The notes beneath the pieces are model-generated. The model ran no database searches, was not told the origin of the DNA, and saw only the letters and a program-made list of their open reading frames with translations. 64,000 nt of DNA from positions 343,094,089 to 343,158,088 of the forward strand of contig OZ024743.1 in NCBI GenBank assembly GCA_964016885.1. Direction: 5' to 3'. The stretch comes from Eledone cirrhosa. Taxonomy: Eukaryota; Mollusca; Cephalopoda; Octopoda; Eledonidae. How positions within the stretch are numbered: position 1 is the stretch's first letter; every line of letters starts with the position of its first letter. The position numbers were made by a program, and so were the translations under genes. Below, piece by piece: positions 1 through 64,000 of this stretch.

Positions 1-88
<88 letters not shown>

Positions 89-165
89 AAGAAGAAGAAG
101 AAGAAGAAGAAGAAGAAGAAGAAGAAGAAGAAGAAGAAGAAGAAGAAGAAGAAGAAGAAGAAGAA
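1..165. repeat. (TG)n then (AGA)n microsatellite
   Basis: An uninterrupted TG run to about position 86 passes directly into an AGA triplet run to 165. The window starts inside it, so its true length is not visible. Confidence 0.97.
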
Positions 166-194
166 ATTAAAAGGTGGTTAAAAAAGTTCCATAT

Positions 195-263
195 ATTTTA
201 TTATGCGCATTTCGAAAACATCATCATCCTGGGACAAAGATTTTCTTCTCATTAGATAAAATA
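195..263 (-). ncRNA. Hammerhead ribozyme remnant of a Penelope-like element end
   Basis: On the minus strand the order is stem I half TATTTTAT (263-256), CTAATGA (255-249), a stem II region, GAAA (213-210), the palindromic stem III ATGCGCAT, an A as cleavage nucleotide, and the stem I partner ATAAAATA (202-195). The layout matches the copies at 17.6 and 21.0 kb. The invariant CUGANGA box reads CTAATGA, so this copy is probably inactive. It abuts the CCTG/CGTG microsatellite on one side. Confidence 0.6.
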
Positions 264-275
264 AGGTAACATGAG

Positions 276-276
<1 letters not shown>

Positions 277-359
<83 letters not shown>

Positions 360-419
360 CGTGCGTGCGTGCGTGCGTACGTACGTGCGTGCGTGCGTGC
401 GTGCGTGCGTGCGTACGTG
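277..419. repeat. (CCTG)n / (CGTG)n microsatellite
   Basis: A CCTG tetranucleotide run (about 278-360) turns into a CGTG run (360-418) with two TACG interruptions. Open reading frames across it are low-complexity artefacts. Confidence 0.97.
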
Positions 420-479
420 TACACATATATACATGCATATATATATATATACATATAGGATGGATTTGTAGCAGTGGGT

Positions 480-715
480 AATGCCTTGGTGCAGATGCCA
501 CTGACTAGATTCCGAACTGCCGCAAAACCTCTACATAGTACTCTTTGTTGACTGTCTGGCCATGGGCGACATGGTGGATGTAGATGATCCTCTTGCTGTC
601 GAAGAATGGGATCATCATGAGCTTCCCAGTGGGCCTGCTTTGCCTGTTTTCTTGGTTCTTCAGACACAGAAACTCACGCGTCTTGCGATGCATGAGGCAA
701 TCATAGTGTTCCATC
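480..715 (-). pseudogene. Mariner-type transposase, C-terminal half (split relic)
   Basis: A minus-strand translation reads FFDSKRIIYIHHVAHGQTVN followed by KEYYVEVLRQF. This is the DD(D/E) catalytic-region pattern of mariner transposases, where FFD carries the second catalytic aspartate and GQTVN-x-EYY follows. The matching N-terminal half lies at 2280-2800 in the same orientation, with a LINE reverse transcriptase between the halves. The left side ends in microsatellite, so the terminal inverted repeat is not visible. Clearly non-functional. Confidence 0.65.
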
Positions 716-2200
716 GCGTTCGGTCATCAGCCAGTTACACAGCGTCCCGCCATTGTCTGTTTATCGCTCGCAGGTCCCTCTCAACTGTCTGGCGCCAGTT
801 CATTTTGGGTCGCCCTCTCCGTCTGCTTCCCTGCGGGCTCCATTTAAGTACTTGGTTCGCCAGTCTCTCCGAGGGAAGTCTCAAAGCGTGTCCAAACCAG
901 CCCAGGCGTCGCTTGCAGATGGTAGAAGAGACTAGCTGCTGGTTGGTGCGGTTCCTGACTTCCTTGTTTGTTACATGGTCACTCCATTTAATCCCCAGGA
1001 TCTTTCGCAGATATCTGGAATCGAATGCATCCAACTTCTTCTCTTGGCTGGTCTTAAGGTGCCATGTTTCACTTCCGTACAAGAGTTTGGACAGCACGTT
1101 GCTGTTGTAGAATCTCATCTTTGTTTTGGGGGTAAACTTCCTGCTCTTCCAGATCTTGTCAAGCTGGTTAAATACTGAAGCCTTTCCCATTCTACATTGC
1201 AGTTCACTGTCCTTGGTGCCCTCATTGTTAATGGGGCTTCCTAGGTAGGTGAAGTTGTCCACTATCTCCACCTCCCCCTGTTCAATGAAGACACTGGTTG
1301 GTGGTGGGTGTGTCCCAGATAACATGCTTTTGGTCTTCTTGGCACTGATATTGAGACCTAAGCTTCCTGCTTCGACATTGATATTGTTCACAATGATTTG
1401 CAGGTCAGCTGTACTCTCTGTAAGTGCAGCAATATCGTCCGCAAAGTCCAGGTCAGACAACTTTTGCTCTCCCACCCAAGATATACCCTGGTCTTTAGAC
1501 GCTCTTCTTAGTACCCAGTCAATGGTTATAGCAAAGATAATTGGAGAGAGCGAGCAACCTTGATCAGTAACCACCACAAACCAGTCACTGTAACCATCCT
1601 CTGTCCGTTGGAGTTTGCGTAAATCTGTTTGATTGCCGAAATGACTTTCTGGGGCAGACCATACTCATGCATGATGCTCCAGAGCGACGGTCGATGAATG
1701 CTATCGAATACTTTGGAGAAATCGATGAAGCTGATGGCGAGGGGCCTCTGGAATTCGTTGTACCTCTCAATGATGCGGCGTAGCGTAAAGATCTGCTCTG
1801 CACAGGAACGTTTTGGTCGGAACCCTGCCTGTTGTTCTCGCAGTTCCCGGTCTACCATGCCACGTATGCGGTTCAGGATCACCAGACAATAGACCTTCCC
1901 TGGTATGGAGAAAAGTGTCACTCCCCTCCAGTTGTCACAATCGGCAAGGTTGCCCTTCTTGGGGATACAGACAACCGCTCCGTTTCTCCAATCTTCTGGG
2001 ACTTCACCCGTGTTCCACACAAGATTACATAAGTGGCCCATCCACTTGACCATGCTTTCGCCTCCTGACTTCAGCAGTTCAGCAGAAATGCCATCCATAC
2101 CTGGTGACTTGTTATTCTTAAGGGTTTTGATGGCCATGCAGACTTCCTTCTCGGTGGGGTCATCAGTATTGATAGGTAACAAACTAGGTTCTTAGGTAGT
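660..2200 (-). pseudogene. Non-LTR (LINE) reverse transcriptase, 5'-truncated and frameshifted
   Basis: Two overlapping minus-strand frames (2182-1526 and 1577-735) make one reverse transcriptase broken by a frameshift near 1540-1575. N-terminal fingers: KNNKSPGMDGISAELLK, then IPKKGN..CDNWRGVTL. Motif A: FIDFSKVFDSIHR, aspartates present. Motif B: QGCSLSPIIFAI. Motif C: DFADDIAAL, giving the catalytic ADD. The C-terminal end has the LINE-type GSETW, LGWFGHALRLP and RRGRPKMNW motifs. The endonuclease domain is missing, as expected of 5' truncation. I place it near the RTE-like or related groups without certainty. It sits between the two halves of a mariner transposase, so it apparently inserted into that older element. 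Confidence 0.85.
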
Positions 2201-2279
2201 CAGGATGTTTCCATTGGGCACTTGGTCTTTTGGTCTCTGGATCATAACTGTAGACCCAGCTCTTGTCAGAGACTCAAGA

Positions 2280-2800
2280 ACTCTTGGATTCGAAGGGATC
2301 CACTCGTTCATCTTCCTGCTGGCATCAACGCACCTCTGCCTTTGATCTTGAGAACAAACTTTTCACAAACTTTGCGCATATTCAAATCGTAATGAATAAC
2401 TCTGTGCACAGTGCCCTCACCGACTACAAATTGTTTAGCAATTTTCAGAAGAGATACACGGCGGTCCTCGTCCAGAAATGTTGGCGTTCTGATGTCTCTC
2501 TCCCTGTCACAACTCTCGTTGTCTCATCTGCTCCCTGTCCTCCTGGAAATTCCTGTGACAGCATAAAGGTGTCACCCGGCTCATGAACGTTAATCCGTAA
2601 GCAGTCTTAACCATTTCCTAAGTTTCTATAGCATTCTTGCCGAGCTCGACACAAAACTTTATTGCATATCGAGCCTCCAGGCTGTTTTCACGTCCGACTG
2701 TATTGGGGAACCAGTCAACTGTGACAAGACGCGTACGGCGGGTAGTGTTTAAAGTGCTGTAGTGGCCCGAACCTTCAACCTGGAAAAGACGATTTGGCAT
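2280..2800 (-). pseudogene. Mariner-type transposase, N-terminal half (split relic)
   Basis: Minus-strand translation gives ARYAIKFCVELGKNAIET (first helix-turn-helix), then after several stops LKIAKQFVVGEGTVHRVIHY and DLNMRKVCEKFV (second helix-turn-helix and linker). These are typical of mariner transposases. At least four in-frame stops are present. The catalytic half continues at 480-715 beyond the inserted LINE. Confidence 0.65.
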
Positions 2801-3048
2801 TTTAGCTTAGTATAACCATATCGAGGATGTATTGAGAAACAATTACGTAGGTCAATTAAAAGTACCTCAAAAGAAAAAGTCTGAAAACATATTGAATATA
2901 TATATATATAAAGAAAGAGGGAGGGGGGAATAAGAATTGCAACTTTGGTACACTTTATTTCATATTACAATAGTTTCTATATCGCTCAACTCGGGTTTGA
3001 TCATGTGATTGGATCCCGACTCTTAATCGACATTTCTTCAGATATCCA

Positions 3049-3051
<3 letters not shown>

Positions 3052-3083
<32 letters not shown>
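3052..3083. repeat. (TA)n microsatellite
   Basis: A pure TA run just upstream of the 3.3-kb foldback. Confidence 0.95.
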
Positions 3084-3084
<1 letters not shown>

Positions 3085-3261
3085 GGGGTAACAGATTATT
3101 GTTATAGGTAGTCCACTTAGGTGTAGTCCAGTTATGGTACTCCTCCGAGTAGTGGATGATATCAACGCTTGGCTAAGTTTGACTCAACAAGGCGTTTCCA
3201 TAGTGATGTTGCGAGTACGCTGTAATTTCTATGTTGTAAACACTTGGAGTAATGATAAATC

Positions 3262-3544
3262 AGGAAAGAAGAGTGACACGGTTTGCTATACAAAAAAGGT
3301 TTTTAACCTCATTGCTGACAATTGTTTCTCTGAACTGGTAGGTCTAGAGATCGCTACCCGCTTGTTTTCACGTTATTCGATCACTAATACAAAGTTATAA
3401 CCAGTCAATTCATCGGAGCTTGTGAGAATGAAAGGAATATACAGGCACGGCTAACGATCTCTAGACCTACCAGTTCAGAGAAACAATTGTCAGCAATGAG
3501 ATTAAAAACCTTTTTTGTATAGCAAACCGTGTCACTCTTCTTTC

Positions 3545-3546
<2 letters not shown>
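3262..3546. mobile_element. Foldback element, 92-bp inverted repeats
   Basis: Positions 3262-3353 and 3455-3546 are reverse complements with about 101 bp between them. Every pair I tested keeps a constant coordinate sum of 6808, so there is no net indel. A (TA)n run (3548-3577) begins two bases after the right arm. No coding capacity. Probably a non-autonomous foldback or an element end joined to its inverted copy. Confidence 0.85.

Positions 3547-3547
<1 letters not shown>

Positions 3548-3577
<30 letters not shown>
3548..3577. repeat. (TA)n microsatellite
   Basis: A TA run abutting the right arm of the foldback. Confidence 0.95.
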
Positions 3578-3580
<3 letters not shown>

Positions 3581-4900
3581 CAATCGAAGAGAGAGAAAAG
3601 TGAAGAATTTAAAAAATGTTGTATGAATGAGGCGGGTTCAAATTCGACAACTACGTCCCTCCAACAAGATGGTGAAAACAGCCAGTGATACCCGTTACAT
3701 CAGTCATTCCACGCACAAAAAGGAAACGGGTATTCAATGTCTGTTTACAAATACAAATGATATTTTCTCTGATGTCTATCATTAAATTTCCGTCGGTGTC
3801 GACCGTCTCCCTCACAATACTCCGAGGAAACGCCCTCTCTATTCTGTCCGCCGGGGCCGCAGGGCGACCAGCGAGTGGGGCCCCATTTGCTTATAATAGT
3901 GATAGACGGGGGGAGCGGGATAGATGGAGGCAGTGACTGTGGGAGTTTGGTTCCATTGTGTTAGGAACTTGTGTATATGTATATGTTTATTTACCACATC
4001 GCATTAGGACAATTAAACACTTGTAATTCACATGGAATAAAAAAAAGTATTCAGTTATCCTATCAACTGAACTACCGACTCGTTGAATTAGCATTTAAAT
4101 GGTTGAGTAAAGGAAATGTTTAACCATTCTACCATGCTATGTACAATTGTTTGAATACACGCGTTAAATAAAGAAACAGATATGAGAGAACTAAACAAAA
4201 CAGACAATACTTAGAATAAACTACAACACACACACAAATGAAAGTAAAGGTTACTAAGGAATATTATAGATACATTAAAAATACACTAATACAAAAAATA
4301 AAGTGATAGGCATCAAATACCTTAGCTGTTCCAGTAATAGGCAGTAATAAGTTATAGTTATAATATTTTATAATACAATAGACTAGACAAAAAATAATAT
4401 AGCTACAAATTGATGCAAAAGCTGGTGTCTGTTTTCAAGGAACACTACAAATATATAACAGCGGCTACGATAAACACGAAAGAAAATTAACAACAGAAGC
4501 TATGAATAAGCTAAAATCTAAATTCAAAAGGGCATTACAAAATGTCATGCTAAGGTGTTTGCAAGAAATAATCTATATAGCCAATACTTGGCAATATTCT
4601 ACAGTTGTATTTGGGTAAAGACAGACTTCGGCAATGGCTGAGACTCGCATGACACAGAGTTGAGACTGAAAGACGTTTGACGACGGTACAGAGTGAAATC
4701 TAACAAGAAACTTATAATGAATCAGAACCGAACAATTAATTATGTTGTTTCTGACTGCTCAGTTTTAGTTGAGAAAGATTGCAACTAAAGCCATGTCAGA
4801 AATCCTACAATCTAAAACAATCTCCACAGCATTGGCTGCTTTGGGAATTATAGTTTCTAATTTAGGTAGAAGGTCAACAATTCGAGAAGAGTGGAATGTT
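3578..4900. other. Intergenic, no recognisable feature
   Basis: AT-rich sequence with no long open frame, tRNA-like sequence or clear repeat. A short GC-rich patch lies at 3840-3920. Confidence 0.5.
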
Positions 4901-4903
4901 GAT

Positions 4904-5058
4904 CGTATTGACCCTAGTACTTGACTGAAATTTTATTTTACCGATCTCGGAAAGATGTAAAGCAAAGTTGACCTCGGCGAGATTCGAACTCAGAACGTAA
5001 AGTACCAGAAGAAATGTCGTAATGTATTTTGTCTGAGGCTCTAACGAATCTGCAAAGC
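4904..5058 (-). mobile_element. Diverged tRNA-derived SINE
   Basis: Antisense copy with ttattttaccgatctcggaa, the body caaagttgacctcggcgag, and the B-box complement attcgaactcag. Strongly diverged from the copies at 5.5 and 8.5 kb. Confidence 0.6.
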
Positions 5059-5514
5059 GTGCTTTGGAAATAATAATAAAAAATATGATACATGACCAAT
5101 ACTGGGGGCGGGTGATCACACAATGAAAAATCACAGGACTCAAAAGAGAGACTGGAGATTTTTTTTATTGTGGATTAGAGGAAGATCAAAAAGCCTTCCC
5201 AACAAAACTATGAAATAAAACAGAATATATGGTTGTCTGGTTTTTCAGACTTAACCAAGAAATAATATATCTACATGCATGAAAAGGCTGGGGCGCTCAT
5301 ATACTGGAAGTTATGCTAGCTTTATGAAATACCAACAGAAAAGAGGTGGTATAAACATTCACCAGAATAGGTTTCAGAGGATAACACAGCGGCCATACTT
5401 TGGAATATGGCAATTCTCATTCACATGAAGATCAAGGTTAATCTGCCGAGCACTGTTGTCAAAGGTCACCGGGAAAGGAAGTGCCTTCTAATTGACGTGT
5501 CAGTCAAAACAGAT

Positions 5515-5645
5515 AATAATTGTTTATACTTTTGGCACAAGGCCAGCAATTACTCCAGTGTATTACTGGTACTTTATTTTATCGATCCTGTAAGGTTGAA
5601 AGGTAAAGTTAACTTCGGCGGGATTTGAACTCAGATCATAAAGGG
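5515..5645 (-). mobile_element. tRNA-derived SINE, head truncated
   Basis: Antisense: ggcacaaggccagcaatt, then ttattttatcgatcctgtaa, then cttcggcgggatttgaactc (B-box complement). The tRNA 5' half is missing. Followed by a 30-base poly-A tract at 5731-5760. Confidence 0.85.
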
Positions 5646-5729
5646 TTATCTCTAAAAATAAATAAAAAATTAAAAAATTGACTAAATATAAAGGATCTTC
5701 AAATCGAGATAGCCAGAATGTGGCAGTAA

Positions 5730-5762
<33 letters not shown>

Positions 5763-5799
5763 AAAAAATCAACATCTTTAGCAATAAATTATTTTCAAA

Positions 5800-6560
5800 A
5801 TATTTTCAATATACCAAGACTTATAAATATACACAATATGCGTAAGCTAGCACTGCTGGGTACAGTGCGTCACATATTACATAGAGTAATGTCAGGGTAA
5901 TAGAAAACACAGAAACAAAACATAACACTGCATGTACCCAAGATTCATAGAGCTGCGCTCGCATGTACAGTGAAAGTACGCAATAAAAGTAAGATAGCTA
6001 AAGAAGAAGAACAAAAACAACAGCAGTAGCAGCATTGGTAGAACGTAATATGAGAATAAACACAATAAACACTCCAAAAGAAAAACAGGATGATGTAAAA
6101 ATGTAAAACAATATTGATAAGTGCAGAAAGAAAACTCAAAATATAATGAAATGAAAGGAAAATAAAGAAAACCACTTTACGTCTATCTGAATTGACGATG
6201 TCTCAGGAGGGAAAAAGTTTTCTTCAGTTTAAAATCAACAAATGTTTTTGTAACTGTTTCACAATAAGAAATATCATTGAGAACCTGTTTTGTTTTGTTG
6301 AACCTGTTTATCTCGAAATATAACTTATGGTTTAATCACTTAGGAGTGGATTGAACAATAATGGTTCATGTTGCCAAAACATAAATATTGACCTGATTAT
6401 TTAATAAGAATGTAGTCTACATTGACCTACCACCCGCGTGATGCATGTAGAATGCTGCATTAGATTTTTGCATATCAGCGGAGGAATTGTGTGTGTATGT
6501 GTTTACGCACACACATATACTATACACGAATGGTCTTTGTAATTGTTAAGATATGATATT
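5800..6560. other. Intergenic upstream of gene A
   Basis: AT-rich sequence with short A-rich stretches and no coding or repeat signature I recognise. It is the distal 5' flank of the chitin-binding gene at 6737. Confidence 0.4.
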
Positions 6561-6605
6561 GAACAGGCTGAGTCATCTGATTTTAGTCTACACCCAGATT
6601 GTATC

Positions 6606-6613
6606 TATAAAAG
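6606..6613 (+). promoter_or_regulatory. TATA box of chitin-binding gene A
   Basis: The octamer TATAAAAG lies 131 bp before the gene A start codon. A transcription start about 30 bp downstream (near 6636) would give a 5' leader of about 100 nt. Predicted from sequence only. Confidence 0.6.
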
Positions 6614-6736
6614 CGCCTTGCTTTTCACAGAGTTTCGTCAGAGCCACTTGAGTCACGACGGTTCTTCTCAAATTTATTATATAATTTGTCTTTCATTTCT
6701 TTCTACAAAGTTTTCAACAAAATCCACACTTGCAAT

Positions 6737-7013
6737 ATGTACAAGTATCTCGCAATACTTGCTCTCGTAGCAATAGTAGCATTGGGATACTCAGAGGCTA
6801 ACATATGCCAAAGTTACAAATCCAGCACTCTTGCAGTATACGTAAGGGACCAGCACAATTGCAGTGCCTATGATATTTGTTTCGGTGGTAGATCCTTGGG
6901 CAAAGTAGCTTGTCCAAGTGAGCTAGTCTTCTCCATTAATTTGAAGGTATGCGTCAGAAAAGGCCAGGAAAACGATGACTGCAACACAACTGAGACTCTT
7001 GGAGGTATTTATG
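6737..7013 (+). CDS. Secreted chitin-binding protein A, exon 1 (signal peptide + CBM14 domain 1)
   Basis: First coding exon of a predicted 156-aa secreted protein. Residues 1-21 (MYKYLAILALVAIVALGYSE) form a signal peptide. Six cysteines at residues 24, 42, 48, 59, 72 and 82 have the spacing of a CBM14 / peritrophin-A domain, which binds chitin outside the cell through three disulfides. The methionine chosen directly precedes the hydrophobic stretch and follows a TATA box at 6606. An upstream in-frame methionine (6686) lies in the presumed leader. The exon is 277 nt and ends before a strong donor (gtaagt) in phase 1. Exon 2 at 12757 completes the split codon as Asp. In cephalopods, CBM14 proteins occur in beak and other chitinous structures. 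That role here is inference. Confidence 0.88.
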
Positions 7014-8142
7014 GTAAGTCAATACTGATTGAACATCAATTTTTATTATCATCCTTAATACTACTATTAATAATAATACTATATAATCCATTATTTTATG
7101 TACGGAATAAGGAAAATTTGGTTTCTTCAGCAAATTTTAAAAAAGCTGGTATATCTGTGTTCAATGTACGCTTAATAGCGGTTTTGTTTCTTTATGTCCC
7201 GAAAGTTATCAAACATATATAGTGTATATGTGACATGGACAAAAATGCTATATACTTATTATAATATAAATAATTATCAATCAATATTTTTTATCTTTTC
7301 AGTATTACTACTACTTATGTTTGCTTTCATGATAAGGGTTGGCTCAAATGTATTAACCCGTACTATGACTTTTTAGTTATTTTGGTTTGGTTCCTCAATT
7401 ATTCCGAGTTAAAACTTTGCCAGGTTTAACTTTTCCATAATTTCAGAAATTAATAAGTTCCAGTAATATATTTGATACCATTCAGTAAACCACAATAGAC
7501 CACTATTCAGTTGACTACTTTTCGTGTCATTACGATAGTCTCTTGTACTTTAATGAAACAAGCCATTACGTATTGAACTATTTCACATTCTTTTTTTGGT
7601 TTCGTATGGAGATGCCATATACCTAATGCTTTACTGAATTTGATCTCTTTTTGCTGTTATGGTTGTATTTTTGTTAAATTATTATTGGTTTAGTCTGTAG
7701 AAATAACTATGGCCATGGCTTTTACAGTCTAAAGATCGGTGAGATGAATACGATCAACTATTAAACAGTGGCATGTCAACAGAGGGATAGGCTCCGACAG
7801 GCTTAAAATGTCCAAGAAACGCCGTATGTCAATACGGTGCCCCTACGGCTCTATCGGGAGTTACGGGACCATACATACATGTCAACAGCAGCAAGAAAAA
7901 TTACTGAGAAACGACGGGGCATAACGGTTAGTACAATGGACAGAATATGGTTGCCGAGAGGGGAGGGGATACCTGAGTATAACAAAACGAGCCAGTACAG
8001 AGGAGCAAAAGGGCAGATTGAGTAGACCAAAGGTTATCAGCCGTCCAGAGATCAAATCTCGCCAACGCCAATGAATTTTTAACAATGTTATTCAGTACTT
8101 TATTTTTTTTTTTTTTTTGTGCCAGAAAAAGAAACTAATATC

Positions 8143-8345
8143 TAAACAGAATATCTAAACAGAATAATATCTAAACAGAATAACATCTAAACAGAATAAC
8201 ATCTAAACAGAATAACATCTAAACAGAATAACATCTAAACAGAATAACATCTAAACAGAATAACATCTAAACAGAATAACATCTAAACAGAATAACATCT
8301 AAACAGAATAACATCTAGACAGAATAATATCTAGACAGAATAAAA
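8143..8345. repeat. 16-bp minisatellite (about 12 units)
   Basis: Tandem units of AACATCTAAACAGAAT with very few substitutions. The last units change to ctagacagaat and run straight into the left inverted repeat that begins with cagaataaaatag at 8336. Confidence 0.95.
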
Positions 8346-9670
8346 TAGGATCGTTTCAAAATAATTCTCTCAAATTAGAAATGTCATTTGTTAAAAGTAA
8401 AGGTAAAGTATAAAATCTGAAACAAAAAGAAACTAGCTTCTTTCGGTTTCAGATGTTATACTCATGTAGCTTGTAGTGTCGAAGGGTTATTAAATAGAAA
8501 ATTCTTTATTAAAAAATTTTAATTAAATTGTATGTTTTTTATAACAATAAAATTGTTCCTACTTTTGGCACAAGGCCAGCAATAATCCAGTGCATTACTG
8601 GTACTTTATTTTATCGACCCCCCCCCCCCCCCCCCCCCGTAAGGATGAAAGGCAAAGTTAGCCTCGGCGGATTTTGAACTTGGTCCGTAAAGGGACGTAG
8701 CTCTATGCTGGAAAGCATGGCGTCCGACCCTCTACCGATACTGCCAATCCAAAAGTGAGGGGAGGGGGCGTCAGACTCTACACTCCAGCGAAAGTATTGC
8801 CACTCTCTGACACACACGCTGCATTAGCCTCTCTTTCCCCCCCCCCTCCCGAGGGATGTTTCTTTGGGGTGGGATGCACTCCTCCCAATTTTGCAGAGGA
8901 AAACGGCAGTTCGGGGACCAAAACACCAGAGGTTTCGACAGTGACACACAAAAAGGAAGCAGTTGATCAAGTCCCAGTGTTCGGATATCTTTAGTGTGGT
9001 TATTATGGTTGAAATAAAAATCCAGCCAATCACTTCACGAAGCATCTTGAGCTGCACCACATATACAATCCTTCCTTTGCGATAACGTATGTGATTTAGG
9101 AAGACCGTAACTAGACTGGCATAATTTTGGAAGAAATAAGATACTTATTACCCATCAATTTATTTGGATAGATTGTTCACTGTTGACACGAAAAATGATA
9201 GAAAAATCTTAACCTACTATCTGTACCTCCATGTCTTGTGAACTATTTCTAATCAAAATCAAACTTGTCTAATGAAAGTCTCGTCCACTAAGTAATCAAG
9301 TATAAAATCCCTTATTAGTGTTTGCTAACATTTAGCTCGGTTAACTTCTGAGGTAAAGCTCACTTTCAACATGTTTAACCCGCCTCATTGATATTTTTAA
9401 CCTACGTTTCCTTTGTCTTGTTATAAATTCTAACCAGCAAGAGTTTTTTGTACCTTTCTAAAGAAAGCTATGTCTTTTCTGCGTTACTATTGATATGAGT
9501 ACCAGCAGCAGCTGGAAGGGAGTAACCTTGTGACAGACGGACGTCTTATACTCTGTCACATGAAACCAGGGTAAGATTTGATCTGATGAGCCCCTTGTCT
9601 CAAGAAAGATTTTAACAAATGACACTTCTAATTTGAGAGAATTATTTTGAAACGATCCTATTTTATTCTG
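8336..9670. mobile_element. Element with 61-bp terminal inverted repeats
   Basis: Positions 8336-8396 and 9610-9670 are reverse complements (coordinate sum 18006 throughout, one substitution seen). The 1.2-kb interior has no transposase and contains an inserted antisense SINE. No clear target-site duplication is visible because the left edge merges with the minisatellite. Likely a non-autonomous DNA element or foldback. Confidence 0.65.
8550..8751 (-). mobile_element. tRNA-derived SINE, full length, with internal poly-C
   Basis: Antisense copy from the tail (ttttggcacaaggccagc) to the tRNA head (ctaccgatactgccaatcc). The usual tatcgaccccgtaagg block has expanded to about 20 consecutive C residues (8619-8638). 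Confidence 0.92.
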
Positions 9671-12220
9671 CCTATATATTAGTAGTTTTTATGGCTGAGC
9701 TTTGAAAATATATACAATTAGATAAGATGTGATACATTTCTCTCGGTTTCGCGGGACGTTGTATATATCAATTTATGTATTGTATATTTTCTTTGTTTAG
9801 GCATCATAACTGTTCAGATTAAACTCTGTATTTTGTAACTATGCTAAACGTCGATTGAATCTGGGAGAATTCTACTTTCTCTGAGAGCCTTAAGTCTCTT
9901 GTATAAATATTTGAAATTATAACGAGCTGTACGAATTTTTGTACGAGTCCTTCCGCAGTTTATCAAACAGATAGATATTTCACCCTTGACTGTCTTTTGG
10001 TATAAGGATAACTGATTTCCATGTTGAAATGGCGCTTTGTTCTGTTTAGAATGATAAAATCTGTTTTACCTTCAATTCATTTAAGTTTTAACGATTTTCC
10101 ACAAATATTTCTTATAAACATACCAAATACATTAAGATTTGTTAGAATCTTGTAAGTATCCATTTACGGTAGTATGAACGGTTCTTGTCTTAATGTCATT
10201 TTCATAATGCTGTCGTTTAATCCCAAGTCAGTCTTGATCCAGTAAATCTGTGTTCAGAGTTACAAGCGGTAACCGTTCCGTCATTTATTTTTTTCAGTTC
10301 TTGGCTATCTAGGATTATTTTATATAATGTATAATTTTTTTTTATTATTTTAAAGATTTGTAGTGGGATTTGAGAAATTTGGCTGCTATTACTAGCAAGC
10401 CGAGTAGCCATTTAAAGGCTTCTCGTGTTTCTTATACTGTTATTTTTAAACAATTCCATTTGGTAGACTACTTTTAAATAAATAATACCTATGTCTATAG
10501 TCATCTCTTTCGTGTCATAAGCTATACAGTTACTATCCCTTGCTCCAGCTTAACACAATTATATTTTTATTTGTACAAAATAACTGATAAACTTCGTTAT
10601 ATAAAGTATATATGTTGACACAGTAACTCTGCTTGATTACTTACTGGATAATTGCATAAAGCGGTTAATAGCTTAATTTTCAAACACCAATTTGTTTAGT
10701 ATCAAATCTAAAATCTCATATTTTAACACCAACTATACAATTTCAATGTTATACTCTGGTTAATTGTATAAAAGTTTCAATCACTGAGGCTATGCAATTA
10801 GATGAAATATATCATATCAATAACTAAGATCCGGTATTATATCGCCTTAATATTCTGATGTTCAGAGCATATCTCCAGAACTATGAATTAATATTTGTCT
10901 TCAATAGTTCTGAATTGACATTGTCCTTATGCTTTCAGGAAATAACTATTTTCAATTCAAATTGATACTTTCTTCATCTTTAAAGAAGGGGTTGATCTGA
11001 AGGCAGGACTTGTGTCCATAATCTTCATTAGTCCTCTGCGACCAGGATGATCGATTCTTTTAACATTCCTCTTAAACCGTTTCAAATAGACAGTCGCAAG
11101 AAGAAATATGTTCAGTGAGAGAATGCCAAAGTGTAAAGACAGACCTGGTATGATGATTAATATGAAGCCTAGTGGATGGACATGTGCGTGATGAGAAGGC
11201 GAGGGAGTGAGTCGTGAAACCTCGAGTGAAGGTAGTCGGTCAAGTCAGCATTGAAGATGAAAGGCCACTGTAGTACTGTCGAGTATGTAGAAAGAGGAGA
11301 CCACATGTCAATAAACCAGAGACTGCAAATTAGTCGAGTGGCTCTGCCGATCTTTGGATGCAGCTTAGGATCTAAAGAGACTCATTCATTAGATGAGAGG
11401 AATTAAGTCCACGAGCGGGCAGTTCTTCCAGGAGATTTGTATTCCAGACGATCGAATGCTTTCTTAGTGTACAGCAATACTGTTTTCACCAAATTTCTCA
11501 ATGACGGAGACGAAAGCTGATTGGTGAGTAATATCAAAGGGTGTTGATACAAAGAAAGCTATTTGTATATATGAGTGTAGCGGAAACAAATTAGTCAAGT
11601 AGATAATGTATTGAGCCATCAACACATTACTTGTGAGTTCAAATTTTTTCTGCAGCAGTTCTTTTGTCTGTTGTCCACCTAAATAGAAAACATATTAGGA
11701 GATATTGTTTTCAATTGACTGGCATAATATCCATGAACAGGTTTATCTCCCATTTAGTTAATGCCAGAAATTGAAACCGACGATATACTTATAATTCAGA
11801 CTGACACTCTTTAGCAAATCTGTGTATCTTATATATATATATATATATATATATTTACTCTTTTCCCTATTAAGTGTCTACTACTTCCCTATGAGTAACC
11901 ATACGGCTATAGGTTGACTTTTATCGTTATACCCAAATAGAAGGTACCTTGTCCATAACTCTTGCGTTATGAGTCATGTCACTTATGCTTAAAAATTTGC
12001 TACATCAGCAGTTGGATGTTTATGTAGATAAACATTGACTGGAAGGAATGTCAGTGATGAGATGGTTCGCGAAAGGAAAACTGCTAATGATGTATGGTAA
12101 GGGGTTTAATCGCAAAGGAGCATTAGTTTGAATAAGAATTATTCAAACCAATGCGATAATTCGAATAGAAGTAATTAGCATATCCATTGGGAGAAGCTGA
12201 GTGAAAGATGCTATTTAATA

Positions 12221-12384
12221 ATTGTTTCTACTTTTGGCACAAGGCCAGCAATTACTCAGTGCATTACTGGTACTTTATTTTATCGACCCCGTAAGGATGA
12301 AAGGCAAAGTCAACCTCGGCGGGATTTGAACTCAGATCGTAAAGGGACGTAACTATGCTGGAAAGCATAGCGTCCGACTCTCTA
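12221..12384 (-). mobile_element. tRNA-derived SINE
   Basis: Antisense: aattgtttctacttttggca, then tatcgaccccgtaaggatga, then cggcgggatttgaactcag and cgtccgactctctac. Lacks the last bases of the tRNA head. Confidence 0.92.
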
Positions 12385-12756
12385 CTATATATAAATGTTA
12401 TAAATCCGCAACTGGCATTTTCTAATAGATCATATTAATCCTTCATAATATCCCCTAAAAGCAACTGAGCAAACTTAGTGGCAGACATAATCCGTCACCC
12501 AGTTTGACGCCACCACCTGGCCCTTGAGTGCATTTAATGGGGTCCTCCTTCTCTCCATCTCTCTAGTCTCAGAGATCTTGAAAATAATTGCCCTTCCCTC
12601 CTTGACTAAACAGTAAATAAAAACGGAAACAATTTGAAAACCCTCACGAGAATATTTAGTTTTGTTTTGTCATTGATTAATGTTTTTCATTTCTTCGACA
12701 TTTTAATTGTTTTATGGTATCTTTCATAAAACTTTCACTTTATTTATACACTACAG

Positions 12757-12950
12757 ATGATCCTTTGTGTAACGACTACCCGAGTGGAAATAACAGAAAC
12801 CCAAACAATTGCCACAGTTATATCCCATGCTTTAACCATACTTCGATGACTGTAATGCAGTGTCCAGAGACTCTTCAGTTTAGTCTTAAGCTTCAGAGAT
12901 GTGTACACAGAGATGATTCTGATTGCAAACTCAGTAAATATCTTTCTTAA
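12757..12950 (+). CDS. Secreted chitin-binding protein A, exon 2 (CBM14 domain 2, stop)
   Basis: Acceptor ctacag precedes the exon and phase 1 is retained. The joined reading gives residues 93-156, starting DDPLC. Six cysteines at 97, 111, 117, 128, 141 and 149 form a second CBM14 domain, followed by a short tail and a TAA at 12948-12950. An AATAAA at 12976-12981 fits a polyadenylation signal, so this is most likely the terminal exon. A possible donor (gtaaat at 12934) would let the exon splice in phase 1 to a later CBM14 exon such as 34610, so a longer isoform cannot be excluded. Confidence 0.82.
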
Positions 12951-12975
12951 AAAAATCACGTTTAATGTTGTTGAA

Positions 12976-12981
12976 AATAAA
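12976..12981 (+). terminator. Polyadenylation signal AATAAA, gene A
   Basis: Canonical hexamer 26 bp past the gene A stop codon. Confidence 0.55.
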
Positions 12982-13333
12982 ATTCCGTTTTTGTCGATAC
13001 ATTTTATTCTTCACATCTGCAGACGCTTATTTCCAACGTTTATAAAGTTGAGTGGATTCTTTTAAATCTAACTATTCTTGTAGACTGGTGAGATTATTGC
13101 TCGGTAGTAAGAATTCTATGCTAACTATGAGCGAAAATTACGATTAAGATTCAGTGGGTCATGAAAATGAAAAGAAATAAACGAAACTTAGCTTCTTGAT
13201 GTCTAATCGAATCGTGATGTAGTTTAGTGTGGTAATTGATGCAATGAATTATCTATAATTACCACTGTTAAAATGTATCTACAGTAATCAAGGCTTTTTA
13301 CTATCTACAATAATAAAACAGCGAACAAGTATG

Positions 13334-13462
13334 GTGGTTAGTACGTTAGATAGAATGTCATGCGGTATTCATTCTGGCTCTCTGCACATTGAGTTCAAAT
13401 CACGCCGAGATCTATTTTCTCTTTCCTCTTCTGGGGATCGATAAATAAAACGGGACCGTTAA
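13334..13462 (+). mobile_element. Diverged tRNA-derived SINE
   Basis: Contains tggttagtacgttagatag and the B-box-like gttcaaatcacgccgag, then gatcgataaataaaac. Related to the cephalopod SINE but strongly diverged. Confidence 0.5.
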
Positions 13463-13464
13463 AG

Positions 13465-14160
13465 CATCGAACAAGATTCTTTTTGCATATTTTCGGGTCC
13501 TTTGCGTTCTATCTCCGTCCAATGCAACCCGCATTTGGCCAGATAGGCCTAAAACTAACATAGTTGCTAAGACTTCATCCAATTGTAGATCGAAAACAAT
13601 GTGTCCTTGAAGGATTTATACATCTAACTGGTTCAGCATAGACACTATTGCAGTATCAAAAATAGATAAACAGCATGTCTTTCATCTAGTGGCTGTAGCA
13701 TGTTCATGCGAGAATCCTTAAAAGAAATAGATAGACCTCCATTGGTTTCGACTAAGAGTGTTCCATTTTTTCAATCAACGGAACAGCCTACTTGTTAAAC
13801 TAATGTGTAAGTGGTTGAATATTTCAGACACGCATATTCTTTACGTAATTCTTATAGATATTCAGTGTGATGCAGTGTGTGACAAGGCTCGCCCTTTGAA
13901 TTACAAACATAATCTGTCAGACAGACCGATACCGGAATCTACTGAAGTGGGCTTTTTAACCATGTTAACATGCTGGATCTACCAAACAATTGAATGGCCA
14001 TTCTTTTAAATATGGTCGGATGTGTCGCTATGTACAGCAGCATTCTCCATAAATATAAGAACTAATGAGTCTGGGAAAAGCAAAAAAAATCATACAATCC
14101 CGGTCCCTTTACCTACAGTTGTATGTAACTATGCCTAAATATAAAGACAGTTGATTTAAC
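13465..14160. other. Intergenic between genes A and B
   Basis: No coding or structured feature recognised. Several short open frames have no family signature. Confidence 0.4.
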
Positions 14161-14164
14161 AAAA

Positions 14165-14275
14165 GCTGTTAGAGCGTTTTTATATGTTCTGGGTCTCTGC
14201 GCTCAGTTCAAATCCTGCCGAGTACCACTTTGCGTTTTTCCCATTTGGAACCGGTAAAAAAAAAAAGTACCAACC
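14165..14275 (+). mobile_element. Diverged SINE fragment
   Basis: Contains cagttcaaatcctgccgag (B box) and a short A-rich joint before agtacc. Other blocks are decayed. Confidence 0.5.
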
Positions 14276-14862
14276 TAGTTGTTGCATCCTGAATATCTCG
14301 CTCGTTGCAGAGCAGAAGAGTCACGATGTTTTCTTTGTCTGCACACACCTACATGAGCTCTTAAAAAACTAAGCGTAAACGTACTATGTCATACTTGATT
14401 GCGAGTATGACATTATATGTATAATTAATATTTTTAGAGGACCACTTAAAATCGTTTCCAATCTTCTCAGCCCTTATTAAAACAATTTATTTGTTGTATT
14501 TATTTTCAGATAAAGAGACCTAAACAGCAATTCTCAGAACATGGACACAACTCTCTGAACCTTTGAACTTCTAGTGAATGAAAACCCGGATGAATTCATT
14601 TTATCATTTTATCATTTTTTTTTTTTTTTTTTTTTTTAAATCAGTTGTTTATAACGTATTCGGTTGTACAATAAACTACAAGTGCCTTCTGATCATCGCG
14701 TATTACGGATATATTTCTTCTTCCTCGGTTACAAGCCTCATTTTCAAGCCCAATAGCTTTTTCTTATTCCGTCTCCTCTTCCATTTTTCTTCATTCATCA
14801 AATTTATTTCTTCGTCTTGTGTTTATTTTATTTTTTCTATTTATATTGCTATTTATTTGTGT

Positions 14863-15025
14863 GGCGGAGTGGTTAGAGAATTGGATTCGCAATTGTGAGG
14901 TTGAGTTCAATTCCTGGACCGGGCGATGTGTGTTGGGAGATCTCCCCGTCGGTGGGTAGGGTGTTAACAGGTCTGCCCAACGACAGCCAAGCAGACCTCA
15001 TTGCTCACAAAATTTTTTTTTTTTT
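14863..15025 (+). mobile_element. tRNA-derived SINE of a second family
   Basis: The head ggcggagtggttagagaatt and B box gagttcaattcctgg resemble a Ser/Leu-type tRNA. The body (gtgggtagggtgttaacagg) differs from the common family, and the copy ends in poly-T. Confidence 0.6.
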
Positions 15026-16450
15026 TTTTTCTGAGTGTCTAGTTAACAAGAACCCAATTCTTTAAAATCTGTTGATTGTCGAGTCGACAGAGAAACAAAC
15101 ATCCATCCGAAGACCAGTGGGTTGAATACTGTCACTGGTGCTGCACCAAAGCTGGAATAGTTAGTTCTCAACGGCACAATTCACCTAAATATAGTTCACC
15201 ACTGTATCCAATGGCAGTACTCTAAAATTGGCTGGTGTGTTTCGCTGACTTTCAGTGCTGATTTCAATTCCTTTCTTGGGTAACCCAGAGGTACTGAGGT
15301 ACTACTAGGCCCATCTATATAACCTAAATGCAGTAAGCTTGGTCCGTCTCGCAGAGACAAGGAGAAACAAAATTACTTTGTTTTATTTCAACACTATCAC
15401 CGTTTTTTGATAAAGACTGTTCTTGTGCTGATAAACTATCAAAATATTCACTTTTGTAATATCTATATTTTAACTTAGAACTTCTGAAACTTCCCCTATG
15501 TCCGCCTGTTAGTTTCTATAGGGGAGGGTGTCGGATTCCGAATTCATCTTGAGAACTATGGAAATCCAACACACATACATCTCGATAACCTCTTTTATAG
15601 GATGGCAGTAGAGACGTGAAATGTCTCGAAATATTTTTTGGGCGAGTTGTAGTAACAGTTGGTGTTGGTTAGTTGTATTTGTTTAACTATAATCTTTTAG
15701 GTAGCTAGGATTATACCACACATAAGAAATCCCCAGACGAAATGGCATTATAGCTGACTTGAAAAATCTCTACATATTTATTTTATGCATATATTCAAAT
15801 AAAAACTGTAACATAGGTTAATGTCGTGACCAATGGTGCTAGGAGCAGATGAGGATTACTAAGAGACTGAGCTTTTAAGTATGTGTAGGATTATAATTGT
15901 ACTTTATATAATACAAGAAGAAATAAAAAGTCGGTAAAACACATCCTAAGATATGTTTGAAAAATATCTTTAAAGAAACGTTTTTCTAAAGCATGCATGT
16001 AAACAAAATATTCAGAATTTATTAAAAAGCATATTAAAATGTATTAATGGATAACAAGAACCACAAGTACTTTTATCTTTTCTTCGCTTTCTAAAATCTT
16101 AGTTTATAGTTAGGAATCGCAATCGAAAAATGATTCTTCGAAAAGTAATGCAACTTCTAGAAACGAAGATATCTAAGATAAAATTTACAGAACATTTTAA
16201 TTCAGCCTTAAAAAAATTGATAAAACAAGGCAGCAATTCTGGGTGGCGGGGGAAGTCGATTATATCGACCTCAGTATTTCGTTGTGTGTTGAATATAACA
16301 AAGCGTCGACAAAGCCGTGGTTTCGTTTCCTGCGGGAGTTTCACTTTTATAGTGGCTGTATTATTAAATGTAAGCATATGTCATTTTGTCATTTGTCTTT
16401 GTAATGCTTCCTCGTCTGTTGCCCTCGAGATGAATACAAAATCCTTATTA
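15026..16450. other. Intergenic, no recognisable feature
   Basis: AT-rich DNA without support for genes. The 127-aa frame at 16130-16513 runs into SINE sequence and shows no protein family features. Confidence 0.4.
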
Positions 16451-16452
16451 TT

Positions 16453-16598
16453 ATTAGTTCAAATCCCGCCGAGGTTAGCTTTGCCTTTCATCCTTAGGGG
16501 GTCGATAAAATAAAGTACCAGTAACGTACTGGGGGTCGATTTAATTGACTTTCCCCTCCCCAAATTACTGGCCTTGTGTCTATACTAGAAATTATTAT
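16453..16598 (+). mobile_element. tRNA-derived SINE, 5'-truncated, long-tail subfamily
   Basis: Starts at the B box (gttcaaatcccgccgagg), continues through ggtcgataaaataaagtacc, then carries the extra block gatttaattgactttcccct before actggccttgtg. This block is absent from the other subfamily. Confidence 0.88.
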
Positions 16599-16601
16599 TA
16601 T

Positions 16602-16683
16602 TAGTTCAAGTCTTGCCGAGGTTAGCTTTGCCTTTCATCCTTACAGGGTCGATAAAATAAAGCACCAGTAATGTACTGGGGAA
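16602..16683 (+). mobile_element. tRNA-derived SINE, second truncated copy
   Basis: Starts at gttcaagtcttgccgagg directly after the preceding copy and its ATT-repeat tail. Ends at gtactgggg. Confidence 0.85.
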
Positions 16684-17604
16684 ACAGTTGGCCCAGGAGT
16701 GGAAACTGATTAAGCGAAGAAGAACCTAGGCCAACCTAACCATCCAGGGCGAAGCAAAAGCAGCAACGCAAAGGAGGACTTTGCATTATATATGTATTTC
16801 CTTGTTTTCGGGGTGCGAGGTATGCACCAGAACTAAATGTTTCCAGCTTTTTTTTTTTATCAGACCTGTTCCTGAGCAAAGAGCCAGCAGAAGACAAAAC
16901 TCTATCAGGAATCAACCAACACTAACTACCTTTTGACTTCAATCATACCTTTTCTTATACAATATTATATAATAAAATGTTTTACTGATACTATATGTGT
17001 TGTTTCTGAAATTTCTATGTATTCCACAGTTTGTACAAAGTGATTTGTGTTTATTCTGTGTTTTTATGTCCTCAAGTGATAAATACACCATCACTTGTTG
17101 AAACGGAAAGAGCTCAACCGTCCGGCCCAGACTCTTTCTAGTCTCAGCAAACCAACCAATTATCAATGTCATTCATTCACGAATAAATTTAGGTATCCAC
17201 CACGTTAGAGCGAAAACAAATTGTTTTTAATTTTCAACAAAGTCGGCCGTAAAATCGCAGGTATGTAAATTTGGTTAATCAGCCGATGTATGCCTTTTAT
17301 AATACTATGTATTCTCAGAAGTTCCAGCAGGTAGCAGTGACTAGAGAATATACAGTCTTGATAAGAAGCAATAACTCCGAAACAATTGTCGACTGTTTTC
17401 TCTCTGCTACCGCTGGAACAAAAGGATGACGTCAGTCATCTAGAAAACACAAGTGTCATTGTGAGGCTGTTTGCTTGCAAATGAACCGAATATTAATAAT
17501 ATTATTATAATATTATTATTATTCATTCATGAATACATATATACGTACATATGTATATATATATATATAATATAAGATCAAAAGATGGTTAAAAGAGTTC
17601 CATG

Positions 17605-17675
17605 TATTTTATTATGCGCATTTAAAATACAAATATCATCATGGGATGATATTTGCGTTCTCATCAGATAAAATA
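17605..17675 (-). ncRNA. Hammerhead ribozyme of the PLE 3' end (one core base changed)
   Basis: Minus strand: stem I half TATTTTAT (17675-17668), CTGATGA (17667-17661), a 16-position stem II (17660-17645 with 17640-17625, one mismatch, two G-U pairs, loop CCAT), then TAAA where GAAA is required, stem III ATGCGCAT, A, and stem I partner ATAAAATA (17612-17605). The first G of GAAA is a T here, so this copy is probably inactive, but the two sibling copies retain GAAA. Confidence 0.72.
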
Positions 17676-17767
17676 GGGAGACATGATATGAAGCTTAAAA
17701 ACACTTGCGAGCAGTGAAGTGTTAAATCAACATATGAAAAATAAAGTAAGATGGATATATGACATTG

Positions 17768-17768
17768 G

Positions 17769-17800
<32 letters not shown>
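17768..17800. repeat. Poly-A tract
   Basis: About 33 consecutive A residues inside the 3' region of the PLE. Confidence 0.95.
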
Positions 17801-18622
17801 GGAGGAAGAAAGAAAACAAAGGATGAAGGGGGAGGAGTATAAGAAGGAAGGATGAGAGAGGGGGAGAAATGGGTGATAGAGAGAGAAATAGCCTTTAAAA
17901 CTGAGAAAACACTGTCTCACAGAGAGAAATTAAAAAAACCGTTGAAAGATAATAGATAATTTTAAAAGATTTTGAAATTAAAAGTTAATGAGGTTTATCA
18001 ATGGTGATGTTTATGATTAAAGAGAAAGGAATTAAGAATAGTATTTATTTAAGGTTTATATATTGAAGGGTTTAATAATATGTGCGGAAAAAAGAATTTA
18101 TTAATATGTATTATTAAAATAAAAATATTAAGGAGAGATTAAATGAATTGTGAACTTAGAGGAATTAGTTAGGGTTTAAGTTTGTTTTTATGTACTGTAA
18201 TATGTAAAAGTAAATAATAGGTTTAATACGAGCACGGAAGGAGAGAAGAAAGAAGAAAATTTAAGGAAGAAAAAATATATAACGTCAAAAAATATATATG
18301 TTTACAAAATTTACTAATGGTAATATTAGTATATATTAAAAAAATATAGTTTGTATGGCCAAGAATATAAGGAAAAAGGAAAATGCTATAGCGAGTAATA
18401 ATATCAATTAAGAAGTAATTGAGAAGTAAAAGTTACAGATTAAAGATTAGAAATTAAAAAAGGAAAAAGGATAAAAAAGAAGAAAGATAGGGGACCGCTA
18501 ACGACATAGAATGAGTAAATTTTATAATATAATATACTGAAATAAGATAGAAAGATGGGTATATTTGTAAAAGATATAAAAGCCTTTGAGAAAAGATTTT
18601 AAACTAATTAGGTATTGAGATA

Positions 18623-19183
18623 TTAGCTGTATACTTTATGGAAAGTTCTATGGAATTTATGCAAGCAGAGCGAAAATAAATCCGTACGTCTATTTATTAT
18701 AGAATTAAAATTAGAGATAATGGTAAATTTCTCGGCTAGGTAGAGATTACATGTTCTGGATAGGGAAGAATTCCGGTAAGGAAAGGCGTTGCAAACCTTC
18801 CTCCAAGAGATGTTATAGTTAATATTTTTGTCTTTTAAGCACCATATGAGTTCCGAGTGTGCCGTGTTAGTTCTTTTAAGTTGGTATTTAAAAGACGAAT
18901 TGTGATTATAAAATCTTGCTTTAAAGGAAGTGGAAGTGGAACCAAAATAGGTAAAAGAATTAGTACCAGTTATAACCCTACATTCATACACTAAGTTTTT
19001 ATCACGACATTGGTTATTAAGAGGACATTTAGTTCTAACAGGGCAATTACAATTACGATTAGAGAAATTACCAGAGTTATTAACAAGTGACCTAGTATTA
19101 TTTGTAAAAGGAATTGGATTGGAGAAGTTATTTACGATAGGAACTATAGTTTCCTGATTTAGATTGGTGTTATGAACATTCAA
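18623..19183 (-). pseudogene. PLE-type protein, GIY-YIG endonuclease part
   Basis: The translation carries a cysteine cluster, NCNCPVRTKCPLNNQC, then NLVYECRV, TYFGSTSTSFKARFYNH and IWCLKDKNINYNISW. The same order (Cys cluster, Y-[IF]-G, K-x-R, W-x-LKD) occurs in the elements at 47.5 and 61.6 kb and matches a GIY-YIG nuclease, which nicks target DNA to prime reverse transcription. The Cys-x-x-Cys-x-x-x-Glu near the end of the siblings is altered here to RTCNLYLAE. The frame extends upstream, without stops, to meet the RT part after a frameshift near 19,450-19,490. Confidence 0.75.
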
Positions 19184-19189
19184 CGTTAC

Positions 19190-20235
19190 GTTTGACGTCG
19201 TATTTAAATTTACTGAATCTAGCCTAGAGTTAACATTGGCGTCGGGTTTACTATTGCTATTATTATGACGCTCAGTGTTGGATGGATATAATTTATTATT
19301 TAATATTTTATTATTATGTTTAGAGATAATGTTAGAGATGTTGGAAGTGGTGGAATAAGAGAATTTGATTGTATGTTTGTTAAAGATCTTACTATAGATA
19401 TGCGAGGGAGGGAAGCATTTATCTAAGGCCCTAAAAAATAGTTTAGGAATATTACTAGTAATAGATAGAGAAAAGGAGCATTATACCAAATCATATTTTT
19501 GTATCTAGATCTTTTGTTTAAGTTATTGGAATGTTCATAACTATCTATTTTACTATAAGTCCTTCGATGGTTGGTTTCTTTACTGTATTTAATTTTATCA
19601 GGATAACCGGCTTTGGAAAGCGCATTATTATAATAATTGGCATTAGCGTCGAAGATAACTTTATTAGAGGATAGATTTGAGATTCTTTTTTCAACATTAC
19701 TGACTATAGCATTTTTAACGTTAGTGGGGTGGTTAGATTTAAAATTAACATAATTTAGATTCTCATTTTCTTTATGGTAAGGGTAATATAGGCCGGTGTC
19801 AAGATTAAGGGATATATCCAGGAAGTTAGCTAGTTTGACGTTGTTATCAAATTCAATTTTAAGGTTATGGTGCTTAAATAGATCAAGTATATTATTCTTA
19901 ATAATATTAAGGTTAACTAAGTTACAGTTTAAGGCAGTAAAAAGAGCATCGTCACAATAAATTCCACCGCGAAGTTGAGGAATTTTCCGATTTAAAGAAT
20001 TCAAAATAAAGATACCAATCAAGTCCGTCAATTGCGCTGAATCGGACGCACCCATTGTGATATCAAAATTGTTGGAAGTATCAGCTCTAGTCCAATATTC
20101 GTTGTTGAATTCCAGGATAGTTTTTCTTGCGGTGAGAATGATGTAAAGTTCATCTGTGGTAATGTTTAAATGCGAAAGATAGAGCGTTGTTGAGGAGTTA
20201 AGGCGAAATAGAAGAATAGTAACTGGCAATGTCAA
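19190..20235 (-). pseudogene. PLE-type reverse transcriptase part, 5'-truncated
   Basis: Reads ..ITMGASDSAQLTDLIGIFIL, then GGIYCDDALFT (catalytic DD of motif C), then LKIEFDNNVKLANFLDISLN, LDTGLYYPYHKEN and SNHPTNVKNAI. It aligns block by block with the 61.7-kb copy (MGASDSAEVTDLIGLFLL, GGFYRDDGL, NYLDVTLNL, GLYYPYRK). Motif C reads YCDD here rather than YRDD. The N-terminal fingers are absent. A frameshift near 19,450-19,490 separates it from the GIY-YIG part. Confidence 0.78.
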
Positions 20236-20249
20236 ACTGAATAAATTTT

Positions 20250-20460
20250 TTGTTTGTTTTTATTATTCAGGTCATATATATATTTTTTTTCTATTATTCA
20301 GGTCATATATATATAGTAGAACACTTGTGGAATATATCCGTAGTAGTAGAGCGCTCAGTCCATGAGAAAAGTTTGGTAAAAGTAGTTCCACAACAATTTG
20401 TATTACCGGAAATGGTGAATTTACTGTTGTGGAACTACTATATATATATATATATATATA
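20250..20460. repeat. Short duplications and hairpin at the PLE 5' side
   Basis: The string attattcaggtcatatatat occurs twice (20258 and 20290 areas). Then agtagttccacaaca (20381-20395) is inverted at 20426-20440 around a 30-bp loop. A (TA)n tract begins at 20440. Confidence 0.7.
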
Positions 20461-20463
20461 TCA

Positions 20464-20949
20464 TTCACTTGTTAACTTGTATTTGCGATACGTTGGCTGA
20501 GTGCTTATGGCGGGAGCGGAACTATTTGAATTTCGTCTCCTCCCATCGTGTAAATTTCTGAAGCGGTAGCCAATCGGTAGCCACGTAGAGATTTCAGTTG
20601 CTAATGTTTTACTGTGTTGGCCGTCACATACATTCATGGCCGGCACGGACTGGAATCAAATTCTGTCGATCGATTGGTTATTGATTAGGCGAAACCCGCT
20701 GATGAAGCCTCATACGCCGATTGTGCATTGTTGTATAATGAATACGGACAGTAGATGCTGTGCACTCTATTGCAGTATTAAGTGTGGCCGAAACTCGAGT
20801 ACGAGTAAAAATTGAAGGTACCCATTTACGTGCGTTGTATTGAAGCGAATAAATATATGTCTACTCTGGGAGTTTATTTAACATTACCTATTGTGTGTGC
20901 TGTGATGCAACCGGTCCTATCAGTGAAATTCATGCTAGTTCCGTCAATT

Positions 20950-20950
<1 letters not shown>
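20464..20950. other. Unassigned sequence between PLE coding part and its 5' repeat
   Basis: No coding feature. It includes cgctgatgaagcctcatacg (about 20697) where the CUGAUGA box lacks a following GAAA, so it is not called as a ribozyme. Confidence 0.35.
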
Positions 20951-20989
<39 letters not shown>

Positions 20990-21019
20990 AGATCAAAAGA
21001 TGGTTAAAGGAGTTCCATG

Positions 21020-21060
21020 TATTTTATTATGCGCATTTCAAAAACAAACATCATCATGCA
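21020..21060 (-). ncRNA. Hammerhead ribozyme remnant of the PLE 5' repeat
   Basis: The 3' half is intact on the minus strand: GATGATGTTTG stem II strand, GAAA ending at 21036, stem III ATGCGCAT, A, and ATAAAATA (21027-21020). The CUGAUGA box is lost where the copy meets a (TA)n tract at 21088. Confidence 0.6.
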
Positions 21061-21083
21061 ATAATATTTATGTTTTCACCTCC

Positions 21084-21121
<38 letters not shown>

Positions 21122-21250
21122 GAGTTCAAATTTTGCCGAAGTTAACTTAAAATCCTTCTAGCTAGAGTCGATGAATAAAGTACCAGTTAAGCACGAGTCA
21201 AAATCGAAAATATACTTTTGTCAACTCCTGAAGTCTGTGTCCTTGTGTCT
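21122..21250 (+). mobile_element. Decayed tRNA-derived SINE
   Basis: agttcaaattttgccgaagt (B box), tcgatgaataaagtaccagt and gtgtccttgtgtctatg remain, strongly diverged. Confidence 0.6.
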
Positions 21251-21469
21251 ATGTTAAAAATCAATATTACATCTTCCATTCTTGATGAAGTTTGTGTTTT
21301 CTTCGTTATGTTTTGTTTTGCTTTTCATTTAGTTTAAATGGGCAAGGAAGGGAAGGAAGCTAGCCTGGTGAGACAACAACGAGACTTTGCAATGTAATCT
21401 GACCTCTGCACCTTGTCTGTGTTGTAATTTGGTTTAAAGGATCATGTTAACAAGTAGACGTTTATGTTG

Positions 21470-22800
<1,331 letters not shown>

Positions 22801-23400
22801 TAGAGATCTTGTTACTGGAGGTAGAAGTGACTCTCGGGGTGAATTTTATTTACCTGACATTTAGTGAAAACAGACTGAATAAGAAGATGGCACGTTGTGT
22901 GGACTGTTGACAACAGAAGCGTGTGACCTCTTCACCTGTCAGCTATGGAATCTGTTCAACTCTTTAGTAGGGATCTTACAGTTAGGGGGAAAACATTTGT
23001 TGATTCCGAGTAAACAGGATTTACACAAATAAACTAATTGCCCTAGCTGCCTATAAGGAGTTAAAGTAGGGAGTTCCTGCTGCTCAGAACAAGATGCAAT
23101 ATTTGAATAAATAAATAAATAAATATGTGTGTATGTATGTATATATTTGTATATATAAATATATATGTACATATATATATATAGTATCGTCCTCACACCC
23201 TCACATATGCCAAGAAAAAGACATCCTACCGGAAGCTAATGTATGCGTAAATACGTGCACTGATGTATATGTGTGTATGTGTATATGTATACAAGTGTGC
23301 GTATGTGTGTACGTATTGTGTATGTATGTGTTTAAGTATTATGTATGTATCATGCATGTATGTATGCGTGTATGTATGTATATATCTATGACATTGCAGT
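22801..23400. other. 5' flank of gene B
   Basis: Contains short TATG/TGTA-rich stretches at 23100-23390 and no recognised gene or mobile element. Confidence 0.4.
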
Positions 23401-23406
23401 CTCCCC

Positions 23407-23416
23407 TTTAAAAAGG
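23407..23416 (+). promoter_or_regulatory. TATA-like box of chitin-binding gene B
   Basis: tttaaaaagg lies 50 bp before the gene B ATG. Spacing would leave a very short leader (about 20 nt), so the true promoter could instead lie further upstream with a spliced leader. Confidence 0.35.
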
Positions 23417-23456
23417 AGTCGTCTGCTTCCTTTACGCAACAACAGTTCTCTGAAAG

Positions 23457-23733
23457 ATGTCGCCTTACACATTACTGGCCGGCTGTAGTTTGCTGTTATG
23501 CCTGTTGAATCCAATCTTTGGCCAGACAATATGCGATACCATCCAAGCTGGACAATGGGTGAGAGATATCCAAGATTGTACAGTGGCCCATCAATGTGGT
23601 TTTGAAGGTGAAATTGCCCAGTCGACTCATTGTAATACAAGCCAAGTATGGTCAAATCTTGCTCATGCCTGTGTATGGGAAGGTGATCCTGACAGAGATG
23701 ATTGCAATGGAAACCCACATGTCCCTATCGCTG
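23457..23733 (+). CDS. Secreted chitin-binding protein B, exon 1 (signal peptide + CBM14 domain 1)
   Basis: First coding exon of a predicted 226-aa secreted protein. Residues 1-22 (hydrophobic LLLCLLNPIFG before QTIC) form a signal peptide. Six cysteines at 26, 41, 47, 59, 72 and 83 form a CBM14 chitin-binding domain. The exon is exactly 277 nt and ends in phase 1 before gtaaat, identical in length and phase to gene A exon 1, and both exons end with a split codon completed as Asp. The proteins are otherwise quite different in sequence, so the duplication is not recent. Likely role: binding chitin in extracellular matrix or hard tissue; tissue unknown. An alternative reading is that the 6737 and 23457 exons are alternative first exons of one large locus. 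Confidence 0.87.
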
Positions 23734-24853
23734 GTAAATCATTCTTTTATTTCATTTTGTATATAGTTCTTCTTCTTCTTTCTTCTTCTTTTTCTTCTTC
23801 TTCTTCTTCTTCTTCTTCTTCTTCTTCTCGTTTTCTATTTTTCATTGTGTCTGCGATTGAAGTATTGATTCCTGAAATGGACCTCCGTCGTCTTCGACGA
23901 TGCGTCTCCCAGTTGTTCGATCAATGAAACAGTCTGCTCGTTAAAATCAACGTGTGAGGGGCCGAGCATTCCACATACATGTGTATCCTTAAAATCATTT
24001 TCAGGGAGATACAATGTGACACGGTTAACACTTTGAATTACAGATAGAGTCCATTCTCCGGGCTTCCAAACAGTTTCCAACTACCTAGTATTCACAATAC
24101 ATGAGTTAACCCAAGATTTTGGTGAATGGCACTTGCCTAAGATGCCATGCAGTGGGATCAAACCTGGAACCTAATAATTTCGAAACGAACTTTTAATTAT
24201 TCGGACATGATGCGTCTGCTACTGGTTCTTAGCCCCGATAGAATACCTTAACTTTGAGAGATATGTATAGTCGATTAGATCAACCGCGCTACGTGGAGCG
24301 TAACAACCTTGGCTAGATTTGCACTAAGAATATACAGGGGAGCAGCTTCATACTGCAAATCATTTATTCCGTCACTCTATTGATTCCATCAATCATCACA
24401 CGCATTTAACAAACCAACAGCTAAATTCCCTTCAAATCATTCACTTCTAGCTTAAATAAGAACAGTTCGGAGAATGAATATAGTTCTATAGACATGATAT
24501 CTGGAACATCTTTTATTGGTCAGAGATGGTCTGGAGCTAAAAAAACAACTACACGTCACAAAGCAGCGAGGGAATTGTTATGAGATCGCTTGACCAACTA
24601 GAAATAGTAATCAAATCTCCCTAAAATCCCACTCAAGCTAAGATGCATTGCACAATATATTCCAAGATAGACCATACCTCAAAAACAAAATACATGATAG
24701 TGAAGGCTAGAATTCGTTTGATTAGAGATTTGCTTGCTCAAGTCTGACTTGATAATGAACAACAATAGCAACAACAACCAGTTACCATCCGGGCAGACCT
24801 GTATCAATGGAAACATTAATGTTACAGTTCTGCTTTTAATTATTACACCAGGG

Positions 24854-25042
24854 CAGTGGATTGGCAGTATCGGTAGAGCGTCAGACACCACGCTTTGTAG
24901 CATAGAGTTATGGCCCTTTATGTTCTGAGTTCAAATCCCGCTGAGGTTAACTTTGCCTTTCATCCTTATGGGGTCGATAAAATAAAGTACCAGTAATACT
25001 CTGAGATAATTGCTGGCCTTGTGCCAAAAGTAGAAAGAATTA
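24854..25042 (+). mobile_element. tRNA-derived SINE, full length
   Basis: ggattggcagtatcggtaga head, gagttcaaatcccgctgagg B box, ggtcgataaaataaagtacc body and tggccttgtgccaaaagtag tail, ending in AATTA. Confidence 0.95.
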
Positions 25043-25755
25043 TTACACCTCTTATTCCTGAATAGAGTGAGAGAATGAACGGATGCAAGGTATTAGAAAA
25101 AAATCACCAAAACCACGCTATATATACTACTTACAGCTGTGAACTCTATTTTCACTAGGTATCAATTTATAGCTTAGAAAGCTGAGACAGCCAAACCTGC
25201 TTGCAAATACGTTCCAATTTCTTTATTTACGAATGCGCTGATGAAATCCAACTTCAGAGCAATTCTTGATTAATTAATTATGTGATCTAATCACACGCAT
25301 TATATTAGGGTTTTCAAAATCGATTACCATGAGCAATTGTTTGTGGTAATGCAATTATAAGTATATGGGAAAACTATATTATTGTTATTGAAAAGACTTT
25401 CGAAATTCAGATGATTTACTAAGCTTTAAACATTTTTTGCGGCAACAATATTCAATCAAATTTTTATTAAAATCTTATATCCATGATTTATCGCAAAATG
25501 GAAATATTAAATTCAAGGAATCCAGGGAAATGTTTGCATGTTTAAGTGAAGGGATGGGTTGTACTATTAAGATATTTACTTGTCTAATTTACCGTTAGAG
25601 ACATTAGATTGTGTGATATGTATTTTATTTTCAAATCAACAATTACGAATAACGAAATCTTAATGAACATTGCCTCGTTAACTGATATTTGGGTTTAGGT
25701 TTCGTAGAACGTTTGGCGAGTAGGGTTTGAATTCTTATTTATACAAAGTAATATT

Positions 25756-26000
25756 TCATTTGATTTCGGGAAGAGAAAATTTATTCATAACTAAATTTAA
25801 GTTAATATTCAGAAAAGTAACTATACTGAAGTTAGATTGACTAATTCTTAAACGTATTTCTCTAAATAACTTGATGAGGTCTTTTCTGAATGTACCTAGT
25901 TCATAGCCGCTCACATTGCATGAAACTGTAAGACCATCGTATCTATATAAACTTTGTAAGGTATCAAATATTTTAGGCAAAAACTACTAAATATAAATTC
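25756..26000 (-). pseudogene. PLE-type reverse transcriptase fragment
   Basis: Minus-strand reading PKIFDTLQSLYRYDGLTVSC, then GYELGTFRKDLIKLF and SIVTFLNINLNL. It aligns with the 61.9-kb copy (YRDDGLLTM, CDSFRKKLTAFFKGF, SVVNYLDVTLNL). The catalytic pair reads RYDG, with the first Asp changed to Tyr, and stops follow soon after. A decayed remnant that may extend to about 25,450. Confidence 0.62.
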
Positions 26001-27699
26001 CAATAACTTTGCATGAATCCGCCCGATTATATGATCAAATGAAAATATCAAACAATACGCCTCCATTTTTTTTTTAGTCACGATAAATTATCGAAAATGT
26101 ATATGTGCATCATAATAACTTTAATATTAAATTCAGATTGGTACCTTGTTGCCTGCGAAAGTTAAAACTGACAAAAGAAACATTTGTATGGAAAGTTAGA
26201 ATGATATAATATGAAACTGAGTAAATTTGCTGTTTTGTTAATCGATAATACTGTTAAACCACTCATTTACAGACGTTCTATTGGAACGAAAATTTCGTTT
26301 TTTTTATTCTTAGTATAATGGAATCTAGAATATGTTGGTTAACTTAGTTTTGACAGAGTTGATTAACCTGTATTTAGGATGAGAAGAGAAATCAACTTTG
26401 TGGTCTTTAAGAGTATGTCGCTATATTTAGAGTAGTGGCAATTTTATTTTATACAAGGTTTATGGAGTTATGTGTATTAATACTAGCTTCTTTGTAAATG
26501 TTAGTAATCTTATTTGGTAATAGTTTTATATATATGTTTCTGATCTTGTCCGATGATACATGGATTTGTTTTTTCATCGTGATATTTAATTCGTATTTTA
26601 AAATATGTTGATGATTTTCCTAGATCTTACATGTTTTACTAAATTTCTGCAAAAAGTATCTCTGCTCTAAATCCGAACTTGTTGTCTGAGTGAGTTTCAG
26701 CTATGTCTTTGTCGGACAAATAAACACGCCATTTCATTCTAGTAAAATCTCGTTGATTAGACGCTGTGGCTATTATTTTTCGTTCGGTGGAATAGAACTA
26801 GTTTTATAAAAAATTTCGACTGATACTGTTCCATATTAAGCTTTTCGTTTTTGTACTGTATTCTATTTAAGGAAAGATAAATGTAGAAACATAAGAGTAA
26901 ACAAGAGGAAGAAATAAGAGTACTCAAAACTGAAAGTAGTGTTATAAGTTATTGGTACTAGAAACTTCACAAATCGTTACTCCGAGTTTCTAATTTTCAA
27001 TCTTGGGGCGATTATGAAAAGTAGAACATGAAATTTGTATATAGTAAATATGCAGTGAAAATGTTTGGATATTTGGAATAATATGCAACTCCGATTTGAA
27101 AGAGTTTAAAGAGATCTACATATTTACTTTACACTGCGATTAACATCGTTTCTATATTTTTCATATATACATTTATGTTTTCATGCCTTATATCGTTTTG
27201 TATAATTAAGCTCCAGCCACTCTCTATTCCTGTTAACTAAATAACGGTTATATTGTCAACCAATATTATTCCAATTTTCAATTTGATTCAAATAGTTTTT
27301 GTTGCGAATGTTTATTATATACTAGTTTTTATGTTCTATATTTCATAATCTTTTTGTATCAGGTAAAATATAGGGGTTTAAAAATAGGTAGAGTGGATTA
27401 TATGAGTTGGTAACCATTCGTGAAGTGTATGTACTATGTGTATGCATACTGCATAATACTGCATACATAGAGGCACACGTAACATTATACTGGGGAGTTT
27501 TAGAAGGTGTTGTATAAAAGAGTCAGATATTACTTTAGTGGAAGGAGTGAAGTGAAGTAAGAATTTTGATAACAAATAAATGAATGGCTGGAAAGAGTGG
27601 GTAAAGTATACACAGACACAGGTGCATTCATAAATGCACACATACATACCCATGCACATATATGGACACATCCGTACATGCGCGTTCACCTACCTGCAA

Positions 27700-27960
27700 G
27701 TGTGCATGCATAGTCGCGTGCAGATACATACACACACACATATATATATATATACACACATATAAATACACACGTGCGCATCCGTATATACACACACACA
27801 GGCTCATGCATGTCCATATGGGGAGAGGAGGTGGAACTGTCTGCGCCTATGCTCATACAAGGCCCATGCATGTCCAAATGAGGAGGGGGAGTAGATTTGT
27901 CAGCACACAAGCATCTACATGATTCATATACATACACGCACACGTGTACGTATTACATTC
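27700..27960. repeat. CA-rich and TA-rich sequence with a 60-bp near-duplication
   Basis: The phrase catgcatgtccatatgggga (near 27804) recurs as catgcatgtccaaatgagga (near 27864), suggesting a tandem unit of about 60 bp amid CA/TA simple repeats. Confidence 0.6.
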
Positions 27961-28258
27961 ATATACCCAAACAAGAATCAGATAAGAAAAGGTTTAAGGT
28001 GATCTGCACATATACACATGAAAAGTAAAATTTGTAAACTTACATGGGAGTAATGGTGGGTTGGTGGTACAATAGGAGTGGGTGAGAGATTTGGGCCTAC
28101 AAACGAGTTCTTGGGGGAAGTGCTGGTACTTGGGTAGGTGTGTAGGGCGGGGCTTAGTCCAGGTACATTGCACATACAAAACGAAAAAGTATCGTCAGCT
28201 GACAAACAAGGGAGAGAACGGTGTGCGAGGGCTTAGTAAATATATATCTATATATTAG

Positions 28259-28358
<100 letters not shown>

Positions 28359-28564
28359 TACCCGACTAAACCGGCAACGCCACCAAGTTTACTTGGTGAG
28401 GAGGGTGATTTTGGGACACTCTGCAGGACAAAAAACAAAACCTGACAAAGGGTGGAAGAACTCATAAGAGTCAACGGCCATCCAAAAATGTGTAAATATG
28501 TATATACATATGTACATATGTATGTATATGTATATATGTATATGCATGTGTAAATGTGTGTATA

Positions 28565-28830
28565 TAGGCGCGGGGAAATAATCGGGCTGGATACCCGATC
28601 GCGCAGTTAAACCACTGGGAGTGAAGGACGCCTAGCTTTTGTCAGGGTATTCTTCTAGGAGAAGGCAAGTCAGGAAACTGGGATAACTCCGACATAAAAC
28701 CTGCGGCTCAGTAGTTACCGATGGTGTTGATCTTTTCTTCTTTTCGGGTTATAGCTACTGTCGCTCAGAGAGTGGGATTGGCTCAGTGCACAGTCTTTCC
28801 TCACTTTAAAAAAAATCTTCACGCACAGGC
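28565..28830. other. Unassigned moderately GC-rich stretch
   Basis: Higher GC than its surroundings, with gatcgcgcagttaaaccact and acctgcggctcagtagttac. It resembles no gene I know and may be an interspersed repeat. It is followed by a 12-bp hairpin (gcattgcacgata 28829-28841 with tatcgtgcaatg 28871-28882). Confidence 0.35.
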
Positions 28831-28933
28831 ATTGCACGATAGAATTAATTAATAATTATTAATAATGATATATCGTGCAATGGCCATACTTAATAACGAG
28901 GGGGCAGCCATCATATATATATAGATATATGTG

Positions 28934-28934
<1 letters not shown>

Positions 28935-28991
<57 letters not shown>
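28935..28991. repeat. (TA)n microsatellite
   Basis: TA run abutting the 3' end of an antisense SINE. Confidence 0.95.
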
Positions 28992-28995
<4 letters not shown>

Positions 28996-29196
28996 CAGTC
29001 GACCGACTTTCGTCAAATCGGACCAAGGAAACAATATTTCCATTGGTCTTTCCAATTGCTAATACTCTCTATCGATCGCAACTCCAGGTAGAAGGAGCAA
29101 CGTGAATTAAAGTGTCTTGCCCAAGGACATAACGCATCGCCTGGTCTGGGAATCGAACTCACAACCTCACGATTCTCTAACCACTCAGCCACGTGT
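28992..29196 (-). mobile_element. tRNA-derived SINE, Ser/Leu-type head
   Basis: Minus strand: acgtggctgagtggttagag, tgagttcgattcccagacca (B box), then tgtccttgggcaagacactt and cacgttgctcc, a conserved SINE central block also seen at 58.9 kb. Confidence 0.82.
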
Positions 29197-29202
29197 AACT
29201 GA

Positions 29203-29400
29203 AGACGCATGGCCTAGTGGTTAGATCGATGAGCTTGTAATCGGGAGGATGTGAGTCCGATTCTCGGACCGGATCATGCGTTGAACCAGTTTACTCAGCT
29301 GTATGAATGTGTTGCCACGTCACTGGTGCCAAGCTGTATCGGCCATTGCCAGCATCTATGACGTGTCTGTTTATGCACAGGAGGCGAGCCGCATATATTC
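29203..29400 (+). mobile_element. tRNA-derived SINE, opposite orientation
   Basis: acgcatggcctagtggttag head and gtgagtccgattctcggacc B box. The body cgtcactggtgccaagctgt differs from the neighbouring copy. The two lie head to head within 10 bp. Confidence 0.7.
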
Positions 29401-29662
29401 TAGCCTTTAGAACAAAAGCAAAATGAATGCTTCACCTTCAGATGAGGGATGACTCACAAGGAAGATGTATGTATATTTATGTATATATGTGTCTGCTATG
29501 ATTCTGTTGTCCTTCTATTTTGATAGATGGATCCACGTTCTGGAATATATTATGTTGTTACTGTTGATTTCTTTCTATTTTACCCATCATGTTATTGTAT
29601 TCTCATCTCTTTCTTCCAACTCCTATTATAGCCATATATGAATACTTATTTCAACGAAATAA

Positions 29663-29800
29663 CTTCTTCTTTTTCTTCTTCTCTCTCTTCTCCTTCTTCT
29701 TCTTCTTCTTCTCCTCCTTCTTTTTCTTCTTCTCCTTCTCCTCTTCTACATCCTTCTTCTTCTTCTCCTCCACCTTCTTCCTCTTCTTCTTCTTCTTCAA
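29663..29800. repeat. Imperfect (TTC)n microsatellite
   Basis: Pyrimidine-only run of TTC and TCC triplets. Confidence 0.9.
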
Positions 29801-30119
29801 GAATATCCAACTCATTTGCCGACAACAGGTTTCCAGAAAATAAGTCTGCCTGCAGTTTCATTGTGAATTTTCACATGTCCAGCTAATATACGTAAATGTA
29901 AATCTTTCAAATTGAAGATTTCAACTTAACCTAATGCGTCCTTTGACGAGAAACTCAGGTTTAGTAATTACATAACATCGGATTTCCCAACGTTGCTTAT
30001 GATATATAGGTGTGTGTGTTTGTGTGTGTTTTTTGCGTGTGTTTGTGTGTAGATTTTTGGGTGTGCACGAGAGTGCGTATGAGTGCAAATCCTATAGAAT
30101 ATGCATATATATATATACG

Positions 30120-30120
30120 T

Positions 30121-30187
<67 letters not shown>
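30120..30187. repeat. (TG)n microsatellite
   Basis: TG run with one early interruption. Smaller TG-rich stretch at 30010-30060. Confidence 0.95.
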
Positions 30188-30191
<4 letters not shown>

Positions 30192-30724
30192 AGTTGACCG
30201 GACTAGCATAAGGTTTCTCTGCTAGTACCGGTCGAAGCTCAGCGTACTCAATAGGTAAGGTTATGTAAAAATCCCAGAGTAGGCACAAAGTTATTTGCTT
30301 CAATACAACACGCGTAAATATAAGGCCGGATAGTATATACAAGTGTAAGCATACATACCTAAAATCATTCTCTAAATACAGTCCAAGCTAACCCATGATT
30401 AGATCCTACAACCCCATTTCCATTTTTCCTCTAAACCTATCTCATTTAACTTTCCGATCTTTAAGACAAAGATGGCTGGCGCCAAATCTATCGTTTCAAC
30501 ATCCCTCTAAACTATAATAGCCACGTTTCTTTTCACTACAACAAACATACCCATTACTAAAAATAGTCCTCTCTGATCTATCGAATATTTCCTTTTCAAA
30601 CAATGATATTTCTTACACCAACAGTACCAAATATATTTGAGGCCTATAGGTTACTATCTACGTCAGTTCTTCCTCTTTTTCTTCTACACTAATACCCTAA
30701 AAAATCATTATTGTATTATTTTTA

Positions 30725-31555
30725 ATTCGAAAACCTTTGTATGCTGATGTTGCCTACTTTGTTGCACACTCAGAATCAGACATGCAGAACACGATAAATA
30801 AATTTTCTGAAGCATGTGCTCTTTTGGGGCTCACTGTAAACTTAACTAAGATCAAGGTGATGGATACTCCAGCATCAAGAAAACCTTATACTGTGCCAAA
30901 TATATATGGGACTAGGTTGGCGGTGGTGGATGCTTTTGTGTGTCTGGGTAGTACTCTGTCAAGGGGCGGGAGTTTAGATGCAGAAATACATTGTCTGCAT
31001 TTTGAAAATTAGTGAAAAGGGTGTGATCAGACACAGTCATAAAATTGAGGAAAAGAATAACTGTGTATGAAGCATATGTGCTTACAGTTTTATTGTATGG
31101 GTGTGAAGCATGGACCGCTCACCAGCGGAATTTCAATATACTTGAAAGATTGCCGTAAAAGTGCCTTCGGCAGATCCTAGGTTTAAATGGAGAAGCATGA
31201 CAATGAAGTTTTTCAAAGATCGGGGTGCTCTTTGTCATTAAGAGTCAGATGTGTTGGGTAGGGTATCTCGTTTGCATGAATGATGCAAGGCTTCCAAAAG
31301 AAATCTTTGATGGTGACCTTGTGCAAAGGAAAAGACCACAGCATAACCCTAAGGAGAGGAACAAAGATTGTATTAAGGAAAATGTAAAATATCTGGCTAT
31401 AGATATAAATCAAAGGGAAAAGCAATCTCCTCATCGTAATACATGAAGAAAGACATTTAAATGAGGGTGTCAATTATTGGACGAAACGAAAAACGTATAA
31501 GCAGAGCTAAAACAAACACTAAGAAAGATTGAGTTGGAAGGGCTTGAAAATGTTG
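30725..31555 (+). pseudogene. LINE reverse transcriptase C-terminal fragment
   Basis: Plus-strand reading YADVAYFVAHSESDMQ (motif C with ADD changed to ADV), then LGLTVNLTKIKVM, VCLGSTLSRGGSLDAEI, and after frameshifts VLLYGCEAWTAHQRNFNILE and LRQILGL. These match the region from motif C to the LINE C-terminal domain. Only this tail survives, with several frame breaks. It ends at the TIR element that begins near 31560. Distinct in sequence from the RT at 0.7-2.2 kb. Confidence 0.72.
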
Positions 31556-31556
31556 A

Positions 31557-33289
31557 TTACACCGTGTAACATATTTTTTGTTCCACGTCATTTCCTGGTT
31601 TGTTATATCCCATTGTTATAAAAAGACACTATTATTTAATCAGAAGTTTGGGTTTGTGGTCAGGAGTTAGATATTTCGAAATTTTCATATTTTTCAAGAA
31701 AAAACACATTTTTTTTTTTATTTATCAGTTCATATAATTAAATCAACAGAGTATATATTTATTTTATTACACAAGCTTATCAAAAGCAAACAAGTAAAAA
31801 CAAATAACACTTATAAAGCAACTTATACACGTCAGAAATGACTGAATTTCCTAGATTTGGGATTGTAGTCCAGGTCGCATTCCCGCACTAGCCCCCAGAT
31901 ATAGTCCCCATCATTTTTTCATTGTAGTGGCCCTGGTACCTCTGCTCTATCTCTTTCACATTTTGGTGGAATCGTTCGCCTTGTTCTTCTGAGTAGGCGC
32001 CCATATTGTCCTTGAATTTTTCCAGGTGAGCGTCCAGCATATGGAGTTTAAGCGACATCCTGCATCCCATGGCGCCAAAAACCTTTATCAGATCCTTCAC
32101 CAGTTGCTGGTAGTTTTCAGCTCTGTAGTTTCCCAGGAAGCCCTTAACAACTGCCTTGAAACAGTTCCATGCTGTTTTCTCAATCCTATTGAGCTTATTG
32201 GAGAACTCGGTAGACTCTAACACATTTTTTTATCTGAGGTCCAACAAAAATTTCACCTTTGATTTTGGCCACACATAACTTGGGGAAGAACTCAAGAAGG
32301 TACTTAAAAGCGGCTGGTTCTTGGTTGAGAGCCTTCACAAACTGCTTCATCAACCCCAACTTAATGTGCAGTGGCGGCATGAGCACAATCATGGGATCAA
32401 CCAGTGGCTCCCACACGACATTCCGGGTCCCAACTACAAATTCTGTTCGCTGCTCCCAGTTCTTCCTTTTGTAGTGATCAGAGGTGACTCTGCTGTCCCA
32501 AAGTCAGAGGAAGCATTGGAATTTGATAAAGCCTCCTTGGAGTCCAAGCAGGAAAGCTACCATCTTGAAGTCTCCAGTGATTTCCCAATTGTACTGGTTG
32601 TATTGCAGAGCTTTCAAGAGGACTTTCACACTGTAGTAATCTTCCTTCAGGCAGACTGAATGAGCTAGGGGCAGTGTCGGGAACTTGTTTCCATTGTGGA
32701 GGAGGACAGCCTTCAAACTTGTGGTGGAGCTGTCTATAAATAGCCGCCACTCCTTGGGCACAAACGGTACCCCAATAACGTCAAACAGTCCAGGCACGTC
32801 ATGGCAGAAGCAGAGGCCGTCCCTAAGAGTGTAAAAGCCTGAGAAAGGTTCGTGTCGACTTCTCTGACTTGTCACCTGCACTTCCTCCTTGACCAAGTTC
32901 CACTGTTCATCCTGGAGACGAATGCTTAAAACACACTTATTCAGGGTGCGAAAATCCAGTATCAATAAATCTCTTTAATCCACTTTTTAACAATTTTATA
33001 CTTTATTGCACTTTTATAATTTTCTTTAGGTAGTACTCTTTATTTTATAATTTTAATTTAACCTGAAACATATATAAAAAAAAATTATTTAACATAAGCA
33101 AATTAAACTTACATACAACGTAAAATCCAGCGTACAAATAATTCTAGTAAATAGCTTAGAATTTTTACAAACCCAAACTTTTAACTGTTTAATAGCACTT
33201 TTTTTATTTATTAGGGACCTAAGCAACACAAAAAAAGTGATTACAAGCCAGGAACAGAGAAAAAAGAAATTTTTGTTACACGGTGTTAT
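31557..33289. mobile_element. TIR transposon with 3-bp TTA duplication (CACTA/Harbinger-like ends, class uncertain)
   Basis: Left end CACCGTGTAAC (31560-31570) is repeated inverted at the right end (33275-33285). Similarity continues inward as an imperfect repeat of about 45 bp (ttgttccacgtcatttcctg against its counterpart). TTA flanks both sides (31557-31559 and 33286-33288... reading ttattgg). Ends beginning CAC with a 3-bp target duplication fit CACTA-type elements; TTA duplications also fit Harbinger. It encloses one decayed minus-strand gene. Confidence 0.65.
31888..32965 (-). pseudogene. Unclassified repeat-encoded protein inside the TIR element
   Basis: One gene in three frames: 32965-32504, 32416-32195 and 32223-31888, with breaks near 32480 and 32222. 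Readable blocks are LKAVLLHNGNKFPTLPLAHS, KEDYYSVKVLLKALQYNQYN, FLLGLQGGFIKFQCFL, PLVDPMIVLMPPLHIKLGLM, KFVKALNQEP-like, VGPQIKK, FLGNYRAENYQQLVKDLI and GERFHQNVKEIEQRYQGHYN. I recognise the pattern (PPLHIKLGLMK, FLGN-x-RAENY, GERFHQD) from multicopy predicted proteins in many invertebrate genomes, usually unannotated. Its place between terminal inverted repeats suggests a transposase or accessory transposon protein. No catalytic motif can be asserted. Confidence 0.65.
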
Positions 33290-33628
33290 TGGAATTGCAA
33301 TTTCTGTCACCGTGTCTTTCTAAAGCTGGTTTGTAAACAATATGAAAACGCATGAATAAACAATGACAGAGGCAGATTATGTTGCAAAAGAGATGTAGGA
33401 CAATCTCCCGATTAAAATGCCATATGAAGTTTCATCAACACGAAATTACACATCCTGATCCAATAAACCCAGTACACACACTGGCATACATCTGTTACTT
33501 GTGACAAAGACCTTGTAAATCAGTTGCTAGAGGGAAAACACACCTTCGTGCACATGGGAGGGTGTAAACTTGCTGGAGGGATTGAGATGATGTTGAGATG
33601 GTTATCATCTGACACAAGATGAAGCAAT

Positions 33629-33970
<342 letters not shown>

Positions 33971-34130
33971 CATATATGTATGTATATATATACACACAGA
34001 GGTATCCACAGTAAGTTGTGGGGTCTATCCTGTATGAAGAACTCGATGTAATCGATATGTTGAAAATGCTGTAGGTTAAGATAAATCTCGGAAAACAATA
34101 AAACATTAAAAGGAAAACAGAGTCATGATA

Positions 34131-34504
<374 letters not shown>

Positions 34505-34609
34505 TGACTGAGAGAGAGAGAGTGAGAAACTTAATCTAAATTCAACCGCTTAATCAATTTTTTTCTCTCAGGAAAACATGCTAAAGTCTTATCCCGTATT
34601 TATTTACAG

Positions 34610-34816
34610 ATGACCCGCGCTGTGTAAAGAAGCATGGTAATAACGTTGACCCCGATGACTGCTCTAAGTTTATTTCCTGTACTAACGGCACTTTAATGGC
34701 ATTCCAGCGTTGTGGAGACGGTACTCTCTACTACCCCAAGAATGACAGTTGCCAGTTTGCCTACGCTGTTGCCGAAGACTGCGGTAACAGGAGAATACCT
34801 GACACCATTCTTATAC
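34610..34816 (+). CDS. Secreted chitin-binding protein B, exon 2 (CBM14 domain 2)
   Basis: Acceptor ttacag before and donor gtgagt after. The exon is 207 nt, phase 1 on both sides, and codes for residues 93-161 after joining (DDPRC onward). Cysteines at 97, 110, 116, 127, 140 and 150 form a full CBM14 domain, with aromatic residues around YYPK. The start DDPRC closely parallels DDPLC in gene A exon 2, so these two exons are likely duplicates. The symmetrical phase means the domain can be gained or lost without breaking the frame. Confidence 0.88.
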
Positions 34817-35259
34817 GTGAGTGTTCAATTCCAATCCAATATTATTATTTTTTTTTTTTTTTTTTTGTAATCTGAAGTGTTGTCATCTTAACGGAAATGA
34901 CTATAACAATAGTCAATTGATATAAATAACATTTGCCGAGCGAATGAGGTAACCATTGCGCTAAGGAGTCTCTGACCGCTGGGTGCCATATTTTAGAAGA
35001 TTTCAAGCCAGTTGGTAGGTGTGTAAACAAACGATTGACTTCAGAAGCATTGGAATATTTTGAAATTTGAAATATAATCGACCTGCACAAGTTTCCAGCT
35101 TCGTTAATTTCTATTAAATAATTTCCACTGCTTTAAAATATCCCTAGTATTTCACTGGTGCATTTTACACTATGATGTGTATTCAATCTATTATCTGGTG
35201 GTTGTCCTATGCTTAACCCATTTTGCCATTTCGTCTCTCCAAAAGAAAAGAAATGACTA

Positions 35260-35263
<4 letters not shown>

Positions 35264-35306
<43 letters not shown>

Positions 35307-35313
35307 CAGGGAG

Positions 35314-35389
<76 letters not shown>

Positions 35390-35512
35390 CAGTAAGCTGT
35401 ACTGACGAAGGGTGATACCCAGAAACATTAGTGGTCGCAGTAAATAAAGGATTATGAGTTCATGCAATTGACTTATGTTTCGTCACTATATATATATATA
35501 TATATATATATA
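35264..35512. repeat. (TA)n arrays with interposed repeat fragments
   Basis: The string gaacagnnagctg occurs at 35304 and again at 35387, each cut by TA. The second continues as actgacgaagggtgataccc and agaaacattag, a hammerhead-like string without a pairing stem I. Confidence 0.85.
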
Positions 35513-36375
35513 ACGGCGATGAATTAGTTTTGCGAGGTTTTTGATATGAAATCGTGTGTCGAAACAAATATTGATATACTTGGGGAGGGTCATAAGAGAA
35601 GTATAAATAAATAAATAAATAAATACATACACAAGCACAATAACAACAAACACATATAAACACACACTAGTAAACTATGATAGAATACAATAACCAATAC
35701 ACAGTCACCCAAACACGAACACACATCAAACAAAACACTATACACACACGCAAACCCATGCGCAGAGAAGACAAAAAAAAAACAAATAAATAAATAAACA
35801 GACTAAATAAAGATGGCGTAAGCATACAATACAACGGGAGGAAACATAACAGCACCATGTTGCAGATGTGCAACGAAAGAACTTTGTTAGACTATATATA
35901 TATATGTGTTTGTGTCTATATTGTATCTGTATTTTTGACCGTTGGTCAGTCAATGGTAACATTGAGGACCGAATAAATTAAATTAACCGATATAAAAGAC
36001 ACAGAAGCGAAAACCAACCAAACAGTGAGTGTGTTCTGTTATTAATTCTGGCAATATTATTACACAAATATGACTCTACCTAAGTATAACAATATATATA
36101 TATATATATATAAAATTGAGGTAAGCGGAGCAAGCAAGATTCAAACAATTTTTTAAAATAAATAAAAAAATATAATTTAAATATTTACCTATTCCAATTG
36201 CTTTTACCGACGGTTTCACTTCACAAAAGACTGGAGATCCCTAGGAACTTCCAATGGAAAAGTTTAGATCATCAGAGAGCATTTTCATTTCCTAGGACAA
36301 AAAGTCCCAGGAACGGCAAAATATATTGCCATCTGCCAGCTAGCACAGGATCGAATGGGGTCGAAAATTTGACCT

Positions 36376-36614
36376 ATGCTTTAACTTCTGATGAAGTTGT
36401 AGTGGTGCCGTCTTGGGCATTTTATATATATATTAAATATATAAATAGATAAATAAATGACATTGTTAATTAATAAATAAATCAACTAATACCTTAACAC
36501 TTCACACAAAGTAAAACATTTCGTTTTAATCATTTTCTAACCCAGAAAAAAAGAAAGAAAAAAATGAAAAAAATATATTTTTCTTCCTAATAATAATCGT
36601 CTCTTTCTCCCTGT

Positions 36615-36670
<56 letters not shown>

Positions 36671-36740
36671 ACTTTTAACTTCTGATGAAGTTGTAGTGGT
36701 GCCGTCTTGGGCATTTTATATATATATATATATATATACC
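36376..36740. repeat. Direct duplicate of a 50-bp fragment next to (TA)n
   Basis: acttctgatgaagttgtagt followed by ggtgccgtcttgggcatttt occurs at about 36385-36425 and again at about 36676-36717, each copy running into TA repeats. Confidence 0.9.
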
Positions 36741-36831
36741 TGGCGGATTCCATCTCTCCAGGTCAGATTTCTCCCAGAAAAGGTGTGGGAGAAAAAGAAG
36801 GGAAATAAGAAAAAGATACGACTACAGTACT

Positions 36832-36962
36832 GAACTGACCTGGTACTTTTTCATCGAATTCGAAAGGCTGAAAGGCAAAGTTGAGCTCAGTATGGTTTGA
36901 ACTCAGATCGCAGAGAGTCGGAACGAATATCGCAAAGCATTCTATATCCGACGTTCTAATTA
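36832..36962 (-). mobile_element. Decayed tRNA-derived SINE
   Basis: Antisense with tgaaaggcaaagttgagctc, ggtttgaactcagatcgcag (B-box complement) and gcaaagcattctatatccga. Confidence 0.65.
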
Positions 36963-37533
36963 CTTCTATATCTAATGACGCCAATTTGCCGCCTGCCTAG
37001 GTAATTTAATAATAGGCCATAATGAAAATGAAAAGATGAATGAAAAAACTATGACATCATTTACTGTTGGGTGCTTTATATTTTAAGTACTAGCGGAGGT
37101 AAATATAAGGACAGTTTTAATATTTTGCAACACTTTGTGTGCTGTTAAAATCAATGCGGACAGCTACTTGAGTTCATAGAGTTAGTCCGTGACCAAAAGA
37201 AGAAAAGATAATTTGTATCTCGTCCCTAGGTCTACCCTTTACTCGTGGCTAAGATATCGTCAGTTCACATTGCCAGATTATAAACAAATGGCTACAATCA
37301 GTGGAATCGCAGTGCAAAATTAACAAACGTTTAAATAGCTTAAAGTGTTTAGTTCAAATTCCCAATAGGTTTCATCACCCAAAATTCTGTAGAAGCAAGA
37401 TCCTTAAAAATCCTTAGCAGCTGTTTTTGATTTGATGGCGGTCTTTAATACTCCTAACTTATTAATTTGACGATGGAAAATATTTCAATTGATTGCTAAC
37501 GCAATTTCCTTTCTAATTTTTTTACATTTGAAG

Positions 37534-37730
37534 CTGACGAAGACCCGATGTGTCAAGATGTGAAAGACGATGTCGTTCCTGATCCATCAAGTTGTTACCA
37601 TTTCTTTTACTGCCACTACGGACGCTTAGGACCAAGGCACCGATGTCCAGCTGGTACCGCTTTCTCTACACACAGTAAAGCCTGCGAATGGTCAGCCAAA
37701 ACAAGTTGTGGTGGACGCACGCGACGTTAG
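37534..37730 (+). CDS. Secreted chitin-binding protein B, exon 3 (CBM14 domain 3, stop)
   Basis: Acceptor atttgaag; 197 nt. The joined frame codes for residues 162-226 and ends with TAG at 37728-37730. Cysteines at 168, 182, 188, 199, 212 and 220 form the third CBM14 domain, with the aromatic cluster YHFFYCHYG. The tail GGRTRR is basic. The total coding length over three exons (277+207+197 = 681 nt) is a whole number of codons, which supports the model. An ATTAAA near 37795 may serve as polyadenylation signal. Confidence 0.87.
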
Positions 37731-38172
37731 AATTTATAACAATGTGGTTTAAATATCCCGAAAACAATCATTCTTTCTAACAAGACGGTAAAGTATTAAA
37801 GAAAGCAACACTATTAACAACAGCAATCAACAATAACAACAACACCAAAAATGACGTCAACAACAATGAAGATGATAACAATATAACAAGAAAAGGAAGA
37901 ATAAGAAAAAATTATAAAACATGTTATTTTGTGTAAATGATAGCTAAGCTGTCCCTAGGAAGACAGCTCCATGGATTAGTATTCAAAAGGTCTATTTATA
38001 CCTTTTTTCTGTATTACGCTGATTCTGTCTCATTTAAACGCCTATAAACATTTAACGTTTTTTTATGTAAGTTTTAAAAAATACAATCAATTAATTATAC
38101 TAACATTAATCATTAAAGTGTTTGCAAAATATTTCAACGAATTGTATTTGTTTTATTATTTAAGTGGCTTGA

Positions 38173-38389
38173 GGGCGAGGGATTGGCAGTATCGGGAGAG
38201 GGTCGGACGCCATGCTTTGCAGCATAGACTTACACCCCTTTACGGTCTGAGTTCAAATCCCGCTGAAGTTAGCTTTGCCTTTCATCCTTACAGGTCGATA
38301 AAATAAAGTACCAGTCACACACTGGAGCCGATTAAATCGACTTTCCCCTCCCCTAAAATTGCTGGCCTTGTGCCTATATAAGAAACCAT
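38173..38389 (+). mobile_element. tRNA-derived SINE, long-tail subfamily
   Basis: Full copy from ggattggcagtatcgggaga through gagttcaaatcccgctgaag to gattaaatcgactttcccct and tggccttgtgcctatataag. First of three in tandem. Confidence 0.95.
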
Positions 38390-38390
38390 A

Positions 38391-38557
38391 GAGGGCCGGA
38401 CGCCATGCTTTGTAGCACAGTTACGTCACTTTATGGACTGAGTTCAAATCCTGCCGAGGTTAACTTTGTCTTTCATCCTTAAGGGGTCGATAAAATAAAG
38501 TACCAGTAATACACTGGGATAATTGCTGGCCTTGTGTCAAAAAGTAGAAACAATTAT
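38391..38557 (+). mobile_element. tRNA-derived SINE, short-tail subfamily
   Basis: 5' head slightly truncated (begins tagagggccggacgccatgc). Tail ataattgctggccttgtgtc. Second of three in tandem. Confidence 0.93.
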
Positions 38558-38574
38558 TTAAGTGGCTTGAGGGC

Positions 38575-38795
38575 GAGGGATTGGCAGTATCGGTAGAGCG
38601 TCGAGACCATGCTTTGCTGCATAGACTTACGCCCCTTTACGATCTGAGTTCAAATCCCACCGAGGTTAGCTTTGTCTTTCATCCTTACGGGGTCGATAAA
38701 ATAAGCACTGGTAATGTACTGGGGTCGTTTTAATCGACTTTCCCCTCCCCCAAAAAAGTTGGCCTTGTGCCTATAATAAAAACAATTATTTAAGT
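38575..38795 (+). mobile_element. tRNA-derived SINE, long-tail subfamily
   Basis: Third tandem copy, preceded by a repeat of the unique flank atttaagtggcttgagggcg that also precedes the first copy. Tail has the extra gttttaatcgactttcccct block. Confidence 0.94.
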
Positions 38796-38799
38796 GCCT

Positions 38800-39459
38800 T
38801 ATATAAAAAGGGTCGGCAATATTTATAAATGACCCCTATTTTTCAAGAGGATTCTTAAATATTGAAATTCCACGACATTAATTTTGCTTTCGACTGTTCC
38901 ATGATTTAGTATGGTATTAGCAAGTCCATATAAAGCTGATAAAAGACTCAGCCCAAACGTGAAATGTAGATTCAAATTCAAACTTCATTAAGTAGTTTAT
39001 TAATAAGTTTAAAAAACATGATTTATATATAGGTTACAGGTATATACATATAGTGTACATAATATATTTTCAAGTAGCAGAACAGAAAATAACTAGAATT
39101 GTGTGGATGAAACCGTCTCAAAATTGTAGCTCCATATCAACGGATTCACTTACCCACCCTCTGCTCAGACCTGGGTATTAGTGATATTAACTGAAAGTGG
39201 TAAGAGGGCAAAGAATGAATGTCACACTATCACCTCATACACAACCCAGTCCGCTTTTAACTCAGGACGAAATAGCACCCATGGCGTCATACGACCTGCT
39301 ATAAATAACAGTAAAATCTCTCTTAAATTGTATCCTACTGTCTTACAAAAGGGAAGAAGGTATTGGATCGTGAGGTCTTCAGTACACTGTGTTTAAAATT
39401 TAGATGAGATATGTATGATTGGAACGAATTTGACATTGTACTGTCTATGTTGATGTGTA

Positions 39460-39460
<1 letters not shown>
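38800..39460. other. Intergenic, no recognisable feature
   Basis: AT-rich sequence after the SINE cluster. A 71-aa open frame (39181-39396) shows no family features. Confidence 0.4.
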
Positions 39461-39462
<2 letters not shown>

Positions 39463-39521
<59 letters not shown>

Positions 39522-39647
39522 GTCTGTCTGTCTCTCTGTCTGTCTGTCTTTCTGTCTCTCTGTCTCTCTGTCTCTCTGTCTGTCTGTCTCTCTGTCTGTC
39601 TGTCTGTCTCTCTGTCTCTCTGTCTCTCTGTCTGTCTGTCTGTCTGT

Positions 39648-39703
<56 letters not shown>
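39463..39703. repeat. (TC)n, (TCTG)n and (TG)n compound microsatellite
   Basis: TC run to about 39518, mixed TCTG/TCTC tetramers to about 39650, then TG to 39703. Ser-Leu and Thr-Asp-Arg rich frames across it are artefacts. Confidence 0.97.
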
Positions 39704-39705
<2 letters not shown>

Positions 39706-40024
39706 CACAAGGAATTGCGTGTATAAGAAGAAAAAGAGTACTCAATACATGTTTTAGGGTTTTATCATATATCTTGCAATCCGAAACCTCCACGAATCAC
39801 TCTTTAGAGTTTCACTTTTACGATCTTCAGGGAGTCGGAAATAACCGACAATATACAACCAGTATACATAGCTTCACATAGAAAAGAAAAGGCAAAAATA
39901 TTCGAACGTAGAAATATTTGAATGCTGGGTGTTAGGTGGTCTAAGAGAAGCCTATTTATGTATTTTGAATGTGAGCGATTGTTTATGCCATGTGCTCTGA
40001 CTTTGTTGTTAAATGATAGTTGAA

Positions 40025-40876
40025 TACGAGGTTTGTCCGAAAGGAAACATGACTGGGGTCGCAAAAGATATTTCAAATCCAAACTACAAACTACAAGTTT
40101 TCCCATTCGAAATAATCCCCCTCGAGTCTAACGCATTTTCCCATCACTCTCCGCCATGCCTTCGTGCACTCCTGGAAGGATTCTCTCTGGATTCTCCGCA
40201 GCTCTGTCAACACGGCCCCCTTGATGGCTCTGACACTTGGTCTCCGAGTCACCTCGAAGAGCTGTGATTCATTACAGCTGATGACTCCCCCCAACAAGTT
40301 TGGTTCGGTTTCAAGATGCTCGAGGATATCCTGACACACATGCATGCACCGCTCCTTCTGGTCATTGTTCAGCAGCTTCGGCATCATCTTCACACAAAAT
40401 CCCCCCAAATGCTGTTGCGATTCATGTCCGTTTCACTTACGATCAGTCGAACAGTCAGCCGACGATTGCCACGCACCATCTGTCCCACGCGCTCAACATT
40501 GGCCACAGACCTGTTCGTTGAAGACCTTCCGCTCCTGGTGTCGTCATCAACCTTTTGTGCTACTCGAAATTCCGTGAGCACGACATTGTCTCATCTCAAC
40601 CCATGAGCATGACATTTGTTGCAGTATTCCGAATTCTTCAAACAGAATTTCCCCAGCCGGACCTGAAACTTCAGGTTGGTTCGTTACTCTATGCCCATAA
40701 TTCGATGGTCTAAAATTGAGGAGCTGTTAACAAAAACACGTGAAAAAAGATACAATAGCTGTAGAGAGCTGAACTCGCAGTTATATATTCACACAGTGAC
40801 GCAATCCGCAAATCCCTACCCCACTCATAGCTGACACAGCACACTAAGTCCTGTTACTTTTCTGACACACTTCGTA
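40025..40876 (-). mobile_element. Mariner-type element, TIR-bounded and decayed
   Basis: An 848-bp element (40027-40874) flanked by TA on both sides. The inverted ends read CGAGGTTTGTCCGAAAGGAA on the left and, complemented, CGAAGTGTGTCAGAAAAGTA on the right. The length is too short for a full mariner (about 1.3 kb), so it is internally deleted. Confidence 0.8.
40091..40581 (-). pseudogene. Mariner-type transposase, internally deleted
   Basis: Minus strand: DDDTRSGRSSTNRSVANVER, then VRGNRRLTVRLIVSETDMNR (second helix-turn-helix), shifting frame to LNNDQKERCMHVCQDILEHL and PNLLGGVISCNESQLF. The last corresponds to the first catalytic region (usual GDE reads CNE, so the aspartate is lost). 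The C-terminal catalytic half seems missing. Inside the TIR pair at 40027 and 40874. Confidence 0.75.
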
Positions 40877-40975
40877 TATATATATGTGCGAGTATAATAT
40901 GTAGATTCCCGAGTTGTGTCGGGAGTAACCACAGTTGGGTATATATACATAATATATGTATATGTATATATACAT

Positions 40976-41017
40976 ATGGCGTCCAACCCTCTACCGATAC
41001 TGCCAATCCACTGAGAC
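40976..41017 (-). mobile_element. SINE head fragment
   Basis: Only the tRNA 5' end survives: ctctaccgatactgccaatc, preceded by gcgtccaacc and a TA-rich flank. Confidence 0.75.
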
Positions 41018-41145
41018 TAATCATGTGAACTTGCATAACTACTATCGATTAGTCACTATATCAATTTATCATGACCGATAAACCTTCTGAAACGATCGTA
41101 AAACAATGAATTAATGAAGCACTAAACAATTTTGCTTTCGTGTGT

Positions 41146-41153
41146 GTGGGGGG

Positions 41154-41195
<42 letters not shown>
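41146..41195. repeat. (TG)n microsatellite
   Basis: TG run preceded by a short G run. Upstream at 41088 lies gaaacgatcgtaaaacaatg, shared with the 34.1-kb hairpin. Confidence 0.95.
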
Positions 41196-41199
<4 letters not shown>

Positions 41200-41200
<1 letters not shown>

Positions 41201-42590
41201 AAAAATATACAAAAAATTGGTATCAAAATTTATAATAATCAAATATATGAAAAATATATGACAAATTACTAAACCATTTCGAATGTGACAATTTAATAGA
41301 AAGATGTGTATTAAAACATGGAAGAATGCAGTGTTGTAATATATTGTTGTCGGTGAGCGATAAAGATGCCTGAAGAATAAATTGTTTTAATTGATAAATG
41401 TTTCAAGGCATTGTACATGGTACAAAAGATTTTTTTTTTTTATATCAAGATAAAAAATATGCGATATATATGTAATAAAAATTATGAGAAAAATTATACA
41501 TCCATAATTCAGAATTCTAAAATTTATGAAATTTCGAACTTGAATTAAAAATGGATTGCAAAGGAAAGGGTTTTAAAATGGGTGAATCAATTATTAACAC
41601 CAATTTCTTTCACTTCAATTCCTATCTATTCACCTTAGGTTAATTTTATTCATTTCAAATTCATTTACCTCCAACTTTTTTAATCCTTTACATCTCCAAT
41701 CCATTTTTATATGAACTTTTACATTTTGTAATTTATTTTTTGGAATTCTATAAATTTATATTCATCATAATTTTTATCACATTTTATTGCATATTTTTAT
41801 CTCATATTTCTGCATTGGATAAATATTTTATACCATCTATATCGCCTTTAAACATTTATCAGCTAAACCAATTTATTCTTTATTTATATTTAGTCCTTGC
41901 CCACTCACATATATATATATTACCACTCGACTTTCATATAACATCTTCCATTTTTCAATACACATTTTTCTGTTAACGCTTTACATTCGAATAAATTTTA
42001 GTAACTTTTAATACATTTTTCATACTGTCAATTTTTTAATATAATTTTGTCTATTGTTTTGTGCTTTTTCATATATTACATTTTATTTCTATATATGTTT
42101 TCGGAATTTAACAAAAAACAAAAACGTATTATGTAACAAACAGCTTACATGCAAGATACATAAATATGACAGCTCTCAATCTCTTCCAGCGCCCAATCAA
42201 GATCCAATATTACATTCAAATATTTGTTTTAGCGGTGGTGATAGTGGTGGTGGAGGCGGCGGCGACAGTGTTCTGGGGAAAATTATATATGCTGGTTGTA
42301 CTCGCTCCAAAATTCAGTCTCGTCGGTTGATCAGAAACGTGAAACTCGGAGTAATGTTTCATGAAGTTTCCGGCTTTCAAAAAAAATGTAAGATATTTAG
42401 ATACTATTTCTAGCACATCGAGCTCCCTCGTGGTGAACACAGCAAAGACAAACAGTGGGAACAGAATTAGAACACGTTGTGTCTCTTCAATATTTGTTTA
42501 GGGTAATGTAAGTCCCATCACAGTATTTGGATCTGGTAAGTCTAAGGCAGCAACTGTGCATATTTGTGTTTTTGTATTAGTTGGCTGATT
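41200..42590. other. AT-rich intergenic, no recognisable gene
   Basis: Strongly AT-rich with short pyrimidine-rich segments. A fragment at 42383-42440 (atactatttctagcacatcg) belongs to a short interspersed family also seen at 10.36, 43.08 and 43.48 kb. Confidence 0.4.
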
Positions 42591-42597
42591 TCTGATT

Positions 42598-42770
42598 TCG
42601 GCACAAGGCCAGCAATTATCCCAGTGAATTACAGGTGCTTTATTTTATCGACCCCGTAAGGATGAAAGGCAAAGCTAACCTCGACGAGATTTGAACTCAG
42701 AACGTAAAGGGCCGTAACTCTATGCTGCAAAGCATAGTGTCTGACGCTCTACCGATACTGCCAATCCACA
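42598..42770 (-). mobile_element. tRNA-derived SINE, full length
   Basis: Antisense from ggcacaaggccagcaattat to ctaccgatactgccaatcca. B-box complement agatttgaactcag. Confidence 0.94.
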
Positions 42771-42786
42771 GCCTATAATGATGATA

Positions 42787-42932
42787 ATAATTGTTTCTAT
42801 TGTTGGCACAAGGCCAGCAATTATCCAGTGTATTACTGGTACTTTATTTTATGGACCCCGTAAGGATGAAAGGCAAAGTTAACCTCGACGGGATTTGAAC
42901 TCAGACCGTAAAGGGACGTAAATATGCTGGAA
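42787..42932 (-). mobile_element. tRNA-derived SINE, head truncated
   Basis: Antisense tail ttggcacaaggccagcaatt, body atggaccccgtaaggatgaa, B-box complement gggatttgaactcag. Lies 17 bp from the preceding copy in the same orientation. Confidence 0.93.
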
Positions 42933-43075
42933 AGCACGGCGGCTCCTGGTTCGTCTCTGATTGAGCAGACATACCTAAAAATCCAATACCAGACATGAGC
43001 ATACTGCCTTATTAGGAATATTGAGCAATGCATTATCCAATGTGTACTCTTTTTCAGAGCGGTATGTCATTTGAG

Positions 43076-43590
43076 GGAGATTTAGATACTATTTCTAGCA
43101 GGTCAAACGACCAAAAAGGCGCTCCCTAGTTAGCTCGTGTAAGGCATTATGTTTTACTATACCATTGTATTTTAACGGTTTGTAAACTTATTTGGTAATT
43201 TGAAGAACTATATATACGTTCTATGTTGACGGTAACTTCCCAGTAAATAAAGCTTGAAAAATAGATTTCAAGTCCTGTTTGAAAGCCGCTTAACACACAT
43301 AACTAAACTTCATGAAAGCATTATAAGTATTGCAACTACCTATCTCTCCTCTCCTTTTCTTTGTATAAGAATAACCATCGATCTCCGGTGGTTTTCTTCG
43401 AACTGCAGCCCTTTCGTCTTTTAGGAGTATCTTAAACTATGGTATCAATAGTGTCTTTCACTTTTTTCTTTAAGATTTTGGGGAGATTTGGCAGCTATTT
43501 CTAGCAGTTCGAGTGACCACATAGAGGTTCTCTCGTTGGTTTGATCTCTCTCGTCTATAGAGGGCCCTCGTCTATAGAGGGCCCTGAAAT
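43076..43590. repeat. Two copies of a short interspersed repeat and an 18-bp tandem duplication
   Basis: gagatttagatactatttct (43079 area) and gagatttggcagctatttct (43486 area) start similar segments of about 65 bp. ctcgtctatagagggccct is then repeated twice at about 43550-43586. Confidence 0.75.
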
Positions 43591-43599
43591 CTGTGGCGT

Positions 43600-44560
43600 C
43601 GCCCACTGAAATAATTCCTCTCTAGGGTGTTTACATAAAATATACGTAATTTACAAATTGTAGTTAAGTGACGAATGAAACCACTTACATCATTTCTTTG
43701 GAATCTGTACAAGAATGTGATTTCTGTTTATGCAATCAGAAGAGAAACATAGCCCATCCAGGTTTATGTTCTAAATTATGGTTCTCTAGATCACGTGTTT
43801 AGTTGCATACTCTTATTTGAGAATATAACAAAAAAAAATGAACAATTAATCATTGAATAAAACCGAAATGGTTGTGTATGTGCCTGAGCGTGTGTGTGTG
43901 TGTTTCTTTGTATTTTTGTTGTTGACTTTTTGGTTTTGTTATTGTTTGGGGGTTTTGTTTTTTTTTTGTTTTTTTTTGTTGTTGTTTTTTTGCTGCGCAG
44001 GGTTTTTTTGTTTTTTTTTTAGGTGGGATAAATTTATTTTCATTTTACCTGTTCGCTTGGAATACCTGTTCTTCGTGGTACATAGTTATATTTACTTTTA
44101 TTCTTGTTTTTATGTCAACTCATCGTTCTCGTTGTCGTCAATGTCATCATCATCATCAGCATCATCATCATCATCATCATCACCACCACTGTCGTTGTTA
44201 TAGTATTGTCACAGAAGGTAGTATAGTTGACGCCAGGGTAGATAATTTATTATATGTAAATAGCTACTTGACGTTTTTAGTTCAAATCCTGCCACAGTGG
44301 ATATTATTCTACGTCTCTTGTAACGAGAAATTTAATATTGGAAGTATAAAAGAAGCGGCTTCATGTCTAGTAAAACGGTATGTTCTCTGGTTTCCTCTGG
44401 TGGTTTATCGTATCATGCTTGGTGAGAAGATATTTCTAGCCTCTAGTTCAAACCCTCATTTATTTTTTCTTGGAGGAAAGAGACTCTCTTCGTTCGAACC
44501 TCCCACAACACAAAGTAGGTGATTCTGAAAGACAGGGAAAAAGAGAGAAGAGTCATTCTT
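43600..44560. other. Intergenic with T-rich and (CAT)n tracts
   Basis: T-rich stretches at 43900-44020 and a (CAT)n run at about 44145-44190. Open frames here (Phe- or His-rich) follow the low-complexity DNA and have no family signature. Confidence 0.6.
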
Positions 44561-44711
44561 CATTCCTGTAATTGACTGGCACTTTATTTGCTGAACCCAG
44601 AAAGAAGAAAGACAAATATGAACACGGTGGATTTGAACTCAGAATACAAAGAACAAGAACAAATGCCACAAAGCATTTGACCGACGCTCTACCAATTCTG
44701 CCAATCAACCG
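44561..44711 (-). mobile_element. Diverged tRNA-derived SINE
   Basis: Antisense: gactggcactttatttgctg, ggatttgaactcagaataca (B-box complement), ctctaccaattctgccaatc. A more diverged relative of the common SINE. Confidence 0.72.
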
Positions 44712-44767
44712 TTTTGTCACATGAAGTGCATTGTGCTATTAGGTAACGGCTCATTATGCTATGAGAG

Positions 44768-44985
44768 AGAATCTCGCCAACGTCAACTGTTTTTCATCCT
44801 TCCTTTGATCGATAAAATAAAGTACCAGTCAAATCTTAGGGCCGTTATATTCAACTATACTGATACTCCAAATTTGTAGGCATAATATTTAGGGGGAAGG
44901 GTTTGAGTCGATGACATCTGGCCAAAGTGCTGCGTTGTAAAGCCAAATTCAAAACCACGTAGTTGCAAAACGAAATTCTTAACCA
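44768..44985. mobile_element. Two SINE scraps
   Basis: 44768-44856 on the plus strand keeps tcgataaaataaagtaccag. 44922-44985 reads gccaaagtgctgcgttgtaa and resembles the minus-strand tRNA-like scrap at 58.6 kb. Confidence 0.5.
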
Positions 44986-45064
44986 AACATCATGTTTGTA
45001 CTCCTATAGCTAAAGGGATCTAAATACATTAATTCCCTTATTGGGGATAGCTTTAGACAAAATA

Positions 45065-45215
45065 TTAGTGTATTTCTTTAGTCTTTTATTGGTTTCAGTC
45101 ATTAGATTGCGGTCATTCTGGGGCACCGCCTTGATTAAGTCGAACATATTGACTTCAGTACTTATCTCATTTAAGTCTGATACATATTATCGATCTTTTG
45201 CAGGACATAAACACA
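45065..45215. mobile_element. Interspersed repeat of cephalopod type (SINE-like)
   Basis: ggtttcagtcattagattgc, ggggcaccgccttgattaag, cagtacttatctcatttaag and aggacataaacacaaac. The same block order recurs at 57782-57935, which shows it is a dispersed family. Confidence 0.7.
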
Positions 45216-45229
45216 AACTTAAGCACACA

Positions 45230-46304
<1,075 letters not shown>

Positions 46305-46309
<5 letters not shown>

Positions 46310-49300
46310 AACCAGTAAGACCCCGACAGCTGAGCTCAAGCCGTTTCGACGGCTAATTCTGGACTAAATGAACATTTATCCTGGTATTTAAATAGCCGAT
46401 CTTCTCAAGGGGTAATTCCATATATGGTCAAAGTGATTGTCAAAAATCAGTAGTAATTCTGTGGTTGCAAATTAGTAGGGGAGATGGTGGCTAAACCTGC
46501 CAGTAGGAGAAAGAGGGGAGGGGGTGGAGTAGACCCAATCAAGCGTTGGTAGTGCCAGCTACAGCTGGGCATGAGGTCAAAGAAGATACAGGGGAGGGGG
46601 AGGGGGAGGAAGTCGGAACGGTAGGTAGAACAATGGGGGGTAAAAATAGGAAAGAAAAAATACTGAGAGTGAAGAAAAGCAAAAAAGTGTAAAGAAAAAA
46701 TTAAATTCTACGACCTAGGTGTCAGGCTATTGTTAGGCGAGAATAAAATAAAGAAAGAAAGAAAGAAGTAAATAAATAAATAAATAAATAAATAAGGAAA
46801 TAAGTAAAAGAACTAGGTGGGACGAATTAAGCAAGGACCCTTTTAAGAGGTATAAGTACGTAAATGATACGGTGACTGGTCAACAAAAGGGGCCAAAATA
46901 CTAAAGAGACTACCACGAAATAAACAATAAAGGTTTCCATCCCGGGCCAGCAACGACCCAGTGCAGCAAAGTGAACTTGTACGACATAATAATTCTGAGT
47001 CCCGGGAAAAATATATACTAATGCTAACTCTAAAAGATCTAAAACAAGCTACATGAAAGTTCGTACGAAATAAAGGTAGAATACGGAGAAATAAGTTCAG
47101 AATCCACCCCGCCCAGAAGAAAAGCGAAGCAAGAAATACTGAAACGAAAAAATAAGGCATAAGTGCCACTAAGAAATAAAGAGGGCACAGAGAATAGTGG
47201 GAGCGGTCGGAAAAGGGGGGCAAGTATCCGGGGTCTAAGCCAACTGCTATAAAGGGCGGAGTCCGCCAAATCTATCAAAGACTAGGGGAGGGGGGAGTGG
47301 GGGTACTAAGGCTACATGGGGCCAAAGGGCAGCCTCGGGTGGGCGAGAAAAGACGCCGACAAAGGAGAAGAGCTGGGGTAGAAGGACAAAGGAGAGAGGG
47401 GGGAAGGAAATAAAGGATGCGATAAAAGAATACAAAGAAGATCTTACGTCTTCCTTGGCAAGCAGGGGTTACCCATTGCAAAATCGGCAACTGGGGTGTT
47501 AAAGCCCTAGTCTACCCCCCCGGGTCATTATGGGGTTTGAGGGCGAGGTAAGTCCTACGCAATCTATGTTTACAGAGGTGACTACTCCCATCGGGAAACT
47601 ATTCTTTAGGCTCATTGAAAAACACTTCCCATTACAACACCGCTACCACAACATAATTAACAAAAATACCATCAAACTCTCTTACAGCACTACACCAAAC
47701 TTCGCACAAAACATCGTCTCCTCTAACAACAAAAAACTCAACCCCGATGGCAGAAATAACCTAAATAGCAGTGGAGAACCGACCAGGAGGTGTAACTGCC
47801 CGGATAGATCTATTTGCCCACTCGACAATAGATGCAGAGACCGTAATGTGATCTACCAGTGCAACGTGAGGACGGATACCTCCAACAAAGCCTATATAGG
47901 ACTTACCGCATGTGACTTCAAGACCCGGCTATACCAACATAGACATACCTTCCGAAACCCGGCCCGGCGTCACGCCACTACACTTTCGGGCCACATATGG
48001 GACCTCAAGGACAACAACATCACCTATGATCTCACTTGGAGATTACTGTCCAGAGCCAATTCTTACACGGGAGGACGCCGTCCGTGCAATTTATGCTCGG
48101 AGGAAACTTTACAAATGCTGTTTTCGACGGACCAACTCCTAAACAAGAAAGATGAACTGGTTACTGCATGTAAACATAGATTGCGTAGGACTTACCTCGC
48201 CCTCAAACCCCATAATGACCCGGGGGGGTAGACTAGGGCTTTAACACCCCAGTTGCCGATTTTGCAATGGGTAACCCCTGCTTGCCAAGGAAGACGTAAG
48301 ATCTTCTTTGTATTCTTTTATCGCATCCTTTATTTCCTTCCCCCCTCTCTCCTTTGTCCTTCTACCCCAGCTCTTCTCCTTTGTCGGCGTCTTTTCTCGC
48401 CCACCCGAGGCTGCCCTTTGGCCCCATGTAGCCTTAGTACCCCCACTCCCCCCTCCCCTAGTCTTTGATAGATTTGGCGGACTCCGCCCTTTATAGCAGT
48501 TGGCTTAGACCCCGGATACTTGCCCCCCTTTTCCGACCGCTCCCACTATTCTCTGTGCCCTCTTTATTTCTTAGTGGCACTTATGCCTTATTTTTTCGTT
48601 TCAGTATTTCTTGCTTCGCTTTTCTTCTGGGCGGGGTGGATTCTGAACTTATTTCTCCGTATTCTACCTTTATTTCGTACGAACTTTCATGTAGCTTGTT
48701 TTAGATCTTTTAGAGTTAGCATTAGTATATATTTTTCCCGGGACTCAGAATTATTATGTCGTACAAGTTCACTTTGCTGCACTGGGTCGTTGCTGGCCCG
48801 GGATGGAAACCTTTATTGTTTATTTCGTGGTAGTCTCTTTAGTATTTTGGCCCCTTTTGTTGACCAGTCACCGTATCATTTACGTACTTATACCTCTTAA
48901 AAGGGTCCTTGCTTAATTCGTCCCACCTAGTTCTTTTACTTATTTCCTTATTTATTTATTTATTTATTTATTTACTTCTTTCTTTCTTTCTTTATTTTAT
49001 TCTCGCCTAACAATAGCCTGACACCTAGGTCGTAGAATTTAATTTTTTCTTTACACTTTTTTGCTTTTCTTCACTCTCAGTATTTTTTCTTTCCTATTTT
49101 TACCCCCCATTGTTCTACCTACCGTTCCGACTTCCTCCCCCTCCCCCTCCCCTGTATCTTCTTTGACCTCATGCCCAGCTGTAGCTGGCACTACCAACGC
49201 TTGATTGGGTCTACTCCACCCCCTCCCCTCTTTCTCCTACTGGCAGGTTTAGCCACCATCTCCCCTACTAATTTGCAACCACAGAATTACTACTGATTTT

Positions 49301-49438
49301 TGACAATCACTTTGACCATATATGGAATTACCCCTTGAGAAGATCGGCTATTTAAATACCAGGATAAATGTTCATTTAGTCCAGAATTAGCCGTCGAAAC
49401 GGCTTGAGCTCAGCTGTCGGGGTCTTACTGGTTCCTAT
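46305..49438. mobile_element. 3.1-kb palindromic Penelope-like insertion (1270-bp inverted arms)
   Basis: Arms 46305-47574 and 48169-49438 are reverse complements with a constant coordinate sum of 95743 over the entire 1270 bp. All four longer open frames in one arm have the same length and amino-acid sequence in the other, so the arms are nearly or fully identical with no indels. The unique centre (47575-48168, 594 bp) carries the 3' part of a PLE-type coding region. The right arm holds the last 20 codons and 3' region of that gene, so the left arm is an inverted copy of the element's own 3' end. TA repeats lie at the left edge and 80 bp past the right edge. Confidence 0.93.
47530..48231 (+). 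pseudogene. PLE-type protein, RT tail plus GIY-YIG endonuclease (5'-truncated)
   Basis: Open frame of 233 codons. The first 15 codons come from the inverted arm and are not native. From EVTTPIGKLFFRLIEKHFPL on it aligns with the 61.6-kb copy. Next come SYSTTPNFAQNI, the cysteine cluster CNCPDRSICPLDNRC, IYQCNV, the GIY-YIG core AYIGLTACDFKTRLYQHRHT, HIWDLKDNNITYDLTWRLL, CNLCSEE (candidate catalytic Glu) and TACKHRLRRTYLAL. The nuclease part shows no stop or frameshift, so it looks young, but the catalytic RT is missing and the copy cannot be autonomous. Confidence 0.82.
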
Positions 49439-49514
49439 TACCCACTCTACTACCTCAAGTATTGAGTACTTTGGTGCGTTATGGTCCACCTGGTTCCTTA
49501 CCACATTTCCTTCG

Positions 49515-49515
<1 letters not shown>

Positions 49516-49554
<39 letters not shown>
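49516..49554. repeat. (TA)n microsatellite
   Basis: TA run 80 bp past the right edge of the palindrome. Confidence 0.95.
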
Positions 49555-49557
<3 letters not shown>

Positions 49558-49899
49558 CGATCATCATACCAAAAACTTAACATTATTTGTCTAAGCAGAC
49601 AGTACATGATTTAGGAGTTGCAGAAACCCCATACTGGATATTACCAACCTTCCAGGGGTCGGGTATAATTTTCAATTATATTATTATTATTTGTTTGACC
49701 CGAATTACTTGGTCGTTTCTATAGCTGTGCGGATAATGGTTTAACCATCGTCTCAGTGTGTTTGACCTTTTAACTTATGTTGTTGCTCTACTTCACTAGC
49801 TTCTATGGAGCGTTCACCACACATCACGGAAGTTGTTTTTCGCTAATTTACAATAGCCGAAATACGATTCTCGCTAATTTATATTTGTATATATATATA
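49555..49899. other. Spacer between palindrome and Helitron
   Basis: No gene recognised. Ends in a short TA run, with the A at 49899 next to the Helitron terminus. Confidence 0.4.
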
Positions 49900-50069
49900 C
49901 TAGCAGAAGTGCCCGGTGTTGCTCGGAGTTTAATTGCTTTAAAGTACTTTTAATGATTCCACTCAATTATGAATATTGAGGCATTGAAAGTAAATACGGG
50001 TAAGTTTGAAAATATATGATATGTCAGACCGGCAAGACTGCAGTGGTGCTGAATAGAGGAGTCACAACA

Positions 50070-51102
50070 CCTCTATGTAGACTACATTTTTTGTTCTGCC
50101 TTTGGGCGCAAGTATGAATAAGTTCTGCTTGCATCCCACTCTTGAGCATGCGACGTATAATTGGCCGTGTGAGAAGCACGGCTGGGCTAAATGCAGGCCT
50201 GCCGTTCATAGCGTTTGACCTTGGGACTTGTTGATTGACATCGCGAAGCAAAGTTTAACGAGGAATTGAAGTCGGCGCAGAGTACAGGGGCATTCCGTAC
50301 CTGATGGAGTTAATGGTATTCTGGCTATGAAGACGTTTTCTCCAGCGCCGCAGCCCGTGAGAATTGTGGCTTCAATTACATGCGGCAGGAGGTTTCTTAC
50401 CACTAACCGTGTTCCGTTGCAGAGATGTGGTGGTTCCAGGTTCCTCAACAGCATGACTGGATTCCCAACTTTGACACGCAGTTCATGAGATGGCAGTCCA
50501 CAGAGGTCCAAGGAATTGAGGAATTCTGTTGGAAAATCGTCAACCTCATCTTTGTCCACCACTTTGTCCACAGATTTGTAGGTACGGAGGTTTCCAGGAA
50601 TGCGTTGCAGAAGGTCCTCATTGATTTTTGCAACTGAGACATTTTTGGGAGCCAATATGGCTCTATCGCATAGCCAACTCGTGTTTTTGTAGTTGGTCGC
50701 AATATCGGGAAAGACAGAGGCTGTGAGGTCGTCAACAGTGTCGACAACGGTGCCTACTTGCGAGACTGCCATTTCTCCAGCTGCATCTGAAGGTGCAGTG
50801 CCGTCACCAACTGTTAAGAGGTCCTTTGAAGTCGGCTGCTGAGTGGTCGCCGAGCAGTTGGGCTCTCATGTTTGTTGTGAGGGTCAGGATTGTCACTTCC
50901 TGCCACAGGGGAGATGACTTAATGCAAGCCCCACAGTGTCGGCCCTAGTGGCTTTTGGAACAACTGGAAGAGTTTGTCGAAAATCGCCAGACAGCAGTAG
51001 AGGTACTCCTCCCATCGGTCGGTTGCATTCCCTGATGTCTCGTAGGGTTCTGTCTAACGCCTCAAGGGACCCTTTATGGGCCATTGTGCATTCGTCCCAC
51101 AC
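50070..51102 (-). pseudogene. Helitron protein: Pif1-type helicase, C-terminal part
   Basis: Walker B region WDECTMAHKGSLEALDRTLR with PLLLSGDFRQTLPVVPKATR (51102-50893), then VGNPVMLLRNLEPPHLCNGT and CFAMSINKSQGQTL (50772-50206), then after a TGA stop in the same frame HGQLYVACSRVGCKQNLFIL, with the final stop near 50070. These are the conserved C-terminal motifs of Pif1-like Helitron helicases. One frameshift near 50800-50890 and the in-frame stop break it. Confidence 0.85.
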
Positions 51103-52294
51103 AATTAGGTGGCATCTTTTCTTTGTCAGAGTCCTTGGTGATGTTGCAGGTTATTGTGTCGTCTGAAGTCGTGTTGAATGGCAGTTTAAATGCGGAATGA
51201 GCTGTCCTACCTCCGGGCAGCAGAGTTGCGGCAATGCCAGAAGAAGCCACAGCCAGGGCGATTCCTTTCTGCTGTCGCACTTTGGAGAGGAGGAGTTTAT
51301 TGACGAATGTTTTACCAGTTCCTCCTGGGGCGTCCAAAAAGAAGATACCTCCACTGCGTTGACGAATGGAAGTGCAAACTGTGTCATACGCATGCCGTTG
51401 GTCTTGCAACAATTTCGGTTCGTTTTCGTTGATGAACAGTTCGAGGGCGTGGACGTCGTAGGCATTTTCCTGAATTATGCCCCTCGGAAGTTTGTCGGAG
51501 CCCGTTCGCTGAACTTTTGGCAGTCCATAGAATGGAAGGTCATTTCCACCGGCAGTTAGGATTTTGTCCTCGATGTCAATGAGAGCTTTGTTGAAGAATT
51601 CGTCGCTGAGTCGTACGTCGGAATGAGGAAGTAGTAGTTGTCCTTGGTGTATGTAGTCATCGGAAAGGTCCTCTTTGTATTTGTCCCATAAGGATGCAGG
51701 GTCGCTTAACTCGCATGTCTGCAGTAGCACCGCAAAGAGTTGCCGAAGAGTTCGCGCTGAGAGTATTATAGCTTCCTCCACCAATGTCGCATCCCACTGA
51801 GCGCCATCTTCCAGTAGACCCCGTCTAAGGCAGACTGCGCGGAATGAAGTACAAAGCTCTCTGTTGATTGTTTTCAGATCGTCGAAAGATGTCGGTCCTA
51901 CCACGTCATGCAGTAGAAGGCGGAGATAAAAGCATTCCTGTTGGTTAGGATGAATGGTGTACACTCTCCCAAGAGTAGGGGACATTTTAATGTCTGGATG
52001 TCCCTCGATGGGTTGTCCTTTCACCCTTCTTAACCAAATTCTGTTGTCTGTGTTCCATGTGTAGTATGATGACACCTGAGAGTAGAAGATGGTCTTGGCA
52101 AAGGGATCGTTTCGGCATAACTTAAAAAATTCCGTAAGTGTGGTGTCCTTGGGTTCCTCTGCTATCTCAGCAGCGGTGGAGGCGGTGAAGTAGACTCTTT
52201 GACCGTTTTCAAGGTGCACCGCCAACTGTTTGATTGGGGGGGGGGGGGTAGTTATGGTGTATTGCAAAGTGAAAGAATCGCCAGAACGCTTCAT
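51074..52294 (-). pseudogene. Helitron protein: Pif1-type helicase, N-terminal part
   Basis: 406-codon open stretch. It includes LRRVKGQPIEGHPDIKMSPT, NQQECFYLRLLLHDVVGPTS, LPFYGLPKVQR, and the Walker A FLDAPGGTGKTFVNKLLL followed by AVASSGIAATLLPGGRTAHS. It unwinds DNA for rolling-circle transposition. It overlaps the upstream frame (52460-52209) around a run of ten G residues at 52237-52247, which is the probable frameshift site. Confidence 0.9.
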
Positions 52295-52991
52295 TGATGC
52301 TGATGTATCGGCCGACCTGGTATTGAGTTACTTCGTCTCGGTTGTTCTCCATTGTAAGACCAAATGACGCAGCATCGGACCCCTTATTGATATACTTGCA
52401 GACGTACTTTATCGATTTGACGGAGTGGCAGTATTCAACGTTAATGTGGGCGGTAAACAATTTAAGCAGAAGTGGGCAGTAGGGTACAATCCACCGGTTG
52501 TCGACGTGGTGATGTGGTGTTTTCGCAACAATTCCTCCGTCCGCTGGCTCCCTGCAGCGGTATAATGGATAACCGTCGCCACCTGTCCGAGTTTCTCGGA
52601 GGAATGGCTTAGGATACCTCTTGGTTCACCTTCTTTCTTTAATACATGGAGAATTCATGTTGAAACCGTTTCCGCATGGCCCATGAACCATGTGAGCAGT
52701 GACGATGTTGTGGAGTTCTCTGTCCAATTTCGGGTCGGGTATTTCTGCTGAAATGATGCTGTCAATGCTGCTTGCGTTGATTTTCGTTATCAACCAAATG
52801 AGTAGGTGAGCGTGTGGCAGGCCTCTCTTTTGCCACTCAACGGTGTATATGTAGCCCCTAACAGGTCCAAAGGCCTTACCTGATTTTAGGAGTTCAATAA
52901 GTTTTGTCAACTTCAAAGTGAAAGACTCGTGCCGTAAGATCGTGTCTGTCTGACGCCCTTTGTCCGGAGAATAATTCCGCTGTAATTTCAT
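52209..52991 (-). pseudogene. Helitron protein: Rep (HUH/Y2) endonuclease
   Basis: Histidine motif in YIYTVEWQKRGLPHAHLLIW (HAH, 52991-52626), then after a frame break near 52630 RYPKPFLRETRTGGDGYPLY, and the two-tyrosine motif KSIKYVCKYINKGSD (Y-x3-Y, 52460-52209), then VGRYISINEAFWRFF. HUH plus Y2 is the catalytic set that nicks and joins Helitron ends. Both motifs are preserved though the frame is broken. Confidence 0.88.
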
Positions 52992-54096
52992 TCAACTTAG
53001 GGTTGCATGTTGAAGTGATGAAGAGATCCAGTCTGCTGTAGAGACGCACGTACGTCATAGCATCCTGTGTGCGTTCACTCATGTATCGGGGACTCCTAAT
53101 GAAGGTCGACGGAAGGATACAATGTTTTCCTAGGTTCTCGGGATCGACGTCATTCCTTACTCCATCCCGTAAGTGAATGTAGCTGTCCGAACGAAGGCGT
53201 GCTTGATTGTTCCTTATGTAGCACAGCCTTTCAGATTCCATCTTTGCGCACGCGTCTACAGCAAGCTTGTTGAAGAGTACTCTTGCACGGTGGAGTTGGT
53301 TAAAGCAGCATTCGCGGACCATGAATCGGTAGGTGTAGAATTGCATAGAGGAAACAGTTTTGTTGCTGTTGCACAAAGGAATTCCAAAGTGGTATCCGTC
53401 GTAACCGAATGGGAAAAGTAGGGGATATTGCAATGCGTCGTAGGACCTATGCGTCTCGCTGATCCGTTGCAGACTATTGTCCCTACACTGAAGTATGATG
53501 TCCCGCTTGTTGTACTGTTCTCCATGAAGAAGCACAGCTATTTCATTCAACGTGAGAGTGTTAAAACGTCTGGCGTGGGTGCCTGGTGGTTTCTTGTCAG
53601 CGTCGATTATAACAGCAAAATTTGGCAACGGAGCAGCCTCCAATGCGCATTTAAAACTGCGAATGTAGTTGTTGTTTTCGTGCAGCATTCTCTGGAGTTG
53701 CAACAGAATGTTCATGTCTGTGCCAGGCGAAATTGAAGCGCGTCGTTCCGCTTGGTCCAAATAGTCAGTGACAAAGTATAGCTGTAGGAACTGGGGCTGT
53801 CCGTCTGTCGTGGGCAGTAGCGAACCGATTCTGTCGTAAATTTGTCCTTGAACTTTAAAGGTAGGCATGAAGCCGTCCTCGCGTATGATGTTAGCTCCGA
53901 AAGAGGTCATTTGGAAGGCAGCGTTGTATCTCTTGGAACATCGAAGGAAGTGTTCCGACTCCGCTGTGGAACCGGTCAGTAGAGACTTCAAAGGTTGTGG
54001 TGGTTCCTGTAGAGGAGGCAGTTTCACTTTGCCGTCGTCAGAGCAGCACATCCCTGAAGTCTCCCCAGGCCATTTTTTTCCCGACAATATTGGCAA
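52894..54096 (-). pseudogene. Helitron protein: N-terminal helitron-like domain
   Basis: Includes KKWPGETSGMCCSDDGKVKL (zinc-binding Cys pair), PPLQEPPQPLKSLLTG, YNAAFQMTSFGANI, FKVQGQIYDRIGSLLP, LNEIAVLLHGEQ, YDALQYPLLFPFGYDGYHF and LDLFITSTCNPKLNEITAEL. These are signature blocks of the helitron-like N-terminal region. Overlaps the next frame (52991-52626) at its end. Confidence 0.9.
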
Positions 54097-54764
54097 ATGT
54101 CAGACATGGATCCAATCTGAACTGTTGGCATCAGTGCATAGTTTACTGTTGGGTCATAGTGGAAAGCCTTATGAGACCCCTGAGTGCAACTGATCCTCTG
54201 TGTACCTCGTTTAGCACTCCTGCGGAGTGCGTTGGCGTTTAGCCTTTGTAATTGAAGTTGCGCAGTCTCTGATGCGCGAACGGAAGCTGTTGAAGCGGCG
54301 TCCGTACGTTGACGTTTGGAATGCTGCCCTTCGTCCTCGGCAGCACGTGACGCAGCAGTTGAGGCGGCATCTCTTCGTCGTCGACTGTAACGGTGTTCTT
54401 CGTCCTCACCGTCACGTGCCGCAGCGGTGGAGGCCGCATTTTTGCTTCGTCGTCGAGAATGTTGTTCATCAGTTTGCGCTGCACGTGCAACTGCAGTTAC
54501 AAATGCATTTCCGGAAAGGCGGATGCTCCTCTTTTTTTCTGTCTCGGTTGCCCGGATAATTGCATTTCGAGTTGCATTTTGTGACAACCGAGTCAATTTC
54601 TCTACGGACAACTCTGTAGCTCTTCTTCGTTTGACAGCAGAAGCAGCTTTAGTTTGGTGACTAAGTCGTGGTCTTTTTTGGGTGTCTTTATTGTAGCAGG
54701 ACCGAACACGTAAATATTTATGCAGGTAATGGAGCATGAAAGGGGGATCTATGAAAATGTACAT
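54024..54764 (-). pseudogene. Helitron protein: basic N-terminal repeat region
   Basis: 246-codon frame rich in Arg, Ala and Thr. It contains three or four decayed repeats of the type RRRDAASTAASRAAEDEGQH, then SDICQYCREKNGLGRLQGC with a Cys-x2-Cys that should pair with the GMCC in the next frame, so a frameshift lies near 54080. Such basic repeats precede the zinc finger in many Helitron proteins. The start methionine is uncertain. Confidence 0.7.
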
Positions 54765-54792
54765 CTACATATGCATACTGAAATACTAGTGT
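54754..54792. repeat. Inverted copy of part of the ribozyme repeat
   Basis: gtacatctacatatgcatac then tgaaatactagt is the reverse complement of 54994-55027 and of 55462-55495 inside the adjacent tandem repeat, making an inverted junction at the repeat's left edge. Confidence 0.88.
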
Positions 54793-54795
54793 ACT

Positions 54796-55573
54796 ACAAC
54801 GAAACTAGTTCAATATTCCTTGTCTGGCTTTCTGGAGAATAGGGGGAAGGTGTTCCCCCGAAAAACCAGTATGACTCTAAAAACCGGTTTGTCTGTGTGT
54901 TTACATACAGAATAGCTGGGCCGCTCACTGTAAAGCGACCAGTGAAAGACTTGGTACACCTACATATGTATACGTGTGTGTATTCATATACACACTAGTA
55001 TTTCAGTATGCATATGTAGGTGTACATTTTTAACTTAATTGTTTAAGCGTCAGTCATACAAAAGTGAGTTACAAACGAAACGAAATTTAATTTCGTTTCG
55101 TTATTTGTTTTTATCGTCTCCGCTGAACCGGTGCGTACTCACACTCTATGCAAATTAGTCTGCCCACTACTAATTTTCATAGAAAAAGCATATAACGATA
55201 TGTGCTTTTACAATTCTCCAGAAAGGCCGGTAGATAGGTAAATATTGCTGATGAGTTGTAACAACAACGAAACTAGTTCAATATTCCTTGTCTGGCTTTC
55301 TGGAGAATAGGGGGAAGGTGTTCCCCCGAAAAACCAGTATGACTCTAAAAACCGGTTTGTCTGTGTGTTTACATACAGAATAGCTGGGCCGCTCACTGTA
55401 AAGCGACCAGTGAAAGACTTGGTACACCTACATATGTATACGTGTGTGTATTCATATACACACTAGTATTTCAGTATGCATATGTAGATGTACATTTTTA
55501 ACTTAATTGTTTAAGCGTCAGTCATACAAAAGTGAGTTACAAACGAAACGAAATTTAATTTCGTTTCGTTATT

Positions 55574-55579
<6 letters not shown>
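54796..55579 (+). mobile_element. Retrozyme-like tandem repeat, 1.5 copies of a 468-bp unit
   Basis: 54796-55111 and 55264-55579 are almost identical direct repeats (offset 468 bp; one substitution noticed). The unit boundary is a hammerhead ribozyme: the second copy begins inside its stem II/GAAA and the first copy begins at the same point, lacking the CUGAUGA half. Predicted cleavage sites are 468 bp apart (54810/54811 and 55278/55279). No coding capacity. The second copy ends in a (TA)n tract. This matches retrozymes, non-coding elements made of tandem ribozyme-bounded units. Confidence 0.8.
55241..55285 (+). ncRNA. Hammerhead ribozyme, complete core
   Basis: Stem I: aatattg (55241-55247) pairs perfectly with caatatt (55279-55285), 7 bp. 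Core CTGATGA (55248-55254). Stem II: gttgt (55255-55259) with acaac (55264-55268), 5 bp, loop AACA, closed by the required G-C next to the core. GAA (55269-55271), then stem III ACTAGT (55272-55277), self-complementary, so in a single RNA it is minimal and in a dimer forms a longer helix. Cleavage nucleotide U at 55278 in the triplet GUU. This is a type I hammerhead with a very short stem III, the form known from PLE ends and retrozymes. All invariant bases are present. Confidence 0.88.

Positions 55580-55642
<63 letters not shown>
55578..55642. repeat. (TA)n microsatellite
   Basis: TA run at the right edge of the second ribozyme repeat copy. Confidence 0.96.
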
Positions 55643-55651
<9 letters not shown>

Positions 55652-55737
55652 ATATGTATGTATGTATGTATATTCATATTTAAAGATGCTTCGTTACAAG
55701 ATGAAACTCCCGGTATCGCGGTCGGACCTCTACCTCG

Positions 55738-55923
55738 GATTGGCAGTATCGGTAGAGGGTCGGACGCCATGCTTTGACGCATAGAGTTACGGCCCTTGCC
55801 ATTCTGATGGCATTCAAATCCCGCCGAGGTTAACTTTGCCTTTCATCCTTACGGGTTCGATAAAATAAAGTACTAGTAATACACTGAGTAATTGCTGGCC
55901 TTGTGCCAAAAGTAGAAACAATT
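55738..55923 (+). mobile_element. tRNA-derived SINE, full length
   Basis: ggattggcagtatcggtaga head, attcaaatcccgccgaggtt B box, gttcgataaaataaagtact body, tggccttgtgccaaaagtag tail and AATTA end. Confidence 0.95.
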
Positions 55924-55924
55924 A

Positions 55925-55929
<5 letters not shown>

Positions 55930-55958
<29 letters not shown>

Positions 55959-56033
55959 TAATATATAAATGATCAAAGTTATATATACATATATATACAT
56001 AAATATGTATATGTGTGTGTGTGTGTGAGAGAG

Positions 56034-56074
<41 letters not shown>

Positions 56075-56075
56075 A

Positions 56076-56121
<46 letters not shown>
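55930..56121. repeat. (TG)n and (GA)n microsatellites
   Basis: TG run 55933-55958 and GA run about 56025-56121 with a GGGGAGAG interruption. Confidence 0.96.
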
Positions 56122-56125
<4 letters not shown>

Positions 56126-56679
56126 ACGTCAGTATACAAGTCTTACTACATTAAGTAAACGCTCCTGCAGTGTTTATTTAAACAAATAATATAGGCGAAC
56201 CACTTGTTAAAGTCCAGTTATATAACGATTTATGTTGTAAATATGTATGTTGTTGATTTTTATACTATTTTTCTTTCAAGTTTACTGTGTAGAAGGAATG
56301 AAGTGTATGGTTTTGTTGGGTGATGGTGTGCATAAGGGTGTTGTTGTGTGTTTTGTATGTGTGCATATATGTTGCATGTGTGTAGAGAGGGTGTTTGCCT
56401 GTGTATGTGTATGGATGTCGGTGTTTATTTTTCATTGCTTTATATCTAAGCATGAGCGTGAGTTTCTTTTTATGCGCAATTGTTGGGATATATGTATGTA
56501 TGCATTTATGTATGTTTATATTTGTGCATAAAAATGTATGTATACATATAGGTATGTATGCCTGCATTTTGATATGTATATATATATATAAGTGTGTGTG
56601 TGTTTATATGTATGCATATAAACGTATGTACATGTGCACGTTTGTATTTATGTGTATGTGCATATCTATGTATATTTGA

Positions 56680-56721
<42 letters not shown>

Positions 56722-56751
56722 CAATATGTATATATATATATATATATACAT

Positions 56752-56803
<52 letters not shown>

Positions 56804-57285
56804 GTATTTGTGTGGCAGTGTGCGTGTATGTATATTTTATTTTTATTGTTATTATTTCAACAAATCTTGACATTTCTTGATCTTTGTAAATTTATTTCCA
56901 GCTTTCCATGTAAATGAAACAAGTTAAGAAGAGAAAACAGTGAAAGGGTTGATTAGTTTCGTATTCTGCGAGATCTGAACAGCAATTGTTATACTATATT
57001 CTAACAATTTTCTACTGAGCTATTGAAAGCAACGAAATAACATGACTTGCATATAACTCCTTTATTCAATATAATCTAATTGATATGCTCCTTCTCTTTC
57101 TTAACATTATGGGCAGGAGCTGATTTGATGTGGGGGGCGGGGTTCTTTCCTTTATTGTTTTTTGTTTGTTGTTTTTTTTTAATTTGTTCTTTATATGAGA
57201 TTATTCGGTGTAAAAGTTGCTATTATTCCTACCTCTAACCTATTAAAGAAGGCGATGAATTAGCAAAGATACTAAAACGTAGGAT
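56122..57285. repeat. TG/TA-rich low-complexity region, otherwise empty
   Basis: TGTA-rich sequence 56230-56680, a large (TA)n cluster about 56682-56802, then AT-rich sequence without a feature. Confidence 0.8.
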
Positions 57286-57475
57286 AGAATACTTTGCAGT
57301 ATTTATTTTGGCTATCTGCACTCTGAGTTCAAAACCCGCCGATGTTAACTTACCCTCTCATCTTTTCAAGTTCGATAATAATGTACCAAACCTGAACTAA
57401 GGGCGATTTTTCCTGAGGGTCAGCTTTCCATGTCAACCTTTCAAGGTCGATAAATAAAGTACCAATACTGGGTTG
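57286..57475 (+). mobile_element. Two decayed SINE scraps
   Basis: gagttcaaaacccgccgatg (B box) with caagttcgataataatgtac, then a second body fragment caaggtcgataaataaagta. Confidence 0.6.
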
Positions 57476-57624
57476 ATTCTTCCTCTTTCTCATTTTCTCT
57501 TTAATCCTCTGAATATTTCTCTGAAAGAAATCGTCTATGTTCAGACCTGCAAAGGAATGGTTTAAATATCCAAGACACGCTGTATATCGCTACGGCGCCC
57601 CTACTACTCCATCATAAGTTCAAA

Positions 57625-57665
57625 ACCCATGGATGGATGGATGGATGGAAGGGTGGATGGATAGA
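57625..57665. repeat. (GGAT)n microsatellite, short
   Basis: About nine ATGG units with one interruption. Confidence 0.9.
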
Positions 57666-57781
57666 ATTTATTTTAAATGTGATACCTACGATTAAAAAAT
57701 TACTGAGTTCGATTCTTGATTTTTTCCTCCTGGAAAAAATGATATGCTTACATGCACAGATTTTAGGTATATTTTTTTCTT

Positions 57782-57940
57782 TTACTTCTTTCAGTCAATA
57801 GACTGCGACTGTGCTGGAGCACCACATTGAAGAGATGTACTTGATCACTTTGACCCCAGGGCATATTGTTTTCAATTCTGGTACCTATTCTTTCGATCTC
57901 TATTAGTCAGACTGCTACGTTACGGGACATAAACAAACAG
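57782..57940. mobile_element. Interspersed repeat of cephalopod type (SINE-like)
   Basis: ttcagtcaatagactgcgac, ctggagcaccacattgaaga, acctattctttcgatctcta and ttacgggacataaac. Same family as 45065-45215. Confidence 0.7.
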
Positions 57941-58256
57941 TGAACGTAAACACAAATACAGACGGACACAACCAAACATACATATACACACGTGTGTGTG
58001 TAAGCTTGTGTATATTCTTTAAATCTATCAACCAATGACCTCCACCCATCCCAATCACCACCGTCCCCTACCACCAGAAAATGTATAAATACCACCATAT
58101 TACATTGACAGTCGACTTTCCTGGTAATTTCCTTCGATTGAAACAGTTCTAGTCCTGTAGAAGCCATTTATATATAAAATATTTATTCTCTGCTATGTAT
58201 TGAGAACCTTACTTACTGTGGTTAACCCCGATTGAACCCGGGATACACACACACAC

Positions 58257-58262
<6 letters not shown>

Positions 58263-58319
<57 letters not shown>

Positions 58320-58330
58320 TGCGCGTGTGT
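58263..58330. repeat. (TG)n microsatellite
   Basis: TG run ending in CGTGCGCG. Confidence 0.95.
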
Positions 58331-58399
58331 GTATATGCGACTGGCTTCCGCACAGATTCCAGATATCAAATTTGGTCAACACGGGTCTATAGTAAAAAA

Positions 58400-58588
58400 A
58401 ATAATTATTTCTACTTTAGGCACAAGGCCAGCAATTATCCCAGTGCATTACTGGTACTTTATTTTATCGACCCCGTAAGGATGAAAGGCAAAGTCAACCT
58501 CGGCGGGATTTGAACTCAGATCGTAAAGGGACGTAACTATGCTGGAAAGCATGGCGTCCGACCCTCTACCGATACTGCCAATCCACCG
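58400..58588 (-). mobile_element. tRNA-derived SINE, full length
   Basis: Antisense from aattatttctactttaggca through tatcgaccccgtaaggatga and cggcgggatttgaactcag to ctaccgatactgccaatcca. One of the least diverged copies. Confidence 0.95.
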
Positions 58589-58597
58589 CCTAATACT

Positions 58598-58680
58598 TGC
58601 CAAAGTGCTGCACGGTGGAAGTGAACTCGAAACCACGTGGCTGCAAAGTGAACTTTTTAACCACGCAGCCATGCATGCTC
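58598..58680 (-). mobile_element. tRNA-like SINE head of another family
   Basis: Minus strand: gcatggctgcgtggttaaaa, then gcagccacgtggtttcgagt, with the tRNA A and B box layout (GGTTTCGAGTTC). Confidence 0.65.
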
Positions 58681-58786
58681 CTATGCTAATATTTTTGTTG
58701 TTGTTTTTCTTTTATTTTGTTTATTTATTTTAGTTAGTTGGAAATGAAGCGGCGATAAAACCTGTCTATGATCTTTGTTTAGTGAA

Positions 58787-58930
58787 GGCGCGTGGCTTTG
58801 TGGTTAGGCTATTCGGCTCACGTTCGTAAGGTCGTGAGTTCGATTCCAGGCGGCGTGTTGTGTCCTTGAGCATGACACTTTATTTCACGTTGCTCCAGTC
58901 CATTCAGCTGACAAAAATGAGTTCTACCTG
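58787..58930 (+). mobile_element. tRNA-derived SINE with conserved central block
   Basis: gcgcgtggctttgtggttag head and cgtgagttcgattccaggcg B box, then ttgtgtccttgagcatgaca and ttcacgttgctccagtccat, the same central block as at 29.0 kb. Confidence 0.82.
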
Positions 58931-59945
58931 TAATTCGAAGGGTCAGCCTTATCACATTCTGTGTCGCGCTGAATCTCCCTGAGAACTACGTTAAAAGTAC
59001 GCGTGTTTGTGGAATGCTCAGTCACATGCACGTTAACTTCACGAGTAGGCTGTTCTGTTGATCGGATCAACTGGAACACTCGTCGTCGTAACTGACGGAG
59101 TGCCTTCCTGATATTCTGTTTAAAGGATTCGTATGTCGAAGCCTGTAAATAAAATAAAAACGTTTGTTGGGGTACGGGAATTCCAGAGAGCACCAAAGTG
59201 TTTAGTTTATACACAACATGTATGGCAAGATATGAAGATATCAGTATATCGGATATGATTTGGGAGGAACTTATTAATTCAGAGCAACAGGTAATTTCTG
59301 TAGCAGTGGAATTGGAGTTGTTAGAACGTCGGAATTTGTTTCGGATCTCTGCTCTCCGAGTTCAAATCTTGTCAAGTTCAATTTTGTCTTTCATTCTTTC
59401 GGAATTGGTAAATAAAGAAGCAGTCCAGGGGCGTTGGATTGGCGGGATTGTTAGGGAGCTGGACAAGCTGCTTTGCAGTATTTGATTCGTCTCTGTGCGT
59501 GCTGTGTTCAAAACCCGCCTTCTTGTGCCAAATGAAAAAATGGAAAAAGTGTTTAATTTATACACAATAGGTATGACGAGATATGAATTTATTAGTATGT
59601 CGGATATGGACAGGGGAAAGCTTGCTAATTCAGAGGAATGGCCACTACCAGTAATAATACTACATCGTCTTCCAACGATGTAGAGGACATGGACAGAGCA
59701 GGAGTAGCAGTGTATTGGAGGTATTAAAAATGTAGAAAAAGAACATTTTGCCCACATACACACACACAAAAGCTGAACCTTGGTTAAAGCAAGTAGAAGT
59801 GCTCCAAGTTCCAAGGCTTTCTTTGTGGAACTGATAGAAGACTTTGTGCAAAAAGATAAAGACGGTGTGTTTATTAGTGAGGCGGAAATAAGGTCAAAGT
59901 AATTCAAGAGACCTTCAAAATCTAGTGTTTTAATGAAGTTAGTTA
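58931..59945. other. Intergenic with decayed repeats
   Basis: 59343-59535 (plus) keeps SINE remnants (gagttcaaatcttgtcaagt, ggattggcgggattgttagg). tgtttaatttatacacaa recurs at about 59200 and 59550, followed each time by tggcaagatatga/atgacgagatatga, a direct repeat of about 60 bp. No gene supported. Confidence 0.5.
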
Positions 59946-60273
59946 TCTATATATCTAAAACAGAGAGTGTCTGCCTGTCTGTCTGTCGCACTCCCTAAAA
60001 CTCGAGAACCACCCAACCGATTGTTTTCAAACTTTACACATGTAATACTTATGGTCGAGTGAGTGTTTTGAGTAAAATATATTTCAAATTTTCAATACCC
60101 TAGGGACCGCATTAGGCGATTTAGCGATCTCTCTCTCTCCCTCTCTCTCTTAGTCTTTCTTTTTAGATAGATACATAGCTACGACGTCGCGCCCTTATAA
60201 TATCTATCTGTATGTCTGGCTGTCTGCATTACGACATTATGACGCTGTTTGTGTATATATATATGTATATATA

Positions 60274-60285
<12 letters not shown>

Positions 60286-60331
<46 letters not shown>
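60286..60331. repeat. (TA)n microsatellite
   Basis: TA run touching the 126-bp palindrome. Confidence 0.96.
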
Positions 60332-60338
<7 letters not shown>

Positions 60339-60456
60339 CCGCGTATAGATCGTACTATCCGTTAGGGTATAATGTGGGGCTGTATATATATTTATATATA
60401 TATACAGCCCCACATTATACCCTAACGGATAGTACGATCTATACGCGGATATTTTA
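60331..60456. repeat. 126-bp palindrome made from the PLE gene end
   Basis: 60331-60393 and 60394-60456 are reverse complements about a TA-rich centre (sum 120787). The right arm (from 60404) equals the last nine codons, stop and following bases of the PLE frame at 62999-63056. The left arm is the same in inverse orientation. Confidence 0.92.
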
Positions 60457-61604
60457 CGTCTTGATGTGGTAGCTTAGTATATGTTATGTTTATATCATTA
60501 CTTATTTGTATAGGTTGTATATATTACCTGTATGTTTTGTGAAGGTACATATACTTTCTCGTACGTATATTTGATTGCATATGTTATGGCGTATATTTTA
60601 TATATTCTGGTACATATGCTTTTGCGTCTGTGTGATTATGCGGGTTCGTACGTATGTATGGTGTGAGTATATGTGTACTTCGTGTTTTGGTTGACGTACG
60701 TCTCCGAAAATATGTGTATTTACGTGTAGGTATGTGTGTGCGCTTGTTATATACGTATTTATTTATTTATATACGTTTATTTAATTATTTGTATACACGC
60801 GCACACACACGTATTTATATGTGCGTATATTTGTATACCTACGGCGAGTTTTTCGCGTATGCTTGTGTATGTACGTATATGGATGCGTGTATGTATTTAT
60901 TTAATTTCAATTATCTCTATATTTTATTTACTTTATTCTTAACTCTGAAGCGTTTCCTAATTCGGTTTCCTAGTTAGAATTTTAGTCTACGACTTCAGCT
61001 ATACCATTTACGTGGTTTTGTCTTTGCGTGCAATTGTTCTCTATGCTCCACATATGACGTAATATCTTCGTTTTTTCCGTTCATTGCCAGAGAACGTCTC
61101 TGTGAACCACCTAATAGAATATTAGTCTACGACTTCTTTTATACCATAAACGTGGTTTTGTCTTTGCGTGTAATTGTTTTTCACCGCTCCAAATAATTGT
61201 TTCTACTTTTGGCACAAGGCCAGCAATTACCCAATGCATTACTGGTACTTTATTCTATCGACCCCGGAAGGATGAAAGGCAAAGTTAACCTCGGCGGGAT
61301 TTGAACTCAGATCATACAGGGAGGTAACTCTATGCTTCAAAGCATGGCATCCGATCCTCTACCGATACTGCCAATCCACCGCCTTATAATGACGTATTAT
61401 ATTCGTTTTTTCCCGTTCTTTGCCAGGGAACGTTTCCACGAACCAAAGTATCGTCTTCCTGTCTTCCTCCGGTTGCAACGTTTTTTGAAATATTCACTTC
61501 TGCGTTCACAGATTGAATTTGTTAGTTTCAGAAGATCCCGTTATGGGTGAAAGCAGCCATTCTTTGCTTAAACTTTTATCTGTTATTTTAATAAATATTT
61601 GCTC
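60404..61604 (+). repeat. Upstream end repeat (pseudo-LTR) of the PLE, with a SINE inserted
   Basis: 60404-60510 matches 62999-63105, and 61418-61600 matches 63112-63285, so the segment is a direct upstream copy of the sequence that follows the PLE gene. It starts inside the last codons of the gene. It holds an internal tandem pair (agtctacgacttc.. gtggttttgtctttgcgtg at about 60983 and 61126), the second interrupted by a SINE. The downstream copy lacks the middle of about 0.9 kb. Confidence 0.87.
61195..61383 (-). mobile_element. tRNA-derived SINE inserted in the PLE end repeat
   Basis: Antisense full-length copy, aattgtttctacttttggca to ctaccgatactgccaatcca. It splits the second internal tandem unit of the pseudo-LTR, so it came later than that duplication. 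Confidence 0.94.
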
Positions 61605-61683
61605 TACGGTTCTTATATATTTGATATATATTTATCCTTATCGAGCCCTCTTTGGATTTTAGTCTTCAAATTTATTATTATTA

Positions 61684-61710
61684 CTATATATATATATATA
61701 TATATATATT
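61684..61710. repeat. (TA)n at the 5' truncation of the PLE gene
   Basis: Short TA run directly before the first recognisable PLE codons. Confidence 0.9.
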
Positions 61711-62998
61711 TCGCTAAAACACTCACAGGGGTTAAGGATTTCGAAGTTGATGTCATCCTCAATGCCCGTAAGTCGGTGATTAATTTCGACGACTCTATTT
61801 GGATTAAAAAATCCAATAGTACCCCATTCGACGTGAGTATGGGCGCCAGCGATTCTGCGGAGGTTACTGATCTTATCGGCCTTTTCCTTCTTTTCTCTAT
61901 CAAGGACGAATTGCCCAACGCGGGTGGTGGTTTTTACCGTGATGATGGTCTTTTGACCATGACTAAGTGCGGACCTCGTGCTTGCGACAGTTTCAGAAAA
62001 AAACTCACAGCCTTCTTTAAAGGCTTCAACCTCTCTATACAGGTTGAGGCCAATCTCTCGGTCGTTAATTACCTCGACGTTACCCTCAATTTATTGAATG
62101 GGTTGTATTACCCGTATAGAAAGCCGAATGATACGCTTAATTACATAAGTAAGCATTCCAACCATCCTGCCAGCATAACCAAGAACCTGGTAAGAAACGT
62201 TTCGTTGAGGCTTTCCCGTCTATCTACTAACGAGCATATTTTCAACGACCATTCCACTTATTACAATGAAGCTCTTGCTCGGAGTGTATTTGTCGATAAG
62301 GTAGCATATACAGAGTACGAAAATAGACCTAGAAGAAATAGATCCCGTCGCATTTGTTGGTATAACCCACCATATAATATGGAGGTGGCCACACCATTAG
62401 CTAAGATCTTTCTTTCCCTTATTACGAAGCATTTTCCCCCTACACATAAATATAGTAAAATTTTTAATAGAAATACTATTAAAATTTCTTACTCTACAAC
62501 TCCTAACCTTGCACATAACATCACAGCTTCAAATTTAGCTAAACTACCTAGCCGTAGGAACACGTGCAACCCTGTTAGTACTAACTGTAATTGTAGGAAT
62601 CGGGTTGATTGCCCCCTATCCGGGAAATGCCTCTCTAGTAACATTGTCTACAAATGTAAGGTTGAAACACCCATGTCCCGTAGGGCCTACATAGGGTTAA
62701 CCGCCAATAGATTCAAGCAGCGTCTTTACATGCATACCCATTCTTTTCGTTACCCTCTAAGAAGGAATATGACGTCCCTTTCAGCTTATATCTGGAGTCT
62801 AAAAGACAACCACACCCAATATAAGTTACACTGGGAGATCCTAGCTAGTGCTAGATCGTATAACGGAAATAAAAGACCATGTGACCTCTGCGCCGCTGAG
62901 GCCCCGGAAATACTCTACGCCACAGACCACATCTTAAACAAAAAATCTGAGGCAATTTCGGCTTGTAAACATAAATTGCACAAAACTTTCCTGTATTA

Positions 62999-63026
<28 letters not shown>
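61711..63026 (+). CDS. PLE-type protein: reverse transcriptase (partial) + GIY-YIG endonuclease
   Basis: An uninterrupted frame of about 438 codons after the TA tract. The nominal start at 61599 is in repeat sequence and is not real. Order: FEVDVILNARKSVINFDDSI, FDVSMGASDSAEVTDLIGLF, motif C GGFYRDDGLLTM (YRDD), VVNYLDVTLNLLNGLYYPYR, SNHPASITKNLV, RICWYNPPYN, LITKHFPPTHKYSKIFNRNT, SYSTTPNLAHNI, cysteine cluster NCNCRNRVDCPLSGKC, GIY-YIG core AYIGLTANRFKQRLYMHTHS, IWSLKDNHTQYKLHWEIL, CDLCAAEAPEIL and SACKHKLHKTFL. The RT copies RNA and the nuclease nicks the target. The RT N-terminal part, including motif A upstream, is missing, so it is not autonomous although the remaining frame is open. Confidence 0.85.
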
Positions 63027-63574
<548 letters not shown>

Positions 63575-63722
63575 TATATATTCGTGTACAGATATTTTTG
63601 CACACACAATTACAAAATATAAACAAACGTATTTATTTCACGAGGCTCGATAAGGATAAATATATATCAAATATATAAGAATCCTACAACAAATCCCGAG
63701 CAACGCCGGGCCATTCTGCTAG

Positions 63723-64000
63723 TATTAACTTAAAACTAGCCTACCTTGAGGTTATGAGATGCTTCGTACTATGCCAAACTCCCAAAAATGTTTACGACTG
63801 TCTTTGGTTGAACAAAGTTTCAGTATAAGAAATGGTCAACGGACAGGGAAAAGACAATAAAAGGTGTGAGAAGCACCAAATTGAAGGTTACAGTTCTTGG
63901 CATAAATGAAAAACTTATAGAACTACTAAATTAATTGAAAGAAGAAGAAAGTTGCTGCAATATTGAGAAGGAAGTGGGCTCCGATTTTATCGAACCCTAA
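63723..64000. other. Flank beyond the Helitron end, nothing recognised
   Basis: No gene, SINE or structured repeat seen in the last 278 bases. Confidence 0.4.

Follow-up and report, generated by a model that had tools for sequence, protein, structure and literature searches.

A retrozyme family with a type I hammerhead, inserted head-to-head in TA repeats, and its likeness to a Penelope-like element of the same genome

The window analysed here is a DNA stretch of 64,000 nucleotides, toward the right end of which lies a 468-bp repeat with a hammerhead ribozyme at the junction of its units. We numbered the unit from the first base after the cleavage site (c1) to the last base before it (c468). 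In these terms, the window copy consists, from left to right, of a 39-bp inverted piece (c182-220), three filler bases, c454-468, a whole unit, c1-301, and a (TA)n run. The inverted piece (54754-54792, minus strand) forms a short left arm, 100% complementary to 55460-55498 and placed head-to-head with the long right arm on the plus strand. The first part of that right arm, c454-468 plus the whole unit c1-468 (54796-55278), is defined by the 468-bp repeat spacing and by near-identical units elsewhere in the genome; its second part, c1-301 (55279-55579), is defined by the repeat match and closes at what we call a c304-type end (c300-305), whose joint with (TA)n recurs genome-wide. The (TA)n microsatellite, the putative target, which was given no strand, follows at 55580-55643 (end approximate) and forms the right end of the copy, while the left end lies at c220 without (TA)n; the rest of the left arm was sought beyond the neighbouring Helitron and was not found there.

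An earlier note on this DNA, made from the sequence alone, had described a 468-bp unit present 1.5 times. The 468-bp repeat holds, at about 1.7 rather than 1.5 copies, with a first unit at 54793-55260 and a partial second at 55261-55579 (319 bp, 99.4% identical), the homology beginning at 54793 by repeat search and, strictly, at 54796 by eye. The inverted piece reported in that note is also present, although 39 rather than 38 nt long, and its idea that this piece and the (TA)n end mark how the copy was joined agrees with the anatomy of 40 loci (see below), where they correspond to a short second arm and the target repeat.

The unit has a G+C content of 0.38, which is under the 45-50% limit for animal non-LTR retrozymes, no stop-free stretch of at least 110 codons overlaps 54796-55579, and the predicted fold of the circle (-169.5 versus -99.7, sd 9.2, in 100 first-order simulations; z -7.6) suggests a strongly self-paired molecule. 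Within the whole unit, on the plus strand, lie the positions of the c230 and c235 ends (55040-55045), where other loci end at c226-237, and the sequence leading up to the c304 end (55099-55114); both are putative start sites of reverse transcription. Just before the c304 end is a palindrome (55074-55102, plus strand; self-inverted match of 28/29 bases), with a second copy at 55542-55570. The octamer ATGCAAAT (c338-345; 55148-55155, plus strand) falls in a block conserved with a second family, B, as judged from one aligned copy each of families A and B. We take this octamer to be a possible promoter element, presumably of the kind known from snRNA promoters, including that of a newt satellite. 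Retrozymes seem to be without promoters, as far as PMC7761336 describes them.

To the left of the insert lies a Helitron with broken reading frames (50209-54099, minus strand), which the earlier note had named and which matches to Pfam Helitron_like_N, PIF1, and Pif1_2B in three frames confirm; a further frame beside it (54027-54764), reaching the insert, has no Pfam match. Reverse-transcriptase pieces (RVT_1, LINE type by eye) occur at 738-2191 (minus strand), and two further fragments, at 18626-20259 (minus strand) and 47503-48228 (plus strand), resemble Penelope-like elements by eye and are without a Pfam match. An open frame at 6611-7219 (plus strand) has a signal-peptide-like start and a cysteine pattern that resembles, by eye, chitin-binding domains, and the SINE tails at 16501-16580 and 55820-55910 are presumably those of cephalopod Ceph-SINEs; it is from these tails that the host is presumed to be a cephalopod.

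The type I hammerhead core occupies 55241-55285 (plus strand) with a predicted cut between 55278 and 55279, and the coordinates and elements first claimed for it proved correct. Stem I (AATATTG/CAATATT, 7 bp) is followed by CTGATGA, stem II (GTTGT/ACAAC, 5 bp, loop AACA) is followed by GAA, and after these come ACTAGT and the cleavage site GTT at 55278/55279; the ribozyme is of type I because its open helix is stem I. As had been proposed, it spans the junction of the two units (55260/55261), and the first copy likewise starts inside a ribozyme, 54796-54817 (plus strand) being the 3' half of a hammerhead alone at the start of the right arm (weak match of the R1 model at 54782-54817, E 0.31). 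Past an internal loop, stem I continues into an outer helix, also found in folds, in which the 13 bases of 55213-55225 are complementary to 55296-55308 (both plus strand), and family B pairs at the same place with different letters.

Stem III had been described as palindromic, and ACTAGT is indeed present, but within one molecule it can fold into a stem III of no more than 2 bp, closed by a 2-nt loop, or of 1 bp if the loop is the tetraloop CUAG, and a long palindromic stem would form only between two ribozymes. An axolotl ribozyme with a weak palindromic stem III cleaves poorly alone and well as a dimer in the account of PMC7229834, and because stem III is weak here too, we expect, by analogy with that palindromic form, that hammerheads of the window type act as dimers. 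The window copy contains one complete ribozyme, and therefore its transcript would be cut at one place only and this copy alone would release no unit-length RNA. The suggestion that transcripts of the locus would release, or partly release, a 468-nt RNA thus keeps its predicted cut site but not the release, as a single complete ribozyme cannot free a whole unit.

Among the Rfam families, for which the earlier note had named the lack of a hammerhead hit above threshold as a refutation, the best evidence is a significant match to HH9 (38.6 bits; E 3.1e-6 in the whole 64-kb window and E 4.8e-8 in a 1-kb stretch alone) that nevertheless lies under the curated threshold, with no family reaching its gathering score in the window (HH9 cut-off 52). 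A descriptor scan for all core bases and stems found 55241-55285 as the sole site on both strands of the window, and 0 matches in 300 first-order simulations of 64 kb, one strand of each being scanned. The R1 model, of which the window copy is itself a part, matches the site with 69.7 bits. Stem II changes in a compensatory manner from GTTGT/ACAAC to GATGT/ACATC in a sister array of 27 cores and is AGCT/AGCT-based in family B, and stem I changes likewise. In an alignment of 12 sequences, of which 10 are distinct, both sides differed in 18 cells versus 7.1 after shuffling (0/500 as high) and the covariation score was 0.379 versus 0.145 (0/500 as high; slid partners at most 0.162), whereas two of the five measures were unremarkable, i.e., pairs changed on both sides (7/14 versus 5.1; 38/500 as high) and further pair types (8 versus 8.4; 370/500 as high), and relatedness of the sequences inflates the other measures. 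The underlying ribozyme alignment (A2) excludes one locus that lost stem I at its truncation (L052) and the truncated first ribozyme of another (L049), and keeps just one of the further family-A copies. Finally, base changes are half as frequent in the 45-nt core (29/4,964 bases) as elsewhere in the unit (655/54,760 bases). On sequence grounds, the hammerhead motif and its family are well established at this locus.

The source genome (2,984,417,623 bases in 1,582 contigs) was searched with the unit, which gave 190 matches, with the best 40 of 800 candidates scored. About 150 listed matches of the 190 were grouped into 40 loci, including that of the window, and these were then fetched; they are biased to young copies with whole units because they were taken from the best-scoring matches. 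The exact core motif occurs 5,168 times in the genome (2,691 forward and 2,477 reverse, versus 1 and 0 for the reversed control). The 40 loci hold 105 exact cores, in 99 of which stems I and II pair throughout. We also counted 103 junctions from one unit to the next in these loci. Units are 466-468 bp long and tandem arrays are common, with many units and no coding sequence between them, and the tandem copies with intact cores that the earlier note proposed to look for are thus found genome-wide. The sister array of 27 cores mentioned above lies at C1:5738792-5750934, with a spacing of mostly 466, among 100 core places listed on one contig. Family B, known from one locus, has a unit of about 427 bp that is 63% identical over 329 positions and also sits at (TA)n. 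The window itself holds the decayed hammerhead of a family-B-like relict retrozyme (17351-17397, plus strand; R1 21.5 bits, E 0.0071 in 77,855 bases), whose flank (17465-17572), ending in a TA run, matches with 66% identity over 112 positions (E 2e-8 in a search of a 2.4-kb stretch), partly in TA-rich sequence. This relict (17170-17572, limits approximate) appears to be of a third kind, with two core changes (TTGATAA). Exact pattern searches of viral and prokaryote collections gave 0 matches. Overall, we read the locus as one member of a large, young, multi-copy family of animal non-LTR retrozymes.

Having placed the copy in a family, we can describe how its members sit in the genome. Two-armed head-to-head insertions account for 28 of the 40 loci, including the window's, and one-armed insertions for the other 12. 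In 18 of the 28, one end falls at c300-305 and the other at c226-237; seven combine c300-305 with an end elsewhere, three combine c226-237 with an end elsewhere, and two ends of the same class were found in none of the 28 (no 304/304). A TA run of at least 8 abuts 31 of 32 c304-type ends and 21 of 24 c226-237 ends, while of the 12 ends elsewhere one is at such a run, seven are not, and four are at gaps, some of the odd ends being assembly gaps (N runs). Exact joint patterns, which are a less biased sample than the 40 nearest loci, gave 957 joints of c304 with (TA)n and 225 of c235 with (TA)n genome-wide (controls 0). On contig C1 up to 265.4 Mb, there are 100 c304 ends and 18 c235 ends; nine of these 18 c235 ends stand head-to-head with a c304 end, and no two of the 100 c304 ends lie within 15 kb of each other. 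One c235/c235 pair was seen among the c235+(TA)n places listed. At the centre of the 28 two-armed loci, the arms meet with anything from 40 shared bases to 53 filler bases, as cut by BLAST. Because (TA)n stands on both sides of the insertions, any target-site duplication, which in animal non-LTR retrozymes should exceed 4 bp where there is one, would be hidden. The arms, the fixed ends, and the (TA)n flanks of the family can be read off its copies directly. At one locus (L015), both (TA)n flanks continue into mirror-image sequence, so that the target repeat was possibly embedded in a palindromic element.

Near the right border of the window is a 5'-truncated Penelope-like element (61708-63279, plus strand) with an ORF at 61713-63023 and (TA)n before it, which stops at a point called end 1 (63279), followed by short TA and then (TG)n. 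A second copy, from the same element or a closely related one, is present as its 3' part (60399-61687, plus strand; 82-94% identical in pieces, with a gap at 61198-61376) and ends at a second point, end 2, followed by (TA)n. The family of the frame 61713-63023 shows 94-97% identity over 95 other scored matches in its own genome (73,526 candidates at first look), and many of its copies have 713-aa open frames. One such copy (L060) has the ORF and direct terminal repeats. The stop points of this copy and of another (L063) differ by 88 nt, and each abuts (TA)n. The protein alignment (A1) contains the motifs FDI..FYPSI, YRDDG, and YIGLT..FK.R and four invariant cysteines. The protein has no credible match in Pfam, NCBIfam, PHROGs, or PDB sequences, and a search with its C-terminal region gave no match, the longer query having 2,231 homologues; we call the ORF probably Penelope-like from its motifs and the direct-repeat layout.

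The ends of this element are joined to (TA)n 7,061 times (end 1) and 1,468 times (end 2) genome-wide (controls 0). On contig C1 up to 64.0 Mb, 100 end 1 and 23 end 2 joints form, within a limit of 6 kb, five head-to-head end 1/end 2 pairs, where 0.10 were expected and none of 5,000 random placements gave more than 3, as well as one end 1/end 1 and no end 2/end 2 head-to-head pair; two unlike and three end 1 tail-to-tail pairs and three parallel pairs are also found there. The retrozyme and the Penelope-like family of the window have like scars, i.e., two alternative ends at (TA)n that are paired head-to-head, and a comparison of their start sites gave no clear common sequence. At L009:1441-1500, a retrozyme is inserted in (TA)n directly after a Penelope-like end 1, with both elements using the same repeat.

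A Penelope-like protein is reported, in purified form, to cleave both strands and extend them, and to begin within the RNA, at two adjacent sites (PMC11167929). In the same report, the element's own hammerhead was unneeded for in vitro insertion and unprocessed RNA was the main substrate, and thus ribozyme-made circles would not be required by such an enzyme. For head-to-head Penelope copies, self-priming was the preferred explanation in PMC3846280, where tails on one of two inverted copies had already been described. For the mobilisation of animal retrozymes, LINEs or Penelope-like elements have been proposed, the latter as a strong candidate (PMC7229834).

We consider it probable, given the scars above, that hammerhead-made circles serve as templates for Penelope-type reverse transcription primed on both strands of a cut TA repeat, in a cycle of which we infer the transcription, the cleavage, the circular template, and the identity of the enzyme. 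A multi-unit copy would be transcribed, paired hammerheads would cut the RNA into 468-nt units, and a host ligase would close these units into circles. A Penelope-type reverse transcriptase/endonuclease would then cut a (TA)n microsatellite, and both DNA ends would prime: copying of the RNA would start at c304 from one of them and near c230 or c235 from the other. Each polymerase would copy the template, often for more than one round, and the two cDNA ends would be joined in the middle, which would leave head-to-head arms flanked by (TA)n. The window copy would be an insertion whose left arm reached only 39 bp.

It is possible, though in our view unlikely, that a LINE of the RTE or Dong/R4 type, acting by twin priming, moves the retrozyme in place of a Penelope-like enzyme. 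Inversions at the 5' end are also a product of twin priming, and the RVT_1 fragments at 738-2191 are of LINE type as judged by eye. RTE and Dong LINEs have been reported in octopus, with a sign of recent insertion and a microsatellite 3' end for RTE and no recent-insertion sign for Dong in the octopus genomes discussed in PMC9115989, and recent Dong-R4 insertions are listed for Octopus vulgaris (PMC13282606). However, the retrozyme's two fixed internal ends, both on (TA)n and mostly in unlike pairs, have their counterpart in the Penelope-like family of the window, the sole family compared, and the scars also fit the Penelope-like biochemistry reported in PMC11167929. Quite improbable, in turn, is that the unit is no separate retrozyme and represents the pseudo-LTR of a Penelope-like element, or an internally deleted Penelope-like element, even though Penelope-like pseudo-LTRs are described with type I hammerheads, partial tandems, and inverted copies of which one has a tail (PMC3846280, PMC11167929, PMC7761336). 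Long arrays of the unit are free of intervening coding sequence, no hammerhead occurs in the one Penelope-like family looked at (L060-L063), and the matches of this family to the unit are weak and in TA/CA-rich stretches (best E 0.016 for family A and 2e-9 for family B, the latter in L060 reversed, 605-729).

The circular template of the cycle that we favour bears on how alike the units of a locus should be. Among 168 units, the difference was 1.18% within the same arm, 1.54% between opposite arms, and 2.27% between loci for matches with at least 92% identity, >100 bits, and >120 columns; a looser match set with stray short matches gave means of 1.65%, 2.33%, and 2.95%, in the same order. The within-locus difference of 0.0142 compares with a minimum of 0.0193 in 2,000 label permutations, and likeness of units within a locus is accordingly a direct reading of the alignments, although a uniform donor array, membership of one subfamily, or exchange after insertion could produce it as well. 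A circle template predicts two classes of variants, those common to all units and single ones. In the two-armed loci, 44 variants were common to all units, 203 were single, 19 occurred within one arm, and 12 crossed arms without being in all units; 20 of the 31 variants in the last two classes come from two loci (L045 and L046), and these classes show, at the level of variants, that templates are sometimes mixed or units exchanged later. Among the 31 distinct locus-wide variants, 17 turned up at one locus and no other, and many of the shared ones are subfamily marks. RNA editing of the template was considered and set aside: A>G is the commonest change (9/31 distinct locus-wide variants) but makes up 3/17 of the variants seen in one locus, and we therefore claim no A>G excess.

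Arms longer than 468 nt were found in 28 of 36 cases in the 18 loci with c300-305 and c226-237 ends, a sample in which the choice of loci favours long arms, and multi-unit arms with intact ribozymes would come more easily from a circle than from an uncut linear multimer. One arm of a single locus (L045:2199-5942) contains a four-unit higher-order repeat (a b c d a b c d'), which fits better with a later duplication of the retrozyme array; a dimeric or tetrameric circle behind this pattern was rejected, as the other arm is without those variants. The idea that unequal exchange spread and homogenised the family as ordinary satellite DNA, with the ribozyme as a passenger, finds some footing in this repeat and in the sister array of 27 cores, but is very improbable given the hundreds of dispersed copies with fixed ends at (TA)n and a ribozyme less variable than the rest of the unit, both of which retroposition predicts.

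Within the Penelope-type cycle, we tentatively raise a more specific possibility, which we would not yet call probable, that each insertion represents one circular RNA read by two polymerases at once. A circle would offer c304 and c230/235 once each, and the two DNA ends would have to take different sites; since each start site would be present once per circle, unlike arms would pair and no 304/304 pair would arise. If so, each polymerase may circle the RNA several times, and retrozymes would be parasites of the Penelope-like two-site start, imitated with unrelated sequence. More generally, the insertion signature appears to link this retrozyme family to Penelope-type integration, with the mechanism constrained by sequence, and hundreds of young copies with precise scars make the entry of retrozymes into a genome, the circle template, and the enzyme directly testable. 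The same genome offers a single candidate protein and a single target repeat, with two start sites and one circle junction predicted.

Retrozymes of this kind are known, and the insertion signature, which we found in no source, is likely the new part. Our search of the openly accessible literature, supplements aside, showed no cephalopod retrozyme and no two-armed (TA)n anatomy among the papers listed; its part on microsatellites and head-to-head copies was weak, covering 10 of 2,297 matches. The words octopus, cephalopod, and squid are absent from the main text of PMC7229834, as is "hammerhead" from that of the Octopus vulgaris repeat annotation (PMC13282606).

As described in PMC7229834, the animal non-LTR retrozymes of coral, mussel, and axolotl resemble the window family in their type I hammerhead and low G+C, their tandem non-coding repeats (from dimers to long arrays), a strongly self-paired unit (predicted here), and the presence of Penelope-like elements in the same genome (here by motif). 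The unit of 466-468 bp lies just above the range of about 150-450 bp of these retrozymes, into which family B falls with about 427 bp, and compares with circRNAs of about 170-400 nt in that source, whose discussion allows 150 to >1,000 nt. Unlike the retrozymes presented there, the window family combines an amphibian-like, palindromic weak stem III with a presumed mollusc host, and its two-armed head-to-head (TA)n insertions with two fixed ends go beyond what that text describes. The newt and axolotl satellite retrozymes (HHR_Amex1, PMC7229834) share the one-pair stem III with a palindromic tetraloop (here A-CUAG-U) and differ in sequence, unit length, and host, with the dimer preference of the window family being predicted by analogy. 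Plant LTR retrozymes, in the descriptions of PMC4918200 and PMC7761336, are likewise non-coding repeats bounded by hammerheads, but these are of type III, not the type I form found here, and come with LTRs, a primer-binding site, and 4-bp target duplications. Penelope-like elements (PMC11167929, PMC3846280) encode a reverse transcriptase/endonuclease, whereas the 468-bp unit is without a long frame or a GIY-YIG frame between pseudo-LTRs; as far as those sources go, they share with the window family the inverted partial copies, an optional tail that amounts to two alternative ends, AT-rich targets, and, in some, type I hammerheads.
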